Assembly (NCBI GenBank): GCA_029570205.1
Contig: JAKQSI010000021.1
Coordinates: 58,872 to 122,871 of the forward strand
Length of the DNA: 64,000 nucleotides
Direction: 5' to 3'
Origin: Candidatus Omnitrophota bacterium
Lineage (GTDB): Bacteria; Hinthialibacterota; Hinthialibacteria; Hinthialibacterales; JAKPRU01
Below the pieces are notes generated by a model. The model worked only from the letters and a program-made list of their open reading frames with translations. It did not search any database and was not told where the DNA came from. Below, piece after piece: positions 1 through 64,000 of the stretch; position 1 is the stretch's first letter; each line of letters starts with the position of its first letter. The position numbers and the translations under genes were made by a program.

Positions 1-1
1 C

Positions 2-247
2 GTGTTTCTGATCGTTTTCGCCGCCACCCGCATTGTCTCCCTCGGCTCACTCCTTGCCGCCATGACTCTCGTCCTCGTTCAAATGATCGAGTATTTCTAC
101 TTCCCCGCCTGGTCACCCAGTACGGAAATCTTTGTCTTTTCGGTTCTCGCTGCCATCCTGGTAGTCATCAAACACCGCTCGAATATCCGACGTCTCCTGG
201 CCGGGCAGGAAAACAAATTGTCCCTCTCGAAAGGAAATTCATCGTGA
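2..247 (+). CDS. plsY: Glycerol-3-phosphate acyltransferase PlsY, C-terminal part
   Basis: This is the C-terminal ~81 residues of an integral membrane protein; the frame is open to the window edge, so the gene starts outside. Two hydrophobic segments are followed by a basic end with the motif HRSNIRRLLAGQENK, which matches the conserved C-terminal segment of PlsY. The family transfers an acyl group from acyl-phosphate to glycerol-3-phosphate, the first step of phospholipid synthesis, at the inner membrane. The stop codon overlaps the GTG start of hisA, so the two genes are probably cotranscribed and translationally coupled. The call rests on one motif and the membrane character. Confidence 0.8.
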   Translation: MFLIVFAATRIVSLGSLLAAMTLVLVQMIEYFYFPAWSPSTEIFVFSVLAAILVVIKHRSNIRRLLAGQENKLSLSKGNSS

Positions 248-1011
248 AAATCATTCCGGCAATCGACGTTCGAGGCGGGCGCTGTGTACGCCTGTACCAG
301 GGTGACTATAACCGCGAACAAATGTATTCCGAGGACCCCGTCTCTGTCGCCCTCAAATGGCAACATGATGGCGCGGAACTGCTCCACCTCGTCGATCTCG
401 ACGGCGCAAGAGATGGAGCCCCCACTAATCGAGACATTCTCGCCACCATTGCCGGACAAACCTCCTGCCCCTGCGAGGTCGGCGGAGGCATTCGCGAGGA
501 GGACCATATCCGCTGGTATCTGGACCATGGTGTCAACCGGATCATCCTGGGAAGCATGGCGATCTCCGATCCCCCCCGCTTCCGACAAATCTGCCGCACT
601 TTCCCCGGGCGCATCGTCCTCGCCCTCGATGCCAGGAACGGCTTCGTTTCCACACGCGGGTGGCGTGAGGATTCTGCCCTCCGCGCCGAGGACCTTCTCA
701 TCCAGGTCAGCAACCTCCCCCTCGCCGCTGTGCAATATACCGACATCGCCAAAGACGGCACACTGGAAGGTCCGAACCTCCCCGCCGTTCGCTCCATGGC
801 GGCTCTGTGCCCGTTTACCTTTATTACCGCCGGCGGAATCGGTACCCTGGATCATATCCGGGCGTTGGAAAAGCTCAATCGAGAATTGGATGGAAAAATC
901 TGGGGAGCCATTGTCGGACAGGCGCTGTATCGCGGGGCTTTCACCTTGCCGGAAGCCATTGTGGCGGCGTGCGGCGAAAACCTGCCCGGATTGACCGAAA
1001 AAGGATCATGA
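244..1011 (+). CDS. hisA: HisA, ProFAR isomerase (histidine biosynthesis)
   Basis: At 255 residues this is full length for HisA, the (beta/alpha)8-barrel isomerase that converts ProFAR to PRFAR in histidine biosynthesis. The start AIDVRGG carries the general base Asp8 and LALDARNG carries the second catalytic residue Asp129. Phosphate-binding loops VGGGIR (79-84) and TAGGIG are present, as is the HisA signature TDIAKDGT. The GTG start overlaps the plsY stop (GTGA). HisF and the other his genes are not in the window, so the histidine genes are scattered. It is followed after 4 bp by panD in the same run. Confidence 0.96.
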   Translation: MKIIPAIDVRGGRCVRLYQGDYNREQMYSEDPVSVALKWQHDGAELLHLVDLDGARDGAPTNRDILATIAGQTSCPCEVGGGIREEDHIRWYLDHGVNRIILGSMAISDPPRFRQICRTFPGRIVLALDARNGFVSTRGWREDSALRAEDLLIQVSNLPLAAVQYTDIAKDGTLEGPNLPAVRSMAALCPFTFITAGGIGTLDHIRALEKLNRELDGKIWGAIVGQALYRGAFTLPEAIVAACGENLPGLTEKGS

Positions 1012-1015
1012 ACAC

Positions 1016-1405
1016 ATGCTTCGACGAATGTTGAAATCAAAAATACAGCAAATCCGAGTCACTCATAAAGAACTGTATTATGCCGGAAGTCTCGCCGTCG
1101 ATATGGACCTTTACGATGCCGCGGATATCAAGTCCGGCGAATCCGTCCATATCTACAATATGTCCAACGGCGAACGGCTCGAAACGTATGCCATCCCGGC
1201 TCCACGTGGCTCCGGTATCGTTTCCATTAAAGGAGCCGCATGTCGGAAAATGGAGATCGGCGATGAAATCCTCGTCGTCTCCTTCGCCGACTATTCCGAG
1301 GAGGAAGTAAACCGATACCGGCACAAAATCGTGTTCGTCGACAGCAACAATAAACTCGACCGTATCGAAGAACGAACCGACAACGATTACCTGCCGAATA
1401 CGTGA
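1016..1405 (+). CDS. panD: Aspartate 1-decarboxylase proenzyme PanD
   Basis: The 129-residue protein matches PanD in length and pattern. The self-cleavage site is present as Y-Y-A-Gly24-Ser25, where Ser25 becomes the catalytic pyruvoyl group. The segments YNMSNGERLETYAIPAPRGSG and INGAA-like IKGAA are typical of the family. PanD makes beta-alanine from L-aspartate for pantothenate and CoA synthesis in the cytosol. The gene sits 4 bp after hisA and its stop overlaps a possible GTG start of the following glycosyltransferase. No other pan gene is in the window. Confidence 0.95.
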   Translation: MLRRMLKSKIQQIRVTHKELYYAGSLAVDMDLYDAADIKSGESVHIYNMSNGERLETYAIPAPRGSGIVSIKGAACRKMEIGDEILVVSFADYSEEEVNRYRHKIVFVDSNNKLDRIEERTDNDYLPNT

Positions 1406-2562
1406 CCGGCATCGGCTACCGGATGAACAACACACGCCCACGGCTTCTTATTGTCTGGCACGGCGCTCTCTTTCCGGAATATCGGAAACCGTTCGATCTG
1501 TTGCACCGCTCCACCTGCGATGTCGCACTCCTCGTCCCGACACACTGGCGACAGGCCCTTCCTCGCGAGCAGGCATATATCCCGGACAGTAACGAATCCT
1601 TTCGGACTTGTGTGGAACGTGTCCGCTTCTCCAACCACGCCGTACTCCACTATTATCCCGATTTGTACCGGATTCTCCGCGAGACTTCGCCCGACGTGCT
1701 TCTAGCAATGGAGGAGCCATACAGCCTGCTTACCGCACGCCTGCTGTTCTGGTGCCGAAAACACAACATCCCATTCCTTTTTCATACCTACCAGGATATT
1801 TACAAACGTTACCCGCCCCCGTTCGGCTGGACTCAATCTTATGTGCTGAAACACGCGGATTTGGCCCTGGCAGCCAATCGCACGGTCGAACAGGTCCTTC
1901 GCCGGAAAGGATTTACCCGTCCGATCCTCCTGTATCCCTACGGGATTGATCCCGTTCAATTCCAGCCTGTCGAAAAGCAATCCTCTACCATGATTCGCAT
2001 CGGCTATGTCGGCCGATTTGTCCCCGAAAAAGGCATCGATTTGCTCATTTCCGCTTTCGCAAAACTGCCTTCGAGTACTCAACTGGTCCTGGTCGGCGAT
2101 GGCCCGGAACGAGGCGCGCTTGTGGAATTATCAAATACACTTCGCGTAGCCGATCGGATCGAATGGATCGACCTGGTTCCCCCAAGTCAATTACCGAATA
2201 TCTACCGAGACATGGATATCTTCGTTCTTCCATCCCGCACCATGCCGAACTGGCAGGAACAGTTCGGACGGGTTCTTGTCGAGGCCATGGCCTGCGGTGT
2301 TCCGGTAGTCGGTTCCAGCTGCGGCGCAATCCCCGAAGTAATTGGCGATGCAGGTCTCCTCTTCCCTGAAAACAGCCTGGATCTTCTCGTTTCCTGCCTG
2401 AATCGCCTGATGAACTCCGAACCGCTCCGCCAGGAATACGCGGTACGCGGACGTGAACGAGTGCTGCAATTCTATACACACGAACACTGCGCCCAGGTAC
2501 TCGATAATGCCTTAAAATCTTCCCTTTCCAAGTCTGGGGAGGGTCAGGGTGGGGTTGATTGA
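1402..2562 (+). CDS. GT4-type glycosyltransferase
   Basis: This 386-residue protein has the GT-B fold pattern of family GT4. The C-terminal nucleotide-sugar domain begins at GYVGRFVPEKGIDLLISAF, and near residue 290 there is the E-x7-E region EQFGRVLVEAMACGVPVV followed by GAIPEVIGDAGLLF. Such retaining enzymes transfer a sugar from an NDP- or UDP-sugar to a lipid- or polysaccharide-linked acceptor; the substrate cannot be told. A GTG start overlaps the panD stop; an ATG at 1423 is the alternative. The last ~15 residues (SLSKSGEGQGGVD) are encoded by a dispersed palindromic repeat and look like a non-native tail. Confidence 0.88.
   Translation: MTGIGYRMNNTRPRLLIVWHGALFPEYRKPFDLLHRSTCDVALLVPTHWRQALPREQAYIPDSNESFRTCVERVRFSNHAVLHYYPDLYRILRETSPDVLLAMEEPYSLLTARLLFWCRKHNIPFLFHTYQDIYKRYPPPFGWTQSYVLKHADLALAANRTVEQVLRRKGFTRPILLYPYGIDPVQFQPVEKQSSTMIRIGYVGRFVPEKGIDLLISAFAKLPSSTQLVLVGDGPERGALVELSNTLRVADRIEWIDLVPPSQLPNIYRDMDIFVLPSRTMPNWQEQFGRVLVEAMACGVPVVGSSCGAIPEVIGDAGLLFPENSLDLLVSCLNRLMNSEPLRQEYAVRGRERVLQFYTHEHCAQVLDNALKSSLSKSGEGQGGVD
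2521..2560 (+). repeat. Palindromic G/C-rich dispersed repeat, copy A
   Basis: An imperfect inverted repeat (CCCTTTCC ... GGGGAGGG) is followed by a GGTCAGGGTGGGGTTG arm. It covers the 3' end of the first glycosyltransferase gene and the region before the next start. It aligns on the opposite strand with copies at 4493, 18770 and 30243, all of which have a CAACCCC-like leader and a CTCCCC/GGGGAG stem. Confidence 0.6.
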
Positions 2563-2605
2563 ATTGGGGGTTGGCCGGATAACACGAGACGAATTGTTGA
2601 CGCCA

Positions 2606-3724
2606 ATGACTAACATCCGCATTGCACTCAACGCCCTCTCCATTGCCAACCGAAGCGGAACCGGTCGGGCTGTCGAGGGCCTGCTGGATGGCCTGTCTCA
2701 ACTGGATACGCCCCGGTTCCAATACGACATCCTTCTCCCGAAACGTCACCCCGTCAAACAAACCTGGTCCGCCGCCGCCCACCTGTCCTGTCATTCCATC
2801 GGTCCCTCTTCCACAATCGCGCGAATCGCCTGGGAGCAAACCGTCCTGCCCCTTTGCGTCCGACATAAAAAATGCCCGGTTCTCCATTCCCCCGCTTTCA
2901 TCGCCCCGGTTTATGGCTTGGGCAGGGTCCGCTCCGTTGTCACCATTCATGACCTGACCTTTCTCAAGTTTCCAGAGACCATTCGGTTCGGTCGAAAGAG
3001 TTACTTCCATTGGGCAGTCCTCTCAAGCATGGAGAAATCGCATCTCGTCCTCACTGATTGCGAATCCGTCCGAAATGAGTTGATCTGCTTGGGTATTCCC
3101 TGCGAAAAGATTTTCTCTCTTCCTCTTGGCGTCGATGAACGGTTTTTCAGCGTTTCGGCGGAAGAAATCTCCCGTGTTCGCGCAAAATACTTTTTGCCGG
3201 AGTCCTATTGTCTTACCGTCGGAACCGTCGAGCCGCGGAAGAACCTGAAAACGATCCTGGCCGCATTCCGCTTGATTTCCGATGTCCCGCCCTTGGTCAT
3301 CGCCGGTCGGCTCGGCTGGAAGTACGATTCTGTTTTCAGCGAAATAAAGCGCGGCGATGTTCCGTTTCTGGATTACGTAGAGGATGCCGATCTCCCCGCT
3401 CTCTATGCCGGAGCAAGTCTGTACCTCGCCTCCTCTTTGTATGAGGGATTCGGCTTGACTGTCCTGGAGGCCATGGCCGCCGGTTGTCCGGTAATTGCCT
3501 CCGATATCCGCGCCCACCGCGAAATAGGCGCGGATTGCATCCAATATCTCCCTCCTGCCGACCCTGTTTCCTGGGCATCCGCCATCTCTTCCTTCTTCAA
3601 TCCGCAATCCACAATCCCCAATGCGCAGTCTTCTTCCCGTGCCCGCCAATTTTCCTGGAGACAACACGCCATCAACTTTGAGAGAATCATCTTGAATCAT
3701 GCTTTCCCCGGCGATAGCCTGTAG
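2606..3724 (+). CDS. GT4-type glycosyltransferase
   Basis: A second GT4-family enzyme of about 372 residues. I chose the ATG at 2606 because the protein then opens with the usual beta strand (MTNIRIALNALSIANRSGTGR) and because the in-frame upstream GTG (2549) lies in a palindromic repeat. Motifs are VGTVEPRKNLKTILAAF and, near the C-terminus, SLYEGFGLTVLEAMAAGCPV with the E-x7-E glutamates. It probably works with the preceding transferase on one surface glycan. A four-unit heptamer array (3598-3625) is embedded in frame near the C-terminus. Acceptor and sugar are unknown. Confidence 0.88.
   Translation: MTNIRIALNALSIANRSGTGRAVEGLLDGLSQLDTPRFQYDILLPKRHPVKQTWSAAAHLSCHSIGPSSTIARIAWEQTVLPLCVRHKKCPVLHSPAFIAPVYGLGRVRSVVTIHDLTFLKFPETIRFGRKSYFHWAVLSSMEKSHLVLTDCESVRNELICLGIPCEKIFSLPLGVDERFFSVSAEEISRVRAKYFLPESYCLTVGTVEPRKNLKTILAAFRLISDVPPLVIAGRLGWKYDSVFSEIKRGDVPFLDYVEDADLPALYAGASLYLASSLYEGFGLTVLEAMAAGCPVIASDIRAHREIGADCIQYLPPADPVSWASAISSFFNPQSTIPNAQSSSRARQFSWRQHAINFERIILNHAFPGDSL
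3598..3625 (+). repeat. Heptamer tandem array CAATCCN x4
   Basis: Four consecutive 7-base units are visible: CAATCCG, CAATCCA, CAATCCC, CAATGCG. They lie in frame inside the second GT4 gene and encode NPQSTIPNAQ, just before the last conserved helix. Such heptamer arrays recall the short tandemly repeated repetitive sequences of some cyanobacteria. Here the array adds a hydrophilic loop without disrupting the frame. Confidence 0.75.
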
Positions 3725-3777
3725 ACCGACATGGGGGGTGCTCCGTTAATACAAGGAAACCACTGAAAGGACTTGGC

Positions 3778-6700
3778 ATGATGCCGGAAGAAAACCGCAT
3801 GGGTTCTTCCCTGCAAGACTTTATGGCCCGCGTTTCAGCCCTCGCTGCCGTACATCGCCGGAGGGTTCTGCTTCGATGGTCGCTGATCTTCGCAATCTAT
3901 GGATTGCTTTCGCTGGCCTTTCTCATTCTTGCCGGGTATCTCACCGGCTTCTCCTTTGCAGGTCTGAATACCGCCGCCTGTGTGGTAATTGCCGGCGCTT
4001 TGTGGCTCATGGCCGATATCTCACGAATCCTTTTCTCCGGAAAACTCTCCAGTCGCGACCTGCTGAAACGATGCCAGGAGAAACACCCGGAAACATTCGA
4101 CCGCCTTCTCACCGCGCAGGATTTGGTGAAATCCCCCCAGGAGATTGACCGTTTGGGATATTCCCGCGAATTAGCTCTCCGCACTGTCAATTTCGCCGAG
4201 AAATATCTCGAAAATCTCCTGAAAGAGGAATGTCGGCGACCTCCCGTTGAACCGCCCGTTGCAATCATCGCCGGGCTGGTCGGCTTCGGTATGGTCGCGC
4301 TGCTTCTTCTGCCGACAGGGAATAACGCCGGACGAGAGTTATGGGATTCGATGAACGCCTGGTGGATGGAGCCGGTTGTGGTAACCGAAGGAAACATTCT
4401 CCTGACCGGTCCCGAACGAGTCCCGCGCGGCTCACCCGCCACACTTACCATCAGCGTGCCCCGACAATCCGCCTCAACACACATAAACACACACCTCTTT
4501 CCCTCAAAGATTCGGGGAGACACAGAGGGGGTTGACTTCCACCCCATCCTCCACATCCAAAAATCCGGCCAGTGGCAACGAATCCCGCTGGAACTCGGCC
4601 CCGATGGTTCCGCTCGCTATACTGTGCCCGCTGTCCAGGAATCGTTTGCCTGCCTGGTCACCGCCGGCGAACTTGCTTCCGAAAGACTCGTCATCCGCCC
4701 GGTCGATCCCCCTGTTCTGGCTGGAATCTCCTGGACTGTCACCCCTCCTGCTTACACATGCCTGCCCGAACGCAAATGGACCGGTGGCCTTACGCAGGTC
4801 GTGGTCCCCATGGGTAGCGCTGTCGAGGCTCTCGTTCGCGCCGACCAGCCTCTCACCGCCGCAACTTGGCTCCTGGGCGATACACGAATCCCCATGAACG
4901 CAACGGACACCGTTGCTGTCGCGTCCGTCCAGGTGTTTTCCCCCTCCCCCTTCGTGTTCGAACTCGTAAATGATCTCGCAATGACCGCGTATTCCGCCAC
5001 GGAATCCATCACTGTCCTGCCCGACCGCGCTCCCGAGGCCACCATTCAATCTCCGGCACAGACCGCTGATATCAGCCAGTCGCAGCAGCCTGAGATTCGC
5101 GCATCCGCCACGGATGATTACGGACTCCAGCGCGTTCTTCTCTGCTATGAAATCAACTACCAGGAGGCACAGCGGTTCACTACGGAACTGTGGGCCGCTC
5201 AGGATAGTGTGCAATGCCCGACGGAAATGGTCGTCACCTATAATTGGGACCTCAGCCCGTTCAAACTGATCCCCGGCGATGAAATTTCCTATTACATCGA
5301 GGCTTGGGATAACGATCCGTTCGCGCAGGCCAAGTCCGGGCGATCTCCCACACACATCCTCCGCTCGCCCAGCCTGGCGGATGTCTATCAGGAATTGTTC
5401 TCCATGGAGACTCAACAGGTAGATACGATGGAGAATATCGTCGAAAAACAACACTCCATCACCGAGGAAGTCCAGGATATCGCGGAAAATATCAAGGAAA
5501 AAACAGAACAACAAAAAGCGGAGGAGGGAAGTAAAAACTCCCTTTTCCCCGAACAGCAGCGACTGGAGGACCTCCAAAAACGTCAGGAGGAACTTCAAAG
5601 CCAGATGAACGAGCTCCAGCAGGAAATCGGCGAGATGACACAGAATGATCCCTCCGAATCCGACCGGAAGGCCGGGTTCTCCGTTGAAACATTGGAAAAA
5701 ATGGAGCGGATCCGCGAACTGATGAGCCAGATGCTCGATCAGCAGGGTAAGGAACTCCTTCAGAAAGTCGAACAGGTTATCCAGGATCTCTCCGAGAAAG
5801 TCGAACCGGTCGCCGTTGAGCAGATGCAGTTCTCCTTCGAACAATTCGAAAAAGAACTGGATCGAACGCTCAACCAAATGCAGGCTGCTTACCAGGTCCG
5901 CCAACTGGAGGGCCTCTGGCGTGTTGCCGAGGAAATGGCCGAACGCCAGGACCGACTCCAGCGGAATACCCAACAACTTGCCGAGGACAGGCAGAATCCC
6001 GACAAGGACCCGGAACAAATCGCCCGCGACCAGGCCGCTCTCGAACAGCGCCAGAATGCCCTCTCCCAGGATGCTCAGAACATGCTGAATGCCATGGACA
6101 AACTTGCGGAAAACATGGCCCAAATAAACCCGCCATTGAGCGGTAAATTGCAGAAAATGGCCGAGTCCGGACGAAATGAACTAAGCCGAAACATGCAGCA
6201 GGCAGGCGAAAAACTCGCGCAAAAAGACCTCTCCGGCGCTCAACAGTCCATGCAAAACGCACGTGATCAACTCAACAAAATGGCCTCCGAACTTCAGCAG
6301 GAATTCGGCAACCTCGGCGGATTAAGTATGCAGCTGGATCTTGAACGGATTACACGCCTCATCGACCGCACCCTCTTCCTCTCCGAACAACAGGAAAGGC
6401 TCGTCGCTTCCTCTTCGCCTCTCTCTCCGCCTGCGGAAATCCTTGAACTGGAAGTCCTCTATGCTCAGGAAGCCGCGCGAATCGCCAATGTCTGGAAAGA
6501 AATCATCGCCGGTAATCCCTTCGCGGATGTCTCCGTCATTCCCCTCATGGAATCCGCCGAGGCAGGGATGCGTCAGTCCGTCCAAATCTCCGAAAATGAA
6601 ACCTGGATTCCCCATGGCCCCGCGCACTCAGCCCTCACCAACATCAATGAGGCCGTCCGCGCCATGCTCGAAAGCATGAACACCCTCATGCAGCAGGCCG

Positions 6701-7254
6701 CCCAGCAGATGGGGGCGGAAGGTTTCTTCGATCAACTCCAGCAACTCATCGAGCAGCAGCAGCAACTCAATCAGGAATCGGGACGCCTTCAGCAACAGCA
6801 AGCCCGGGGCGAAGATATTTACTCCCAACTTCAACGCATGGCCACTCAGCAGGCCCGTATTCGCAAAGAACTTCAAGAATTGATGCGTAAGTATCGTCAC
6901 ATGAATAACTTACAAAGTAAACTCGATTCGGTGACCAGGGAGATGGAAGACGTCGAACGGCAAATCCAGGAAGCCAAACTGGATCGCGAACTCAAAGAAA
7001 AACAGGATCATATCCTTACTCGCATGTTGGAGGCCCAGGTCTCCCAGGAACAGGACACTTACGGCAAACGCCGGAAGGCGGAACGGCCCACCGGCCAGGA
7101 GGGCGAGTCCAATCCAACCGACCAGGTCATCCCCGGTTCCGAACAGGAAATCCGCGATATCTATAGTGAGTCCGACTCGCAGTTCGTTCCTTCACGGTAT
7201 CGGGAATTGGTCAAGCGGTATTTTCGAAGGATGGTGCAACAGGAATCCTTATGA
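3778..7254 (+). CDS. Large DUF4175-like membrane protein with long Gln/Glu coiled coil
   Basis: This 1158-residue protein begins with two predicted membrane helices (about 30-80) and a third at about 163-182. A presumably periplasmic beta-rich middle (about 200-530) has Ig-like strands, and a long Gln/Glu-rich coiled-coil tail runs from about 540 to the end. The layout resembles DUF4175-type proteins, whose biochemical role is unsettled; I infer a structural or scaffold role at the envelope. The start is preceded by GAAAGGAC. The next gene overlaps by ATGA, so the two are cotranslated. A palindromic repeat (4493-4535) is inserted in frame in the middle domain. Confidence 0.8.
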   Translation: MMPEENRMGSSLQDFMARVSALAAVHRRRVLLRWSLIFAIYGLLSLAFLILAGYLTGFSFAGLNTAACVVIAGALWLMADISRILFSGKLSSRDLLKRCQEKHPETFDRLLTAQDLVKSPQEIDRLGYSRELALRTVNFAEKYLENLLKEECRRPPVEPPVAIIAGLVGFGMVALLLLPTGNNAGRELWDSMNAWWMEPVVVTEGNILLTGPERVPRGSPATLTISVPRQSASTHINTHLFPSKIRGDTEGVDFHPILHIQKSGQWQRIPLELGPDGSARYTVPAVQESFACLVTAGELASERLVIRPVDPPVLAGISWTVTPPAYTCLPERKWTGGLTQVVVPMGSAVEALVRADQPLTAATWLLGDTRIPMNATDTVAVASVQVFSPSPFVFELVNDLAMTAYSATESITVLPDRAPEATIQSPAQTADISQSQQPEIRASATDDYGLQRVLLCYEINYQEAQRFTTELWAAQDSVQCPTEMVVTYNWDLSPFKLIPGDEISYYIEAWDNDPFAQAKSGRSPTHILRSPSLADVYQELFSMETQQVDTMENIVEKQHSITEEVQDIAENIKEKTEQQKAEEGSKNSLFPEQQRLEDLQKRQEELQSQMNELQQEIGEMTQNDPSESDRKAGFSVETLEKMERIRELMSQMLDQQGKELLQKVEQVIQDLSEKVEPVAVEQMQFSFEQFEKELDRTLNQMQAAYQVRQLEGLWRVAEEMAERQDRLQRNTQQLAEDRQNPDKDPEQIARDQAALEQRQNALSQDAQNMLNAMDKLAENMAQINPPLSGKLQKMAESGRNELSRNMQQAGEKLAQKDLSGAQQSMQNARDQLNKMASELQQEFGNLGGLSMQLDLERITRLIDRTLFLSEQQERLVASSSPLSPPAEILELEVLYAQEAARIANVWKEIIAGNPFADVSVIPLMESAEAGMRQSVQISENETWIPHGPAHSALTNINEAVRAMLESMNTLMQQAAQQMGAEGFFDQLQQLIEQQQQLNQESGRLQQQQARGEDIYSQLQRMATQQARIRKELQELMRKYRHMNNLQSKLDSVTREMEDVERQIQEAKLDRELKEKQDHILTRMLEAQVSQEQDTYGKRRKAERPTGQEGESNPTDQVIPGSEQEIRDIYSESDSQFVPSRYRELVKRYFRRMVQQESL
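4493..4535 (-). repeat. Palindromic G/C-rich dispersed repeat, copy D
   Basis: Read on the - strand, this begins CAACCCCCTCTGTGTCTCCCC, then has a short loop and GAGGGAAAGAGG. It closely matches the copy at 18770-18812. It lies in frame within the DUF4175-like gene and encodes a low-complexity stretch (HLFPSKIRGDTEGVDF) preceded by a CACA-rich run. Confidence 0.6.
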
Positions 7255-9896
7255 CAATTCGATCGCATTCAGGCAACCCTTCGCGCCTTCTTTTCGTTTG
7301 TTTCTCTTTCGCACTTTTCTTCATGGCAGCGCCCCTCGTCCTGGCACAGGTCGGAAATGTCCATCAAAGCGCCCTGGAGGAGATTCAAAACCTGGAGTCC
7401 CGCCTGCAGGAAAACCTCCCGCCAAACGAGGAAGCGGCCCTTCTGTGGCAACTTTCAGAGCGTGCCCGGCTGATAAATGATAATGTCCGCGTTCGCTATG
7501 CCTTAACCCGCCTCCGCGAGTCCCCCGGCTGGGCCGAGTTCCCGTGGAAACGCGACGCGCTTCTGCAAGCCGCTCTATTAGAGGAACGCTTCAGCCGGTT
7601 CGGTCCCGCCGCGGAGCTGTATGGCAAAATTGTCCGTGAAGAAATCCCCAGGCCGTCTCCTCTTACCATCGACTCCCCCTATGTCGGATACGCCCTCCGG
7701 TGGGCCGAATGCCTCGAAAACTGCGGCGATAATGGAAGAGCGGCGGAAATCTATCAGGACTTACTGACCAATATGCCGCAGGATCAGGCCGCCGGTATCC
7801 TGATTTACCTCATCCGCAACTATCGTTACGGTCGCCCCTCCGCCGATGACATCGAACGTCTGGCCGAGCGGGTCCGCGCAATCGATGCTCCCACTCTTCA
7901 ATGGGAGCTGGCGAAAATGTATGTCGGCAAGGGCCTGTATGACAAAGCCGTGGAGATATTCGACCGTTTCTGGCCGAACCAGGCCAAACTCGCTGTCGAG
8001 TGTCTCGATGAGTTCCTGACCGCCTATCGTGCCACGGGAAAACTCGACACGATCCTTCAAGATGCCGAAACACACGTGCAGGATCGCCACATCGCGCATT
8101 TCCTCGCGGCGGCTTATCAGCGCCTGGGTAGGCCGGAACAATCCTTATCGGTCATCCGACGGTGCAGGGAATCAACCCTGGAATCTCTGGCCGCCAAGTT
8201 CAACATCTCCCCTGCCTCCGCCGCCGAACGGTTGCCGGTTCCTCTTACAACCTTCCTGCCCGAATTCAACCCCCTCGAATATGAGGCCCTGCGCGCCGTG
8301 GCCGATGCCACAGCCGCTTTGGATTTTGCGCTCCGAATGTGTCGGCAAAAATCCCGCGAAATCCGCTGGTATGAGGCCGCAACCACTCGGGCCGATGTGG
8401 ACCCTGTCCCACTCTGGCGTCTTTATATCGAGGCAAATGACCACAACCCTTCCGCATACCAGCAGGCCGCCAGGTCCCTCGCGCAACTCCACCATGCCAC
8501 CGAGGCTCTTGACCTTCTTCGCGAGGGCGCATCCCAGGCCCCCGGCGTTGTCACCGCCCTGGCCTATGCGGATGCCCTTATCGCCGACGGCTCCTGTGAG
8601 GGCGCTCTCCAACAGTATCGTCTCATCCGCGCGCAGAATTGGGCACAGGATTACTTCCTTGCAAAACATATCGAACCGATGCTCGATCAACCCGACCTCA
8701 GCAAGGCCCTTCGCTCCCTGTTGAAAGATCGATTGAAACAACCACAAACCGAATCCTGGGAAGATCAGGTCCTCCGCGAAATCCTGTATCGGGAAGGAGA
8801 CCTCAAAACTCTCCTCGATTGGGCATCCCGCGACACATCCGGCGCGGCCACCGTCGACCTCGCACAATGGGCTTTATACAAGGGATTTCCAAAACTGGCC
8901 CTTGATGCTTACCAGTCCGTTCCTCCCGACAGCCTGTACCGGGACACCGCCCGAATCGAAATGGCTCGCATTCTCCGCGACCTCGGAGGGGAGGATGTCG
9001 AAACCTGCCGGCGCATCGCCGGTCTCCTGGACCCCATTGTGGCCGAAATCAAAGTGGAACCCGCCGACTCGCCCGTCGCAAAATACAAGAAACTTGAAAT
9101 CCTCGATCTGTGGGCGCGAGTCAAAATCTCCGGGACCCAGGGTATGGAGGTTCTCCAGCGCTTGTATACCATTTTCGGCCAGGACCGCCAGGCCGTTCTC
9201 GCAACATACCCCGACCTGGATACCGACTGCCTCCTGCTCCTGCGAGGACTCGCCCTCTCCCAAGTGGGGTCCCTGGCCGAGGCCATTGATGAGTTCCATG
9301 CCGTTCGCACCGGCCCCCTCCGCCCGGAGGCCGACTTCTATGAAGCCCGGGCCTTGTTCTGGCAGGAAGACTACGATAAATCGAGGACCCTGTTTGAACA
9401 TCTTGTTACAGATCCCACCGGTTGGCGTTTTATGAATGACGGGCTACAATATCTCACGTTTTTCCAGCAACTCAGTTTCGGATCACTCCAATTGCTCTCC
9501 CGGGCTGCTTTTCTCGTCTGGCAGGGACGATGGGAGGATGCCGAGTCGGTCTTTCGAGACCTCTCCGTTGAGGAAAATGGCAACGACATCGGCGAGTGGG
9601 CACGATATCAAATCGGGCAGTCTTACCTTAAAGCCGGAAAACTGGATCGTGCCGTAACCGAATGGAATGGCCTCTCCCAGGATGGACGATATGCCTGGTT
9701 GCGCAACCGCCTCGGCCTCGAACTGGCGGCGCACTTTCCGTCCGATGCTTCGGATGAAATCCGACGAGAGAAATGGCTGAAAACAATTATGACCGGGGAT
9801 GGGGATACGCTGCTCAGCGATCTCGCCCGGCTTAAACTGAAACGGAGTACGGAATCGGTTCCGCCGTCTTCACGTAGATCGACAGGAGATGTCTAA
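7251..9896 (+). CDS. Secreted TPR-repeat protein
   Basis: The 881-residue protein has a clear Sec signal peptide (basic start, hydrophobic LLFVCFSFALFFMAAPLVLA, likely cleavage after A-Q). The rest is alpha-helical with repeated TPR-like pairs, for example around AAELYGKIVREE, AAEIYQDLLTNMP, AVEIFDRFWPNQAK and KLDRAVTEWNGLSQDGR. TPR proteins are protein-interaction scaffolds; no catalytic motif is seen. It overlaps the upstream gene by ATGA and is directly followed by a pilin-like gene, so the three products probably act together at the cell envelope, for instance in assembly of a surface structure. Function is not established. Confidence 0.82.
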   Translation: MTIRSHSGNPSRLLFVCFSFALFFMAAPLVLAQVGNVHQSALEEIQNLESRLQENLPPNEEAALLWQLSERARLINDNVRVRYALTRLRESPGWAEFPWKRDALLQAALLEERFSRFGPAAELYGKIVREEIPRPSPLTIDSPYVGYALRWAECLENCGDNGRAAEIYQDLLTNMPQDQAAGILIYLIRNYRYGRPSADDIERLAERVRAIDAPTLQWELAKMYVGKGLYDKAVEIFDRFWPNQAKLAVECLDEFLTAYRATGKLDTILQDAETHVQDRHIAHFLAAAYQRLGRPEQSLSVIRRCRESTLESLAAKFNISPASAAERLPVPLTTFLPEFNPLEYEALRAVADATAALDFALRMCRQKSREIRWYEAATTRADVDPVPLWRLYIEANDHNPSAYQQAARSLAQLHHATEALDLLREGASQAPGVVTALAYADALIADGSCEGALQQYRLIRAQNWAQDYFLAKHIEPMLDQPDLSKALRSLLKDRLKQPQTESWEDQVLREILYREGDLKTLLDWASRDTSGAATVDLAQWALYKGFPKLALDAYQSVPPDSLYRDTARIEMARILRDLGGEDVETCRRIAGLLDPIVAEIKVEPADSPVAKYKKLEILDLWARVKISGTQGMEVLQRLYTIFGQDRQAVLATYPDLDTDCLLLLRGLALSQVGSLAEAIDEFHAVRTGPLRPEADFYEARALFWQEDYDKSRTLFEHLVTDPTGWRFMNDGLQYLTFFQQLSFGSLQLLSRAAFLVWQGRWEDAESVFRDLSVEENGNDIGEWARYQIGQSYLKAGKLDRAVTEWNGLSQDGRYAWLRNRLGLELAAHFPSDASDEIRREKWLKTIMTGDGDTLLSDLARLKLKRSTESVPPSSRRSTGDV

Positions 9897-10721
9897 ATGA
9901 CTCAACCCGCTGTGCCGCAGGGAAGGGAATACGAGGATACTGCTCCGGGTGGAATGCGCCTCTCCTATGGCGAACTCATCACTCTCGCCGTGGCCTTCTG
10001 CATGATCGCATTCGTCGCCGTCCCCAGCTTTCTGAACGCACTCTATGAAATTCGCGGGCGCGAATGCACTAACCGCTTGGAACTCATCTACCGGATACTG
10101 TCCGATATCGCCAGAGAACGCGGCACACAACCCGGCAACGAGATCTGCCAGGTCTTCGATGTCAATCTCCGCCTGGATCGCATGAAAGCTTTCATCAAAA
10201 TCGGCGCAGAACCCGACTGCCCCGATGTCGGCGACTATATCGTCGATCTCCACTTGGGCATGGACGGCCGCCCCATCCCGCCCAAATGCGCACTCGGTTC
10301 CTGGTTCTTCTGTATGCACGACCTCCGCGATCCGAAAGCCTTGACCATGAGCCTTCGCGATGCCTCCGATGAACTCTCCGTTCATTTGCGTACACTATTC
10401 TCGGAGGATCTGGTCAAGTCCATCGACGAGTATACGGGACTCGGCCCCCCGCCTGTCGACCTTCAGCGAAACCTCATCGATGAACTCAACCGGATCATCC
10501 TCAAAGAAAACCTTTACTCGGAACAACGGTTTGCCCACGTCAAACTGAGCAAAAAAGTGCTCCAGGAAATCGGCAAACCCCTCGAAGGCGAAGATATGAC
10601 ACGATTTAACCGCCTCTTGCTGGAGGAGGCCTACCCCGGCCGATTTGTAAAAAGGAAATTGAAACCAGGGAGCGAGCATCTCCACCGGTTTGTTCCGCCT
10701 GCAACGGCTCCCTCCGGTTAA
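9897..10721 (+). CDS. Pilin-like membrane-anchored protein
   Basis: The 274-residue protein has one N-terminal membrane helix (about 24-47). Its sequence GELITLAVAFCMIAFVAVPSFLNALYEIRG resembles the N-terminal helix of type IV pilins and pseudopilins, including the AIPNFLNA-like part. The canonical prepilin cleavage motif (G-F-x3-E) is not clean: a Gly-Glu pair is present, but not at the standard spacing. The remainder contains YIVDLHLGMDGRPIPPKCALG, like the C-terminal part of small pseudopilins. The ATG abuts the stop of the TPR gene and has an AGGAG site in front. It may be a degenerate or specialised pseudopilin. Confidence 0.7.
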   Translation: MTQPAVPQGREYEDTAPGGMRLSYGELITLAVAFCMIAFVAVPSFLNALYEIRGRECTNRLELIYRILSDIARERGTQPGNEICQVFDVNLRLDRMKAFIKIGAEPDCPDVGDYIVDLHLGMDGRPIPPKCALGSWFFCMHDLRDPKALTMSLRDASDELSVHLRTLFSEDLVKSIDEYTGLGPPPVDLQRNLIDELNRIILKENLYSEQRFAHVKLSKKVLQEIGKPLEGEDMTRFNRLLLEEAYPGRFVKRKLKPGSEHLHRFVPPATAPSG

Positions 10722-10736
10722 TTTAAAGGAATTCCT

Positions 10737-12134
10737 ATGGCAACGATTCTCGTCGTTGATGATGAAGCACGAATGCGCAAGGTCATCTCCCTTGCCCTCA
10801 CCGAGGATGGCCATGAAATCCTGGAGGCCGAAAATGCCGCCCAGGCGCTCGAAATCATCCGAAGCACCGCTCTGTCCCTCGTCATAACCGACCTGCGCAT
10901 GCCCGGCGGCGACGGCACCGAGGTCCTTAAGGGCGCACGGGCAACCAGCCTGCATCTTCCGGTTATCATTCTCACCGCCTACGGAACGGTTGAGAATGCC
11001 GTCCAGGCCCTCAAAGAGGGCGCTCATGATTACCTGCTGAAACCCTGCGATCTCGATGAATTAAAACTCTCCGTCAAAAAAGCCCTTTGGGTGCAGCAGA
11101 TCACTCTGGAGAACCGATATCTCCGCGAACAACTCTCCGGCAAATCCGGCTATGGAGAACTGGTCGGGCGATCTCCCAAAATGGTTCATGTGTTCGAACT
11201 GATCGCACGAGTCGCCCAGGGGGACAGCACCGTCCTGATCCGTGGCGAAAGCGGAACCGGCAAGGAACTCGTCGCACGCGCCATCCACCGCGACAGCCCC
11301 CGACGCGAACAACCCTTTGTCGCCGTCAACTGCATGGCCCTGCCTTCGGACCTCCTGGAAAACGAACTGTTCGGTCACGTTCGCGGAGCATACACCGGCG
11401 CAGTCTCCACCTCTGTCGGAAAATTCGAACTGGCGGATGGCGGAACTCTCTTCCTCGATGAAATCGGCGACATGCAGCCCAGAATGCAGGGCAAAATCCT
11501 CCGCGCCATTCAGGAAAAAGTCATCGAGCCGGTCGGCGGTAATCGAAGCAAGCGCGTCGACGTCCGCATCGTGGCCGCTACCAATTCAAATCTGGAAGAA
11601 AAAGTAGAGAAGGGAGAAATGCGCGCCGACCTCTACTACCGGCTCAATGTCGTCCCCATCATCATTCCCCCTCTCCGCGAACGCAAAGAAGATATCCCTC
11701 TCCTCGTCGAACACTTCCTCGCAAAAAAATCCAACGGCCGCCCCACGCTCAAATTCGCGCCGGAGGACATGGCGCTGCTGGCACGGTATCATTGGCCCGG
11801 AAATGTGCGCGAACTGGAAAACCTCGTCGAACGAGCCGTCGTCCTGGGAACCACCAATGTCACCCACCTCATGCCCGCCATTGCGTTCGGCAGCGCAGCG
11901 CCCCAGGGAACTGCCGCCCCTCATCCCTTTCACGATCTCGTGGATCTGGTTTACAAAGACGCCAAAAAAATGGTCATCGACGAATTCGACAAGTACTACT
12001 TCTCACAGATACTCCGACGCACAAAAGGCAACGTCAGCCAGGCCGCCGACCTCATGCGAATCCACCGCAAAAACCTCCACCTGAAACTCTCCGACCTCAA
12101 CCTCGACCCCAAACAATTCTCCAGCCCAGAATAA
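10737..12134 (+). CDS. NtrC-family sigma-54-dependent response regulator
   Basis: A complete 465-residue three-domain regulator. The receiver domain (1-120) has D8-D9, the phosphoacceptor D52, T80 and K102. The AAA+ domain has Walker A GESGTGKE (170-177), the sigma-54 contact loop GAYTGA (217-222) and Walker B LFLDEIGD (238-245). A Fis-type helix-turn-helix closes the protein (VSQAADLMRIHRKNLHLKL). It activates sigma-54 promoters in response to a histidine kinase. No intact kinase is adjacent; the convergent PAS protein next door lacks a kinase domain. It is the last gene of the 3778-12134 run, so it may control it. Confidence 0.95.
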   Translation: MATILVVDDEARMRKVISLALTEDGHEILEAENAAQALEIIRSTALSLVITDLRMPGGDGTEVLKGARATSLHLPVIILTAYGTVENAVQALKEGAHDYLLKPCDLDELKLSVKKALWVQQITLENRYLREQLSGKSGYGELVGRSPKMVHVFELIARVAQGDSTVLIRGESGTGKELVARAIHRDSPRREQPFVAVNCMALPSDLLENELFGHVRGAYTGAVSTSVGKFELADGGTLFLDEIGDMQPRMQGKILRAIQEKVIEPVGGNRSKRVDVRIVAATNSNLEEKVEKGEMRADLYYRLNVVPIIIPPLRERKEDIPLLVEHFLAKKSNGRPTLKFAPEDMALLARYHWPGNVRELENLVERAVVLGTTNVTHLMPAIAFGSAAPQGTAAPHPFHDLVDLVYKDAKKMVIDEFDKYYFSQILRRTKGNVSQAADLMRIHRKNLHLKLSDLNLDPKQFSSPE

Positions 12135-12140
12135 AATAGA

Positions 12141-12287
12141 TCCCTCTTACTCCATCCCTCCCATCTGCCGCATTGGTCCCATCTGTCTTATTGGTCTTAT
12201 CCCTCCCATTTTATCCTTTTCTCTCTTCCGTCCACTCTGTCCATTCTTTTCTTCAATTTTGAATTCTTAATTTTTAATTAAAAAAAC
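12141..12287 (-). repeat. Convergent intergenic repeat region (ATTGGTCCC-type array plus AATTAAGAATT repeat)
   Basis: Between the two convergent genes the + strand is pyrimidine-rich with roughly 10-base units (CCATCTGCCG CATTGGTCCC ATCTGTCTTA TTGGTCTTAT CCCTCCCATT). This is followed by an A/T-rich repeat (TTTTGAATTCTTAATTTTTAATTAAAA) that runs into the stop codon of the - strand gene. Similar arrays lie at 14260, 14740, 22850, 26836 and 32720. Confidence 0.6.
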
Positions 12288-13300
12288 CACACTCTCCCCA
12301 GCGAAGGCCCCGCCTCCGCCCCCGCAATCGGCAAAGAGCGGCAGGTCACAATCCTGTCGCCCACCGTCAGCTCCGCAGTCCAGGCCGCATCCGGTTCCCG
12401 CGACAACTTGGTCCAGGCCGATTTCCACGCCGCCGAATCCTGCGAGGTGTATTGCCCCAGAACTCGGCACAGATCCGCACTCCCCATTCGCAAAGTCGAT
12501 TCCCGATCCAACCCAAACATCCTCAAAAATGCATCGTTCACTTCCATCACCATCCCCACCGAATCCGTCACCAGGATTCCCTCGGAAATGTGCTTCAGCA
12601 CACTGCTGAAACGACGGTTCTGCGCGGTCAACTCGGCGGTGCGGTCCCCCAGGTTCAGCAAGGCTTCCTGCAACTCCGCCGTCCTCTCGTGAAGATCCCG
12701 GTTGGAAGTCTCCAGGTCCTGCCGAACCTCATGCAATTCCGCATTCTTCCGTTCCAACTCCTGCGCTTTCTCTTCCACCATGGCCAAACTCTGAGCAATG
12801 ATCGCGTTTTGCGCGCGAAGATCCTCATACACCGAGGGTTTGCTCAGCGAGCGAAACTTCTCCTGTAGAAATCCCACCAGGTTCTTCGCGAGTTTCTTGG
12901 AGGTCCCCGCTCGGCTCTTGGAGGCAACAATTCGGGTCTCGCCGGACTCCAGAACATTCACATCCACACGGTCCATCAGGCGGCGCACAGCGGGGATGCC
13001 CTTCAAACTGCTCGTCGCGGGGCCGGTCCCGTCCAGCAAACTGCGGATCTTGTCCGCTTCCAGCTTCTTGGGAACCAGCCCTTCCATCTCGATCAGCAGA
13101 TCATCCCCTTCAGTGCGAAACGAGGCCACCAATGTCCCGCCTCCCTGTTCCAGTACCCACTTCCCCAGCTCGAACATGGAGGTGGTCACCTGAAGGCGTT
13201 CCGTCACATCGAATCCCAACTCCTCACAACTCAGCTGCACCCGGTTGCGAGCCTCGATGATCTGTTCGACAGAATCAATTGCCGATCGGTAGATATCCAT
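12278..13300 (-). CDS. RsbT-like ATPase fold plus PAS sensor protein, probably truncated
   Basis: The 340-residue protein has an N-terminal domain (1-130) resembling RsbT/RsbW anti-sigma ATPases: LGFDVTERLQVTTSMFELGKWVL corresponds to the N-box helix, but the usual Asn is absent, and KGIPAVRRLMDRV matches the RsbT end. A coiled coil follows (about 165-240), then a PAS domain (about 240-340: ISEGILVTDSVGMVMEVNDAFLRMFG). The PAS domain ends in GRVWFF, where related kinases continue with RD(I/V)TE and the kinase core. The stop codon lies in an A/T repeat. It may be a 3'-truncated sensor or a genuine kinase-less partner of the neighbouring regulator. Confidence 0.75.
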   Translation of the reverse strand: MDIYRSAIDSVEQIIEARNRVQLSCEELGFDVTERLQVTTSMFELGKWVLEQGGGTLVASFRTEGDDLLIEMEGLVPKKLEADKIRSLLDGTGPATSSLKGIPAVRRLMDRVDVNVLESGETRIVASKSRAGTSKKLAKNLVGFLQEKFRSLSKPSVYEDLRAQNAIIAQSLAMVEEKAQELERKNAELHEVRQDLETSNRDLHERTAELQEALLNLGDRTAELTAQNRRFSSVLKHISEGILVTDSVGMVMEVNDAFLRMFGLDRESTLRMGSADLCRVLGQYTSQDSAAWKSAWTKLSREPDAAWTAELTVGDRIVTCRSLPIAGAEAGPSLGRVWFF

Positions 13301-13392
13301 AATTCACACAAACCGGCGGAAATATAACTTTCCTGAAAGGTTCCTACAAACTCCAAACCTTTCCCCTGCCAATCCCCTCATATCCTTTTCCG

Positions 13393-13444
13393 CCCCTCTC
13401 TCCTCTCTGTCCCCTCTCCTCTCTGTCCCCTCTCCTCTCTCGTC
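13393..13444 (+). repeat. Short pyrimidine tandem repeat, about 16-base unit x3
   Basis: The unit CCCCTCTCCTCTCTGT recurs about three times with small length changes. It lies in the space between the lipoprotein gene's 3' end and the PAS gene's start, both on the - strand. No gene or promoter was recognised in it. Confidence 0.7.
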
Positions 13445-13478
13445 CCTCTTTGCCCGCCCGTATTTCCTGTCCCTTTCT

Positions 13479-14126
13479 TCAATTCTTAATCTCCTTCGTT
13501 GCGTCCTCCACTGTCGCTCCCGCTGTTGGAGTCACTGTCTTCGTTGCCGGTTCGACCTTCGCTTCTGCGGAAGACTCGGTCTCTTCCGTCTCCATCCCGA
13601 TCACCTCGTAGCGGGCCGCTTCCTCCTCCTCTTCCTCCTTTTTCCCAATGGTAAAAACGGCCTTCCCGATCGGTTCGCCGTCCGCGTATACCGCTGCCGT
13701 CCACTTGCCTTCGCCCCCACGTTCCAGAAGACGATTCATGTCGAACTGCACGCCCAAGTCCAGATTCTCCGGATACTGCTTCGATTCGTTCATCACCACG
13801 TAGTCCGCTGGAGAGGTCAACTCGAATGTCACGCGGCTTTTCCGGTGTTCCGGATTGAGCTGTGCCGCGACAATCACATAAGGATCCTCTTCCGGAAGGA
13901 ACTGGTCTGTAATACCGATCCAATGGCCTTCCTCGGTCAGTCCTTTGCATGTAAACACATCCACCGAATCTTCTGTGGCTTGAAATAAGCCCACCGATGG
14001 TTTGTTGTGTATGCACCCCACCAGGCCTCCCCCAAAAACCATCGGGATCACGACCCACAGGCAGAGAACAATCCGTCTCTCCCGTGCGCCCCTTTTATCT
14101 TTTATGTTCTTAATGTCTCTGTGCAT
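13479..14126 (-). CDS. Putative lipoprotein, unknown function
   Basis: Starting at the ATG at 14126, the product is about 215 residues. After a basic segment there is a hydrophobic stretch ending in GGGLVGC, a lipobox, so the mature protein should be lipid-anchored at that Cys. The body is beta-rich (about residues 45-165: CKGLTEEGHWIGITDQFLPEEDPYVIV, later GKWTAAVYADGEPIGKAVFTIGKKE), a layout seen in small surface Ig-like proteins. The tail is acidic and Thr/Ala/Glu-rich. The final residues EIKN and the stop codon are encoded by the AATTAAGAATTGA repeat. No family recognised. Confidence 0.7.
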   Translation of the reverse strand: MHRDIKNIKDKRGARERRIVLCLWVVIPMVFGGGLVGCIHNKPSVGLFQATEDSVDVFTCKGLTEEGHWIGITDQFLPEEDPYVIVAAQLNPEHRKSRVTFELTSPADYVVMNESKQYPENLDLGVQFDMNRLLERGGEGKWTAAVYADGEPIGKAVFTIGKKEEEEEEAARYEVIGMETEETESSAEAKVEPATKTVTPTAGATVEDATKEIKN

Positions 14127-14209
14127 TTCATTCACAATCCTTTCAATCCTATTATTGTAGGGAAGGGACAGCCCGGCCGTCAACAGACTGCACTGCTCTC
14201 CGCCGACAA

Positions 14210-14345
14210 ATCATTTCCCGACATTTCAACGATTCACCCGCCCCCGCAGTCTCCCATCCCCCCATCCCTTCTATTCCCCTCATTGGTCCCATTGGTCTCA
14301 TTCGACCCATCCCCCCACTTTTCTTCATTTCAAATTCCTTCTCCC
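14210..14345 (-). repeat. ATTGGTCCC-type array downstream of padR-like gene
   Basis: The + strand carries CCCCATCCCTTCTATTCCCC, then CATTGGTCCCATTGGTCTCATTCGACCCAT. Read in the gene direction, this starts at the PadR stop codon with GGAATTTGAAATGAAG, which contains the TGA stop. A related shorter stretch at 14738-14800 includes GTTGGTCCGATTGATCTCATTCG. Confidence 0.6.
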
Positions 14346-14650
14346 CCCAGTGTAACATCCATAGCCCGGCTGAACAGACGCCATTCGCGCAGACTGTACT
14401 CCAATTCCTGGCCCCCTTTTTTCGTCAGCAAATAGACCCTTACCAATCCCTCCTCCCGCGAGATCAGCAACCCCTTCTTTTCCAGACGATGAAGGCATGG
14501 ATAAATGCTTCCGCTGGGGATCGCGAATGCCCCCGCGCTTCGTTCCAGTATTGTTTTCCTCAGCTCGTTCGCGTATTGTGGTCTGTCCCTCAAAGCCGCC
14601 AGAATCAGTGTCGTCATACAGCCTTTCAGCAACTCTCTTCGAAAACGCAT
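14330..14650 (-). CDS. PadR-family transcriptional regulator
   Basis: The ~106-residue protein has the PadR winged-helix pattern: RRELLKGCMTTLILAAL, RPQYANELRK, then SGSIYPCLHRLEKKGLLISREEGLVRVYLLTKKGGQEL. I chose the ATG at 14650 because AGGAGG precedes it at the right distance and because family members start here; an upstream in-frame ATG exists at 14683. PadR proteins usually repress a nearby efflux or stress gene. The likely target is unclear, as the neighbouring lipoprotein is downstream on the same strand. The last residues and stop lie in the A/T repeat. Confidence 0.85.
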   Translation of the reverse strand: MRFRRELLKGCMTTLILAALRDRPQYANELRKTILERSAGAFAIPSGSIYPCLHRLEKKGLLISREEGLVRVYLLTKKGGQELEYSLREWRLFSRAMDVTLGGEGI

Positions 14651-14828
14651 CTTTCCGGCTCCTCCTGTTTGAATAAATGACATTTATACCATTATTCTTC
14701 GCCTTCTCCCCCTGATGTATGATTCCACTGACGATCCCCACATCCCTCTTACTCCTTTCATCTCCCCATCCCTCCTCGTTGGTCCGATTGATCTCATTCG
14801 TGCCAGACTCTCAAAAGAAGGTAGCCTG

Positions 14829-15697
14829 ACGTAATGACTAGCCGCTACCCCCGGCTTCAACTAAAAACGGGACATCGCCTGTTCTCGTCGTAGACGGGGT
14901 GAACGACCATGAGCGGAGACTGTGTCAGGATCCATGATTCACTGGAAAGCATCCTGGACCGGCTCCGCATGTTTCAAATCGAAGAACATCTCGCCAAATT
15001 CGAAAATACACAGCATTTTCGTAGTCTGGAAGGATAATTTAAGGATTCCCAGTACGACGTTGATCATGCGGCACATCGGGCAAAGGAAATCCATCGGGAC
15101 TCCGATCTGCGTCGGCGTAATCGGCCACTATTCCCACGGCTAATCCAGCCTGCTGAATGCCATGCAGGACAGGAATCGGGATGTGGAGACATTGCGGCAG
15201 CAGGTGAGGCGGTTGCGGCGGTACTTATACCGACGGAAATCGCAGAAGGGGAGAGGAGATCCGTTACTCTTCCAGTATGGGAGGTTGTTGGAGATGCCCG
15301 AAAAGAAGAGGAAGCGATTGAGCGGGAGCGGCGGCTCATCGCGGTGGGCCGGAAACACTACTTGTTTCTCGGCTTTCTCGGCAGTGACCGGGGTGGCCGG
15401 AACGCGGCGATAATTCACTCGCTGATCGTACCTGCAAACGGCGCAGCATGTAGACGTTCGGCTACCTGAGAAATGTGTTGGACCGGATCGCCGACCACCC
15501 GATTAAACGGATTGAGGAACTAACCCCCCTTGGCCTGGAAGCAGGCGCACGCCCAATCCTGACGTCCTCTTCCTGACGTCCCGTCGGCTTCCGAGATCCT
15601 CTACTCTCCCCGGCCTACCGGCACACTCCCATTTATCCCCCCAGAATCGCATACTCTTACCCCCCCCACTAGCGCGGGGTTGACCGGACGGTTACGT
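14829..15697 (+). mobile_element. Decayed IS66-family element
   Basis: The right end (15672-15694) reads, on the - strand, GTAACCGTCCGGTCAACCCC, a typical IS66 terminus. The left end near 14831 (GTAATGACTAGCCGCTACCCCC) is a diverged counterpart. The 7-base ACGTAAT lies on both flanks, perhaps the target duplication. The interior is ~0.87 kb instead of ~2.5 kb and contains only TnpC fragments, so the element is internally deleted and cannot transpose. It separates the PadR/lipoprotein region from the protease gene. Confidence 0.65.
15162..15560 (+). pseudogene. IS66 transposase TnpC remnant (frameshifted)
   Basis: Three pieces of the IS66 transposase can be read in different frames. From 15162 comes an N-terminal leucine-zipper-like segment (VETLRQQVRRLRRYLYRRKSQKG). 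From 15314 there is AIERERRLIAVGRKHYLF followed by GSDRGGRNAAIIHSLI. From about 15462 comes GYLRNVLDRIADHPIKRIEEL, the near-terminal IS66 signature. The catalytic middle domain is missing and the joins need frame changes. The identification rests on the GRKxYLFxGSDRGG and RIADHPI motifs. Confidence 0.75.
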
Positions 15698-15714
15698 AAT
15701 TCTGCTTTGGTTGG

Positions 15715-16545
15715 TCATTGCTTCTGGTTCTCGCTCTGACGCGGAATCGGTAAATACTCCACGCCGCCCCGTTGCTGCCTCACCGGCTGCGGATACAGCA
15801 TCATGAGTTGGAGCACTTCATTCGGCATGTCGGTAATCACCGGGAGACCAAGCAACCGCGCTTCTTCGGCAGAGATGGGATAATCGTGTGTCCACGTCCC
15901 GGTGGCAAGCTTGGCTGCCAACGCCCGCGCGGCATCCTCTCGCATGTGCCTCTTCAACAGGCTGGTCGCCTCCGCTTCGAGTTGCTGGATGGCCTTGCCC
16001 CCAATGTCCGCCAGAATCAAGGTCTGATCGTCAACCTCGGAGATCGGTTTCTGGTCAACTACTTTGATGAAAGAGGCGGCAGGGTATTGCCCTATTTGCG
16101 GATCAATCGGTCCAAGGACAGAATGTTTACACATGACAATCTCATCCGCAGCCAGTGCGATCAAAGTACCGCCCGACATGGCATAATGCGGAACAAACAC
16201 TGTAACCTTGCTCTTGCGAGATTGAATTGCGCGGGCGATCTGTAGCGCGGCCAGTACCAAGCCGCCCGGCGTTTGCAAGACAATGTCCAGCGGTACGTCT
16301 TCATCGGTCATATAAATGGCGCGCAACACCTCCTCTGAATCATTCACGTCGATATATCGCATTACTGGAAATCCCAACAGACTCATGGTTTCCTGCCGAT
16401 GCACCATGAGAATGACACGCGAGCCGCGCATCTTTTCAATCTGTGCAATCTTGTGCGTGCGCATCGCATCAAGGTAACGCCGTTGCAGCACCGGCTGCAG
16501 GGCCGAGATCATGAAGAAGAGCCAGAAAATGTCCATTGTTCCCAT
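15715..16545 (-). CDS. SDH-family ClpP-fold serine protease, membrane-anchored
   Basis: The 276-residue protein starts with a short hydrophobic segment (DIFWLFFMISALQPVL), then has the serine dehydrogenase proteinase (SDH_sah, PF01972-like) fold. QTPGGLVLAALQIARAI (91-107) forms the oxyanion region, HYAMSGGTLIALAADEIVM contains the probable nucleophile Ser124, and CKHSVLGPIDPQIG follows. Related SppA-like enzymes degrade membrane-associated peptides, and one archaeal member was named for an inferred serine-dehydrogenase link. The ribosome site AAAAGGAGAT is strong. A short coding-looking stretch ends just upstream. The gene is monocistronic as far as visible. Confidence 0.85.
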   Translation of the reverse strand: MGTMDIFWLFFMISALQPVLQRRYLDAMRTHKIAQIEKMRGSRVILMVHRQETMSLLGFPVMRYIDVNDSEEVLRAIYMTDEDVPLDIVLQTPGGLVLAALQIARAIQSRKSKVTVFVPHYAMSGGTLIALAADEIVMCKHSVLGPIDPQIGQYPAASFIKVVDQKPISEVDDQTLILADIGGKAIQQLEAEATSLLKRHMREDAARALAAKLATGTWTHDYPISAEEARLLGLPVITDMPNEVLQLMMLYPQPVRQQRGGVEYLPIPRQSENQKQ

Positions 16546-16559
16546 GGTTTATCTCCTTT

Positions 16560-16685
16560 TTATCTATAACCTCTCGGAAAGAATCCGTAGCGCCCCTCAT
16601 CGGCGTAAAAGCGACGATCAATGCGCACCGGACGTCCGATAAACGGCAAAAGCGCCCAACCGGCAATGCCCCCTGTTCTATCCAC
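16560..16685 (-). pseudogene. Possible 3' remnant or tiny gene upstream of the SDH protease
   Basis: From a GTG at 16685, 41 codons stay open and end TAA 15 bases before the protease start. The product MDRTGGIAGWALLPFIGR followed by PVRIDRRFYADEGRYGFFPRGYR looks protein-like (a membrane-like segment, then a basic/aromatic tail), but the frame is closed by a stop ~20 codons upstream. It may be the end of a lost gene or a real small protein coupled to the protease. No family is recognised. Confidence 0.35.
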
Positions 16686-17035
16686 TCGGAAATTGACCCT
16701 TTTGTCCGTTTAGTTTTTGATACCCCTTGTGATCTTTTACCTGTTATCTTCATCTCTTTCAAGTCGTTTCTTCAGAAAAAAAGATCTATCCCGCATTTCT
16801 CACAAGCCCCTCGGGAGAGGGGGGAGACCGCTTGGATATCGCGAGAATAATCAGGCCAGGGGGCTTCTTGAAGAGATGGGACCGTACAAGTCAGGATAAA
16901 GGGAAAACACCGCACCCAAAATGGGCCGAATGTGGCTTCCCGGTGAGAGCAACGGACAGACTTCGCCTCCGAGGGCGCGTTCAAAAACACAGTAGGAAAG
17001 GGCAGGATACTCCTGCTGCGGTGAAAACAGCGAGA

Positions 17036-17085
17036 CCCTCTGTGCCGACATTCCCTTAGACAACCTCCTGAATTTCCAAACGGAA
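17036..17085 (+). repeat. Dispersed repeat shared with 63863-63924
   Basis: CCCTCTGTGCCGACATTCCC plus TTAGACAACCTCCTG recurs at 63867-63901 with about four mismatches, and both copies are followed within 25 bases by AAACGGA. In the second copy the repeat interrupts an IS3-type transposase start. Apart from the remnant at 16560-16685, the stretch 16686-17202 holds no gene I can support. Confidence 0.7.
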
Positions 17086-17202
17086 CTGTCTCATTGTACT
17101 TCACACATCCCCGCTCATAATCCCGACTTCACATAACCGATTCTATGAAAAATTCGCCGGAAGTTCCGGTTAGAGAGTCGCATACGGGCCGATTCTTTTG
17201 AA

Positions 17203-18975
17203 TTATCCGATACTGGAGAGCCGGAAAAGTTCCTCGCAAGCTCCCAAAATGAACAAATTGTAACAGTCGCAGGTCCGATTGAACTCGCGCGCGATGTCGG
17301 CGGGATCGGGCAGATTGGTGTGGCGGTACATTTCATACAGGAAAAACTCATAAGCCGGCCGGAGCCGGCTGAATGAATCCCGCTGAAGATATTCCCGCCA
17401 TTCCTCCAGGGTATGTCCTTGATCGGCCCACATTTTAAAGTCCAACCAAGACCGGCGGACAGAGTTCAGTTTCTGCACAAGTTCGCTGACAGACGGGCGA
17501 TCCACAGAAATTGGTGGCTTGGCAGGTGTGGGCGAATGTCGGTGTGAGGACCGGATTATTCGTATGGCCTCGGTGAGAGACACCGGACGGGTGTGGGCTT
17601 TGAGAGTTCCGCCCTCGGTGGCATCCAGAATGGTTCGATTATATCGTTCGAACTCCTGCTCCATTAACCTGAGATAGGTCAGGTAAATAGGTGGCGCATA
17701 GACCGGGTTGCCATCCACGCCGGGCAGTTCCACCAATTCGGTTTGTATAGCCTCAGCCAGACCGGGAATCGCGGAAACCGTGGCTTTGTTTGCATCGGCA
17801 GATTGCACCACACGAGTCAGGACGGCAGAAGAAGCGTGGGTTTTTCCGCCCGCGTTCGGGAATGCGAGATCCATCCCGACCAGGACAATCGGATCGCAGC
17901 CGAGATACGCGGCCAGGTTAAATGCCAACTGGCCGGTCATTGCGGCCCGTGGGAGTCCCTCGCCGGGGGACGACAAGCGCAAATGACATAACAGTTGATT
18001 CTCGCCATCATCCAGACAAAGCAAACGCGCTTTTCCCAGGTATCGGCGTGGAATCTCCGAATGAACTTCCGGGTGGAATGCCAGCAGCGTATTGCCCAAG
18101 TCAGGCCAGTCGCGGAAATGCCGTTCATTGAGCGCAGTCGGATCGAATGTGACCAGCATCTGCGGGGAAACACCGGCATTGCGCAGCGGGGTCAGCGCGG
18201 TATCCACTGCAATCACCCATCCAAGATCGCGGGCCTGCTTGAGCAAGGCAATGTTTTTATCCAGCGAGGGTCCCGCGCCGACAACAAAAGCCGGTTCTCC
18301 CGCGCATCGTCCCTTGAGGGAGCGCACAGGTGTCGCGATCAGGATCGCGGGAAGATTCCGAATAACATTGAACAGTGTGCGGCCTTTCTCGTACATCGCC
18401 AAGTCCGCATTCTGACGAAGCAGCAGGAGTTCTTCCTCCAGGGCGGAACGATATTCCGATACATCCGGACCGATCAGGCAGGGTCTAACAGTACCCAGGA
18501 AATACCGGAACGGGTACAGGGTACGTCGAAGTTCTACAGTCGGAACACCGGGGAAAAAATGAACCCGGTGATCTGCGAGAAGTGACATCAATCGGACACG
18601 GCTCAGGACCGCCTTCGCATGGTGGATGTTCTCCTCGAAGATCAGGAGCAGATCAATTCCTCTCTCTGCCTTCTCCCACCAACCCGGCAGATCATCTCCG
18701 GATCCGATGCCGAGCAGGATAGCACGAGGTACGTCAATCTCCCCCAAAACTGGGAGTAACTCCGCAAACCTCTCCCCCAGTCCTGGGGGAGATATAGAGG
18801 GGGTTGAATCTGTCGCCGCGACCGCCGCAAGACTCTCCGCCGCAACGGGGTTTCGTCGCTGGAGGACTGCCAGGTTTTCGCTGAAGACCGTTGTTTCCAC
18901 AGGCGTGACTCCTTCAATGGATCGCCCGATTTTGGCGAAAACCAGGGACCGGCGGAAGGGGGTGAACCGGATCAT
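17203..18975 (-). CDS. Maf/DUF115-like (MptE-like) protein
   Basis: Taking the ATG at 18975, the protein is 590 residues. The core motif PAFVVGAGPSLDKNIALLKQ and later AAYLGCDPIVLVGMDLAFP are hallmarks of the DUF115/MptE-like domain found in Maf motility-accessory proteins. Those are linked to nonulosonate glycosylation of flagellins; no flagellar gene is visible here, so the acceptor may be another surface protein or glycan. The upstream ~51 residues open in the same frame lack family similarity. A palindromic repeat is inserted in the N-terminal region (residues TDSTPSISPPGLGERF). It lies downstream of a GT2 gene on the same strand. Confidence 0.82.
   Translation of the reverse strand: MIRFTPFRRSLVFAKIGRSIEGVTPVETTVFSENLAVLQRRNPVAAESLAAVAATDSTPSISPPGLGERFAELLPVLGEIDVPRAILLGIGSGDDLPGWWEKAERGIDLLLIFEENIHHAKAVLSRVRLMSLLADHRVHFFPGVPTVELRRTLYPFRYFLGTVRPCLIGPDVSEYRSALEEELLLLRQNADLAMYEKGRTLFNVIRNLPAILIATPVRSLKGRCAGEPAFVVGAGPSLDKNIALLKQARDLGWVIAVDTALTPLRNAGVSPQMLVTFDPTALNERHFRDWPDLGNTLLAFHPEVHSEIPRRYLGKARLLCLDDGENQLLCHLRLSSPGEGLPRAAMTGQLAFNLAAYLGCDPIVLVGMDLAFPNAGGKTHASSAVLTRVVQSADANKATVSAIPGLAEAIQTELVELPGVDGNPVYAPPIYLTYLRLMEQEFERYNRTILDATEGGTLKAHTRPVSLTEAIRIIRSSHRHSPTPAKPPISVDRPSVSELVQKLNSVRRSWLDFKMWADQGHTLEEWREYLQRDSFSRLRPAYEFFLYEMYRHTNLPDPADIAREFNRTCDCYNLFILGACEELFRLSSIG
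18770..18812 (-). repeat. Palindromic G/C-rich dispersed repeat, copy B
   Basis: On the - strand the sequence is CAACCCCCTCTATATCTCCC followed by a perfect-looking stem CTCCCCCAG / CTGGGGGAG. It is in frame with the Maf-like gene and encodes STPSISPPGLGERF. It is the most regular of the four copies in the window. Confidence 0.7.
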
Positions 18976-19138
18976 TTCCAGTGTTGGTGGGATGTTGTTA
19001 GATCGAAATTGATCCGTCTGTCCGGTTGCTTTCCGCCCCGCCTCCGCGTAGGCTTTGGGAGTTTCACGCGCTGTATGCTTATATCCTTTTCCCCGCGAAT
19101 ACAGACACGTGCGGTGGAGCCTGCCCACTGTTTGATTC

Positions 19139-20155
19139 TTACACCATCGGTTTCGTCCACCGCCTGATAATAAATCCGCGTACCAGGAAATACGGGGCCT
19201 TCGGCAGGTTGACCAGGTAGGCCAGGATCAACGGGAAAAACTGGTCCCGAAAATTCGTCATCCCGTACCAATTCCATTCCTCCCTCAGAAAAGTCCCCAA
19301 AATGTAACGAATTCCGCAATTCTTCAACAGAAAACGAATCCGGCCCCGGTGGTATTTGTAGTAGTACTTTCGAGAGTTCTTTTCGGTTCCGAATGTCTCA
19401 AAATGGAGAACCACGGAGCAGGGAATATACATCACCTTGTATCCCAGCCTTCGTGCCGAGACCGCAAGATCCAAATCGTCGTAATATAGTTTGAACCCGT
19501 TATCCAATAGCCCGATTGCATCCAACAATTCCCGTCGCACCGCCAAAGAGGCTCCCGTCACATAGTCCACCTCTCTCGGCAAATCGTATTGTGCCAGGTC
19601 GCGTTCCCCATACCCAATGTGGAACGACATGGCGTTCGGTGTGATCACTCCCCCCGCGTGCTGGATCGTGCTGCCGTCCAGGAAAAGTAACTTCGATCCC
19701 GCCACCCCCACGGTCGGATCCGTCAACATCGCAAAAACCAGCGCTTCAATCCAGCCGGGACGCACACAGGTATCCACGTTCAATAGAATCACAATCGAAC
19801 CGTGACTCTGTCGGATGCCGATATTGCATCCCTTGGCAAACCCGTAATTCTTCCGGTTCCCAATAATGGTGACCTGCTGCGCATACGGCTGCGCCAGTTG
19901 CAGCGAATTATCGCTCGATGCGTTATCCACCAGGATAATTTCCTTGTTCGGATAATCGCTCTTGAGAACGGTTTCCAGGCATCGTCGAATAAACATCTGC
20001 CCGTTGTAATTCAGGATAACCACGGAAACAAGCGGAGGATTCTGGAAATAACGCGACCGGCCTCCGGTAACGGGATCCGGGGGGACACCCTCTCCCATGA
20101 CATTTTGATCCACAATCAGGTCGCCGGTATTCGCGCAGGATTCCGGGTCAGGCAT
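19139..20155 (-). CDS. GT2-family glycosyltransferase
   Basis: The 338-residue GT-A protein opens its catalytic domain at PPLVSVVILNYNGQMFIRRC (about 40), followed by EIILVDNASSDNS and LLNVDTCVRPGWIEAL, where the DxD-like acidic pair should bind the metal and nucleotide sugar. YVTGASLAVRRELL and LYYDDLDLAVSARRLG are typical of rhamnosyltransferase-like GT2 enzymes. The C-terminus carries a hydrophobic, basic segment that may contact the membrane. It likely acts on O-antigen or another surface glycan. The following gene on this strand is the Maf-like protein, a sensible partner in glycosylation. Confidence 0.9.
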   Translation of the reverse strand: MPDPESCANTGDLIVDQNVMGEGVPPDPVTGGRSRYFQNPPLVSVVILNYNGQMFIRRCLETVLKSDYPNKEIILVDNASSDNSLQLAQPYAQQVTIIGNRKNYGFAKGCNIGIRQSHGSIVILLNVDTCVRPGWIEALVFAMLTDPTVGVAGSKLLFLDGSTIQHAGGVITPNAMSFHIGYGERDLAQYDLPREVDYVTGASLAVRRELLDAIGLLDNGFKLYYDDLDLAVSARRLGYKVMYIPCSVVLHFETFGTEKNSRKYYYKYHRGRIRFLLKNCGIRYILGTFLREEWNWYGMTNFRDQFFPLILAYLVNLPKAPYFLVRGFIIRRWTKPMV

Positions 20156-20237
20156 GAATGATACTCTTATGATTCAGATTTGCCTCGCGTTCGGTTGGCT
20201 CTTTAGTTTGACAGGCAGGGCAGGGAAATGGTAGTGT

Positions 20238-21326
20238 TCAGCCTTGGGACGGCGCCTCGATCTCGTGTGCGCGCCGCCTTCCCCCTCCTGTCTTGCCCGA
20301 TTCCACCGCCTTGTATTCGATCAAAGCGCTCGGACGTGCGAACACCATCTGGCCGGATGCTGTTTGAATAATAGAAGAAACCTCCACCTCGATCGTCTGT
20401 CCGATCCATCCCCGACCTTTCTCTACAACGACCATCGTCCCATCCTCAAGATATCCAATCCCCTGGTTTTCCTCTTTGCCCTCGCGCACCAGGGCGACAT
20501 CCAAGCGTTCTCCCGGAAGAATCGCCCGCTTAAGAGACAAAGACAATTGATTGATATTAACTACCTTAATTTGCTCAATTTCCGCAAGCTTACTTAAGTT
20601 GAAATCTACGGTATATACCACACCGTTGTGCTGCTTTGCCAAGTCCAGCAGCTTACGGTCCACAGTATCTGTTCCGGGAGAATCGATCGCGAGGATCTCC
20701 AGGTCAATATGCGGATTGCTCCGGAGGTTCTCCAGAATCTCCAGTCCCCGTCGTCCCTTACTGCGCTTTTGGTGATTGGTGGAATCGGACAACGCCTGAA
20801 GCTCCTCCGTGACGAACTTCGGAACCACAAACAGTCCTTCCAAAAACCCGGTTCTTGCCATGTCGGCGATGCGCCCATCGATCAGGACGGACGTGTCGAT
20901 GAACTTCGCTCCCAGAAGACGCCGTTCGTCCGGTGTCACAAACTTCGATACGGTAAAATCCAGACGATGGGCCGAACGCAAACCCACTACCCCTCCGAAA
21001 TATCCCATTAAAAGGTGCAATCCGATTTGCAGCGGCGCGCGGATATCATCCGGAATGACATCGGACAACGGCATCAAAATCAGCGCCGATATGGACAAGC
21101 CGCACACCAGCCCAAACAATCCCATAATCAACTGCTGAGTGAAAAGGACCTTGATACGACTCTCAATATAAACCAGAACAATGGGCAACATGAATGCGAA
21201 GGGAAGGATCAGGATATAATCCCCCGGCAGGAAATACTCAAAAGATTGTCGCAGATAGACATAGGTCAAGTAACAGCTCAGCAGAATGAAAGTCGCGCGA
21301 AGAATGCGTAAATATGGGTCTTTCAT
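20238..21326 (-). CDS. YacL-like PIN-TRAM membrane protein
   Basis: The 362-residue protein has four membrane helices (about 8-110), then a PIN nuclease-like domain (about 138-262) with acidic residues in FIDTSVLIDGRI (D144, D150) and near VYTVDFNLSK, and a TRAM domain (about 270-335) likely to bind RNA. This arrangement matches Bacillus YacL, whose gene also lies near radA, as it does here. Function is unproven; a membrane-tethered RNase is the usual guess. It is 24 bp downstream of radA and probably cotranscribed. Confidence 0.92.
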   Translation of the reverse strand: MKDPYLRILRATFILLSCYLTYVYLRQSFEYFLPGDYILILPFAFMLPIVLVYIESRIKVLFTQQLIMGLFGLVCGLSISALILMPLSDVIPDDIRAPLQIGLHLLMGYFGGVVGLRSAHRLDFTVSKFVTPDERRLLGAKFIDTSVLIDGRIADMARTGFLEGLFVVPKFVTEELQALSDSTNHQKRSKGRRGLEILENLRSNPHIDLEILAIDSPGTDTVDRKLLDLAKQHNGVVYTVDFNLSKLAEIEQIKVVNINQLSLSLKRAILPGERLDVALVREGKEENQGIGYLEDGTMVVVEKGRGWIGQTIEVEVSSIIQTASGQMVFARPSALIEYKAVESGKTGGGRRRAHEIEAPSQG

Positions 21327-21350
21327 TATCGCAACAACCGTCTGACCGAT

Positions 21351-22748
21351 TCAGGCCGTACCACCCTCCCAGTGAAATATCCTCTCGATCGCTTCTGTCA
21401 CAGATTCTACCCCCGTACACTGCGCCTGCGCAATCTGAGCCAACTGGATTTCCCGCAGATTGGCCGACGGTACAATCGGGTGAATAAATCCCAACTGACA
21501 GGCCTCCGCGACCCGTTGTTCTGCGCCCTTCACACCGCGAATCTCCCCGCTCAACCCCATTTCACCAAACACCACCGTTCGCGCGGGCAACGCCTGGTCT
21601 CGATCACTGGAAACAATAGCCATGCCCACTGCAAGATCCGCCGATGGTTCATCCAAATGAATACCCCCAGTCACATTCATAAAAACATCTTTTGTCCCAA
21701 AGGGAATTCCCAGACGCTTTTCAAGCACAGCCAGAATCATCGCCAAACGAGTGGGATCCGCGCCGGAGCAGGTGCGTCTTGGAATACCATACCCATGAAA
21801 CCGTGTCACCAACGCCTGGACTTCGATCAGCAAAGGACGATTCCCTTGCAGTGTCACAGTCACAAGTGAACCCGCTGGTTTATTAAACCCCTCGCCAAGG
21901 AACGCCATGGAGGCGTTACTGACCTCCTGAAGCCCCCGGCCGGTCATTTCGAAAACTCCAATCTCATGCGTCGAACCGAAACGATTTTTGGTCACGCGAA
22001 GAATCCGGTAGGTATAATGCTGGTCTCCCTCGAAATACAGCACCGCATCCACCAGGTGTTCCATCACCTTCGGTCCCGCAATGCTTCCGTCTTTGGTGAC
22101 CTGTCCCACCAGAATAATCGGAATGCCCGTCTCTTTTGCCGTGCGGATCAGCAATGCAGAGCAGTCTCGAACCTGTCCCACACTTCCCGGCGCGGCGCTC
22201 AACTCGCTCCAATAGGTCGTTTGAATCGAATCTACAACAGCCAGGTACGGGCGAACCTCGCGGATTGTCGCAAGGATCTCCTCAACGCGGGTCTCCGCTT
22301 TTACCAGTAGATTCTCCGAATGTGCGCCGATCCGGTCCGCGCGAAGTTTGATTTGCGAAAGTGATTCCTCGCCCGTCGCATAAAGCACATGCCCGCTGTT
22401 GCGGGCGATTCCCTCGCACATTTGAAGAAGCAATGTGGATTTTCCGATCCCCGGCTCTCCGCCCAAAAGCAGCGTCGCTCCGGGCAGAATCCCCCCGCTG
22501 AGCGCACGATCCACTTCATTCAGTCCCGTAGACAGATGGCCGATTTGATTGTCGGTGATATGCGTCAGAGGAACAGGAGAAACACCCATCCCGCCCAGTG
22601 ACGACAAAACCGCCCCGCGAGTGCCGGGATGTTCTTCTACAACCTCTTCCGACGCCGTGTTCCATTCGCCACACTGCGGGCACCGACCGAACCACTTCGG
22701 TTGGGTGTTTCCGCAGGCTGCACAGGCATAAACAGTTCGACGTTTCAT
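21351..22748 (-). CDS. radA: DNA repair protein RadA
   Basis: Full-length (465 residues) RadA, a RecA-like branch-migration helicase. It has an N-terminal zinc finger (C9, C12, C23, C26 in YACAACGNTQPKWFGRCPQCG), Walker A GEPGIGKST (97-105), the diagnostic KNRFG motif, and a C-terminal Lon-protease-like domain (MNVTGGIHLDEPSADLAVGMAI). The variable linker after the zinc finger contains LGGMGVSPVPL, encoded by a short G/C-rich near-palindrome. It is the first gene of a radA-yacL-like unit. Confidence 0.97.
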   Translation of the reverse strand: MKRRTVYACAACGNTQPKWFGRCPQCGEWNTASEEVVEEHPGTRGAVLSSLGGMGVSPVPLTHITDNQIGHLSTGLNEVDRALSGGILPGATLLLGGEPGIGKSTLLLQMCEGIARNSGHVLYATGEESLSQIKLRADRIGAHSENLLVKAETRVEEILATIREVRPYLAVVDSIQTTYWSELSAAPGSVGQVRDCSALLIRTAKETGIPIILVGQVTKDGSIAGPKVMEHLVDAVLYFEGDQHYTYRILRVTKNRFGSTHEIGVFEMTGRGLQEVSNASMAFLGEGFNKPAGSLVTVTLQGNRPLLIEVQALVTRFHGYGIPRRTCSGADPTRLAMILAVLEKRLGIPFGTKDVFMNVTGGIHLDEPSADLAVGMAIVSSDRDQALPARTVVFGEMGLSGEIRGVKGAEQRVAEACQLGFIHPIVPSANLREIQLAQIAQAQCTGVESVTEAIERIFHWEGGTA

Positions 22749-22844
22749 CTTCAGGCAAAACAGAAATTCTCCGGGGAGTATGCTCCGCCAGGATGGAAAC
22801 TACCCACAGTTCTCCCTTTCCCTCTGGCAATCCACATGGGTCCT

Positions 22845-22913
22845 GTACGTCCCATTCGTCCCATCCTCTCCCTCATCTTTTTCCATCCCCTTCATTTCAT
22901 CCTTCATAATCTC
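22845..22913 (-). repeat. ATTGGTCCC/ATTCGTCCC-type array
   Basis: The + strand reads GTCCTGTACGTCCCATTCGTCCCATCCTC, then pyrimidine-rich CATCTTTTTCCATCCCCTTC. In the gene direction it begins directly at the stop codon of the GH57 gene and extends toward radA. It belongs to the same array type as those at 12160, 14285, 26836 and 32720. Confidence 0.55.
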
Positions 22914-25028
22914 TCAAACAAACCACCGCCGCAGGTGCAGGTGAGGCCCCGGCAGAGGAATCGACAGCAATCCTTCCTCCGGGCAGCGTTCGATGATCTC
23001 CCCGTTCTCCAGCAGTTCCAGAGCAAACTCGAGCGTCGTCGCGCGTACTGCACGGTCCGGCGCGGTCAGGATGCTCGTCAGATCAACAAAAATCTGGAGG
23101 GTCTTGTCCATCCGGTACAGTTTCACGCCGTATTGATCCTCGGTCAGATCGATATCGCATTCCACCGGCGAGGCGCAAATCAAACGTATGGAACATCGCC
23201 CCAGTGCGAACGCATGAGCCAGGCGGGAACTGATGCGCAAACGTATGGCGAGGCCGTCCTCGGTCGCCCCGTAAAGACATTCGGACATCTCATAACTGGT
23301 GCGGTGCATGGTTCTGCCGGACCTCCCCGGCAGGTATTCGCTCGTCCCGGCCCATTCGAAAAAACTCGTTCCTTTGGGATTGGGACGACGGAACAAACGG
23401 CCTCCCAGAGAGGGGGCCACCAAGCCCTTTACGCGAATCGGTTTCTCCAGGCGAGTGGGAGGATCTTGGCCCAATAACTGGTAGACCGCTTGAAGACGGT
23501 TGCGGAAAATCCGGTCGAAAATATGCGCGTGAACGCATGGGTGGTCATCTCCGTACCACCAGAACCAATCGCTGGCCTCTGCGCGATAAATGTGTTCCCA
23601 GGCTTCGGCGCGACGTTTCTCATCCAGGCGTCCCCGCTCGCGTATCAGCGCTTCCCGTGTCTGTCGAAGACAATCCCAGGCGATATTGTCCTCGTCCCCA
23701 CCGATCCAGACCCGGAAATTCCGATTGATCCAGGATGCCGGAAACAAGTCCGTAATTGTATCCTCCGGCGGAAGAAGCTCCAGCGCCTCGCTTACCGTGC
23801 AGCACCGGACCTCAGGATCGCATGTCAGGCGGGAGTACAACGCATCCAGAAACGCAAGACCGTCGTCAGGATAGTATTCCCAGCAGTTCTCCCCATCCAG
23901 GATCACCGGAACCAGGCTGAGGCTTTGTTGCTGATCCGCGATGGCATGGACACGCAACAGAAAATCATCCACCGCGCGTTCCGCCGGAAATCGCGAATAT
24001 TCGAATCCGATCAGGTCCGACAGTTTGTGATCCCGAAAAATCAGCGTAATCGTCCCGGAGGGCGTCTCTACAGCATAGGGTCGATAAAGGTTCTGCGGAC
24101 GTTTCCCTCCTTTCAATTTTGAAGCAAACAATATCGCCTCATCCGTTGCCGCCCATTCGATGCCCGCCTCTGCCAGAATGCCCAGCGCTTCCTGCGACAC
24201 CGAACCCTCCGCCGGCCACATCCCACGCGGAGGACGTCCGAATTCCTGCCCGTATTGACGCATCGCGCGTGCGACTTGTTCCCGCGCGTCTTCCGGGGCA
24301 CGAAACGGCGGGCTGGGCAGACGGTCTTCCGGCTGGCTCAATCGCGCAATATTCGAATCACACAGCAACGGCACGATCGGATGAAAAAATGGTGTCGTCG
24401 TCACTTCCAGAACCCCCGACTCCTGAAACCGACGATGCGCAGGGACCACTTCGGCTATCAGGCGCTGATGTTCTGTCAGCACAATCTTCTTTTCTTCCTC
24501 AGTAAAGTTCTTTCCTTTCTCGATGAGAACCCCCAGCGGACTCTCAGGATGCATCCGGAAAATCGGGTCGATCCAAACCAGGTTGAACCAGACCTGCAAA
24601 TCCCGGTATTCCTGAGGGGTGAATTCCGCCAGGCACCGTTCCAGGGAGTTCTTGCGTCGCTGCCACAGATTCTTATACGGGCGGTGGGGACGAATCATCC
24701 ACTGCTCATTGGCATCGAAAAAATTTGTCAGGAGATATCGTTTCTCACTGTCGGTCAGGTCCTCGGCGGGTTTCCAGGACAGCCGCCAGGCCGTATCAGT
24801 CAGGCTTCCATCTTCATATCCGTGAATCTGCTCGATCAGGCTGGGAACCAGGTTGATTGTCTGATGGACCTTTGGATATCGGCCCCCGAGCATAGCCATA
24901 TCCACATAGTCCTTGGTGCAATGAAGCCGCACCCAGGGCAGAACCAGCTCTCCAGCCTCCGGGTCGTAATAGGGCGGCTGATGCTGATGCCAGAACAAAC
25001 AAAGAAGAATTCGTGGGCTTGCCGACAT
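22914..25028 (-). CDS. GH57-family alpha-glucan-active glycoside hydrolase
   Basis: The 704-residue protein has the conserved GH57 regions: HQHQPPY (14-20), GMWPAEGSVS with the probable nucleophile E274, FRDHKLSDLIG with the probable acid/base Asp338, and DGENCWEYYPDDG (378-390). A beta-rich C-terminal domain follows. GH57 includes amylopullulanases, 4-alpha-glucanotransferases and branching enzymes; the exact activity cannot be read here. There is no signal peptide, so it acts in the cytoplasm. It lies 95 bp after glgA on the same strand, which suggests a role in glycogen or maltodextrin turnover. Confidence 0.88.
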   Translation of the reverse strand: MSASPRILLCLFWHQHQPPYYDPEAGELVLPWVRLHCTKDYVDMAMLGGRYPKVHQTINLVPSLIEQIHGYEDGSLTDTAWRLSWKPAEDLTDSEKRYLLTNFFDANEQWMIRPHRPYKNLWQRRKNSLERCLAEFTPQEYRDLQVWFNLVWIDPIFRMHPESPLGVLIEKGKNFTEEEKKIVLTEHQRLIAEVVPAHRRFQESGVLEVTTTPFFHPIVPLLCDSNIARLSQPEDRLPSPPFRAPEDAREQVARAMRQYGQEFGRPPRGMWPAEGSVSQEALGILAEAGIEWAATDEAILFASKLKGGKRPQNLYRPYAVETPSGTITLIFRDHKLSDLIGFEYSRFPAERAVDDFLLRVHAIADQQQSLSLVPVILDGENCWEYYPDDGLAFLDALYSRLTCDPEVRCCTVSEALELLPPEDTITDLFPASWINRNFRVWIGGDEDNIAWDCLRQTREALIRERGRLDEKRRAEAWEHIYRAEASDWFWWYGDDHPCVHAHIFDRIFRNRLQAVYQLLGQDPPTRLEKPIRVKGLVAPSLGGRLFRRPNPKGTSFFEWAGTSEYLPGRSGRTMHRTSYEMSECLYGATEDGLAIRLRISSRLAHAFALGRCSIRLICASPVECDIDLTEDQYGVKLYRMDKTLQIFVDLTSILTAPDRAVRATTLEFALELLENGEIIERCPEEGLLSIPLPGPHLHLRRWFV

Positions 25029-25123
25029 ACAACGTCACCTTATTCCGCCTTGTTTTCAAGTTATAGGGGTCTTCTCCCTCTCCCTCCAGGATGGGCGCTG
25101 AGGGAAAAAGCAAACCGGACAAA

Positions 25124-26584
25124 TCACATCTCCGCCTCTCTCAAAATCTTGCGATACAGCTTCTCATACGCACGTGCTGCGGCAGTCCAGGAAAAATCCT
25201 GCGCCATCCCCCGCCGGACAATCTCGTTCCATCGCTGAGTCGTCCGGAATGCGGCAACCGCCCGGCTGACCGCATCCCTGAGCGCAGAAACGGAGGATTC
25301 CTCAAAAACAAATCCGTTTCCGTCCGGATTCTCATCGGCATCCCGAATGGTATCCGCCAGACCCCCTGTCTTTCGCACAATCGGCACAGTCCCGTATTTC
25401 AAACTGTACAATTGGGTCAATCCACAAGGCTCATACCGCGAGGGCATCAGAAACATGTCTGCGCCCGCCTGGATCAAGTGCGCCATCCGTTCATCATAGG
25501 CGATTCGCACACCGCAGACCCCTGAATTCTCTCGCGCAAGACGGCTCAGGGCCTCCTCCAGATTGAATTCGCCCGTCCCCAGAATCGTCAGCGCCACATC
25601 GTTCTTTAACAGGTCCGGTAAGGCTTCCACCAGAAGATCGATCCCCTTCTGGTAGGCCAATCTTGCGACTACGCCGATCAACGGCTTCGACAGACATTCG
25701 GGATTCAGTCCGAACTGTCGGATCAATTCCTTCTTGTTCACGGCTTTGCCCTGGCTTACCGTTTCAGCGCTGTAGTTTCGTTCGATGAACGTATCCAATT
25801 CCGGATTCCACTTGCTGTAATCCACACCATTGACAATTCCGCACAAACGCGAGGCGCGTTTGCGCAAAATCCCATTCAATCCGCAACCGAATTCCTCGGT
25901 TTGTATCTCTACGCTGTATGCCTGGCTGACCGTCGAAAGGTAGTCCGCATGAACCAGGGCGCCTTTTAACAGGCTGATCTGTCCCCAGAATTCCACACCG
26001 TCGATATGAAACTGGTCCCAGCCGATCCCGGCTATGGCAATTTGCTCCGCGGGAAACAAACCCTGATAGGCCAGGTTGTGAATAGTGAAAAGCGTTTTCA
26101 GATTCGCCAGCTTGGGGTGCTGATTGAATTCTGTCTTAATGAGCAACGGGATGAGTCCGGTCTGCCAATCGTTGCAATGAACAATATCCGGCGTCCAGGA
26201 TGAGTTCTCCAGCAACCGAAGAACTCCCCGACAAAAGAATGAAAAGCGGGCAAGATTGTCCGGGTATCCGCGCCCCTCGACATCATACAACCCTTCTCGA
26301 TTGAAATACGCATCCTGCGCAATCAGGTATACCGGCACTCTGCTGCCGGGCAGGATGGTTTTTTCCACGGCTCCATCAACCGGTTCCGAACCGATCAGAA
26401 TTGTTATTGGCCCGACCGGTTCCGTCACAAATCCGCCCTCCGTAACCGCACGATACTTCGGCATACATACCGCTACTTCATGGCCGAATTGCTCCAGAAT
26501 CGGGGGCAAAGATCCGGCTACATCTGCCAGACCGCCCGTCTTGGCCAGTGGCGCAACTTCTGACGATACAATTAAAATCCTCAT
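25124..26584 (-). CDS. glgA: Glycogen synthase GlgA
   Basis: The 486-residue GT5 enzyme opens with EVAPLAKTGGLADVAGSLP, the ADP-glucose-binding KTGGL motif at residues 15-19. It carries the C-terminal signature PSRYEPCGLTQLYSLKYGTVPIVRKTGGLADTI. It transfers glucose from ADP-glucose to growing alpha-1,4-glucan in the cytosol. Next downstream is the GH57 enzyme. GlgC and GlgB are not in the window. Confidence 0.97.
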   Translation of the reverse strand: MRILIVSSEVAPLAKTGGLADVAGSLPPILEQFGHEVAVCMPKYRAVTEGGFVTEPVGPITILIGSEPVDGAVEKTILPGSRVPVYLIAQDAYFNREGLYDVEGRGYPDNLARFSFFCRGVLRLLENSSWTPDIVHCNDWQTGLIPLLIKTEFNQHPKLANLKTLFTIHNLAYQGLFPAEQIAIAGIGWDQFHIDGVEFWGQISLLKGALVHADYLSTVSQAYSVEIQTEEFGCGLNGILRKRASRLCGIVNGVDYSKWNPELDTFIERNYSAETVSQGKAVNKKELIRQFGLNPECLSKPLIGVVARLAYQKGIDLLVEALPDLLKNDVALTILGTGEFNLEEALSRLARENSGVCGVRIAYDERMAHLIQAGADMFLMPSRYEPCGLTQLYSLKYGTVPIVRKTGGLADTIRDADENPDGNGFVFEESSVSALRDAVSRAVAAFRTTQRWNEIVRRGMAQDFSWTAAARAYEKLYRKILREAEM

Positions 26585-26644
26585 CCGGTTCCATTCCTCC
26601 CGCTTCGATCAGAATGACCTTACACTAATTTAGCCCCTGTAAAT

Positions 26645-26678
26645 TCAAAAACAAAGGCGGTTGCTGATGTTCAGCAAC
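26645..26678 (-). terminator. Possible rho-independent terminator
   Basis: A perfect 8-bp stem with a 3-base loop (GTTGCTGA TGT TCAGCAAC) is followed, on the - strand, by CGCCTTTGTTTTTG. It lies between the large glycoside hydrolase gene and glgA and could end transcription of the former. The T-run is offset by several bases, so the call is tentative. Confidence 0.4.
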
Positions 26679-26699
26679 TGAAATATCGCTGCACAATAT

Positions 26700-26875
26700 C
26701 TTTGTCTGTTATGTCACCATGCCACCACCCGATGGCCTGTACCAGCTCCCTCCGGTGGCAATGTCATTAAGTCAAGGCCGTAGGGAGCCTCGCCCTCCCC
26801 AACGGAATAGTATTACCTCCGGCGGAATTATCGCATTGGTCCCATGCGTCCCGTTTGGCCTATTCGATTTCCCCA
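26700..26875 (+). repeat. Intergenic repeats between glgA and the large hydrolase
   Basis: This gene-free stretch holds AGGCCGTAGGGAGCCTCGCC, a G/C-rich motif of dispersed-repeat type, and an array CATTGGTCCCATGCGTCCCGTTTGGCC that abuts the stop codon of the hydrolase gene. No promoter for glgA was confidently identified. Confidence 0.45.
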
Positions 26876-29800
26876 TTACAACCTCAACTGTGCTGTCAGT
26901 CTCCTCACAACTTCCGCTTCCCGTCCATTTTCGCTGAGAATCAAAATGCAGCCGGCCCGGTCTGCATCAATCGGGATGATTAATCGCCCTTCGGTCCGCT
27001 CCGGTTCGAATTTCTCGCATGTTTTCCAGCGCCTGTCCTCATATTCGCCGACCACAACCACAGGTTGCTGAAACCCGTGCTCGTACAGCTCCAAATCCCC
27101 CTCGTCCACTGGAAAAACAACCAATTCTGATGTCTCAAAGATCGATTTCATTCCTATGGAACAAAGCATAATCCCGCCTCCGGATCGCAGAATCCGCTTC
27201 CCATCAATCCGCAACTCCCCGCTGCCTTCATAGACCAGCCACTTCCCGGCAGGTGTCCGGAAGAACAGCGCGCCTCGCCGCCCCGACAGCGAAAAGGACA
27301 CAGTCGATGTTCCCAGGTTTGCGGTGTACTCCAAAGGTGTCTTGTCATCCACCATCCGGAAAAATACATGAGATTCGCCGCGTCGGTCCTTCGCTCGGAA
27401 CGCATGAACCTGCGGATCATCCGGCGTGATCTGATTCCGCTCAATGGAGGCTCCTGATATCGCAGCCCGGTACGGCAACGGGCCTTGGAGTCGACTCGGA
27501 TAAATCTCGGCGGGCCAGGGAACAAAATGAACCGTGCCGGATCCGACCGATGCCGTCACCCCGGCGGGAGTCCCCGCGCTTTCCGGATAGTCCAGCGGCA
27601 AATGCTCCGGCGGCGGAGCAAGCCCCAATCGTTGATAGCGTTCCAGGCGGCTCCGCTGCCGATTCCGGTCGTAGGCAATATCCCCGGAGAAATAGACAGT
27701 CCCACCCTTTTCCATGAACTGACAGACCTTCTCGAATGTCTCGTCCAGCGGGCAATAGGGAATCGGCCACACGAGAAGCTTCGCTTCTTTCGGCAACTTC
27801 GCGAGATCCCATTCATTGATCGTTCCAAAATCCACATGTTCCGAAAAAAGCCATTCGGCGGCGTTCATCACGCCATCGGTCACCTGACTTGACTGCCCTC
27901 CCATCCGGTGTGAATCGGGGACCAGCAAAAACACTTCCGGTTGCCGATCAAACGGCCTCAAGAAGGAAGTGAACAAAGCCATGTTCCGATACACCTTCGC
28001 CCAATCCTTATCTACGCCGTCCTGGCGATAGGTCAATCCCCACTGAAATTCGCAGTCGGGCATGTCCTTCAGGCACCAATTCAGTATGAACCCGGCCCCC
28101 ATCCCTAATGCCTCGTGCGCCACCGTGATATATCGGTCCACCGATGGCTCGACGAATAATCCTTCCTGGCCTTTCACACGGGCATCATGCGCCTCCTGAG
28201 CGCCGAATTCTCCCAGCGTGAAAGACTTTCCCTCGAATCGCCGGTCGGACAACTTCAGGGATGCCGGAAAACCGTCCACCGGGCCGTAATAGTGCATATT
28301 CGCAAAATCCTGGTGTTCCAGCGAAAGAAGTTTCTCCGCGCTCTGATAGTCCGGCAGAAACCCCACCGTGGCCAATGCCTTTGGGTTGCCTTCCTTGATA
28401 CCGGCTGCATTTTCCGCAATCCACCGGTTCAGGATCTCCGTGCGGAACAGGTTTACATCCAAACGACGCACATTGCTCCAGGAATCGGGCGTGTCGTTCA
28501 AGGGAACTGCGCCCAGGGAGGCTTCCGGCGGGGATTCTTTCCATGCTGCTTTCAATGCTTCGTCTGTGCCGTAAGTCTTACGCAGATATTCATTCCAGAG
28601 AACCTGCATTTCGGGTGTCTGGGGGAGGCCGATATTCGGTTCATTCTGAATATCGAAAATGATTCCCGGTTCTTTCGCGTAGCGGCTCGCCCAGAATCGA
28701 TTCCATTCCCTCTGCGCTTTCAATTCTTCGTCCGCCAGTTCCTCCTCCAGCCAGTCGTGAAGAGACAGAAACAACACCACGCCTTCGCTCTGGCAGGCAT
28801 GTACAAGCGCATCCGTTTCATCTACCAGACGCGCCGGCGGTGGAACCTTCAAATCCAGGGAACTATGCTGCCTCACTCCTTCGTATCCCCTCGCTGCGAA
28901 AGGGGAAAAATGCAGCACACGCAAAACTCTTAATCCATGGTCTCGCATCCATCGCAGGTCATGCCTCCACACCGCCGGGTTGTCCAGCGGTGAGAACCAG
29001 ACCTCTCCGGTATGATTGGTCCCAAACAGGAAATACGGTCGCCCTTCCAATACAAAGCGATTCGCGCGGAAATCCACAACGGATGCCGTGGGACTCTCAT
29101 CCCTTGGAGCCACAACCACACCGCCATAAATGGAATCAATCACCTTCTCATTCTGTACCAGATCCACATGGAACACGCCGCCGGTCTGAGCCAGACGGTT
29201 GGAGTTGACCGCGTCCCATGTAAATCCCTGCACACCACCGGGGGCCAGTGTAATCTCCTTATTGTCGACTCTCCGCCTCGACAGCATCAGATACAGTTGG
29301 CCTGTAAACGGCTCCGAACCGAAATTCGCGGCGGTAACATGCACTGCGGTCGTGGTTCCTGTGGCGCAATACACCGGATTGCACGCGGTGTGTACTAGAA
29401 ATACCCGCCGTCGGAGTATCTGAATCGTATCGATCAGCACATCCCGCAGCGGACTGTCTTTTTGAGTGAAATAATCCTGATTTGTGATCCCCGAAAAGGC
29501 CCAGGCCGAGCCTTTAAACGGCCCTTCATGATGAAACATTACCGCCAGCGCGCTTCCCCGCGACCGCCCATAGCGGTCCTGTGCATCCAACAGCGAAATC
29601 CACCGAGCGTAGTTCACCGGAAAAACCGGATTGTTGCTGCCGGTCATGGCTGTGGCAGCAAAGCCTTCCAGGCCGGTTTCCAGGTCGATTTTCCGCTCCA
29701 ACTGATATTGATCCCGTCGTGTCACAATACGCCGGACTCGTTGAAACAGGTAAGTCGGATCGAAAATCGGGATCTGGTCGGGGCGCAACGCCATCGTGTC

Positions 29801-30307
29801 TCCGGGCGTCCCATATCGACCCGAAAGTCGCTCCTCCGGCAGAATCTCTTTCTTCTCGACCCACTTGTCTCCCTCTCGCACACACAAATGATCGAACGCA
29901 TACCCGCCCAAACTGATAAAACATCCGCCTGACTTCAAGTAGTTCAGAAACGACTGTCTTGCAGCCAGGGGAAAAAACGAACCGTTCGGCAAAATAAGAA
30001 TATCGAAACGGGCCGGAGTAAAACTCTTAGAGTCCTGGATTTGAAATCCATCCACCATTACGGACTGGATTCCCTGGTCCTTCAGGAAAGGCGACAAATC
30101 GAATGGCTCACCTTTAGAGGGTGTCTCAGGAAAACTCCCCGTCAAAATCCCCACCGCCGGCTCCGCCCCAACCGTCAATCTTACAGCCGTAACCATTACC
30201 ATGCCCATGAAAAGACCACACAACCAGGCCATTCCGGGTCTCAATCTCCCTCTCTCCACACTTGGAGAGGGGGCGGCGGGGTGAGGATTATACCAGCCTT
30301 TCATCAT
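26876..30307 (-). CDS. Large secreted clan-A-like glycoside hydrolase
   Basis: The 1143-residue protein has a signal peptide ([21 protein letters not shown]) after an unusual 25-residue start. The N-terminal part (60-300) looks like a glutamine-amidotransferase-like or trimerisation domain ([28 protein letters not shown]). A beta domain and a TIM barrel follow (about 410-780), with [11 protein letters not shown] giving the acid/base E556 and [10 protein letters not shown] the nucleophile E700. A second Rossmann-like region and beta domains close it. The pattern fits GH5/GH42-type enzymes acting on beta-linked glycans; substrate is unknown. The start overlaps the aspS stop (ATGA) and has GAAGGAAGG ahead. 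A palindromic repeat encodes residues ~7-25. Confidence 0.8.
30243..30290 (-). repeat. Palindromic G/C-rich dispersed repeat, copy C
   Basis: In gene direction it reads CCTCACCCCGCCGCCCCC followed by the stem CTCTCCA AGTG TGGAGAG. It sits between the start codon and the signal-peptide core of the large hydrolase and encodes [19 protein letters not shown]. It belongs to the family with copies at 2521, 4493 and 18770. Confidence 0.65.
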
Positions 30308-32124
30308 CCTTCCTTCGGCAAATTCAACTGAATATAAAGCTCATCCAGCTGTCGTTGGCTGACCGTACTGGGCGCCCCGGAACAAAGATCCTGGGCGCGC
30401 TGATTCTTCGGGAACGCGGTAATTTCCCGCAGGTTGTTTTCATCGGCGTAAATCATCACAATCCGGTCCACCCCAGGCGCAATCCCGCCGTGAGGCGGCG
30501 CTCCGTATGAAAAGGCGCGGATCATGTGCCCGAACTTCGCGTCCACTTCCTCCTTGCTGTACCCGGCCATCGAAAACGCCTTGTACATAATATCCGGGCG
30601 ATGGTTTCGGATCGCACCGGAGGAAAGCTCAATCCCATTGCAGACAATATCATACTGAAAGGCCACGATGTCCAGCGGATCTTGCGTTTCCAACTCTTCC
30701 AATCCTCCCTGCGGCATCGAGAAAGGATTGTGCGAAAAATCGATCTTTTTCTCTTCTTCGTTGTACTCGAACATCGGAAAGTCGACAATCCAGCAGAAGG
30801 CCAGCGTGTTCTCTTTCCCCTTCAGCAATTCGAGATGTCGCGCGAGTCGCAGGCGAACATCGCCCATCAGGGCGCACGTCTCCGACCATTTCCCCGCGCT
30901 GAAAAAAACCGAGTCACCTGTCTTCACGCCCAATCGCTCGATCAGTCCCTCTCGTTCTTTCTCGGAGAGGAACTTGGCAATCGGACCGTCGATGCGATCC
31001 CCTCGAAACAGCAGATACGCAAGTCCTTTCACCCCTTTGCTTCGCGCAAAATCCTCCATGCCGTCATACCAGGATCGACTTTCCTTAACTCCCCCGGGCA
31101 ACCGGATCGCCTTGATCGCGCCCCCGCTCTTCACCGTCTTCGCAAAAATATTCAATTGGCATTCCCGAAAAATGTCCGATACATCCCGGATTTCCAGATC
31201 AAACCGAATATCCGGCTTATCCGATCCGTACCGATCCATCACCTCGCGATAGGTGAATCGGGGGAACGGACTCTCCTGGATATTCTTCTCGGAAATCGCC
31301 GGTGTCATCTCCGTAAAAAGTCCCTCCACTACATCAAAAACATCCTCCTGTGTGCAGAACGACATCTCCAAATCCAATTGATAGAACTCACCCGGTGACC
31401 GATCCGCGCGGGCATCCTCATCCCGAAAACACGGAGCAATTTGAAAATATCGGTCAAAACCGGACACCATCAACAATTGTTTGAACTGCTGGGGCGCTTG
31501 CGGAAGCGCATAGAACTTCCCCGGATTCAGCCGGCTCGGTACCAGAAAATCCCTTGCGCCCTCCGGGGAACTGTTCGCCAGAATCGGGGTCTGGATTTCC
31601 AGGAATCCCCGACGGTGCATGTAGTCCCGGATATACCGGATTACCTTGTCCCGGTATACGATGTTCCGGTGCAGACGCTCTCGCCGAAGGTCCAGGAATC
31701 GCCAGATCAAACGCAGTTCCTCATTGGTTTTCTCTTCATCGGCAATGGAGAAGGGAACCTGCTGGGCAGCAGATTCCACCTGCACAAGATCCACCCAGAC
31801 CTCCACGTCCCCCGTCGGCAGCGCGGGATTGACTGTTTCATCGCTTCGACGCATTACCATGCCCTTTACGGTAAGGACACTCTCCACACGAACCTCTTGC
31901 GCAATATGGAAATTCTCCCGGTTCCGGTCAAAATGAAACACGATCTGGGTGATCCCAAAATGATCCCGCAAATCAATGAAAATCAACTGTCCGTGATCCC
32001 GTTTCCTGTGAACCCAACCCGAAAGCGTTACATTCTGATTCTCATTCTTCAGCCGAAGCTCTCCGCATGTGTGGGTTCGATATGGGTGTGTAGGGTCTCC
32101 CTGTTTGGGTGTAGAACGACTCAT
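30304..32124 (-). CDS. aspS: Aspartyl-tRNA synthetase AspS
   Basis: The 606-residue bacterial-type class II synthetase starts with the OB anticodon-binding domain ([30 protein letters not shown]), followed by the catalytic core ([35 protein letters not shown]), the inserted GAD-like domain and class II motif 3 [14 protein letters not shown]. It charges tRNA-Asp. Whether it is discriminating or also charges tRNA-Asn cannot be told. Its stop overlaps the start of the large hydrolase gene, an odd pairing of housekeeping and secreted enzymes in one transcript. Confidence 0.97.
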
Positions 32125-32349
32125 CTTTAATCATGTCCTCGATTCATTTTCGAATACTCAATTCATAAATAATCACAAAACTATATTATCGCATGATATT
32201 CCTTGATAATCGCGGGATGTGGAGATTTTCATATTATCCTCCCAGCGAAAACGGGCTATCTCCGTTCATTTCTCTTCAGCTCTGTCGCTTTTCTGACGAT
32301 ACCTGATTTGTAACTGATTTCATTTCGCTCGATATACGAGGGAGGTTAA

Positions 32350-32535
32350 ATGATGACGATCCAATGCTGCAAATGCCACAAGGTGAAAAGTGGCAACAAG
32401 TGGCTCAAGCCAATTTCGCGTACCCTGCCGACAGAAATGGTTACTCATACCTACTGTCCATCTTGCTTTGATGAAACTCTCCATGAGATTCGCTTTGTTT
32501 CACAATGTGCAGACAAGGCGGTGGCAATTGCCTGA
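32350..32535 (+). CDS. Stand-alone zinc-ribbon protein
   Basis: The 61-residue protein has two Cys pairs, CxxC (KCHK region: C6/C7 and C9) and CPSC, framing K-x-W-x15-H-x-Y. This is the zinc-ribbon pattern (C-x2-C-K-x-V...W...H-x-Y/I-C-P-x-C) usually seen at the end of sensor kinases and response regulators in uncultured bacteria. Here it is on its own. The ribosome site GGGAGG precedes ATGATG. Its role is unknown; a nucleic-acid- or partner-binding function is a guess. It has no neighbours in its direction. Confidence 0.7.
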   Translation: MMTIQCCKCHKVKSGNKWLKPISRTLPTEMVTHTYCPSCFDETLHEIRFVSQCADKAVAIA

Positions 32536-32582
32536 TCTGTTCACTTTCCATAAGTTACGCGAACTGGCCTCATGCTCACTGT

Positions 32583-32627
32583 GAAAGAGAAGCCGGTGCC
32601 CGCTAAGCGGACATCGACCTCTCTTTC
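32583..32627. ncRNA. Structured hairpin 1 after the zinc-ribbon gene
   Basis: GAAAGAGA pairs perfectly with TCTCTTTC, enclosing a second stem CCGC TAA GCGG. The structure has no T-run, so it is not a clear intrinsic terminator on either strand. It may be a regulatory RNA element or the processing end of the convergent transcripts. Confidence 0.3.
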
Positions 32628-32664
32628 CTGTTTCCGCACCAGGCTTGAGGCTAGGGTTACCATA

Positions 32665-32698
32665 GAAAGCGCCGGGGCAGCAATGCTCCGGCGCTTTC
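32665..32698. terminator. Strong hairpin between convergent genes
   Basis: GAAAGCGCCGG pairs perfectly with CCGGCGCTTTC (11 bp), loop 12 bases. It lies between the + strand zinc-ribbon gene and the 3' end of a - strand glycosyltransferase and could serve both. A U-tract is missing on both sides, so a rho-independent role is uncertain. Confidence 0.45.
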
Positions 32699-32762
32699 CA
32701 CATCGGACCGGATATGTCCCTTCATAGGTTGTATCGGTCCTATACGTCTTATTTGTTGGTTC

Positions 32763-33878
32763 TTATTTCCCCCCAATTCCCCTATACACCTCCAACGTCT
32801 GCTCCGCAGTTCTTTTCCAGGAAAACTGCCCCGCCCGGGCCAACGCTTTCTCTCGCCACTCAGGCAAATCCCCCCGTTTCCACCACTCCGCCATTCGATT
32901 CTCCCATGCGGATGAATCGCACGGGTCCAGCAGCAATCCTCCATCCCCAACCACTTCCGGCAAAGACCCGCGATCCGAACAAATCACTGCTGTCCCACAA
33001 CTCATCGCTTCCAGCGGCGGAAATCCGAATCCCTCGAACAGGGAAGGAAACACAAAGAACCGACTCCCGCAATAATATCGACGCAGTTCCTCATTGCTCT
33101 CCACGTAGCCGATAAACCGAATGCGGTCTCCCAATCCCAACTCCCTTTCCGTCGCGAAAATACTCTCATACAGCCATCCTTTCTTGCCGATAAGCACGAG
33201 GTCCCCATCAATGTGTCCCTTTCGCGCACAATTAGCGTATGCCCTCAGAAGGAACGGGATATTCTTTCGTGGTTCCAGTGTGCCCACACAAAGGATGTAA
33301 TCCCGCTCCAGGTTGTTTTGCTTGCGAAACCAGCGAATCTCGTCCGGAACTTCAATGGGCACAAATGCGGGATCCGCAGCCAACAGCGTGGCAGTAATTT
33401 TCAATGGCTCAATACCTAGAGTCCGTATGATATCAGCCTTTGTAAACTCTGAATTTGCAAGGACATGCGTCGATTGGCGAATCAGTCTGGGAACGGTATA
33501 ATTCCACAGTAACCTGGTTGCCCAATCCTTGTGTTCCGGGAAATGCGCGAATGCCAGATCGTGTACCGTAATGATTCCCTTTCCCCTGTACCATAGTGGC
33601 ATCCCGATGGATGCCGTGTGAAACAAATCGACCGGCCGGTTGTGCAATTGCAGTCGTAATAAAGTTTGTGCCCACAATGTGGTACTGGGAATGGGGATCA
33701 CATCCGAAGAGAATCGACCAGACAGCCCCAAGTCAGGTAGGATTTTGTTTGAATAAACTGTGTACCGTTCGTCGCCGGGGAGCGAATCCAAGGCCTTCAA
33801 CAGGCGGGAGAGATAGAACCCGATTCCCGCCCGTTTTGCGGTCAAACACGACCCATCGATTCCGATGTGCAGCGCCAT
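32763..33878 (-). CDS. GT4-type glycosyltransferase
   Basis: The 371-residue enzyme follows the GT4 layout: an N-terminal glycine-rich loop (DGSCLTAKRAGIGFYLSRLLKAL), HDLAFAHFPEHKDW, then CVGTLEPRKNIPFLLRAYANC and SLFEGFGFPPLEAMSCGTAVI carrying the E-x7-E pair. It resembles the mannosyl- or glucosyltransferases of capsule and LPS clusters and is similar in organisation to the enzyme at 2606-3724. No biosynthesis cluster surrounds it. Its stop is followed by a GGTCCTATACGTCTTAT-type array on the + strand. Confidence 0.88.
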   Translation of the reverse strand: MALHIGIDGSCLTAKRAGIGFYLSRLLKALDSLPGDERYTVYSNKILPDLGLSGRFSSDVIPIPSTTLWAQTLLRLQLHNRPVDLFHTASIGMPLWYRGKGIITVHDLAFAHFPEHKDWATRLLWNYTVPRLIRQSTHVLANSEFTKADIIRTLGIEPLKITATLLAADPAFVPIEVPDEIRWFRKQNNLERDYILCVGTLEPRKNIPFLLRAYANCARKGHIDGDLVLIGKKGWLYESIFATERELGLGDRIRFIGYVESNEELRRYYCGSRFFVFPSLFEGFGFPPLEAMSCGTAVICSDRGSLPEVVGDGGLLLDPCDSSAWENRMAEWWKRGDLPEWREKALARAGQFSWKRTAEQTLEVYRGIGGK

Positions 33879-33968
33879 CAGTCGTTGTCCTGTAAGGTCG
33901 GAAAATTATAGGCAGGCCGGATCCGAAGGGGCGGATCATGGAGACCCGCCCCAACATCCTGCTCATTC

Positions 33969-35921
33969 TCATAATGGCTGCAAACCAAGCCGCTGTTCCG
34001 CTGCATGCAAAATCGCTCCCAATGTCTCTTTATAGGACATCCCGATCAGCTTCGCCATTTTCACAAGATGCCCGTCCCAGCACCATCCCGGGTTCGGGTT
34101 CACCTCCAGCAACTTCGGAATCCCTTCCGCGTTCAAACGCCAATCCAACCGCGCATAATCTCGACATTCCAGTCGCTCAAACAGACGCAATGAGGCCGCA
34201 ATCAGGAACTTCTCCGTCTCTTCCGGAAGATTCGCCGGGATAGACTGAAGCCGTGCATACGGTGAACTCGGGTCCCACTTCGCCTCATATCCGCAGATCT
34301 TCGGAAGATTCGGAGGCAACGCCGAATAATCCTCTTCAATAATCGGCAGCACCATGTAAGAGTCCGGCGGATTCCCGATGATCCCGACACTCAGGTCTTT
34401 GCCGGTCAGGAATTCCTCAACGAGAACAGGCTTGTCGTAACCGAATTTCTCCCGGATGTCCGTAATGGCATTCACCAAGTCTTCCGCGTTGTTCGCGATA
34501 CTCTTCTGGGTAATCCCGAAGCTGGAATCCCCAAAGTTGGGTTTCACAATCGCAGGAAACCCGAACGCAATCTCCGAACTGGTATCCTCCGGCTTTACCA
34601 GCCAGGCTTCCGGAACGGGGATATCCATCTCTTTCGCCAATCCGCGTGTCAACGACTTGTCATAGCAGATCCCCAGGCATTGAGGCCCGGCGCCTGAATA
34701 CGGAATACCAAGAACTTCAAGCAGCGCAGGCACATGGAGCTCATACCGTGCATTATTGCAAAAGCCCTCATCGCACAAATTCACGACAAAATCAGCCTTC
34801 CCTTTCAGGTTCCTCAACTCGTTTAAAAGCGTGTCGTGGTTGTCCAGGTAGTAGAACCGATAATCGCTCAATTCACGCAGCGCGCCCTTCATTTGGTCGA
34901 GTGTATAAAAGTCGTCATCATCAAAAACATTCTGCGGCTTGAGGATGTCGATCTTGCGGGGATCCCCCGTAACCACGGCCACATTCCGAATCGCCTTTTT
35001 CGACCGCTTCTTGGGAGTCCACTCTTTCTTGACAACAGCGGTCAGAATGATTCGCCGTTTCATCATCCCGAGATCCTGGTTCCGCCGTGAGTCCGGCGAA
35101 TAAGACCCATGCAACGCGAAATCCGTGAATCCCACGGTTTTCAGCAACTCTTCCAGAGACCCCGGTGTATAAAGTCGCTCCGCGTAAAAATGATCCGCAA
35201 TCACACCTTTTTTGATATGAGTGACCACCTCTCGCGAGATAATCCGCTGCCCATCGAGCGACAGCGAACGCTCCCGACAAACAAAAAGATCCTTGTCGAT
35301 CCATTCCCAGGATCGCGGATCAAAGTTCGCCTTGAGATACTCGCCGTCGGCTACATCCATCAGAACACGTCCCCAGGGTTTCAACACGCGAAACACTTCG
35401 CTCAGCACCTTCAGGTCTTCCTGCACGGTCTCGAAAAAACCGAAGCTGTTCCCCAGGATCATCACGACGTCGAAAGTATCCGATGGATACGGTAGCTTGC
35501 GTGCATCGCCCTCTCGGAACCGGGTTGTCAGACCGATCTTTCTCGCGTCCTGACGCGCCTTCCGGATCAAATAGTGCGAGCGGTCCAACCCCTCCACATT
35601 GATGAATCCCCGCCGGGCCATCTCCAGCGAATGCCGACCCTGTCCACAGCAGAGATCCAGAACCCTGTCCTCCGGTGACAAGTCCAGAATGCCCGTGAAG
35701 AATCCGATCTCGGTGCTGGTGATCTGGCTGTCATCCACCAGGTCCGCATCGGTCTTAATATACAATGAATTAAAAATGCGCCGCCACCAGTCAGGTTGGA
35801 CATACTCCTCCATATTCGCAACGGACCCCAGGCATTTTGAAGAACCGTTGCCGTTGCCGTTCCCATTACCACCTCTCTTGCGAAGAGCTGATTCAGCGAG
35901 GGAATTGCCTGTATTCTGCAT
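33969..35921 (-). CDS. Fusion: SAM methyltransferase + D-Ala-D-Ala ligase-like ATP-grasp enzyme
   Basis: The 650-residue protein has two catalytic modules. After a GNGNGNG-rich start, residues about 45-300 form a class I methyltransferase with VLDLCCGQGRHSLEMARRG (87-105) as the SAM loop. From about 312 an ATP-grasp domain follows, with FVVNLCDEG, LLEVLGIPYSGAGPQCLGICYDKSLTR, IVKPNFGDSSFGI and PKLLEVNPNPGWCWDG, as in D-Ala-D-Ala ligases. The fused form could ligate and methylate one substrate, for example a peptide-like metabolite, rather than serve cell wall synthesis. AAAGGAAC precedes the ATG. Confidence 0.85.
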   Translation of the reverse strand: MQNTGNSLAESALRKRGGNGNGNGNGSSKCLGSVANMEEYVQPDWWRRIFNSLYIKTDADLVDDSQITSTEIGFFTGILDLSPEDRVLDLCCGQGRHSLEMARRGFINVEGLDRSHYLIRKARQDARKIGLTTRFREGDARKLPYPSDTFDVVMILGNSFGFFETVQEDLKVLSEVFRVLKPWGRVLMDVADGEYLKANFDPRSWEWIDKDLFVCRERSLSLDGQRIISREVVTHIKKGVIADHFYAERLYTPGSLEELLKTVGFTDFALHGSYSPDSRRNQDLGMMKRRIILTAVVKKEWTPKKRSKKAIRNVAVVTGDPRKIDILKPQNVFDDDDFYTLDQMKGALRELSDYRFYYLDNHDTLLNELRNLKGKADFVVNLCDEGFCNNARYELHVPALLEVLGIPYSGAGPQCLGICYDKSLTRGLAKEMDIPVPEAWLVKPEDTSSEIAFGFPAIVKPNFGDSSFGITQKSIANNAEDLVNAITDIREKFGYDKPVLVEEFLTGKDLSVGIIGNPPDSYMVLPIIEEDYSALPPNLPKICGYEAKWDPSSPYARLQSIPANLPEETEKFLIAASLRLFERLECRDYARLDWRLNAEGIPKLLEVNPNPGWCWDGHLVKMAKLIGMSYKETLGAILHAAEQRLGLQPL

Positions 35922-35942
35922 CTGTGGGTTGTTCCTTTCCCA

Positions 35943-36200
35943 TTAGGATCGATTTGTCGCCTCTTTCGGCAAAAATATTAAGAAAACTCCCGGCTTGTTG
36001 CCGATAGACCCGATTCCGTGCCGAAGGTTTGATCTCCCACCGGCCTCCTCCAGCCACAGAACGATCTTGACGATCTCCTGTCGGGCTTCTTCGAATTGTC
36101 GTTGTTGTAAGGACCTCTCCGAATTTGACCTCACCTCCTGGTCTGTGCCCTCGCGCGCCTGTTCGCGCCGCAGGTTGCTCTCAACCGATGTATAAATCAT
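35943..36200 (-). CDS. Small protein of unknown function
   Basis: The 85-residue product starts at an ATG that shares one base with the MFS stop codon (TGATG), the arrangement of a translationally coupled gene. The N-terminal two-thirds is charged and probably helical (RREQAREGTDQEVRSNSERSLQQRQFEEARQEIVKIVLWL), and the rest is basic. No family is recognised. Its coupling to the permease and its size suggest an accessory role, but a spurious frame cannot be excluded. Confidence 0.45.
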   Translation of the reverse strand: MIYTSVESNLRREQAREGTDQEVRSNSERSLQQRQFEEARQEIVKIVLWLEEAGGRSNLRHGIGSIGNKPGVFLIFLPKEATNRS

Positions 36201-37801
36201 CAAGAAGCAATTTGCTGCCGAAAGGCAGGCCGCTCTTTTTCATTATCGCTCTCTAATTCCGTTTGTCGGTCGGGCCGAAAAAACACGCTTCTGCCGACCC
36301 ACCTGCGCCGCCCTGGAAATCGACTCATTTTTTGTGCCTGCGGATATTCCTGTTCCGGTCGGTTTCTTTGGTCTGTGTTCCTCCCGACTGTCTCCGCTCC
36401 AAGCAGCTGTGAAATCCCAAGTATCCGGCCCCATCGCCCCAACCATTCCCGTGGCGCTTCCCACGGGAGTTCGTCCGCAATCGCCCTTGCCGTGTCCCGT
36501 ATGCACTCCGCAATTGAACGTGTACTCCGGTCAAAGGTCAATGACCAATGCGCCACCAGGATGATTGCCGCCAATCGTCCCAGCGAAGAAAGCACAAAGG
36601 TCAAATGGTAATGCAGAAACTGAAATGTTCCGATCTCGAAAAGTACCTGAGGCAGGAAGGTTGTGATTAAACCTCCGGTCATCGAGCCGAGCACAAAAGA
36701 CGGCCCGGAGAAAAATCCCAGCAACCCGTAGGCATATTGACGTTCGCTTTGTCCACACAAACGCTGAGGCCAGCTGAATACGGCCATATTGAACCCCGCC
36801 CAGCCGATCCCGCCCAGCACCGATGCCACCCACACCGGCCATACGAATCCAGGATGACTGGGAACCCACACCCACACATGCAACGCCACCAGCATCCCGC
36901 TGGCAATCAGTACCGCCCTGTCTCCAACCTGGTCCAGCGCCCGTCCCCACAAACGACTTGCCGCCAGCGCCGTCATGCTGGACAATAGCGCCTGGTATCC
37001 CATCCCCGCCGGCGACATGTGCAACACACGCACCATGTGGACCCCGAATAACGCCGATGCCACTCCCAGGGAATACTGCCAGAACGAATAAAATTGTATG
37101 AACTTCCGTAACGCAGGTTTTGTCCTTAACGGCGCTATCAACTGCCGCGCGGAAATTCGAGGCAAAGGCATCATCTTCGGCTCGTATTGACGAAGCAGCA
37201 TCCAGGCCGAAAATGCCGCCGACGCAATCGCCACACCAAAACAGATCGTGTATCCCAACCGGCCCATCCCATGCGAACGAAACTGTGACAAAAACTGGGA
37301 CCCGATAAACAACGCGATCAGCGAAGTCAGTCCCAGGTACGTGTTTCGTAAACCATAGTAAGAGCCTCGGATTGTAGTCGGCACCAGGTCCGTCATCCAG
37401 GAAAACCAGGCATTCGCGGCAATAACCGCGCATATATTCGCGCCGAACAACACGAACACCATCAGGGCTTGTCGTACAGCAGGGGACCAGTCAACGTACA
37501 GGAGACCGATCAGGGCCACCCAGGAAATCCGGTGCAAAACGGAAAACATCGCCGCCACCGGTTTCCGCGCCTGAAGGCGACGGACCAGAATCGGCGACAG
37601 GAAATACGCAAACTGCGTCAAAAACGGAAGGGATTCAACCACACAACATAGAAAATTCGGCGCACCCTGGTCGAGAACATAGTTGGTCAGAAAGATGCCC
37701 TGCGTAAGTACCATGTGAATGGTCGCAAACACGGCCTCAACCGTCGAGCACTTCAGACCCGACCGGATCGATTCCATTTCACTTCGGAGATCTCGTCTCA
37801 T
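36200..37801 (-). CDS. MFS-type permease with long C-terminal tail
   Basis: About 533 residues from the ATG at 37801. A TTG at 37825, overlapping the TetR stop, is an alternative coupled start. Twelve hydrophobic segments cover residues ~25-430, with the loop SRLWGRALDQVGDRAVL resembling the MFS motif G-x-L-x-D-R. The tail (~110 residues) is hydrophilic and Arg/Gln-rich. It may export a drug or metabolite. It directly follows a TetR gene, so it is probably the target of that repressor. Confidence 0.82.
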   Translation of the reverse strand: MRRDLRSEMESIRSGLKCSTVEAVFATIHMVLTQGIFLTNYVLDQGAPNFLCCVVESLPFLTQFAYFLSPILVRRLQARKPVAAMFSVLHRISWVALIGLLYVDWSPAVRQALMVFVLFGANICAVIAANAWFSWMTDLVPTTIRGSYYGLRNTYLGLTSLIALFIGSQFLSQFRSHGMGRLGYTICFGVAIASAAFSAWMLLRQYEPKMMPLPRISARQLIAPLRTKPALRKFIQFYSFWQYSLGVASALFGVHMVRVLHMSPAGMGYQALLSSMTALAASRLWGRALDQVGDRAVLIASGMLVALHVWVWVPSHPGFVWPVWVASVLGGIGWAGFNMAVFSWPQRLCGQSERQYAYGLLGFFSGPSFVLGSMTGGLITTFLPQVLFEIGTFQFLHYHLTFVLSSLGRLAAIILVAHWSLTFDRSTRSIAECIRDTARAIADELPWEAPREWLGRWGRILGISQLLGAETVGRNTDQRNRPEQEYPQAQKMSRFPGRRRWVGRSVFFRPDRQTELESDNEKERPAFRQQIAS

Positions 37802-37821
37802 CTCAATACAACGAAAAACTA

Positions 37822-38481
37822 TCAATCTCCATTAAGATTCAATATCTCTTCTATTTCACCCTCCAGGAGAAACGCCGATGAGGTCGCCACAAATGCGCGA
37901 CGAAGCGATTCCCGACTCTTCTCCGTCTCCTCCGCCGCAATCCCGTCCACTGCAAACGAAAACAGTCCCGACACAAATCCCGCAATCGCACACGCAAGTC
38001 GGCGGATCCGAAGGGGCGCCACCGGCCTCGCAATAAATCGCTCTACCTCACGACGGATTCCCTCCAGATAATTTAAATACGGCGCTTCGAACTCTTGTGG
38101 CGTATCCTGCTGTACTTGGGGAAAAACTCGCCTTTGAAACAGCAGCAAAAACTCGTTCGGATGTTCCTGGAAGAATTTCGAATGCGCCTGGATCAGACCC
38201 TCCACCGCTTCATCCAAACTCCGACATTCCCTCTCTGCCTCCGAGATCCGCTCCAACAAATGGCCCACGGCGTCCTCCGCGAGCGCCGTGGCAAGCGCTT
38301 CCTTATTCGTGAAATGTCGATAAAAAGTTCCCTTGCCGACATCGGCACGCTCTGTGATCTCTTCAATGGCGGTGTTTTCAATTCCAGACTCAATGAACAG
38401 AGCAAGCGAGGCCTCTTTCAGGCGCTGACGGGTCTGAAGGGCACGTCGCGTTGCACGGCCCAGTGATCCATTCTCTGCCAT
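37822..38481 (-). CDS. TetR-family transcriptional regulator
   Basis: The 219-residue protein has an N-terminal TetR helix-turn-helix (residues ~12-60: RRALQTRQRLKEASLALFIE, then TAIEEITERADVGKGTFYRHFTNKEALATAL) and a helical ligand-binding domain. It most likely represses the permease gene that overlaps its stop codon and is relieved by the exported compound. Upstream of its start is a long inverted repeat (38510-38562), a plausible operator. There is no divergent gene close to the operator. Confidence 0.92.
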   Translation of the reverse strand: MAENGSLGRATRRALQTRQRLKEASLALFIESGIENTAIEEITERADVGKGTFYRHFTNKEALATALAEDAVGHLLERISEAERECRSLDEAVEGLIQAHSKFFQEHPNEFLLLFQRRVFPQVQQDTPQEFEAPYLNYLEGIRREVERFIARPVAPLRIRRLACAIAGFVSGLFSFAVDGIAAEETEKSRESLRRAFVATSSAFLLEGEIEEILNLNGD

Positions 38482-38509
38482 TTTCCCTTAGTCTCTCTTT
38501 CGGACCATT

Positions 38510-38562
38510 AAGTCATGTGTGACCGCAAAGTCACCATAGATAATGATAGTCACAGATGACTT
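38510..38562. promoter_or_regulatory. Inverted-repeat operator upstream of tetR-like gene
   Basis: AAGTCATGTGTGAC (38510-38523) and GTCACAGATGACTT (38549-38562) are inverted copies with 13 of 14 bases matching, separated by 25 bases. The spacer holds a further GTCACC / AATGATAG motif. The position 28 bp ahead of the regulator start fits autorepression. No footprint or alignment is available. Confidence 0.5.
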
Positions 38563-38995
38563 TGAGTTCAACGAAAAGCCGCCATTTCTTGTAACGGTCA
38601 TCAGCGATCATTGACAAGAACCCATCTCTCTATACGGATAAACTGACATACCTGGACCGGTTTCCGTGACAAGGGTACAATATGATGTAGATTATGCAAG
38701 TGTTGGGACACAAAATATGGAGAAAAGAATATCAACCACGATTTCCTCCCGCTCCGTTGACAGCCTGCTCAAGGTTCGTAGAATACCCTGCAACCCTATG
38801 GAGTAACTGATATAGCGATGCTCTCAAAAAACGCGGAGTATGCCCCCCGCACCCTTCCGGCTTTCACAAAAAACCATGATCAGAGTCTTTTTTGATCTCG
38901 AAACCGGCAGAAAGGGAGAAAATCCCTGACAACTTCCTTGAGTTAATTCTTCTCAAATTGAGAAAGTTGGGATTTCTGCTCAACAAAAAAGGAAG

Positions 38996-39130
38996 ATGAA
39001 AGACGTTTGGGATGCAACTTACCGGATTCTCAATAGCAGGGCTTTGGCGGATATACTCCCTCTGGTCGATCACGCCACGGAAACGAAGATCGAACACCCT
39101 TGGCAGCGGATCGGATTGATTATTGTGTAA
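38996..39130 (+). CDS. Possible 44-residue protein before hoxE
   Basis: An ATG preceded by AAAAAAGGAAG opens 44 codons ending TAA. The product starts MKDVWDATYRILNSRALADI and ends HPWQRIGLIIV; it contains a plausible helix but no known domain. It precedes hoxE by about 120 bp in the same direction and may be a leader or chance frame. The rest of 38563-39250 holds no gene that I can support. Confidence 0.3.
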   Translation: MKDVWDATYRILNSRALADILPLVDHATETKIEHPWQRIGLIIV

Positions 39131-39252
39131 TCTAATAAAATGTATTCAAAAATACTCTGTTTCGGTCAAGACCATCGATTTCAACTCCAATCCCAACAAG
39201 AACAGAAATCTGCGTCTTTTCCAGTCCACCGCAGTAGACAGGGAGTTTTGTG

Positions 39253-39798
39253 ATGCCCGAACCCGCAATGGATCCCAAAGTGGATCACGCTTTTCTTGAT
39301 AACCTCATTACGCAATATCGCCACAAACCCGGAGCGCTCCTGGCCATTCTGGAAAGCGCACAGGATCACCATCCGCGCAAGTATCTGACAAAGGAGACTC
39401 TGGAATACATCGGCAAGGAAATCGGAGTGTCCCGGTCTCAGATATACAATGTCGTAACCTTTTACTCTTTTTTTAATCTGACTCCCCAAGGTGACCACAG
39501 CATCACAATCTGCCGGGGAACTGCCTGTCATGCCAGGGGATCAAAGAAAATACTCGATTTCGTGAAGAACATGCTCCAACTCCAGGAAACCAATTCCGGC
39601 TACGCAGATAAATTGTGTCTCACCACCCCGGACAACCGATTCACCGTCAGAACAGTGGCCTGTTTCGGCCAGTGCGCACTGGCCCCCGTCGTTTCCGTCG
39701 ATGAACGCATCTACGGTTATATGACTTGCCGGAAAATCCGGGAAATTATCGAAAAATTGGATCGTGAGCCGGTGGAGCCGGTCCCGCTGTTTATCTGA
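39253..39798 (+). CDS. hoxE: HoxE/NuoE-like [2Fe-2S] subunit of hydrogenase diaphorase
   Basis: The 181-residue subunit (ATG at 39253; ACAGGGAG lies upstream) has a helical N-terminus and a thioredoxin-like [2Fe-2S] domain with all four cysteines: C87 and C92 (CRGTAC), C137 and C141 (CFGQC). The layout matches HoxE/NuoE. It should pass electrons between HoxF and the other Fe-S clusters of the complex in the cytoplasm. It is the first gene of hoxE-F-U-Y-H, with a 61-bp gap to hoxF. Confidence 0.93.
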   Translation: MPEPAMDPKVDHAFLDNLITQYRHKPGALLAILESAQDHHPRKYLTKETLEYIGKEIGVSRSQIYNVVTFYSFFNLTPQGDHSITICRGTACHARGSKKILDFVKNMLQLQETNSGYADKLCLTTPDNRFTVRTVACFGQCALAPVVSVDERIYGYMTCRKIREIIEKLDREPVEPVPLFI

Positions 39799-39859
39799 AT
39801 GCCGGTTCCGATAAAACCGGCAGGAGCGCCACAAGAATGGACAAATCTGAGGAACCGTC

Positions 39860-42800
39860 ATGAGCGATATGCGAATCAATGATCTCAATATGCTCCACGT
39901 TGTTCAGGAAGCGGGTATGAGCAAACTCCTGCCCGGAAAACCCCGCATTGCTGTGGGGATGGGCACCTGCGGTATCGGCAACGGCGCACAGGAGGTTTAC
40001 GACCTCTTCTATCACGAACTGCACAACCAGGGGGTTGATGCCTATCTCACAAAGGTGGGCTGCTTCGGATTCTGCGCAGAGGAACCTCTGGTCAATGTAT
40101 TCGTCCAGGGCTATCCCCTGCTGATTCTTCACCGAGTCACCCCCGATGACATCAAAGGCATTGTTGACCTGGTCGCAGAGAGAAAACCGCCGGTCAACAA
40201 AATCCTTTGCAAAATTGAGGAGTGGAATCACCTCACCGAACGCGTTACCTACGGTCATGGAATCCCTGAGGTTCCCACATGGGACGAGATCCCATTCTAC
40301 CGATATCAGAAAAAAATCGTTCTTCGAAATTGTGGACTGACCAATCCCGAGGAAATTGACGAATACATCGGAATCGGCGGATACCAGGCGCTCTATAAAG
40401 CCCTCTATGAAATGTCCCCGGATCAGGTCCTGGATGAAATTAAAAAATCGAAGCTCCGGGGACGAGGCGGAGCCGGGTATCCCACAGGGATCAAATGGGA
40501 ACTCCTGAAACGCGCAAAAGGTGACCGAAAATACCTGGTCTGCAACGCCGATGAGGGGGATCCGGGCGCGTACATGAATCGCAATGAAATCGAGGGCGAC
40601 CCCCACATGTTACTGGAGGGGATGATTATCGGCGCGTATGCGACCGGCGCAACCGAGGGGGTAATCTACATGCGGGCGGAATATCCGCTCGCCGTGGAAC
40701 GGCTGAAACGTGCCATCGCCCAGGCACGCAACCATGGTCTTCTCGGCGAGGGGATCATGGGAACCCCCCTCTCCTTCGAGGTACACGTGGTGGAAGGCGC
40801 TGGGGCTTTCGTCTGTGGCGAAGAAACCGCCCTGATGGCCTCCATTGAGGGAAATGCCGGAAGACCGCGACCCCGCCCCCCATTCCCCGCGGATAAAGGT
40901 CTTTGGGGCTACCCGACCAACATCAACAATGTCGAAACCTGGTTCAACATCCCTATCATCATTGCCAAAGGCGCCTGGTGGTTCGCTCAAACGGGCAATG
41001 CGACCAGCCCCGGCACGAAAGTATTTTCTCTCGTCGGCAAAATCAAAAACACCGGCCTGGTTGAACTTCCCCTGGGATCGCCTCTTCACACCATTGTCTA
41101 CTCAATCGGCGAGGGAACCGGCACCAGGCGCAAGGTGAAAGGCGTCCAGACCGGCGGACCTTCCGGCGGATGTATCCCCGCCGAACTCTTCAATACCCCG
41201 GTAGACTATGAATCCCTCGCGTCTCTTCGCTCCATCATGGGTTCCGGCGGGATGGTCGTGCTGGACGATGATAACTGCATGGTCGATGTCGCGCGGTACT
41301 TCCTGGAATTCACTCATTCCGAATCCTGCGGCAAGTGTATTCCCTGTCGCGTGGGGCTGGACCATGCTTTGCGCATCCTGACCGATGTCACCGAAGGCAA
41401 AGCCGGCCCCAACGATCTCGAAGAACTCAACAATCTTGGCCGCGTAATTCGTGATACGGCTCTTTGCGGTCTCGGACAAACCGGTCCGAATCCGGTTCTG
41501 ACCACCTTAAGGCATTTCCGTCTGGAATACGAGGAACACATCTTGCAGGGCCGATGCCGGGCCGGAATCTGTGAGCATCTGTTTCTTTCTCCTTGTGAAA
41601 ACAGCTGTCCGCTCCACATGAACATTCCGATATTCCTTCAACTGTTCAAGGAAAACCGCCTGCAGGAGGCCTGCGAGCTCATCCAACTTGACAATCCCCT
41701 GCCTGCTTCTACCGGTCGAGTCTGTGAACACCCCTGTGAAATTCGGTGCAGGCGCAAAGACATCGACAGCTCGGTCTCGATTCGGGAGGTCCACCGCTTT
41801 CTGGCTGACCTGATGTTCCGCGACGGGATCCGGAAAATTGTGTTCGACACGCTCCAGGCGCGAAAGTTCCCTCCCACAGGGAAATCGATTGCCGTGGTGG
41901 GCGCCGGACCCGCCGGACTGACCGTTGCCTATTATCTCTGCCTTCTCGGACATGATGTGACAATCTACGAGGCCTTCCCCGAAGCAGGGGGAATGTTGAA
42001 ATACGCGCTACCCGAATATCGTCTTCCCAATTCCGTTGTGGACCGTGAAATCGAATTCATCCGGAACCTGGGTGTCCGTTTCGTTTTCAATACACGGATC
42101 GGCTCAGATAAAAAACTGCTTGAACTCGACCAGGAATACAACATAACCTTTCTCTCAATCGGTACCTGGATCGGCATAACAACCGGTCTGCCCGGCGAGC
42201 ATCTGGAGGGTGTCGTCCACGGTCTCACCTGCTTGGAAGATGTCTCCACTGAAAGGAAGTTCGATCTCGGAAAAAATGTCGTGGTGATCGGCGGCGGGAA
42301 CGTGGCCATTGACGCGGCTCGCACATCCATCCGCAGAGGCTCCGATGTCACCGTAGTCTATCGGCGTGAGGAAGCGGATATGCCTGCGATCCGCGAAGAG
42401 GTTGAAGAGGCCAGGGCCGAGGGGGTCAAGTTTGTCTTTCTTGCCGTACCCAAAAGCATCATCGAAGGCGCTCCCGGTAAAGTGAAGGGCATTGAACTGA
42501 TTAAAACCCGTATTGAAGGATACGAACCGTCCGGACGACGCAAGCAGGTCCCAACCGGTGAGTCGTTCACTATCCCCTGCGATACGGTCATTCTGGCCGT
42601 CGGCGAGCGGGTGGATTCCCAGTTCATTCGAGAATCCAAGATCGAAATCTCCGAGGGGGGGACTGTCATTGTCAATCCGTTCAGTTTCGAAACAAGCGTA
42701 CAAAACGTATTTGCCGGCGGAGATGCCGTTACCGGAGCCTCCAATGTCGCAGAGGCCATGGCAACCGGCAAAAGAGCCGCCGCCTTCATTGATGAACGGC

Positions 42801-43018
42801 TTACAGGACAGAAGCGATTCAAACAACTCTGGCCCTCTTATCCCATCCATAACGATGTCCCACTTGAGCCGCAGGGAGGCGAACGGAACAGTGTTCGGAT
42901 CATTCCGGTTTCAGAACGGCAGGCCAACTTCAACGAGGTTTCTCTGGGATTGATGGATGAACAGGCACATAAAGAATCCATTCGCTGTCTGCGATGCGAT
43001 ATCAAGGAGGCATCCTGA
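39860..43018 (+). CDS. hoxF: HoxF/NuoF-like NADH subunit fused to GltD/NfnB-like oxidoreductase
   Basis: The 1052-residue fusion contains (i) an N-terminal thioredoxin-like cluster domain with C37, C68 and C72; (ii) a NuoF module with FMN loops GRGGAGYPTG (201-210) and CNADEGDPGAYM, GAGAFVCGEETALMASIEG (313-331), and a [4Fe-4S] site C490, C493, C496, C536; (iii) from about 566 a GltD-like module with cysteines C566, C571, C579, C583, C622, C626, C630, FAD loop GAGPAG (681-686), NAD(P) loop IGGGNVAIDAA (~810) and FAD-site GGDAVTGASNVAEAMATG. NuoF oxidises NADH; GltD-type modules use NADPH. The extra module makes it larger than standard HoxF (~500-600 residues). Electron bifurcation is inference. 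Confidence 0.92.
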   Translation: MSDMRINDLNMLHVVQEAGMSKLLPGKPRIAVGMGTCGIGNGAQEVYDLFYHELHNQGVDAYLTKVGCFGFCAEEPLVNVFVQGYPLLILHRVTPDDIKGIVDLVAERKPPVNKILCKIEEWNHLTERVTYGHGIPEVPTWDEIPFYRYQKKIVLRNCGLTNPEEIDEYIGIGGYQALYKALYEMSPDQVLDEIKKSKLRGRGGAGYPTGIKWELLKRAKGDRKYLVCNADEGDPGAYMNRNEIEGDPHMLLEGMIIGAYATGATEGVIYMRAEYPLAVERLKRAIAQARNHGLLGEGIMGTPLSFEVHVVEGAGAFVCGEETALMASIEGNAGRPRPRPPFPADKGLWGYPTNINNVETWFNIPIIIAKGAWWFAQTGNATSPGTKVFSLVGKIKNTGLVELPLGSPLHTIVYSIGEGTGTRRKVKGVQTGGPSGGCIPAELFNTPVDYESLASLRSIMGSGGMVVLDDDNCMVDVARYFLEFTHSESCGKCIPCRVGLDHALRILTDVTEGKAGPNDLEELNNLGRVIRDTALCGLGQTGPNPVLTTLRHFRLEYEEHILQGRCRAGICEHLFLSPCENSCPLHMNIPIFLQLFKENRLQEACELIQLDNPLPASTGRVCEHPCEIRCRRKDIDSSVSIREVHRFLADLMFRDGIRKIVFDTLQARKFPPTGKSIAVVGAGPAGLTVAYYLCLLGHDVTIYEAFPEAGGMLKYALPEYRLPNSVVDREIEFIRNLGVRFVFNTRIGSDKKLLELDQEYNITFLSIGTWIGITTGLPGEHLEGVVHGLTCLEDVSTERKFDLGKNVVVIGGGNVAIDAARTSIRRGSDVTVVYRREEADMPAIREEVEEARAEGVKFVFLAVPKSIIEGAPGKVKGIELIKTRIEGYEPSGRRKQVPTGESFTIPCDTVILAVGERVDSQFIRESKIEISEGGTVIVNPFSFETSVQNVFAGGDAVTGASNVAEAMATGKRAAAFIDERLTGQKRFKQLWPSYPIHNDVPLEPQGGERNSVRIIPVSERQANFNEVSLGLMDEQAHKESIRCLRCDIKEAS

Positions 43019-43032
43019 CAATCGGAGAAATA

Positions 43033-43096
43033 GATGGAACAAAAGGTGGGTGCCACACTATGGGCGGCCACAGGCTTCCAGCCTGTGACCCCCAGA
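43033..43096 (+). repeat. Palindromic repeat in hoxF-hoxU gap
   Basis: The stem CACAGGCT TCC AGCCTGTG (8 bp perfect) is preceded by GGTGCCACACTATGGGCGGC. It fills most of the 98-bp spacer and has a dispersed-repeat look. It may also affect mRNA stability in this operon. Confidence 0.6.
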
Positions 43097-43116
43097 CAAA
43101 AAAATTGGACAACAAC

Positions 43117-43827
43117 ATGAGCAAAGAGTTCACAATCAGAATCAATGGCCGGGATATCCCGGCCCAGGAAGGGGAAACAGTCCTCGATGTGGCACGGAGG
43201 TCCGATATCTATATTCCGGCGCTGTGCCATTTGAAGGGACTGTCCCCGGTCGGCGCCTGCCGCCTCTGTCTGGTAGAAGTCAAAGGCGTGTCTCGCCTGG
43301 TTCCTTCCTGTACAACCTACGTGCATGAGGGGCTGGATGTGATTACCGATTCGGAAGGCATACAGAAATGCCGAATGGTAATTCTTCAGCTCCTGTTCTC
43401 GGAGCGGAACCACACCTGTTCGGTCTGTGTCTCCAATGGCCACTGTGAGCTGCAAGCCATCGCCGAAAACCTCGGAATGAACTATGTCCGGTATCCCTAT
43501 CGCTTCCCGGCCCTGAAGGTAGATGCCTCTCACGAGAAATACGCCATCGACCACAACCGCTGTGTCCTTTGCACCCGCTGCGTACGTGTCTGCAAGGAGG
43601 TGGAAGGTGCGCATACGCTGGAGATCATCGGGCGGGGTGTTCATTCACTCGTCCTGGCCGATCTCGATGGATTGTGGGGGGAATCCCAAACCTGTACCGG
43701 TTGCGGCAAATGTGTTCAGGTTTGCCCCACCGGCGCCCTGTTCGAAAAAGGAAAAGCAGTAGGTCAGATGAAAAAACGCAATGAGTTTCTGCCCTACCTG
43801 ATGTCCATGCGGAGTCTGAACCGATGA
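43117..43827 (+). CDS. hoxU: HoxU/NuoG-like Fe-S subunit
   Basis: Starting at the ATG at 43117, where the ferredoxin fold begins (KEFTIRINGRDI), the protein has 236 residues. An in-frame start at 42994 would add a repeat-encoded leader. Clusters: [2Fe-2S] by C37, C48, C51, C65; the His-containing [4Fe-4S] by H99, C101, C104, C110; and two ferredoxin-type sites C149, C152, C155, C159 and C193, C196, C199, C203. It wires HoxF to the hydrogenase dimer and could also exchange with ferredoxin. Its stop overlaps hoxY (ATGA). Confidence 0.93.
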   Translation: MSKEFTIRINGRDIPAQEGETVLDVARRSDIYIPALCHLKGLSPVGACRLCLVEVKGVSRLVPSCTTYVHEGLDVITDSEGIQKCRMVILQLLFSERNHTCSVCVSNGHCELQAIAENLGMNYVRYPYRFPALKVDASHEKYAIDHNRCVLCTRCVRVCKEVEGAHTLEIIGRGVHSLVLADLDGLWGESQTCTGCGKCVQVCPTGALFEKGKAVGQMKKRNEFLPYLMSMRSLNR

Positions 43828-44351
43828 GAAAAATAAGACTGGCCACCGTTTGGCTCGATGGATGCTCCGGCTGTCACATGTCTCTCCTGGATGTGGATGA
43901 ACGAATCATTGAATTCGCCAACCGGATTGAGGTTCTTTATAGCCCCCTTGTAGACCGGAAGGAGTTCCCGGATTCGGTGGACCTGACATTGGTAGAGGGG
44001 GCAATCGCAAGCGACGAAGACCTGCATAGAATTCACCTCATTCGAGAACGCTCGAAGGTTCTGGTCGCGTTGGGGGATTGTGCTGTAACCGGCAACATCT
44101 CCGGTATGCGCAACTCGTACCCGGTGAACGCTGTTCTTCAGCGCGCCTATGCTGAAAATGCTGGAACCCGCAACGGGTTGCCGCAGCGAGGCCTCCCCGT
44201 GTTGCTTCAGCGGTGCCGACCGCTTCACGAGGTCGTTCCCGTCGATCTGCATGTTCCGGGATGTCCTCCGAGGGCCGACCTGATTTACGCGGTTCTCAAA
44301 GCCATCCTGGAGGGGCATCTTCCCCAGAACATCCATACCCGTTTCGGATGA
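43824..44351 (+). CDS. hoxY: HoxY, small subunit of [NiFe] hydrogenase
   Basis: The 175-residue small subunit has CSGCHMS (C14, C17), C86 in ALGDCAVTGN, and HVPGCPPRAD, the ligands of the proximal [4Fe-4S] cluster. There is no Tat signal, consistent with a soluble cytoplasmic group 3 enzyme. Its start overlaps hoxU and its stop is 12 bp before hoxH, as expected for equimolar subunits. Confidence 0.95.
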   Translation: MRKIRLATVWLDGCSGCHMSLLDVDERIIEFANRIEVLYSPLVDRKEFPDSVDLTLVEGAIASDEDLHRIHLIRERSKVLVALGDCAVTGNISGMRNSYPVNAVLQRAYAENAGTRNGLPQRGLPVLLQRCRPLHEVVPVDLHVPGCPPRADLIYAVLKAILEGHLPQNIHTRFG

Positions 44352-44363
44352 TAGGAATAAACC

Positions 44364-45785
44364 ATGACCAGGCAGATTGTCATTGATCCCATAACCCGCG
44401 TCGAGGGACACGGCAAAGTCACTTTGTACCTCGATGATTCCGGCGAGGTCCGGGATGCCCGGCTTCACGTCACCCAATTTCGTGGATTTGAGAAGTTCTG
44501 TGAGGGACGCCCTTTTTCCGAAATGCCTTCTCTGACCGCTCGTATTTGCGGCATCTGTCCGGTCAGTCATAGCCTGGCATCCGCCAAAGCCTGTGATGCT
44601 CTTCTGGCCGTTCAAGTCCCCAGGACCGCACAGAACCTCCGGAAAATCCTCAACCTGGCCCAGCTACTCCAATCCCATGCCCTGAGCTTTTTCCATCTCT
44701 CCTCCCCAGACCTCCTCCTGGGAATGGAGTCCGATCCGGCTGAACGCAATGTGTTCGGCGTGATTCGATCTCATCCCAGTCTGGCACGAAACGGAATCCG
44801 CTTGCGCCAGATCGGTCAGCAAATGATTGAGACTCTCGGCGCGAAACGGATCCATTCACCTTGGGTTATTCCGGGCGGCGTTGCCGGCCCGCTCGCGTCT
44901 GAGGATCGAGAAGCCCTTCTGGTTCTGATCCCGGAAGCCCTTTCCATTATTCAGGAAACCATCGAGTGGTTCCGTTCCGTTTTGAACCAATACACGGAGG
45001 AAATCCGCACATTCGCCAATTTCCCGACTCTGTTTCTGGCTCTCGTGGCCGGCGATGGCCACCTGGATCATTACGATGGCCGAATGCGGGTAATCGATTC
45101 CGAGGGCAATCGCCTTCTCGATCAAGCGGACCCGGCTCAATATGCGGATTATATCGAGGAATGGGTGGAGCCGGATTCCTATTTGAAATCGCCCTGCTAT
45201 AAGCCCATGGGATATCCCGATGGAATCTATCGTGTAGGTTCGCTGGCCCGCTTGAATGCGGTTGACCGCTGCGGAACACCTCGTGCCGATGAAGCTTGGA
45301 AAGAATTGCCCCAACCGAACCAGGGGCCTTTGCTCAGCTCGTTCCACTATCATTATGCGCGGCTTGTTGAATCACTGTATGCAGTAGAACGAATCGAGGA
45401 GATTCTTCACGACCCCGATATTCTCGATGATCGTGTCTGTGCCAGGGCTCAGCCGAACAATCTGGAGGGTGTCGGGGCCATCGAAGCGCCACGCGGCACG
45501 CTCATTCATCACTACCGGATCGACAAAAACGGCCTGATGGTCTGGGCAAACCTGATCGTCGCCACCGGCCACAATAATCTGGCCATGAATCGGGGCATCC
45601 TGCAGGTCGCCAAAGAATACGTGAAAGGTGACAGAATCTCCGAAGGCATCTTGAACCGCATCGAGGCCGTCATTCGCAGCTTCGATCCGTGCCTGAGCTG
45701 CTCGACCCATGCACTGGCTCGCATGAGTCTGCAAATCCAACTGCTTGCGCCGACCGGAGAATGCCTGGACATGGTCGCGCGATAG
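44364..45785 (+). CDS. hoxH: HoxH, large subunit of [NiFe] hydrogenase
   Basis: The 473-residue catalytic subunit has the N-terminal motif [10 protein letters not shown] (60-69) with Ni ligands C62 and C65, and the C-terminal DPCLSCSTH (441-449) with C443 and C446. All four thiolates are intact. About 24 residues follow the last ligand motif, the peptide normally cut off by a HoxW-type endopeptidase during maturation. The HoxW and Hyp genes are not in the window. Motifs and soluble partners point to group 3, most like 3d (NAD-linked, bidirectional). Confidence 0.95.
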
Positions 45786-45825
45786 GCCTTTATCCCGCTT
45801 CTCTCCTGTTTCCCACCACCGTCGG

Positions 45826-45853
45826 TTGACACAGGCATTGGAATCAAGATAAT
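45826..45853 (+). promoter_or_regulatory. Sigma-70-type promoter
   Basis: TTGACA (45826-45831) and GATAAT (45848-45853) are separated by 16 bases, a close match to consensus. It lies 34 bp upstream of the proposed start of the FG-GAP surface protein gene and downstream of hoxH, separating the two units. Confidence 0.6.
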
Positions 45854-45886
45854 TCTTGCGACCACTTGACAGGGGAGATCCTGAAG

Positions 45887-48082
45887 GTGACATCGCGGGC
45901 TATCCCGGTTTTCTCAAAATCATCGAGGGTTGAACTCCTCCTCAACTCCCTTTTCATCATCGGCTTGAGTGTTCTCTGGATTCCTTCGTCGGCGCGGAAC
46001 CTGTGCGCAGGAGACCCATCACCCACGCCGACAGCGACTCCAAGTCCTCCTATCATAACTCCTTCCCCAATCCCTTCCTGGACTCCTACCGCAACATGGG
46101 GTGGTCATACACCCTCTCGAACTTCGACTCCAACCGCCACCGCGACCCCAACCCAGACGGAAACTTTTACCCCAACGCAAACGCAAACTCCCACCCCAAC
46201 GCTTTCATTTACCCCAACCTCGACTGACTCTCCAACTCCGATACCCACTTCAACCTCGACCCCAACTCTCACTTCCACACCGTCGCACAGCCCGACCGTA
46301 ACCCCTTCTCCAAACTCCACACCATCATTCACCCCAGCTCAAACTCCGACCTCCACTTGTACTCCAACATATACAACCACAATGACGCCGACTCCGAGCG
46401 CCACTCACACCTTAACCCCCACTCCAATCCCCAGCCCGACACCTTCCTTTACTTCCACTCCAACTCCCACCCTCACGCCAACTTGCACTTTCACCCCAAC
46501 CTGTACACCAACCGTTACCCCCACTCCCAGTTTTACTCCTTCTCATACCTCAACCGCCACTCCAATCCCTAGCCCGATACCTTCCTTTAATTCCACTCCA
46601 ACTCCCACCCTCACTCCGACTTGCACTTTCACTCCAACCCGTACACTGACACCCACTCTCGCTCCAACTCCGTCCACACTGTCCACACCAACCGTGACAG
46701 CATCGCATACACCGACTCGGATTCCCCTCCAATTCGTGCCGGGACCATCCATCCCCGCACTTCCGGCTTCCAGCGCCATGGCATTCGGAACACTGTCATT
46801 TGCACAGGAACCGGCTTTGGTTGTTGTCTCGCAAAGAAATCTCGGCGCGGCCTCTTATCTCGGAAAAGGAGATGGGTCGTTTCAGGAGATTCCTTCCCCT
46901 GTGCAGCCGGGAGAATATGCCGATGTCGTTTTTCTTGCCTCGGATTGGGTCGCCTTGGCCGATGCAAATGCGGATTGGGTTTTCCTGTCTCACTATGATG
47001 AATCACAGGGGTGGGTCATGCAGGATCGCCGGATACCCATTGAGTTCCCCACATGGGTTCTCAGCGGCGATCTTGAGCCGGATGGTAAACCGGACCTGAT
47101 CGTGGCAAGCCAAGTCCCCTGGGTTATCACCGCCGTCCTGGATGTTCTTGGGGATTCGCCGCGATGGATTGATTTCGACTTGCCGTTTCGTCCCGTATGT
47201 ATGACCGTTGCAAATTGCGATTCCCGGCCCGGCGATGAAATCCTTGTGAGTTACGGAGTCCCTGCTGAGATTCGGATTTACTCTCTCGGAGAATCAGGCT
47301 TTCTGGAAAAAAGCCGCGTCGATCCCACTTCCGCTCTCGGACCGGGCGCTCATGTCACCGACTTTGTTATTGGGGATACGGATGGCGATCCGTATGCCGA
47401 CATTGCCGCTGTCAATTTCTTCGGCTATGCGCAAATCTTCCACGGTTCCGGGGATGGTTCTTTCCAGCGGATGGAACAGGCGACCATTCCTGCGCTTCCA
47501 AGGCAGATCGGGGTCGGTGACATGGATGGCGATGGAATCGAGGACCTTGTTGTGACCGCCATTGGAATTGGGGCGAATGGTCACGATGAAATCTTTGTTC
47601 TGAGGCAGGATCCGTGGACGGGGCTTCTTCCGCCGGAAACTGTCGCAGAGGTCCCCGATCCCGCAGCGTTGGATGTCCTGGACCTGGACCATGACAAGCG
47701 TCCGGATCTCGCGGTCTTGAGTCGAAAGTCGGATGAAGTCAGGGTGTTTCTGAACCGAACACCGTCTCCCGATACATGTCCTCCTGTCGTCGCCAAGATC
47801 CCGGATTTGCGACTCCTGAAAGGCGAATCCCTGCCGAACGCTTTCGATTTGGATAGATATGTCGTAGACCCGGACACGCCAGGGCATCGCTTGCACTGGT
47901 CTGTCAGGTCCTGGGGAAATTGCCCGAAAATAACGATCCATCCCGATCAGGTTGTAGACTTTGATGCTCCTGTGGAGAGCGGAAAAAATGGCTATGCGCA
48001 GTTCATCGTGACCGATGGCCGCCATCGGGTCGCTCAAACCGTCCGAGTCCATATCTTTGAGCCATATCCCGGGGAAAAATAA
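45887..48082 (+). CDS. Secreted Thr/Pro-rich linker protein with FG-GAP repeats
   Basis: I chose GTG 45887, which has AGGGGAG ahead; a TTG at 45866 is an alternative. A hydrophobic signal segment (LLLNSLFIIGLSVLWIPSSA) is followed by a ~250-residue Thr/Ser/Pro-rich linker built from TPTPTxTPT units. Then come repeats with Ca-binding-like loops: DTDGDPYADIAAVNF, GDMDGDGIEDLVVT and DLDHDKRPDLAVLS, typical of FG-GAP/VCBS propellers. The end carries an Ig/cadherin-like segment (PDLRLLKGESLPNAFDL). It is likely a cell-surface or secreted adhesin. Domain order is clear; partner unknown. Confidence 0.85.
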   Translation: MTSRAIPVFSKSSRVELLLNSLFIIGLSVLWIPSSARNLCAGDPSPTPTATPSPPIITPSPIPSWTPTATWGGHTPSRTSTPTATATPTQTETFTPTQTQTPTPTLSFTPTSTDSPTPIPTSTSTPTLTSTPSHSPTVTPSPNSTPSFTPAQTPTSTCTPTYTTTMTPTPSATHTLTPTPIPSPTPSFTSTPTPTLTPTCTFTPTCTPTVTPTPSFTPSHTSTATPIPSPIPSFNSTPTPTLTPTCTFTPTRTLTPTLAPTPSTLSTPTVTASHTPTRIPLQFVPGPSIPALPASSAMAFGTLSFAQEPALVVVSQRNLGAASYLGKGDGSFQEIPSPVQPGEYADVVFLASDWVALADANADWVFLSHYDESQGWVMQDRRIPIEFPTWVLSGDLEPDGKPDLIVASQVPWVITAVLDVLGDSPRWIDFDLPFRPVCMTVANCDSRPGDEILVSYGVPAEIRIYSLGESGFLEKSRVDPTSALGPGAHVTDFVIGDTDGDPYADIAAVNFFGYAQIFHGSGDGSFQRMEQATIPALPRQIGVGDMDGDGIEDLVVTAIGIGANGHDEIFVLRQDPWTGLLPPETVAEVPDPAALDVLDLDHDKRPDLAVLSRKSDEVRVFLNRTPSPDTCPPVVAKIPDLRLLKGESLPNAFDLDRYVVDPDTPGHRLHWSVRSWGNCPKITIHPDQVVDFDAPVESGKNGYAQFIVTDGRHRVAQTVRVHIFEPYPGEK
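46426..46650 (+). repeat. Internal duplication in Thr/Pro linker
   Basis: The stretches 46426-46512 and 46564-46650 are near-identical (for example CCTTCCTTTA...TTCCACTCCAACTCCCACCCTCAC and a GACTTGCACTTTCACTCCAACC-like run). They are spaced 138 bases apart, so one linker segment was duplicated as a unit. Confidence 0.7.
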
Positions 48083-48110
48083 ACATTTCGGTTCCCCTCA
48101 ACGCCACTCT

Positions 48111-48965
48111 CTACAGCTGATCCGCAAAAAGATGGTACACCATCAGGGCAAAACAAACCGCCATCAGCCCCAGGCACACCCATTCCACCCGCTGCCAGAA
48201 GCGGCTGTTGTACACTCTCTCGGAATGGGGACGTACAAATTGGGCAAACAATCCCCCACTGATTGCCCCGCCTGCATGGGCCAGATTGTCTCCCCGTACC
48301 ATGAACGAATACAGCACCCCGATCACTATCCAGGTCATCATGAACTTGAAAATCTCCTGCCCGCGTGGTCCGCCCATCCGAAGCCCGTAGATCGCTCCCG
48401 CACCCAGCAAGCCGAAGATGGAACCGGATGCGCCCACCAGCAAAATCGGTTTTCCGTAGAACGCATGAAGAAATACGGACGTTGCATTGCCCCCAAACCC
48501 GGTCAAAAGATACAACGCGAGAAACCGTTGGCGGCCGTACACCGCCTCAATTCTCGGTGCAATAACATAGATTGCCACACAATTGAACAGCAGGTGCATC
48601 AAATCCCCGTGCAGGAATATCGCGGTCATCAGCCGCCAAAACTGCCCCGCAAGGATCGATGGCGTAAACGCCGCGCCGAACCGATAGAGATCCATACCAC
48701 TTGCGCCGCCCAATCTTCCGGGGCCGTCCGGGCGCGAGACACTGAAAACCAGCGCCACCAGCATCATAAATACATTCACCCCAATCATGGCAGAGGGATA
48801 ATTGATCTGAGACAGGTTGATCTCCCCGAATCCACGTTGCTCAAATCTTCGGACCTGCCATCGAAGACGTTCTGTTGCCAGGTTATGGGCAATCAACCAC
48901 TCGGAAACAGATCGAAAAATGCGGACCGCGAGGCGATGTACCCGGCCGCCTGGGAATCCTTCCAT
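48111..48965 (-). CDS. Rhomboid-family intramembrane serine protease
   Basis: From the ATG at 48965 (GGAGAC site upstream) the product has 284 residues. Six or so membrane helices are visible. The catalytic serine is in GASGSIFG (S180) and the histidine in NLAHAGG (H230), and HGDLMHLLFN supplies the conserved His/Asn of the oxyanion region. Rhomboids cut single-pass membrane proteins within the lipid bilayer. It is convergent with the FG-GAP protein gene, 28 bp away, but whether that protein is a substrate is unknown. In-frame upstream codons (to 49022) look non-native. Confidence 0.92.
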   Translation of the reverse strand: MEGFPGGRVHRLAVRIFRSVSEWLIAHNLATERLRWQVRRFEQRGFGEINLSQINYPSAMIGVNVFMMLVALVFSVSRPDGPGRLGGASGMDLYRFGAAFTPSILAGQFWRLMTAIFLHGDLMHLLFNCVAIYVIAPRIEAVYGRQRFLALYLLTGFGGNATSVFLHAFYGKPILLVGASGSIFGLLGAGAIYGLRMGGPRGQEIFKFMMTWIVIGVLYSFMVRGDNLAHAGGAISGGLFAQFVRPHSERVYNSRFWQRVEWVCLGLMAVCFALMVYHLFADQL

Positions 48966-49040
48966 AGAAACCTGTCTCCTTCGTACCGAATGCTCTCCTG
49001 AGCCTGTGGACTTGCAGAACAAAAGTTCGACTTAGTGTTG

Positions 49041-49219
49041 TGTAACTGAATCGGTTTTACAATGACTCTTGAATCAGTTTGGCAACGATCCACGAATCAG
49101 TTATGCAATGACTCTTGCGCATCATATTCCCCACCACCCCTTATCCGGGTGGGGTGGCGCCAGCATCTTGCCGCTGATTCTTCCGGGCTTGCAATAGGTA
49201 AAAAGGTAATTCAGTTACA
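49041..49219. repeat. MITE-like region with terminal inverted repeats
   Basis: TGTAACTGAAT (49041-49051) and ATTCAGTTACA (49209-49219) are perfect 11-base inverted copies. Inside are direct copies of CAATGACTCTTG and GAATCAGTT and a G/C-rich hairpin (CCACCACCCC TTATCC GGGTGGGGTGG). No transposase is present. It lies between the rhomboid and GT-C genes. The space to 49386 also contains CCGTGTAATCCGCGTCCCCTCCGTGTAATC, a repeat-like run next to the GT-C stop codon. Confidence 0.5.
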
Positions 49220-49386
49220 GCGCTCTTGTGTGCCTCTCGCCAAATGTCTCGTGCGACCACTATTCCCAAGCAACAGCGTAGGACAGAACCAGCCCCCACA
49301 GGCCGAACAAAAAACACCAATCCCTCCGACTGCTTGCCTCATCTTTCCGTGTAATCCGCGTCCCCTCCGTGTAATCGGTGGTTCAT

Positions 49387-51210
49387 TCACCCAAGCGACG
49401 AAAGCCGGTACAGAATCCGGTCTCCTGCCCGTCTGACCTCGGTCAAATGGGATGGCAACAGAATCGAGAAATCCACATCCTTCCGAAGTTTCGGCCATGG
49501 CGTTGCGATGTGCGTAACACCCGCTTTACGCAACACCTCGGCAAGATGTTCCGCATCGTCCAGCCCGGTTTCTTCTTCCAGCCAGGGAATATACCCATAC
49601 TTGTTCTTGGAAATATAACAGCGCCTCAATGGATACCCCAGTCCGAGGACCAGCGCATTCTCCGACAAGTTGTCATTCCCCCAAATGACCAGATCGAATC
49701 CCGGAAACCGTTCGCGAAGAAATTGTTCCCGTGCCGTTCTGCTGAGATGTGGAATAATCTGCTGGTCGAACACTTCAACTTGGTTGACACGGTGGAAAGT
49801 CCAGAACAGCGACAGAACACCTGCGAGCAGATATCCTCCTATGGTCAGCAACCTGCGATGTTTTTCGTCGGACAATGCTTTCAACAAGGTGAACCATCCC
49901 CATGCTGTCAAAACCGCGCACAGCGCCAGTGTTGGAAACACAAATCGACCGTCGTGGTTGTCTGTCGCAGTCAGAAAAACCACGCAGGACAGAAACGTCG
50001 TGATCCCCAGGAATCGGGGAAGAGAATCGCCCTTTCTGAAAAGAGCAAATAGGGAAACGCCCAATCCGGTGAAGAATACAACAATCCCGTCTCCTGCCAG
50101 TTTCGACAGCCTCATTCCCAGGTAGGTCCCAAACCCGGATAGAGTCAATGCCTCGTCAGGTGGGCAGTGCGACCGGAAAAACGCCTCCGCTTCGAGACAG
50201 GGGGGAATATGACGGCCAAACACGCCCGGCAGCATCGGATAGATCGGATTGCCCGTCCAGTAGAGGTTGTAGACAAGCCACGGAGATGCAATCAGCAATG
50301 CCCTCACACACAGGACCGCTGTCCGCTCCAGAGCCTTGCACAGACCATGTTCCCTGACCCAACACACCCAACAGGCAAATATAATCGGCGGAACAATGAC
50401 ACCCCATGCAACGTATTTCGTTCCCAGCGCCATCCCCAGAAAAAATCCACCCATAAGAAATGATTTCCCATGGTCATGGACCAGGCATAGAATCGCCGCC
50501 ATTGCCCACAGGCCGACAAACAGGTCCACATAGCATGTTGTCATGATGAATGAAAAAAGCGGGATCAACGCGGCCAGGAAAACGGATAAAACGGCCATGC
50601 CATGGCTCCCGATTCTCCGCGCCAAAACGTAAATCAACGCCAGAATCCCGACACCCGCCAACCAGTGAATCAACTTGCCCAGAATGTCGGGACCAAGCAG
50701 CAGCACAAACGCATACAGCATCTCGCCGTACTTCGGCATGTAAGTGAACACATGCCACGGAATCTCCACAATCCCTCCGGAAACTCCGTACAAATTCGCA
50801 ACGGTCAGGTGATAATCGTATGGATCGTGGCGAATCTCCGGCGAGAAACAGAACCAGGCATTGACTGCGCAGACCCCCATCACGACACAAATCCCCAGGC
50901 GACTCTGCCAATTCCAAGCTGCCCAAACTGACCGGACCATGCCGGCGATATCCAGGACATTTCGCCGAATCCATAGTGTCCCGTCCACGAGCAGAACCGC
51001 AAGTAGCAGCCACGCACATGCGCAGTTCAGAACATGAAATGTCCCGAATAGGGCTAATGAAAGCGCGATCAGCGCCATCCCGGCGGCAAGAGATACGGCC
51101 AGCTTTTCGCCCGCCTCGACCATACATAACCGACGAACAAAGCGATCCCCAATCGCCAGAAAACCAAAGGCAAGTATCGGAAAAATAAAGAGATAAAAAC
51201 AATCAACCAT
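49387..51210 (-). CDS. GT-C-type membrane glycosyltransferase (GT39/ArnT-like)
   Basis: The 607-residue protein has about 11-13 membrane helices. After the second or third helix comes a periplasmic loop with the acidic motif FSPEIRHDPYDYHLTVAN, in the position of the catalytic Asp-Glu/Asp-x-Asp of GT-C enzymes. A soluble C-terminal part (about 480-607: FDLVIWGNDNLSENALVLGLGYPLRR) follows. These enzymes move sugars from polyprenyl-phosphate carriers to lipid or protein acceptors outside the membrane. The exact family cannot be fixed. Its start is divergent from the B12 radical SAM gene. Confidence 0.8.
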   Translation of the reverse strand: MVDCFYLFIFPILAFGFLAIGDRFVRRLCMVEAGEKLAVSLAAGMALIALSLALFGTFHVLNCACAWLLLAVLLVDGTLWIRRNVLDIAGMVRSVWAAWNWQSRLGICVVMGVCAVNAWFCFSPEIRHDPYDYHLTVANLYGVSGGIVEIPWHVFTYMPKYGEMLYAFVLLLGPDILGKLIHWLAGVGILALIYVLARRIGSHGMAVLSVFLAALIPLFSFIMTTCYVDLFVGLWAMAAILCLVHDHGKSFLMGGFFLGMALGTKYVAWGVIVPPIIFACWVCWVREHGLCKALERTAVLCVRALLIASPWLVYNLYWTGNPIYPMLPGVFGRHIPPCLEAEAFFRSHCPPDEALTLSGFGTYLGMRLSKLAGDGIVVFFTGLGVSLFALFRKGDSLPRFLGITTFLSCVVFLTATDNHDGRFVFPTLALCAVLTAWGWFTLLKALSDEKHRRLLTIGGYLLAGVLSLFWTFHRVNQVEVFDQQIIPHLSRTAREQFLRERFPGFDLVIWGNDNLSENALVLGLGYPLRRCYISKNKYGYIPWLEEETGLDDAEHLAEVLRKAGVTHIATPWPKLRKDVDFSILLPSHLTEVRRAGDRILYRLSSLG

Positions 51211-51302
51211 TCGAAATCACTCCCTTGCGGGGGTATCCAATCAGGTTATACTGAGTCTGCTATCATTCTCCTCACAAAATCACAGAATCCGGAACGCGCA
51301 AC

Positions 51303-52763
51303 ATGCACATCTGCTTTCTCCTGGATCATATTCTGCTCCAACATCAGCCGTTGGGGGTCTGCTATATCGCTGCTTTGCTTAAAAAGCACGGCCACAAGGT
51401 TTCTGCGCTCAATGTGGACGCGGTTCCCGATCCCATTCAGGCTGTTCGCACAATATCTCCCGATATTGTGGCCTGTTCAACCTCCAGCAGCTCCGCTGCA
51501 CGATACCAGGAAATTAACCGCGTTTTGCGGGATGCCATCCCCGGACTGCTTTCTCTGTTCGGCGGTCCTCATCCGTCTTTTTTTCCTCGGATGATTGACG
51601 AGGACCCTTGTATTGATGCTATCTGCATCGGAGAAGGGGAATACGCAGTGCTTGAATTGTGCGACCGTCTGCAGAAACGTGAGGACATTTCAGATGTTCC
51701 CAGCCTGTACGTACGCACACCCGAAGGAATCCGCAAGAATCCCATTCGCCCGTTTCTCACGCCGGAACAGATGGACAATCTCCCGTTTCCCGACCGGGAG
51801 GTCGTGGACGGCATGGGGACATTCCACGGGCAGACCGCCTTTGTCATCACCGGTCGTGGATGCCCGTTTGACTGTTCGTATTGCTTCAACCATGTTTCAC
51901 GGAACTTGCAGCAGGGGAAATGGGTTCGCAGGCGCAGTGTGGAGAATGTCCTTGAGGAAATTCGATGGCTGAAAGAGCAGTATGGCGTGGTTTATGTGGC
52001 TTTTCAGGATGATACATTTATCTTGAACCGCAATTGGCTCCAGGAGTTCTGCCCGAAATATGCCCGGGAAATCGGCCTTCCGTTTATCTGCAATGTCCGA
52101 GCGGATTTAACCGATGAGGAACTCGTTGACCTTCTCGCGGAGGCCGGATGCATTCGAGTCGCCACGGGGATCGAAAACGGGGATGACAACATCCGGCGGA
52201 ATATCCTCGCTAAGAATGTCACCTCCGAGCAGTACAGACACGCCTGCGATCTTTTCAACTCTCGCAAAATCCGGGTTGTGGGCCAGAATATGATTGGTGT
52301 TCCGGGGGAGACTGTCGAAAGCGTACTCTCCACAATCGAGTTGAACATTCAGTGCCGATGCCACATTGCAATCTATTCATTCTTTGCTCCCTTTCCGGGT
52401 ACGAAGTTGGGAGAGATGGCGAAAGAATACGGATTCACGGGCGATATGCGGGAAATTCCACGAGAGTTCCAGGATGGCCTCGCCCCATCCATGCGTCTCG
52501 AACGCAAAGAACTGATTGAACTGATCGGCCATTGCGCCCATCTGTTCACCAGTTATCCTGCGTTGTTTTATCTTTCCAGGGCCTTATTGAGGGTTCTTCC
52601 CGGTGATACTCATCGCGCATCCTATCTTCGCCTAATGATACGCCTGAGCGATTGGATGATTCAGCGCAACGGTGGACGGCTCCCAACCCACTGGCATCAG
52701 CCGAAATTCATTGACGGGCTTATTCGTCGGACTCACCGCAACTGTTCCAAGCCCCCCGAATGA
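51303..52763 (+). CDS. B12-binding radical SAM protein
   Basis: The 486-residue protein has an N-terminal cobalamin-binding-like Rossmann domain (about 1-150: QPLGVCYIAALLKKHGHKVSALNVDA, LLSLFGGPHPSFFP) and a radical SAM barrel with the cluster motif GRGCPFDCSYCF (C187, C191, C194). GxIxGxPGET-like NMIGVPGETVE is present. Such proteins often methylate or rearrange unactivated carbons in lipids, hopanoids or natural products. A tail after residue ~440 is not conserved. The substrate is unknown. It is similar in type to the gene at 57801. Confidence 0.88.
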   Translation: MHICFLLDHILLQHQPLGVCYIAALLKKHGHKVSALNVDAVPDPIQAVRTISPDIVACSTSSSSAARYQEINRVLRDAIPGLLSLFGGPHPSFFPRMIDEDPCIDAICIGEGEYAVLELCDRLQKREDISDVPSLYVRTPEGIRKNPIRPFLTPEQMDNLPFPDREVVDGMGTFHGQTAFVITGRGCPFDCSYCFNHVSRNLQQGKWVRRRSVENVLEEIRWLKEQYGVVYVAFQDDTFILNRNWLQEFCPKYAREIGLPFICNVRADLTDEELVDLLAEAGCIRVATGIENGDDNIRRNILAKNVTSEQYRHACDLFNSRKIRVVGQNMIGVPGETVESVLSTIELNIQCRCHIAIYSFFAPFPGTKLGEMAKEYGFTGDMREIPREFQDGLAPSMRLERKELIELIGHCAHLFTSYPALFYLSRALLRVLPGDTHRASYLRLMIRLSDWMIQRNGGRLPTHWHQPKFIDGLIRRTHRNCSKPPE

Positions 52764-52862
52764 CCTTCATGCCATCTCTCCCAAAGATTAATCGGTTCGC
52801 AGGCAATGAAAATGCTTACATGTATTTGAATAACCTGTTTAATTGCAGGCTGGTTTGCCCGT

Positions 52863-53462
52863 TCAGGATAGTGTCTGCTGAGCGGCTCCATAGAGGCCAT
52901 GAGCGTGGATGTATTCGAAGACCGACTGAGGAACCAGGTATCGGACACTTCTCCCGGTGCGAATGTACTCACGAATCATTGACGAGGAGATGTCCATCAT
53001 GGGCATGTCGATAATGGCGGGTGAATCGGGTTGGGAATTTCCGTTTCCCCGTCCTGCTGAGGCTACGGAATATCGACTGAGGATTTTCTCACCATGGAAC
53101 CAATTCCGGATCTGGCCTGCCCAGTCTCCCCCAACCAGGAGAACCAATTCCGTGTCTGGTCCAAGGTCCCGTTCGAGTGCTTCCAAGGTCTGGATCGTAT
53201 AGCAGGGGCCTTTAAAGTCAATTTCAAAGCGAGAAACCGTAAATCCTGGATTATCAGTGACTGCCAGTTGAACCATCCGATAACGGTGTTCCGCATGGGC
53301 CAAGTCTGCTTGAGATCGCTTATGAGGTGGTTCCCCCGCAGGTACAAAAATCACCTCTTTCAAATCCAATGTCTCCAATGCGGCCTGTGCCAGAGCTAAA
53401 TGCGCAATATGGATGGGATTGAACGTTCCCCCGAATACCCCGACCCGGTCTTTCTCAACCAT
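52863..53462 (-). CDS. nadD: Nicotinate-nucleotide adenylyltransferase NadD
   Basis: The 199-residue protein begins VGVFGGTFNPIHIAHLALAQ, the nucleotidyltransferase (T/H)xGH-type motif, and has the later ISSSMIREYIRTGRSVRYLVPQSVFEYI signature of NadD. It converts nicotinate mononucleotide to deamido-NAD in NAD synthesis. It follows proA on the same strand, 95 bp downstream. The cell's NAD demand for the hydrogenase is not specially indicated by this position. Confidence 0.96.
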   Translation of the reverse strand: MVEKDRVGVFGGTFNPIHIAHLALAQAALETLDLKEVIFVPAGEPPHKRSQADLAHAEHRYRMVQLAVTDNPGFTVSRFEIDFKGPCYTIQTLEALERDLGPDTELVLLVGGDWAGQIRNWFHGEKILSRYSVASAGRGNGNSQPDSPAIIDMPMMDISSSMIREYIRTGRSVRYLVPQSVFEYIHAHGLYGAAQQTLS

Positions 53463-53557
53463 GGTAATCCTGATTTCCTGTCTGTGGAATACTTTCGCAG
53501 AGATTCCTCACATTCGTTCGGAAAATAACAATCTATGTCAATAGAAACTGACCTAAA

Positions 53558-54814
53558 TTATTCCCGAACTTGTCCGTCGCCGAACACGATGAACTTCTGC
53601 GTGGTCAAACCTTCCAGGCCGACCGGCCCGCGTGCGTGAAGTTTGTTAGTGGAAATGCCGATTTCCGCGCCAAGCCCGTACTCTCCCCCATCCGAGAAAC
53701 GAGTGGACGCGTTCACCATGACACTGGAGGAGTCAACCTCACGCAGGAATCGCATGGCACGGGTGTGGTTCTCGGTCACAATCGCCTCCGTGTGGCTTGA
53801 GGAATGCCGGGCGATGTGATCCATGGCCTCCTCGAAACTGGGCACAACCCGAATGGCGATGATCAGATCCAGGTATTCCTCGTCCCAATCCTGATCCGTG
53901 GCCGGTTTCGCCTCTGGGATCAATCGGCATGTTTTGGGGCATCCGCGAATTTCCACGCCCTTTTCGATCAGGGCTTTTCCCAAGCGAGGGAGAAACGATT
54001 CCGCTACAGATTCATGGATCAGAAAGGTCTCTGCGGCGTTGCAAACTCCAGGGCGCTGGACCTTTGCATTCATACAGATTCGCAGGGCCTTATCGAGATC
54101 GGCGTCCTCATCCACATAGACATGGCAGTTGCCGTCATAATGCTTCAAGACCGGCATTCTCGCCGTTTCGGAAACCAGCTTGACCAGCGGCTTTCCCCCG
54201 CGCGGAACAACCATGTCGATGCAGTCATCCATCGTAAGCAGCAGGCGAACGGCCTTCCTATCCGTTGTATTCACAAATCCGATTGCATCCGGCGGAACCT
54301 CCGTACCGGCGCAGGCTGCTCGAAGCGTTTCCGCCAGGGCGCGGTTGCTGTGAAAGGCTTCCGAACCGCCCCGTAGCACAACGGCATTGCCCGCCTTGAG
54401 ACACAGGGCCGCCGCGTCCACCGTCACATTCGGTCGCGACTCGTAAATCACTCCAATCACCCCGATCGGCACGCGCATCTTGCCCACGAAGATCCCGCTC
54501 GGACGGGGGACCACTCCGGAAATCTCTCCTACCGGGTCGGGAAGGGCAGCGATTTCACGCAAGGCCAAAGTTATTTCCCTGATTCGCTTATCCGTCAGCG
54601 CAAGACGGTCCAGCATGGCACTGGACAATCCCCTTGCCTTGCCCCCTTCAAGATCCCCCTCATTCGCCTTTTGAATCTCCGTTTTCATTCTCTCGATCCG
54701 TTCGGCGGACTGCATCAACCAGGCGTTTTTCGTCGCTGTCGAAAGGGAACCCATCACGCGCGAGGCTGTCTTCACCCGCTGTGCAAGTTCTTTCATGAGT
54801 ATTTCCGTATCCAT
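53558..54814 (-). CDS. proA: Gamma-glutamyl phosphate reductase ProA
   Basis: From the ATG at 54814 (the in-frame TTG at 54829 is upstream) the product has 418 residues, normal for ProA. The active-site cysteine lies in QRPGVCNAAET. Other signatures are VPIGVIGVIYESRPNVTVDAAALCLKAGNAVVLRGG and DLIIAIRVVPSFEEAMDHI, and the C-terminal part has YGLGAEIGIST. It reduces gamma-glutamyl phosphate to the semialdehyde in proline synthesis. ProB is not adjacent. The AGAGAGG site precedes the ATG closely. Confidence 0.96.
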   Translation of the reverse strand: MDTEILMKELAQRVKTASRVMGSLSTATKNAWLMQSAERIERMKTEIQKANEGDLEGGKARGLSSAMLDRLALTDKRIREITLALREIAALPDPVGEISGVVPRPSGIFVGKMRVPIGVIGVIYESRPNVTVDAAALCLKAGNAVVLRGGSEAFHSNRALAETLRAACAGTEVPPDAIGFVNTTDRKAVRLLLTMDDCIDMVVPRGGKPLVKLVSETARMPVLKHYDGNCHVYVDEDADLDKALRICMNAKVQRPGVCNAAETFLIHESVAESFLPRLGKALIEKGVEIRGCPKTCRLIPEAKPATDQDWDEEYLDLIIAIRVVPSFEEAMDHIARHSSSHTEAIVTENHTRAMRFLREVDSSSVMVNASTRFSDGGEYGLGAEIGISTNKLHARGPVGLEGLTTQKFIVFGDGQVRE

Positions 54815-54890
54815 ACCTCTCTGCTCCAATCCATTGGCAGCCTCTCACTGAGGGCTGTCCCTGTCCATTCTACGAGAACCGGCAGGAGAT

Positions 54891-54926
54891 TAAAAGAAAA
54901 ACCGGCAGGATTTGCCATCCCGCCGA
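54891..54926 (-). terminator. Rho-independent terminator after rpmB
   Basis: On the - strand CGGCGGGAT pairs with ATCCTGCCG across a 5-base loop (GGCAA), followed by GTTTTTCTTTT. It lies 30 bp past the rpmB stop and ends that single-gene transcript before proA. Confidence 0.85.
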
Positions 54927-54955
54927 TTCTCGATTCGATCATTTCTCGGCAACAA

Positions 54956-55159
54956 TCAGAAGGTAATTCCTTTTCCCTCTTTCTTGTTCATAGTGCGCAG
55001 GAAACGAGTCGATACCCACACCCGCTTCACTTTGCCGTTGATCTTGACCTTTTTCCGCTGGAGGTTCGGCTTAAAGCGACGCTTGGTTTTATTGTGAGCA
55101 TGACTGACATTGTTCCCTGTCATGGGGGCCAATCCGGTGAAAAAACACTTCTTTGCCAT
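54956..55159 (-). CDS. rpmB: 50S ribosomal protein L28
   Basis: The 67-residue basic protein starts [32 protein letters not shown] and continues [11 protein letters not shown], the L28 signature. It binds 23S rRNA. The CxxC zinc motif of some L28 proteins is incomplete (only Cys5), so this is the zinc-independent type. It is a solitary gene, with a strong terminator behind. Confidence 0.96.
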
Positions 55160-55216
55160 TTCGATATACTCCAGAAAATAATTCGATTCTTATCTTAGGA
55201 TGGACACATAACGCGC

Positions 55217-56041
55217 TCAAGGGTAGCTCGAGAAATCGATTGCAATTTCAAGCCCGTCGAACGCCAATTCCATCCCGTTCGGTAGTTTTCCATTTGCCTC
55301 GCTATGATCAACATCATGAGTAATGTGCGTAAAGAAGGTCCTTTCTGCACCCAGCTGTTGCGCAACCTGCACGGCTTCATCCAAGTTGAAATGGGTGGGG
55401 TGAGGACTATACCGGAGCGCGTCCAGAATCAGCGCTTTCAGACCCTTCAGCCGCTCCAAACTGCGATCCGGGATTGCGCTGCAATCGTTGATATATGCAA
55501 ACGAGCCGATTCGATAGCCGAATATCTCCAGTTTGCCGTGCCGGACCGGAATCGGCTCGATCGGAATCCCTTGGAAATCAAACGCCTCACTGACTTCGTG
55601 GAAAGCCACTTTCGGAACCCCTCCGCCGTTCTGAAAAGGGTTTGTGAAATAGGAATAGACCTTTTTGAGATGTCCAATAGTCCGGGCATGTCCGAAAGCC
55701 GGAATCTCCTGTTCCTGGATAAAATTAAAAATCCTCAGATCGTCGCAACCGAAAATATGATCCGCATGTTCGTGCGTATACAGCACGGCGTCGATCCTGC
55801 GGATATCATTTTCCAGGCATTGCTGCCGCAGATCCGGTCCCGTGTCGATCAGAATCTTGACACCCCGCACATCCACCAGCGCTGAGGATCGCAGCCTTCT
55901 ATTTCGCGGATTGCTCGAGCGGCAGACCTTGCAGTCGCACGCAATCACCGGAATACCGCTGGAGGTTCCACTGCCAAGGATGGTGATCGTCAAAGCGGTT
56001 GATTCTGAGTTCATCGGTAAGTCTGTCTTGAGGTCATTCAC
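55217..56041 (-). CDS. PhnP-like MBL-fold metallohydrolase
   Basis: The 274-residue protein has the metal site THEHADH (89-95) and the typical PhnP-type N-terminus GSGTSSGIPVIACDCKVC, with C35, C37 and C40 likely a structural zinc site, then RRLRSSALVDVRGVKILIDTGPDLRQQ. The H-P-T-H-F motif near the end (SPHPTHFNLDEA) is also conserved. Relatives are cyclic phosphodiesterases. It overlaps the end of argS by 4 bp and is probably cotranscribed with it. Substrate not determined. Confidence 0.9.
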   Translation of the reverse strand: MNDLKTDLPMNSESTALTITILGSGTSSGIPVIACDCKVCRSSNPRNRRLRSSALVDVRGVKILIDTGPDLRQQCLENDIRRIDAVLYTHEHADHIFGCDDLRIFNFIQEQEIPAFGHARTIGHLKKVYSYFTNPFQNGGGVPKVAFHEVSEAFDFQGIPIEPIPVRHGKLEIFGYRIGSFAYINDCSAIPDRSLERLKGLKALILDALRYSPHPTHFNLDEAVQVAQQLGAERTFFTHITHDVDHSEANGKLPNGMELAFDGLEIAIDFSSYP

Positions 56042-57699
56042 ATTTTTTCCGGTGCGGTGACTTTCAGAATGCCCAGCGCATTCTCCATCACTTGGCGCAC
56101 GGCCCGGACCAGCAAAAATCGGGGTTTAGAACCCCGCGGATCGCTCTCGTTGAGAACTCGCTGGGCCTGGTAGTAAGCGTGAAATGTCTTTGCCAAGTCC
56201 TCCAGGTAATTGGTCAGCAAATGCGGCTCCAGGCGGTCCGCAGCATCCAGGATAACGGCGGGATAGTGTGCCAGCTTGATGAGTAATTCCCGCTCCCTTG
56301 GGAATGCCAGGATCGACCAATCCAGATCCTCTCCGATCTCCGCCGAGATACCCTTTTCCACTGCTTTCGCAGCAATGCTGCATGCGCGCGCATGGACGTA
56401 TTGCAGGTAATAAACGGGATTGTCCATCGATCGGCTTTTCGCCAGTTCCCAGTCAAATGTCATCTGTGCGGTGTAACTGCGCTGAATGAAGAAATACCGT
56501 GTGACATCCGCCGAGACATCCTCGATCATCTCGCGCATGGTGATCAGTTCGCCCTCCCGTTTGGAGAACTTCATCAGTCGATCACCGGCCTTCAGGCTTA
56601 CCATCTGGGTTAAGAGGTAGTGCAGGCTGGAGGTTTCAAGTCCAAGCAATTCAAGGGCATATTTTACTCGCTCTGCTTGGCTGTGATGATCGTGACCCAT
56701 CACATTGACCAGCCGGTCGAATCCGCGCCGAAGTTTGAATCGATGATAGGCGATATCCGGCGTGACATAAGTCGGTTCGCCATCACTTTTGACCAACACA
56801 CGGTCTTTATCGTCACCCTTGAGAGTGCTTCTAAGCCAAACGGCGTTATCTTTTTCATAAGTAGCATGTTTCGCTGCCAGATCCAACAGGGTTGATTTTA
56901 CCTCTCCGCTGTCATAAAGGCTTTTCTCGCTGACAAAACTGTCAAAGGAAATCCGCAACGCGGCCAAATCCTCGGAGATCCGTTTCATCAGTCTCTCGGC
57001 GGCATATTCCGTAAACCACTCCCATCCCTCCTCCAAACGACTGTCTCCATGTTCCCGGCGAATCTCTTCGGCGATCTCAACAATGTACGTCCCCTTGTAA
57101 CCATCTTCAGGGAACGTGAAAGGCAGGCCGTATAGCTCGCGATAGCGTGCCTGGACCGAGAGACCCAAGTTTCTCATCTGCGCCCCGGCATCGTTGTAAT
57201 AATATTCCCGCTGCACTTCATAGCCGACAGCCGCCATGAGTTCCGCTACGGTGTCTCCTACAACCGCGCCGCGAATGTGTCCCACGTGTAAGGGGCCGGT
57301 AGGATTGGCGCTCACAAACTCCACCAGCGCTCTCTTGCCGGAATGAACAGTAGAACGCCCATATCCCCCCAGTTCGGTCAGAATCTCCTCCAGAATCTTT
57401 TTCAACACGAGATCGGACAGAAAAATGTTGAGGAATCCGGGACCTGCGATCTCTACATGATCGACCAGTTCCGAGGTTTCCAAAGCATCACGGAAAATCT
57501 GGGCAACTTCTTTCGGGGGGCGGCGGAGGCGTTTCGCTGTCATCATGGCCGCATTCGAGGAAAGGTCTCCACGGGCACTCTCTCTCGGAAGTGCAAAAGG
57601 GGGAAACGCTTCTATGGTAAATTCTTCACCGGTCGGTGAATTGCAGGTGTTTGCCAACAATCCAAGCAATGTTTTGCGAATCGAGAATATGGTGTACAT
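56038..57699 (-). CDS. argS: Arginyl-tRNA synthetase ArgS
   Basis: The 553-residue class I synthetase has the HIGH-type motif ANPTGPLHVGHIRGAVVGD and a KMSKS-type loop as MKFSKREGE. The N-terminal additional domain and the C-terminal DALR anticodon domain (VYYLQYVHARACSI ... LTNYLEDLAKTFHAYYQAQRVL) are both present. It charges tRNA-Arg. The 3' end overlaps the PhnP-like gene. It is divergent from the radical SAM gene at 57801. Confidence 0.97.
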   Translation of the reverse strand: MYTIFSIRKTLLGLLANTCNSPTGEEFTIEAFPPFALPRESARGDLSSNAAMMTAKRLRRPPKEVAQIFRDALETSELVDHVEIAGPGFLNIFLSDLVLKKILEEILTELGGYGRSTVHSGKRALVEFVSANPTGPLHVGHIRGAVVGDTVAELMAAVGYEVQREYYYNDAGAQMRNLGLSVQARYRELYGLPFTFPEDGYKGTYIVEIAEEIRREHGDSRLEEGWEWFTEYAAERLMKRISEDLAALRISFDSFVSEKSLYDSGEVKSTLLDLAAKHATYEKDNAVWLRSTLKGDDKDRVLVKSDGEPTYVTPDIAYHRFKLRRGFDRLVNVMGHDHHSQAERVKYALELLGLETSSLHYLLTQMVSLKAGDRLMKFSKREGELITMREMIEDVSADVTRYFFIQRSYTAQMTFDWELAKSRSMDNPVYYLQYVHARACSIAAKAVEKGISAEIGEDLDWSILAFPRERELLIKLAHYPAVILDAADRLEPHLLTNYLEDLAKTFHAYYQAQRVLNESDPRGSKPRFLLVRAVRQVMENALGILKVTAPEKM

Positions 57700-57800
57700 C
57701 CGGAATTCCTTTAGGGAGGATTCAAAACAGTAAGATCCTTCGGATCATATAAAGCTTTTATGTTACCATAGATGCAGAATTATTCTTGCCTTCTTGTGCA

Positions 57801-59273
57801 ATGACAGGAACTATGAATTCCAGACCGCGCTGCCTGTTCATCAATCCGCCCATGCGGAACGGGACGATTTATATGAAAGAGATTGGTCGTTGTGGGCGGA
57901 GAAGCATTGGGGGTGAGCTTTGGCCCCAGACCGGCCTGGCGTACCTGGCGGCTGTGGCACGTGAGCAGGGTTGTGCCGTAGAGTTGTTCGACGCGATGGC
58001 ACTCGGCTGGCGATGGGAGGAATCACTTGCGCAGGCATCACGTTTCGCTCCAAATCTCATCGTTATTCTCGTTACAACGCCAACATTCACAAACGATGCC
58101 GCCTACGCCCAAGCCATACGGAAAATTTTGCCTGAGGCACAAATCGCCTTGGTCGGAACACATGTAACCGCGCTTCCTAATGATTCACTTTTGGAATCAC
58201 AGGCCGATTTCGGCATCCTGGGCGAGGCGGAACCTGTGTTGGCGGAAATGCTGATGCGATGGCCCGATGCGCTGGAGCGTGTGAGCGGACTGGCCCGCCG
58301 GCAAGGGGGGAAGGTTATCCGCAATCAGGGACGACTGTTTGTGGAATCTCTCGATGACCTTCCCGATCCCGCGCGGGATCTTTTGCCGTTTCATCGGTAC
58401 AGCATGGCGTTCACCGAAGGACGCCCGTTTACAACGGTTATTCCCTGTCGTGGATGTCCCTATCCATGCACGTTCTGTCGGGCAGGCGATGTCTGGGGAA
58501 AGAAAGTCCGGGTCCGTTCCCCCAGGCGAGTTGTCCGCGAGCTGCTCGAAATTCAAAACCGGTTTGGGATTCGCGATGTTGCTTTTATGACAGACAGCCT
58601 TCTCACCAATAGGGAATGGTCGATGGACTTGTTTCGGGAGATGATCTCCGCTGAGGCCGATATCCACTGGATCGCAAATGCCCGAGCCGACCAAGTCAAT
58701 CCGGAACTCCTGGGACTGATGAAACAGGCCGGATGTCGCCTAATCTCTTTTGGAATTGAGTCTGGTAGCCAGGAAATCCTGGACTCCATGAAGAAACACC
58801 TGACGCTGGAGCAGTGCAGGGAAGGGGTCAGGATGGCCCGAAAGGCGGGGATTGTCACATTTGCTTATTTCATCCTGGGACTGCCGGGTGAAACGAAAGA
58901 TACCATTCGAGAGACCATCCAATTCGCCAGGATACTCCGAGCAGACTATTCGAATTTTCATATCGCCACACCATTTCCAGGAACAGAGTTTTATGAGCAG
59001 GCCAAGACGAACGGTTGGCTGATCAGTAACCGTTGGGAGGACTATGAGGAGGAAGGTTCGGCGGTAGTCTCGTATCCGGATCTTTCGGCGTCAGACTTGG
59101 TTGCGGCGCAAAAACGGGCCATGTTGGCCTTCTATTTGTCACCCAGATATCTGATCCGGGAGATATTGCGAATTCGGGGCTGGGGAGACTTGAAAGCCAA
59201 GTGCAAGGCAGGTTGGCGGATGATGAAGTTGATGGGGGATAAAGAATTAAGAATTAAAAAAAGGGGGGATTGA
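57801..59273 (+). CDS. B12-binding radical SAM protein
   Basis: About 490 residues from the ATG at 57801. A TTG at 57786 and an ATG at 57813 are alternatives. The N-terminal cobalamin-binding-like region (about 40-150: GLAYLAAVAREQGCAVELFDAM, ILGEAEPVL) is followed by the radical SAM site CRGCPYPCTFC (C219, C222, C226, with the CxxxCxxC set completed by the next cysteines), and FILGLPGETKDTIRETIQFA. Similar proteins act on lipid or natural-product carbons. The final residues ELRIKKRGD and the stop codon come from an AATTAAGAATT-type repeat, so the native end is probably lost or extended. Confidence 0.86.
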   Translation: MTGTMNSRPRCLFINPPMRNGTIYMKEIGRCGRRSIGGELWPQTGLAYLAAVAREQGCAVELFDAMALGWRWEESLAQASRFAPNLIVILVTTPTFTNDAAYAQAIRKILPEAQIALVGTHVTALPNDSLLESQADFGILGEAEPVLAEMLMRWPDALERVSGLARRQGGKVIRNQGRLFVESLDDLPDPARDLLPFHRYSMAFTEGRPFTTVIPCRGCPYPCTFCRAGDVWGKKVRVRSPRRVVRELLEIQNRFGIRDVAFMTDSLLTNREWSMDLFREMISAEADIHWIANARADQVNPELLGLMKQAGCRLISFGIESGSQEILDSMKKHLTLEQCREGVRMARKAGIVTFAYFILGLPGETKDTIRETIQFARILRADYSNFHIATPFPGTEFYEQAKTNGWLISNRWEDYEEEGSAVVSYPDLSASDLVAAQKRAMLAFYLSPRYLIREILRIRGWGDLKAKCKAGWRMMKLMGDKELRIKKRGD

Positions 59274-59275
59274 CC
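59247..59275 (+). repeat. AATTAAGAATT repeat at the end of the radical SAM gene
   Basis: AAAGAATTAAGAATTAAAAA followed by GGGGGATTGA. The same core occurs at 12252-12287, 13474-13491, and 63634-63650. In this copy the reading frame passes through the repeat and stops at its TGA. Confidence 0.6.
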
Positions 59276-59322
59276 GTGGAAGAAACAAGCCAAAGAATCA
59301 ATCTCACCGTCGGGCATTCTTG

Positions 59323-60921
59323 TTATCGAGGTGGTGAGCTTGATGGCTGCCCTCCTGGACCAGGATTCACAGGAGGATTCGGCTCCGGTCGGGGAGGAGC
59401 GATCTGTTGGAGAAAATTGTCAAGGCGATCCGCATCGAAAATGGGATGCTCTTCTCCATAGGCCGACCTTAAATACCGCAGCCAACTGGAAAGTTGCTGA
59501 TGCGAAAGCGCCAGCCTTGCGCGACGGTTTTCTGAGGAGTCCTGTTTCCAGAGCTGATAAGCGCAATAGGCATCGGTGAGATCGCGCCACAAACGTGCGG
59601 CATCCTCCAACATCTCCAATTGTGCCGACAATCCGATATAGACCGGGATCTGAGCGGAGGCTCGCGCGCGCTCCAGGGCAGCGTGTGCCTCCAGGCATTT
59701 CGCAACCGCTTCGTCTTTTTCTACAACCATCGATTGCGCCACACTTGGGGTAATGGTCTTGAGCAAAACCTCATTCTTCTTCAAATTCGGAATCCACGCT
59801 GAAAGAGCGCCGCTTTCGAGGTCTTTGGACGCAGCCTTCAAATCGGGAATCCGACTCTCATTGTTGAGAAAGGGCAGCCTCTGAGTCAAAAAAGTCTTCT
59901 CGATGATTTCACCGGTTGATTCGAGGCAGAAACGAAGATTCTTGTGTTCTTTCTCGCCGAACGTCATTTGAAGATAGTCGGTCCATATTCGATCAATCGT
60001 GGTACTCGGATCTGCAAGCAACCTACAAAACGTGAACAGATTGACTTCATTCGGTGTACCCACACAATGCTCATGTCCGCAATCCACCCGCGCGACTGCA
60101 CCCGCCGCGCCTTTGCTCAAAGCATAGGAGATTTCCCTGCTGACTCTTTCAGGGCAGCAATAGGGGATCAGACATCTCCCGTAATGGGTGTTCCCCAAGT
60201 CCATTTCCACTAATTGACGTCGGTCTGCAAATCTCCCGATGATTGGATGGTCAGGCGCATCAGGATGGGACCGATAAGGCAGGGCAGGGATAATCACACC
60301 AACACTTTTGCTCGCACCTGAGATAGCCTGGATGATCTCATCCACCTCTGTCGGAGGGACTTCAGGAAATTGCACCCACATATCCCAATCCAGTTCGCGG
60401 CAAACCGTATCGAGTTCCGTGATCAGCTTGCTCAGTCGCGCCGCCCCGCTCATTGTGGATTGAATGCGAGCGGTATCGAAAATGGAGAGTTCCGCACTAT
60501 CCACGGAAAGAACCAGGCCATCGACTTCCGGCAGGACGTCGTGCAATGCCTTGTAACGCTCGTGAACTTTGCCCCAGAATCCGGGATCGTCCAATGAGAT
60601 CTTCTGTCCATTGGAGATATCTTGGAACTCCTGAATAGACAGATAAACGGCCATTTCTTTTTGTTGAGCGGAGAGCGTCACCTGCCGGATTCGGCGCGCT
60701 CTTTCAGGATCATGGACGACCGCGCTGACCGAGTTCACAATCTCACCGGACAGCTGTATCTGATTGACCCCGTTTTGATGAGCGATATCGACAACTTTCT
60801 GAAGATAGGAAAGATCATCATGCTCGAAACGCCAAGCCACGACTGTGGCGGCTTGCGAGGATGTTCCATGAATTGACAGGGTCAGCGCAAAGACAACTGA
60901 GAGAAACGCCCGATGGTTCAT
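59323..60921 (-). CDS. Secreted protein, possible GH67/clan-type TIM barrel
   Basis: The 532-residue product has a Sec signal peptide (AFLSVVFALTLSIHGTSSQAATV). The body suggests a glycoside-hydrolase-like barrel: FEHDDLSYLQKVVDIAHQNGVNQIQLSGEIVNS, later VDGLVLSVDSAELSIFD and WDMWVQFPEVPPTEVDEIIQ, then an alpha-helical region. It resembles alpha-glucuronidase-type (GH67/GH115) folds only weakly and I cannot assign catalytic residues. The C-terminus is Pro/Ser/Gly-rich. The start has no strong ribosome site. It lies 25 bp downstream of the STAS gene on the same strand. Confidence 0.55.
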   Translation of the reverse strand: MNHRAFLSVVFALTLSIHGTSSQAATVVAWRFEHDDLSYLQKVVDIAHQNGVNQIQLSGEIVNSVSAVVHDPERARRIRQVTLSAQQKEMAVYLSIQEFQDISNGQKISLDDPGFWGKVHERYKALHDVLPEVDGLVLSVDSAELSIFDTARIQSTMSGAARLSKLITELDTVCRELDWDMWVQFPEVPPTEVDEIIQAISGASKSVGVIIPALPYRSHPDAPDHPIIGRFADRRQLVEMDLGNTHYGRCLIPYCCPERVSREISYALSKGAAGAVARVDCGHEHCVGTPNEVNLFTFCRLLADPSTTIDRIWTDYLQMTFGEKEHKNLRFCLESTGEIIEKTFLTQRLPFLNNESRIPDLKAASKDLESGALSAWIPNLKKNEVLLKTITPSVAQSMVVEKDEAVAKCLEAHAALERARASAQIPVYIGLSAQLEMLEDAARLWRDLTDAYCAYQLWKQDSSENRRARLALSHQQLSSWLRYLRSAYGEEHPIFDADRLDNFLQQIAPPRPEPNPPVNPGPGGQPSSSPPR

Positions 60922-60946
60922 GTTGTTTTCTCAATTCCGGTTGCGA

Positions 60947-61645
60947 TCAAGATACGAGAGTTTTCTTGATGAGAGACATCACGGCCATTTCACGGTCGGT
61001 GTGAATCTCTATCATGGTTTCTTCCTCGCCGCTCGCCAGTATTTCTACAATGCGTGAATTCGGTCGGATCAGGAAACAGGCATGTTTTCCTTTTTCTTCG
61101 AACTCCCGAATACATCGATCCAGGAATTTCACAGCGGCATCAGACGTGGCAGTCATATCGGTCACATCCAGCAAGGCCAATCGTTGCGAGGGTCCCAGTT
61201 TACAGAGCGCCGCCTGGATTTTCGTTACGCTGGAGATGCTCAATCCGCCGGATACCTCCAGGGTGGTGACAACCCCCGCTTCTATTATTTTGACGAGGAG
61301 ATCGTCCAAACCCACGCTGCCATTGCGGATTTGTTTCCGCACATGTTGAGCTTCCTCGGTCAACAGACGGAGGGTAAAACTGCCGCGACCGCACCGGCTG
61401 ACCTGGCCGGATTTCATTTGGGGACTGTTCATAACTTGTTCGGCGGTGAATTTCCCACCCTTCCAGTGTTCTGGAACCGGAGCGATGTGTATGGTCGCGC
61501 CCTTTTCTACCTTGGTTGAGGAACGCAGATCTGCCATGAGACCATCCAGTGACACCATGGATGCAAAGAAGGGTATCTGGGTCCCTTCAACCAGACATAC
61601 GTGCAGCTCCTTGATCTCCTGCTTTCCACTTCTTTGCGACGGCAT
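60947..61645 (-). CDS. STAS-domain protein
   Basis: The 232-residue protein ends in a STAS domain (about 125-225: LEVSGGLSISSVTKIQAALCKLGPSQRLALLDVTDMTATSDAAVKFLDRCI), as in anti-sigma factor antagonists; the usual phosphorylated Ser/Thr lies in VTDMTATSDAA. The N-terminal 100 residues form a separate beta-rich domain with no clear match. It could belong to a partner-switching pathway, although the RsbT-like protein at 12278 is far away. It is upstream of the GH-like secreted protein. Confidence 0.75.
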   Translation of the reverse strand: MPSQRSGKQEIKELHVCLVEGTQIPFFASMVSLDGLMADLRSSTKVEKGATIHIAPVPEHWKGGKFTAEQVMNSPQMKSGQVSRCGRGSFTLRLLTEEAQHVRKQIRNGSVGLDDLLVKIIEAGVVTTLEVSGGLSISSVTKIQAALCKLGPSQRLALLDVTDMTATSDAAVKFLDRCIREFEEKGKHACFLIRPNSRIVEILASGEEETMIEIHTDREMAVMSLIKKTLVS

Positions 61646-61672
61646 AAGAGTTTTCCCGAAATCAATGAAACC

Positions 61673-61880
61673 CTAATACGAAATCCGAATGGTCTTGACT
61701 TGCGATGCTTTCATGGGAACCGTGACAGTCCGGTCGTTGTATTCTAACGGGACAGGGTCCTTCTCCAGAAGAGTAATTTCTTCCGCCACGAGAATTTTCG
61801 ATCCCACAGTAACCTTTGCGCGACTCATCCGCCTCGCTGTTTCCCAAAGCCGAAGCAACAGTCCTCTCACGCAATAACAA
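61673..61880 (-). pseudogene. 3' remnant of a GH38 alpha-mannosidase gene
   Basis: The open frame ends GLLLRLWETARRMSRAKVTV followed by LLEKDPVPLEYNDRTVTVPMKASQVKTIRISY. The L-R-L-W-E and T-V-P-M-K-x-x-Q-(V/I)-K-T-(I/L)-R-I run is the C-terminal beta-domain signature of GH38 alpha-mannosidases, whose catalytic part is absent. Upstream (61900-62137) is A/T-rich and non-coding. The preceding ~25 codons in frame lack similarity. It is a gene remnant, not a functional enzyme. Confidence 0.6.
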
Positions 61881-62073
61881 ATCGAATTATCGCAGAAATT
61901 GTAACAAATCTCCACAAGACTATCGCTAAACTTGCCTGGGACAGAGAGGAAGCGACTTAAAAACATTTAAATCCAGGGTTGTTTAGGTAGGGTCTTGTTG
62001 TTTTATGTAGTCGCATAAGATGTATTATGTATACTATTCTTTTCACGTTTATGGATTCTGACGATTCCAGCCC

Positions 62074-62103
62074 TTGATATCATCTAAATTGAAGTGATAT
62101 AAG
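62074..62103 (+). promoter_or_regulatory. Sigma-70-type promoter of dtd
   Basis: TTGATA (62074-62079), 17 bases later ATATAA (62097-62102) or TATAAG. It is ~35 bp upstream of the dtd start. The region from 61900 to 62070 shows nothing else coding. Confidence 0.45.
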
Positions 62104-62137
62104 TAAAGGTAATTCAGGATACAGTGAGGATTTTAAT

Positions 62138-62587
62138 ATGCGTGCCGTTATTCAGAGAGTTACTCAAGCAAGTGTGAGCGTTGGTGGTGAGGTTGTTGGG
62201 GTGATCGGGGCCGGTGTGTTGGTATTTTTGGGTGTGCAGAAAAGCGACACGGAGCGGGATTTGTTCTGGCTGGTGGATAAGATTTCCGAGTTGAGAATGT
62301 TTCGGGACGAGAACGGAAAGATGAACCGTTCCCTATCGGATATTTCGGGGCAAGTTCTTGTGATTTCACAGTTTACGTTGTGTGCAGATTGCCGTAAGGG
62401 ACGGCGTCCCGGATTCGACCAGGCTGCGGATCCCGTTGCTGCGGAGGCATTCTACGAGCAGGCGATCCAGAGATTTCGGGAGCGTGGGCTGAGGACGGAA
62501 TGCGGGCGGTTTGGGGCGATTATGCAGGTGGATTTAAGGAATGACGGGCCGGTGACGTTTGTGATCGAGAGTCCGTTTCCAAGGTAA
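62138..62587 (+). CDS. dtd: D-aminoacyl-tRNA deacylase Dtd
   Basis: The 149-residue protein is full length for [58 protein letters not shown] and [11 protein letters not shown] match the family. It removes D-amino acids wrongly attached to tRNAs. GTGAGG precedes the ATG, and a sigma-70-like promoter lies upstream. It is the last intact gene of the window. Confidence 0.96.
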
Positions 62588-63725
62588 TCCGTCTTCGAGA
62601 TGAGCCGTTGCGAAGGGCTTAGAATAAGTGTCAGCGCGGAGATCATAAGTCGAAAAGTTGAAATTTAACTTACGGAGGGTTGATCCTGGGAGGAATTCCC
62701 ATGACAGAAGAGACGGAAAAGGCGGGTTTTCAGGTCGTCTTTTGGCTAAGCCAGGATAACCTGGTCGGTACTGAGATGTGGGCATAACAATTCGGTGTCC
62801 GGATGTTCGCGTAAGGCAGTTCGGGGAGAAATAATGAGATAATAATATAATATACGGACAATATGATAAATCCATAACATCTTGATATAGCTTATGATAG
62901 TATCTGTACAGGTTTCGAAAGGTCCGAGACACGATAAATGTTTTTCGTGGGCTTGGGTTACGGGCTTGTGTTGGAACCGATGTGTTGCATGGATCGAAGG
63001 GGCAGAATTGGGGCGTATCATGACAACTGCATACCTGTCATCCCGGCCAAGGGATCTGATCTGATATTTTGAGGATTTGGAGGTTATTTTCCGAGAAATA
63101 GTGTGAAAGTAGAAAGCGTAAGTGGAATTAAGCAATAACAACTACAAACTAAGGAATTGAAGAAAAAAAGGAGTTCGGATGGACGGAATAAACGAGGATG
63201 GACAGCGGCAGGTGGAGAGAGGAGAGAGACCAGAAAAACGGAAGAAACGGAAGAAACAAAAGGGGAAAGGAAGCAGGCGCGCGAACGCACAAGAGGAAGG
63301 CGGATGTGGGCATGACTGCATTGACAGAAATGACAAAAGGGATAGGCGATAAAATATAATCCATTGAATATGAAGAAGATAGGAATGGAAGGCAAGAAAT
63401 CGTATGAGCGAGATGAGATGAACTGTGTGCGCGCTTTCTGCGCATCGTTTATGGGCGCGAAAGACGTTGAGGAAAAGTGGCTTGCAATGGGCAAAACAAG
63501 AGGGTTCAGGTGGAATAAGTGATTGATATAACTAATGATAGAAGATAAATTGAAGAAATAAAATGAGGGATGGGTCCAAATAGAGGATACTTGTAATACA
63601 AGGGCTTGCAATACAAGATAAACTTTTGGGAGAAATTAAGAATTGAAGATTATGAAAACGAAGGAAGCAAAGAGAGAAAAGGGAGAGAAAAAGGGGTGGC
63701 AGGAGAACGAATGGGCGAGAAGGAA
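62588..63725 (+). other. Gene-free purine-rich stretch
   Basis: I see no supported gene in this stretch. A 28-codon frame with GGGAGGAA before ATG (62701-62787) is too short to call. From about 63150 the + strand is strongly purine-rich (GGAGAGAGACCAG..., AAACGGAAGAAACGGAAGAA) and includes AATTGAAGAAAAAAAGGAGT, like the run that follows several gene ends. A copy of AAATTAAGAATTGAAGAT lies at 63634-63650. A/T-rich sequence lies at 62830-62900. Confidence 0.5.
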
Positions 63726-63912
63726 TGGACCTGCTCCCCGAAAACTGGACCAGTGAAAATGTCAGGATCTCCTGAGAAGCAGGAAGTCAAGAATGAAGAG
63801 AAGTCGATTCAGCGAGGAACAGCTTATCGGGATTTTGCGTGAGGCCGAGAAAGGAAAAGGGCCCTCTATGCCAACATTCCCTGAGACAACCTCCTGTGAG
63901 AAATTAGTGTAG
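63726..63912 (+). mobile_element. IS3-type element, left end and truncated orfA
   Basis: TGGACCTGCTCCCCGAAAAC plus TGGACCAGT is the usual left end of IS3-family elements. From 63793 an orfA-like frame begins MKRSRFSEEQLIGILREAEKG, the standard N-terminal helix of IS3 OrfA. After 21 residues it runs into the repeat shared with 17036 and stops at 63912 (39 codons). No orfB is present before the window end. Confidence 0.65.
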
Positions 63913-63924
63913 AAACGGAGGTTA
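63863..63924 (+). repeat. Dispersed repeat shared with 17036-17085
   Basis: CCCTCTATGCCAACATTCCC plus TGAGACAACCTCCTG matches 17040-17075 with about four differences, with AAACGGA following in both. Here it lies inside the truncated orfA frame. Confidence 0.7.
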
Positions 63925-64000
63925 AAGATGAAGATGATAAGAAGACGAAAAGAAAGGTCGGAGGAATGCGATGGGGGAGTCCTGAAGTGGAGTGAAGAGG

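Follow-up and report, generated by a model that had tools for sequence, protein, structure and literature searches.

The operon at the centre of this study, found in a 64-kb stretch of DNA (the window) from an uncultured bacterium, raises the question of which electron carriers are joined by a [NiFe] hydrogenase whose HoxF subunit is continued by a GltD-type module. ORF and Pfam analysis revealed an intact hoxE-F-U-Y-H order at positions 39250-45785, with gene order and reading frames as given in a preliminary description of this DNA. The features are listed in the table. The hoxU frame is open from 42994 and its start is probably at 43117; the product is of the short HoxU type, lacking a hydrogenase or molybdopterin domain, with every cluster cysteine conserved. 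HoxH carries a C-terminal extension of the type that is cut off in maturation. All Ni and Fe-S ligands had been described as intact, and this holds for the four Ni cysteines of HoxH and for the cluster cysteines of HoxE, HoxU and HoxY (alignment showed the four C1 cysteines of HoxE to be kept in relatives), but not for the B5 site in the N-terminal domain of HoxF, where the ligand table gives three cysteines out of four. StnB is also altered at B5, with a cysteine replaced by glycine (PMC7483475), although Stn bifurcates.

Table. Coordinates and assigned properties of the hox genes and of the domains and sites within HoxF (positions in the window).
Feature	Position	Strand	Assignment and evidence
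hoxE	39250..39798	+	NuoE-like [2Fe-2S] subunit, cluster C1 (C88, C93, C138, C142); PF01257 E=6e-42
hoxF	39860..43018	+	NuoF-GltD fusion, 1052 aa, single frame
HoxF thioredoxin-like N-terminal domain, residues 28-110	39941..40189	+	B5 cluster site, 3/4 Cys; alignment
HoxF FMN/NADH-binding domain, residues 194-365	40439..40954	+	PF01512 (Nuo51) E=4e-45
HoxF B1 [4Fe-4S] domain, residues 476-560	41285..41539	+	C490, C493, C496, C536; PF10589 (NADH_4Fe-4S) E=2e-29
HoxF B2 site	41276..41572	+	C473, T511, H560, C566, C571; alignment with A. mobile HydB
DPD_II / Fer4_20 domain, residues 571-654	41570..41821	+	PF14691 E=1.5e-21
GltD-half FAD / NAD(P)H Rossmann domains, residues 676-970	41885..42769	+	PF07992 (Pyr_redox_2) E=1e-32
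HoxF C-terminal tail with RCLRCD	42917..43015	+	Alignment to 5jca_L residues 16-49; superposes on StnC tail
hoxU	43117..43827	+	[2Fe-2S] and [4Fe-4S] clusters; NCBIfam HoxU 357 bits, cut-off 333
hoxY	43824..44351	+	[NiFe]-hydrogenase small subunit, proximal [4Fe-4S] C14, C17, C86, C147; PF01058
hoxH	44364..45785	+	[NiFe]-hydrogenase large subunit, Ni ligands C62, C65, C443, C446; PF00374

The maturation genes hoxW and hyp, described earlier as absent, are indeed not found in the window but do occur elsewhere in the genome: HypF and HypD are encoded on contig C46 and a TIGR00072 maturation protease on contig C113. A search of the genus for the HoxH protease with the HycI profile (PF01750) gave no match; since TIGR00072 found a protease, this null result is a failure of sensitivity. 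The protease gene adjoins a second [NiFe] operon, of the HydABCSL type, whose tail is canonical and contains two CxxCxxCxxxCP motifs.

A frame or assembly error joining two genes had been named as a possible source of the long HoxF. Two further species of the genus possess the fused HoxF, with identities of 95 and 98%, together with the whole operon, and the same fusion occurs, free of stops, in tens of unrelated genomes. Values of dN/dS between 0.02 and 0.15 across NuoF, junction and GltD, far below 1, indicate purifying selection. On this evidence an artefact was rejected, and its probability is negligible. Two further loci (L065 and L070) carry E-F-U of the fused clade with no adjoining Y-H, and three others (L063, L067 and L230) end at contig ends.

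Pfam analysis and an AlphaFold model (pLDDT 88.9, pTM 0.84) both identified a complete NuoF half and a GltD half in HoxF, as had been proposed; Pfam places the start of the GltD module near residue 571 instead of near 566. The two halves of the model match, respectively, NuoF subunits of bifurcating enzymes and the GltD half of StnC/NfnABC. Residues 26-639 match NfnB of T. sibiricus, and residues 570-1049 superpose at 1.7 A on the GltD of StnC/NfnABC, which reads NADPH.

Analysis of the NuoF half revealed that the B2 residues C473/T511/H560/C566/C571 align with C438/C476/H525/C531/C536 of A. mobile HydB, where both cysteine and threonine are permitted at the second position (PMC8880783). The residues C473, H560, C566 and C571 are kept in all 30 tabulated fused relatives, versus four of 16 unfused HoxF proteins. 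Such retention is expected if the branch from C1 to B2 still leads somewhere. One study assigned B2 to a [2Fe-2S] cluster (PMC8880783), and another reported zinc at the linker in the same region (PMC10482914). No ferredoxin-type Fer4 match was found in HoxF by Pfam search, and hence the two-cluster B3/B4 domain, the proposed ferredoxin-binding site of bifurcating HydB/BfuB, is absent. The GltD half occupies exactly its position.

Both iron-sulfur sites of the GltD half possess full ligand sets. The FAD-proximal cluster is assigned to C583, C622, C626 and H645, and the distal cluster to C579 and C630 together with C1043 and C1046 from the C-terminal tail, the pairing being by homology to StnC/DPD. 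The RCLRCD tail thus supplies two cysteines that lie at the N terminus in NfnL, a circular permutation, and H645 replaces the glutamic acid or lysine of related proteins. The cysteine sets and nucleotide sites reported earlier for this module are present. Throughout the clade of fused proteins no variation is seen in either GltD cluster, in the FAD motif or in the YRR motif for NAD(P). A preference of this half for NADP would follow from its family. It is quite improbable that the GltD half is unwired to the hydrogenase and serves as a separate NADPH diaphorase or in a structural or regulatory role, given that its cluster, FAD and nucleotide motifs are all under constraint and that only eight residues separate C571 of B2 from C579 of the GltD cluster.

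By its phylogeny the operon is a chimera, with HoxUYH belonging to group-3d Hox and HoxE and HoxF-GltD to another lineage, common to [FeFe] hydrogenases. In the UYH tree the Hox rows and the fused rows are joined at 100/100, separate from the HydABCSL types, whereas a single clade of fused and unfused HoxF is rejected by the AU test (p = 2e-6). HoxE groups apart from that of ordinary Hox, among the E subunits that belong to fused complexes. Trees of the NuoF half and of the GltD half recover the same clade, which indicates that the two evolve as a unit. Complete [NiFe] versions of the fused operon were found in further phyla, and a single origin of the combination of [NiFe] hydrogenase and fusion is not rejected (p-AU 0.4). 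HoxH shows 60-65% identity to its counterparts in members of the order and class whose HoxF is unfused. An in-place replacement of HoxEF within the genus is suggested by the identities, yet is not required by the UYH tree.

Overall, these features point to a soluble [NiFe] hydrogenase of the group-3d type, with an FMN core resembling that of Bfu/HydBC. H2-derived electrons would pass from the NiFe site through HoxY, HoxU and B1 to FMN, where NAD+ would be reduced. In ordinary bifurcating enzymes the second branch enters, after B2, the ferredoxin-like domain (B3/B4). In the present complex this branch would run from FMN through C1 of HoxE to B2 of HoxF, continue over the two GltD [4Fe-4S] clusters and reach the GltD FAD, in exchange with NADP(H), which would sit at the port normally held by ferredoxin. 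The direction thought most likely in vivo is H2 evolution driven jointly by NADH and NADPH; in reverse, H2 would reduce NAD+ and NADP+. We tentatively prefer, short of an even chance, an FMN-centred coupling of H2 and NAD(H) in which NADP(H) would have taken over the port of ferredoxin. Several observations support a coupled reading: GltD in HoxF replaces exactly B3/B4, whereas the second [NiFe] operon keeps the canonical tail, the B2 ligands are retained, the C571-C579 spacing is short, the GltD motifs are invariant, the halves co-evolve and the structures match. A calculation based on the E' values given in PMC10482914 and PMC9304861 points the same way, with a limit for H2 evolution of about 3 Pa for NADH alone and about 100 Pa for NADH and NADPH at 1:1.

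Nearly as likely is an uncoupled exchange, in which GltD is wired but H2, NAD(H) and NADP(H) merely equilibrate, so that the enzyme would be an NAD- and NADP-reducing hydrogenase and transhydrogenase with no bifurcation. B3/B4, regarded as needed for bifurcation in the family (PMC9304861, PMC11406978), are absent, B5 is incomplete, HoxU is of the short type, and the computed potentials of H2, NADH and NADPH are close enough for coupling to be inessential. Against this, all B2 ligands, often lost in unfused HoxF, are kept, suggesting that a gated branch is still used. Counting against the coupled reading, no assay of an enzyme of the fused architecture, [FeFe] or [NiFe], was found in the open-access literature; tight coupling would gain less with NADP+ (-370 mV), a weak partner at low potential, than with ferredoxin; and if B2 holds zinc, the route from C1 over B2 to GltD must jump otherwise.

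A bifurcation of the Nfn type at the GltD FAD, in which NADPH would be split there, ferredoxin would dock on the distal cluster of GltD and high-potential electrons would go to the FMN/NAD side, is improbable. The fold equals that of NfnL (Z 39.6 for the model), the N5-side arginine (R721) is present, and a double FAD plus FMN-FeS centre has been postulated for [FeFe] homologues (PMC11406978). However, this arginine also occurs in StnC, the closest characterised module, whose FAD is non-bifurcating (PMC10482914), the glutamic acid ligand of the proximal cluster in NfnL is histidine here, and no NfnS-like partner was found in the operon by ORF and Pfam analysis. From StnC and the ligand change, the GltD flavin is probably not the bifurcating one.

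The preliminary description envisaged one soluble complex linking H2, NADH and NADPH, and perhaps ferredoxin through HoxU. The link of the first three would fit all sequence evidence, but ferredoxin is a less likely partner because GltD replaces the very domain proposed to dock it in bifurcating HydB. On the other hand, cyanobacterial HoxEFU reacts with ferredoxin (PMC11647496), which counts against a ferredoxin-free reading. Conceivable, though less likely than not, is a ferredoxin-free bifurcating [NiFe] hydrogenase, in which FMN would couple H2 to NAD+ as high-potential acceptor and to NADP+ on the former ferredoxin branch, via the GltD FAD and the His-ligated [4Fe-4S] cluster, and which would act in vivo as a confurcating H2 evolver using NADH and NADPH.

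Comparison with known systems places these parts. The same fusion was reported in 2024 for group A3 [FeFe] hydrogenases of several phyla as "sub-type I BfuB" (Zheng & Huang 2024, PMC11406978), with B3/B4 likewise replaced by DPD_II and an FAD/NAD(P) domain. Its partner is [FeFe] BfuA instead of short HoxU and [NiFe] HoxYH, and the fourth ligand is lysine in most sampled [FeFe] fusions but histidine in the present clade. The architecture is thus not unique, being widespread in [FeFe] complexes; we could not find a description of the group-3d [NiFe] form in the open-access literature, an earlier report elsewhere being possible, and the joining of this fusion to such a hydrogenase is apparently undescribed. 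Bfu (HydABC-type) enzymes share the C1 cluster, FMN domain, B1 and B2 site; their C-terminal B3/B4 ferredoxin domain and complete B5 are missing here. The HoxF core shows 61% identity to the resolved core of HydB in NiFe-HydABCSL from Acetomicrobium mobile (PMC8880783; 7t2r), the top match of HoxH among solved structures is its HydL (7t2r_D), and the B1, B2 and C1 ligands are kept. The A. mobile enzyme, unlike the present one, has a B3/B4 ferredoxin domain, no GltD and a long HydA in place of short HoxU. StnABC/NfnABC (PMC10482914; 8oh5, 9bov, 9n5u) share the NuoE and NuoF core and a GltD with the same permuted C-terminal cysteine tail, but carry GltD within the NuoG-like subunit on the input side, keep B3/B4 and have lysine as fourth ligand, whereas in the present complex the NuoF subunit carries GltD, at its ferredoxin port, and His645 stands for lysine. 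Group 3d HoxEFUYH agrees in composition, ligands and phylogeny of HoxU, HoxY and HoxH; its ordinary HoxF, of about 550 aa, lacks GltD and in most cases B2 as well, and HoxE and HoxF here come from another lineage. NfnL of NfnAB (5jca) shares with the GltD half its fold with two clusters, FAD and an NAD(P) site, and differs in the glutamic acid ligand and in the cysteine pair, here shifted to the C terminus.

Bifurcating hydrogenases are usually viewed as H2/NAD/ferredoxin machines. In the present operon and its relatives an NADPH branch appears to stand in place of the ferredoxin branch, with the gate that leads to it (C1, B2) retained; this would let anaerobes make or use NADPH directly from H2. 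As a natural experiment, these enzymes bear on which elements of the HydBC core bifurcation depends on, and on whether the low-potential role of ferredoxin can be filled by a pyridine nucleotide. Since the same module is joined not only to [NiFe] but also to [FeFe] and glutamate-synthase-like partners, a biochemical result for one of these enzymes would apply widely.

Analysis of the window, which corresponds to contig C8:58872-122871 of a 4.39-Mb draft genome, revealed that HoxF is encoded in one uninterrupted frame of 1052 amino acids; HoxU exceeded the NCBIfam HoxU cut-off. The NuoF-GltD fusion reported in the preliminary description is genuine: the operon is also present in two further species of the genus, with HoxF identities of 98 and 95%, dN/dS over the NuoF part, the junction and the GltD part is 0.03-0.07 against one sister species (G001) and 0.02-0.15 against the other (G002), and the AlphaFold model is confident (pLDDT 88.9, pTM 0.84). 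Among solved structures, the first half of HoxF is best matched by NfnB of NfnABC and Acetomicrobium mobile HydB, and its second half by the GltD part of NfnABC/StnABC. Residues 26-639 of the model superposed on T. sibiricus NfnB (Z 51.7, 3.7 Å), and residues 570-1049 matched the GltD part in both Caldicellulosiruptor NfnABC and Sporomusa StnC (1.7 Å, Z ~47). For HoxH the closest solved structure is HydL, from the bifurcating A. mobile [NiFe] hydrogenase.

Coordinates of the operon and of the HoxF domains
Feature	Position	Source
hoxE-F-U-Y-H operon	39250-45785	reading frames in the window
HoxF FMN/NADH domain	residues 194-365	Pfam
HoxF B1 cluster domain	residues 476-560	Pfam
HoxF DPD_II (Fer4_20) domain	residues 571-654	Pfam
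HoxF FAD/NAD(P) domain	residues 676-970	Pfam

Bifurcating HydB/BfuB proteins carry, C-terminal to the NuoF core, a ferredoxin-like domain that holds clusters B3 and B4 and is the proposed electron route to ferredoxin (PMC8880783, PMC9304861). This domain is absent from the window HoxF and the GltD half starts at the equivalent position. The system is not assigned to the HydABC-type bifurcating (Bfu) enzymes because the B3/B4 domain required for that assignment was looked for in HoxF and not found. Elsewhere in the genome, on contig C113, a second [NiFe] operon keeps the canonical B3/B4 tail, and therefore both architectures are present in one genome. The B2 ligands of A. mobile HydB are C438, C476 (Cys or Thr), C531, C536 and H525 (PMC8880783); the site is kept in the window HoxF directly before the junction (C473, T511, C566, C571 and H560). 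C473, H560, C566 and C571 were found in all 30 fused relatives checked, compared with only 4 of 16 unfused HoxF. The N-terminal B5 site has three of its four cysteines.

Wherever sequence was available, both GltD clusters have a full set of ligands (eight positions in total). We infer the assignment of cysteines to the proximal or distal cluster from homology. At the fourth ligand position of the FAD-proximal cluster, the window clade and one Balneolales relative have histidine; the remaining fused proteins checked and StnC have lysine, NfnL has glutamic acid and mammalian DPD glutamine. The C terminus of HoxF carries two cysteines (RCLRCD) that NfnL has N-terminally; the equivalent pair is also C-terminal in StnC and NfnA, and the modelled HoxF tail overlays that of StnC.

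To collect relatives, named genomes were scanned and sets of 386 and 297 further genomes were searched. Fused NuoF-GltD proteins are widespread, mostly adjoining an [FeFe] HydA-like subunit; among 14 genomes of the window's phylum the fusion is limited to the window's genus. The nearest clade (54-61% identity) includes complete [NiFe] E-F-U-Y-H operons in an alphaproteobacterium (L066), a Terriglobia member (L068), G366 and G665, and one cut inside HoxH (G605). Its sister group has [FeFe] partners (Fe_hyd_lg_C confirmed by Pfam in L144). More distant [NiFe] cases with the fusion (L101, L146) have long HydA-like subunits and are of the lysine type. Among the nearest unfused relatives of the window HoxF are NuoF homologues without GltD from methanogens (Methanoregula, Methanospirillaceae; L113:2-2613, L114:6519-9489). 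The fusion type is already known from [FeFe] hydrogenases, as sub-type I BfuB of unknown function (PMC11406978), and HydDB recognises glutamate-synthase-linked [FeFe] group A2 by a downstream GltD-type gene (PMC5037454). According to PMC11406978, the group 3d [NiFe] HoxF of the phylum treated there is without two FeS clusters and probably non-bifurcating. No description of the [NiFe] form was found in the open-access literature searched.

The NuoF tree places all unfused HoxF in a single clade (support 100/99) and groups the fused HoxF of the [NiFe] clade separately (99/96), with a set of fused [FeFe] proteins as sister. Forcing fused and unfused HoxF together cost 140 log-likelihood units (AU p = 2e-6, with the groups named only after the first tree was seen). 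HoxE groups with HoxF while HoxU, HoxY and HoxH group with Hox, and therefore the joint of the chimera lies between F and U. A single UYH clade for the [NiFe]-fusion combination was not rejected (p 0.4); the combination may have arisen once or more than once. The GltD-half tree recovers the same [NiFe] clade (support 97); therefore the two halves move as a pair.

The maturation genes hoxW and hyp, earlier noted as absent, are indeed missing from the window, but HypF and HypD are located on contig C46 and a TIGR00072 protease on C113, so the absence is only local. This protease adjoins the second [NiFe] operon (L024:3364-9987), which is of the canonical HydABCSL type. Contig C89 (L023:2901-12637) carries a cluster conserved across several phyla (L034, L102, L104, L107, L108, L109): a NuoE-like subunit (often ~280 aa), a NuoF-GltD fusion (of the lysine type in those checked), a NuoG-like subunit (~225-250 aa) and a protein of 525-585 aa with a weak match to the Glu_synthase FMN barrel (PF01645), with a histidine kinase and sigma-54 regulator upstream in both loci checked (L034, L104). 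It is possibly a new Bfu-like enzyme with an unknown third substrate. In one Desulfurellaceae locus (L071:928-7349), NuoE, a NuoF-GltD fusion and a short NuoG adjoin a CbiA/ParA-like ATPase and a nickel transporter, and these genes are possibly linked to CO dehydrogenase, not hydrogenase. Within the window, a 738-aa protein directly 3' of hoxH (45866-48082, + strand) has a long Pro-Thr-rich repeat stretch and FG-GAP repeats, with no evident hydrogenase link; a 650-aa single frame (33969-35921, - strand) fuses a methyltransferase with a D-Ala-D-Ala-ligase-like ATP-grasp domain.

Modelled on the HydABCSL path (PMC8880783), H2 electrons would reach FMN via HoxY, HoxU and B1. The FMN-C1-B2 branch is retained, and the last B2 cysteine and first GltD cluster cysteine are eight residues apart. 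In the simplest reading, GltD would occupy the ferredoxin port and exchange electrons with NADP(H). The equivalent GltD in Stn lies opposite, at the input side, and contains a non-bifurcating FAD (PMC10482914), which argues for FMN-centred over FAD-centred coupling in the window complex. Coupling may be obligatory, or H2, NAD(H) and NADP(H) may simply equilibrate; the two readings are rated almost equally. Using published physiological potentials (NADH -280, NADPH -370, ferredoxin -500 mV), the computed limit of H2 evolution is ~15 kPa with NADH and ferredoxin, ~100 Pa with NADH and NADPH and ~3 Pa with NADH alone; thus NADPH coupling would be useful at low H2.
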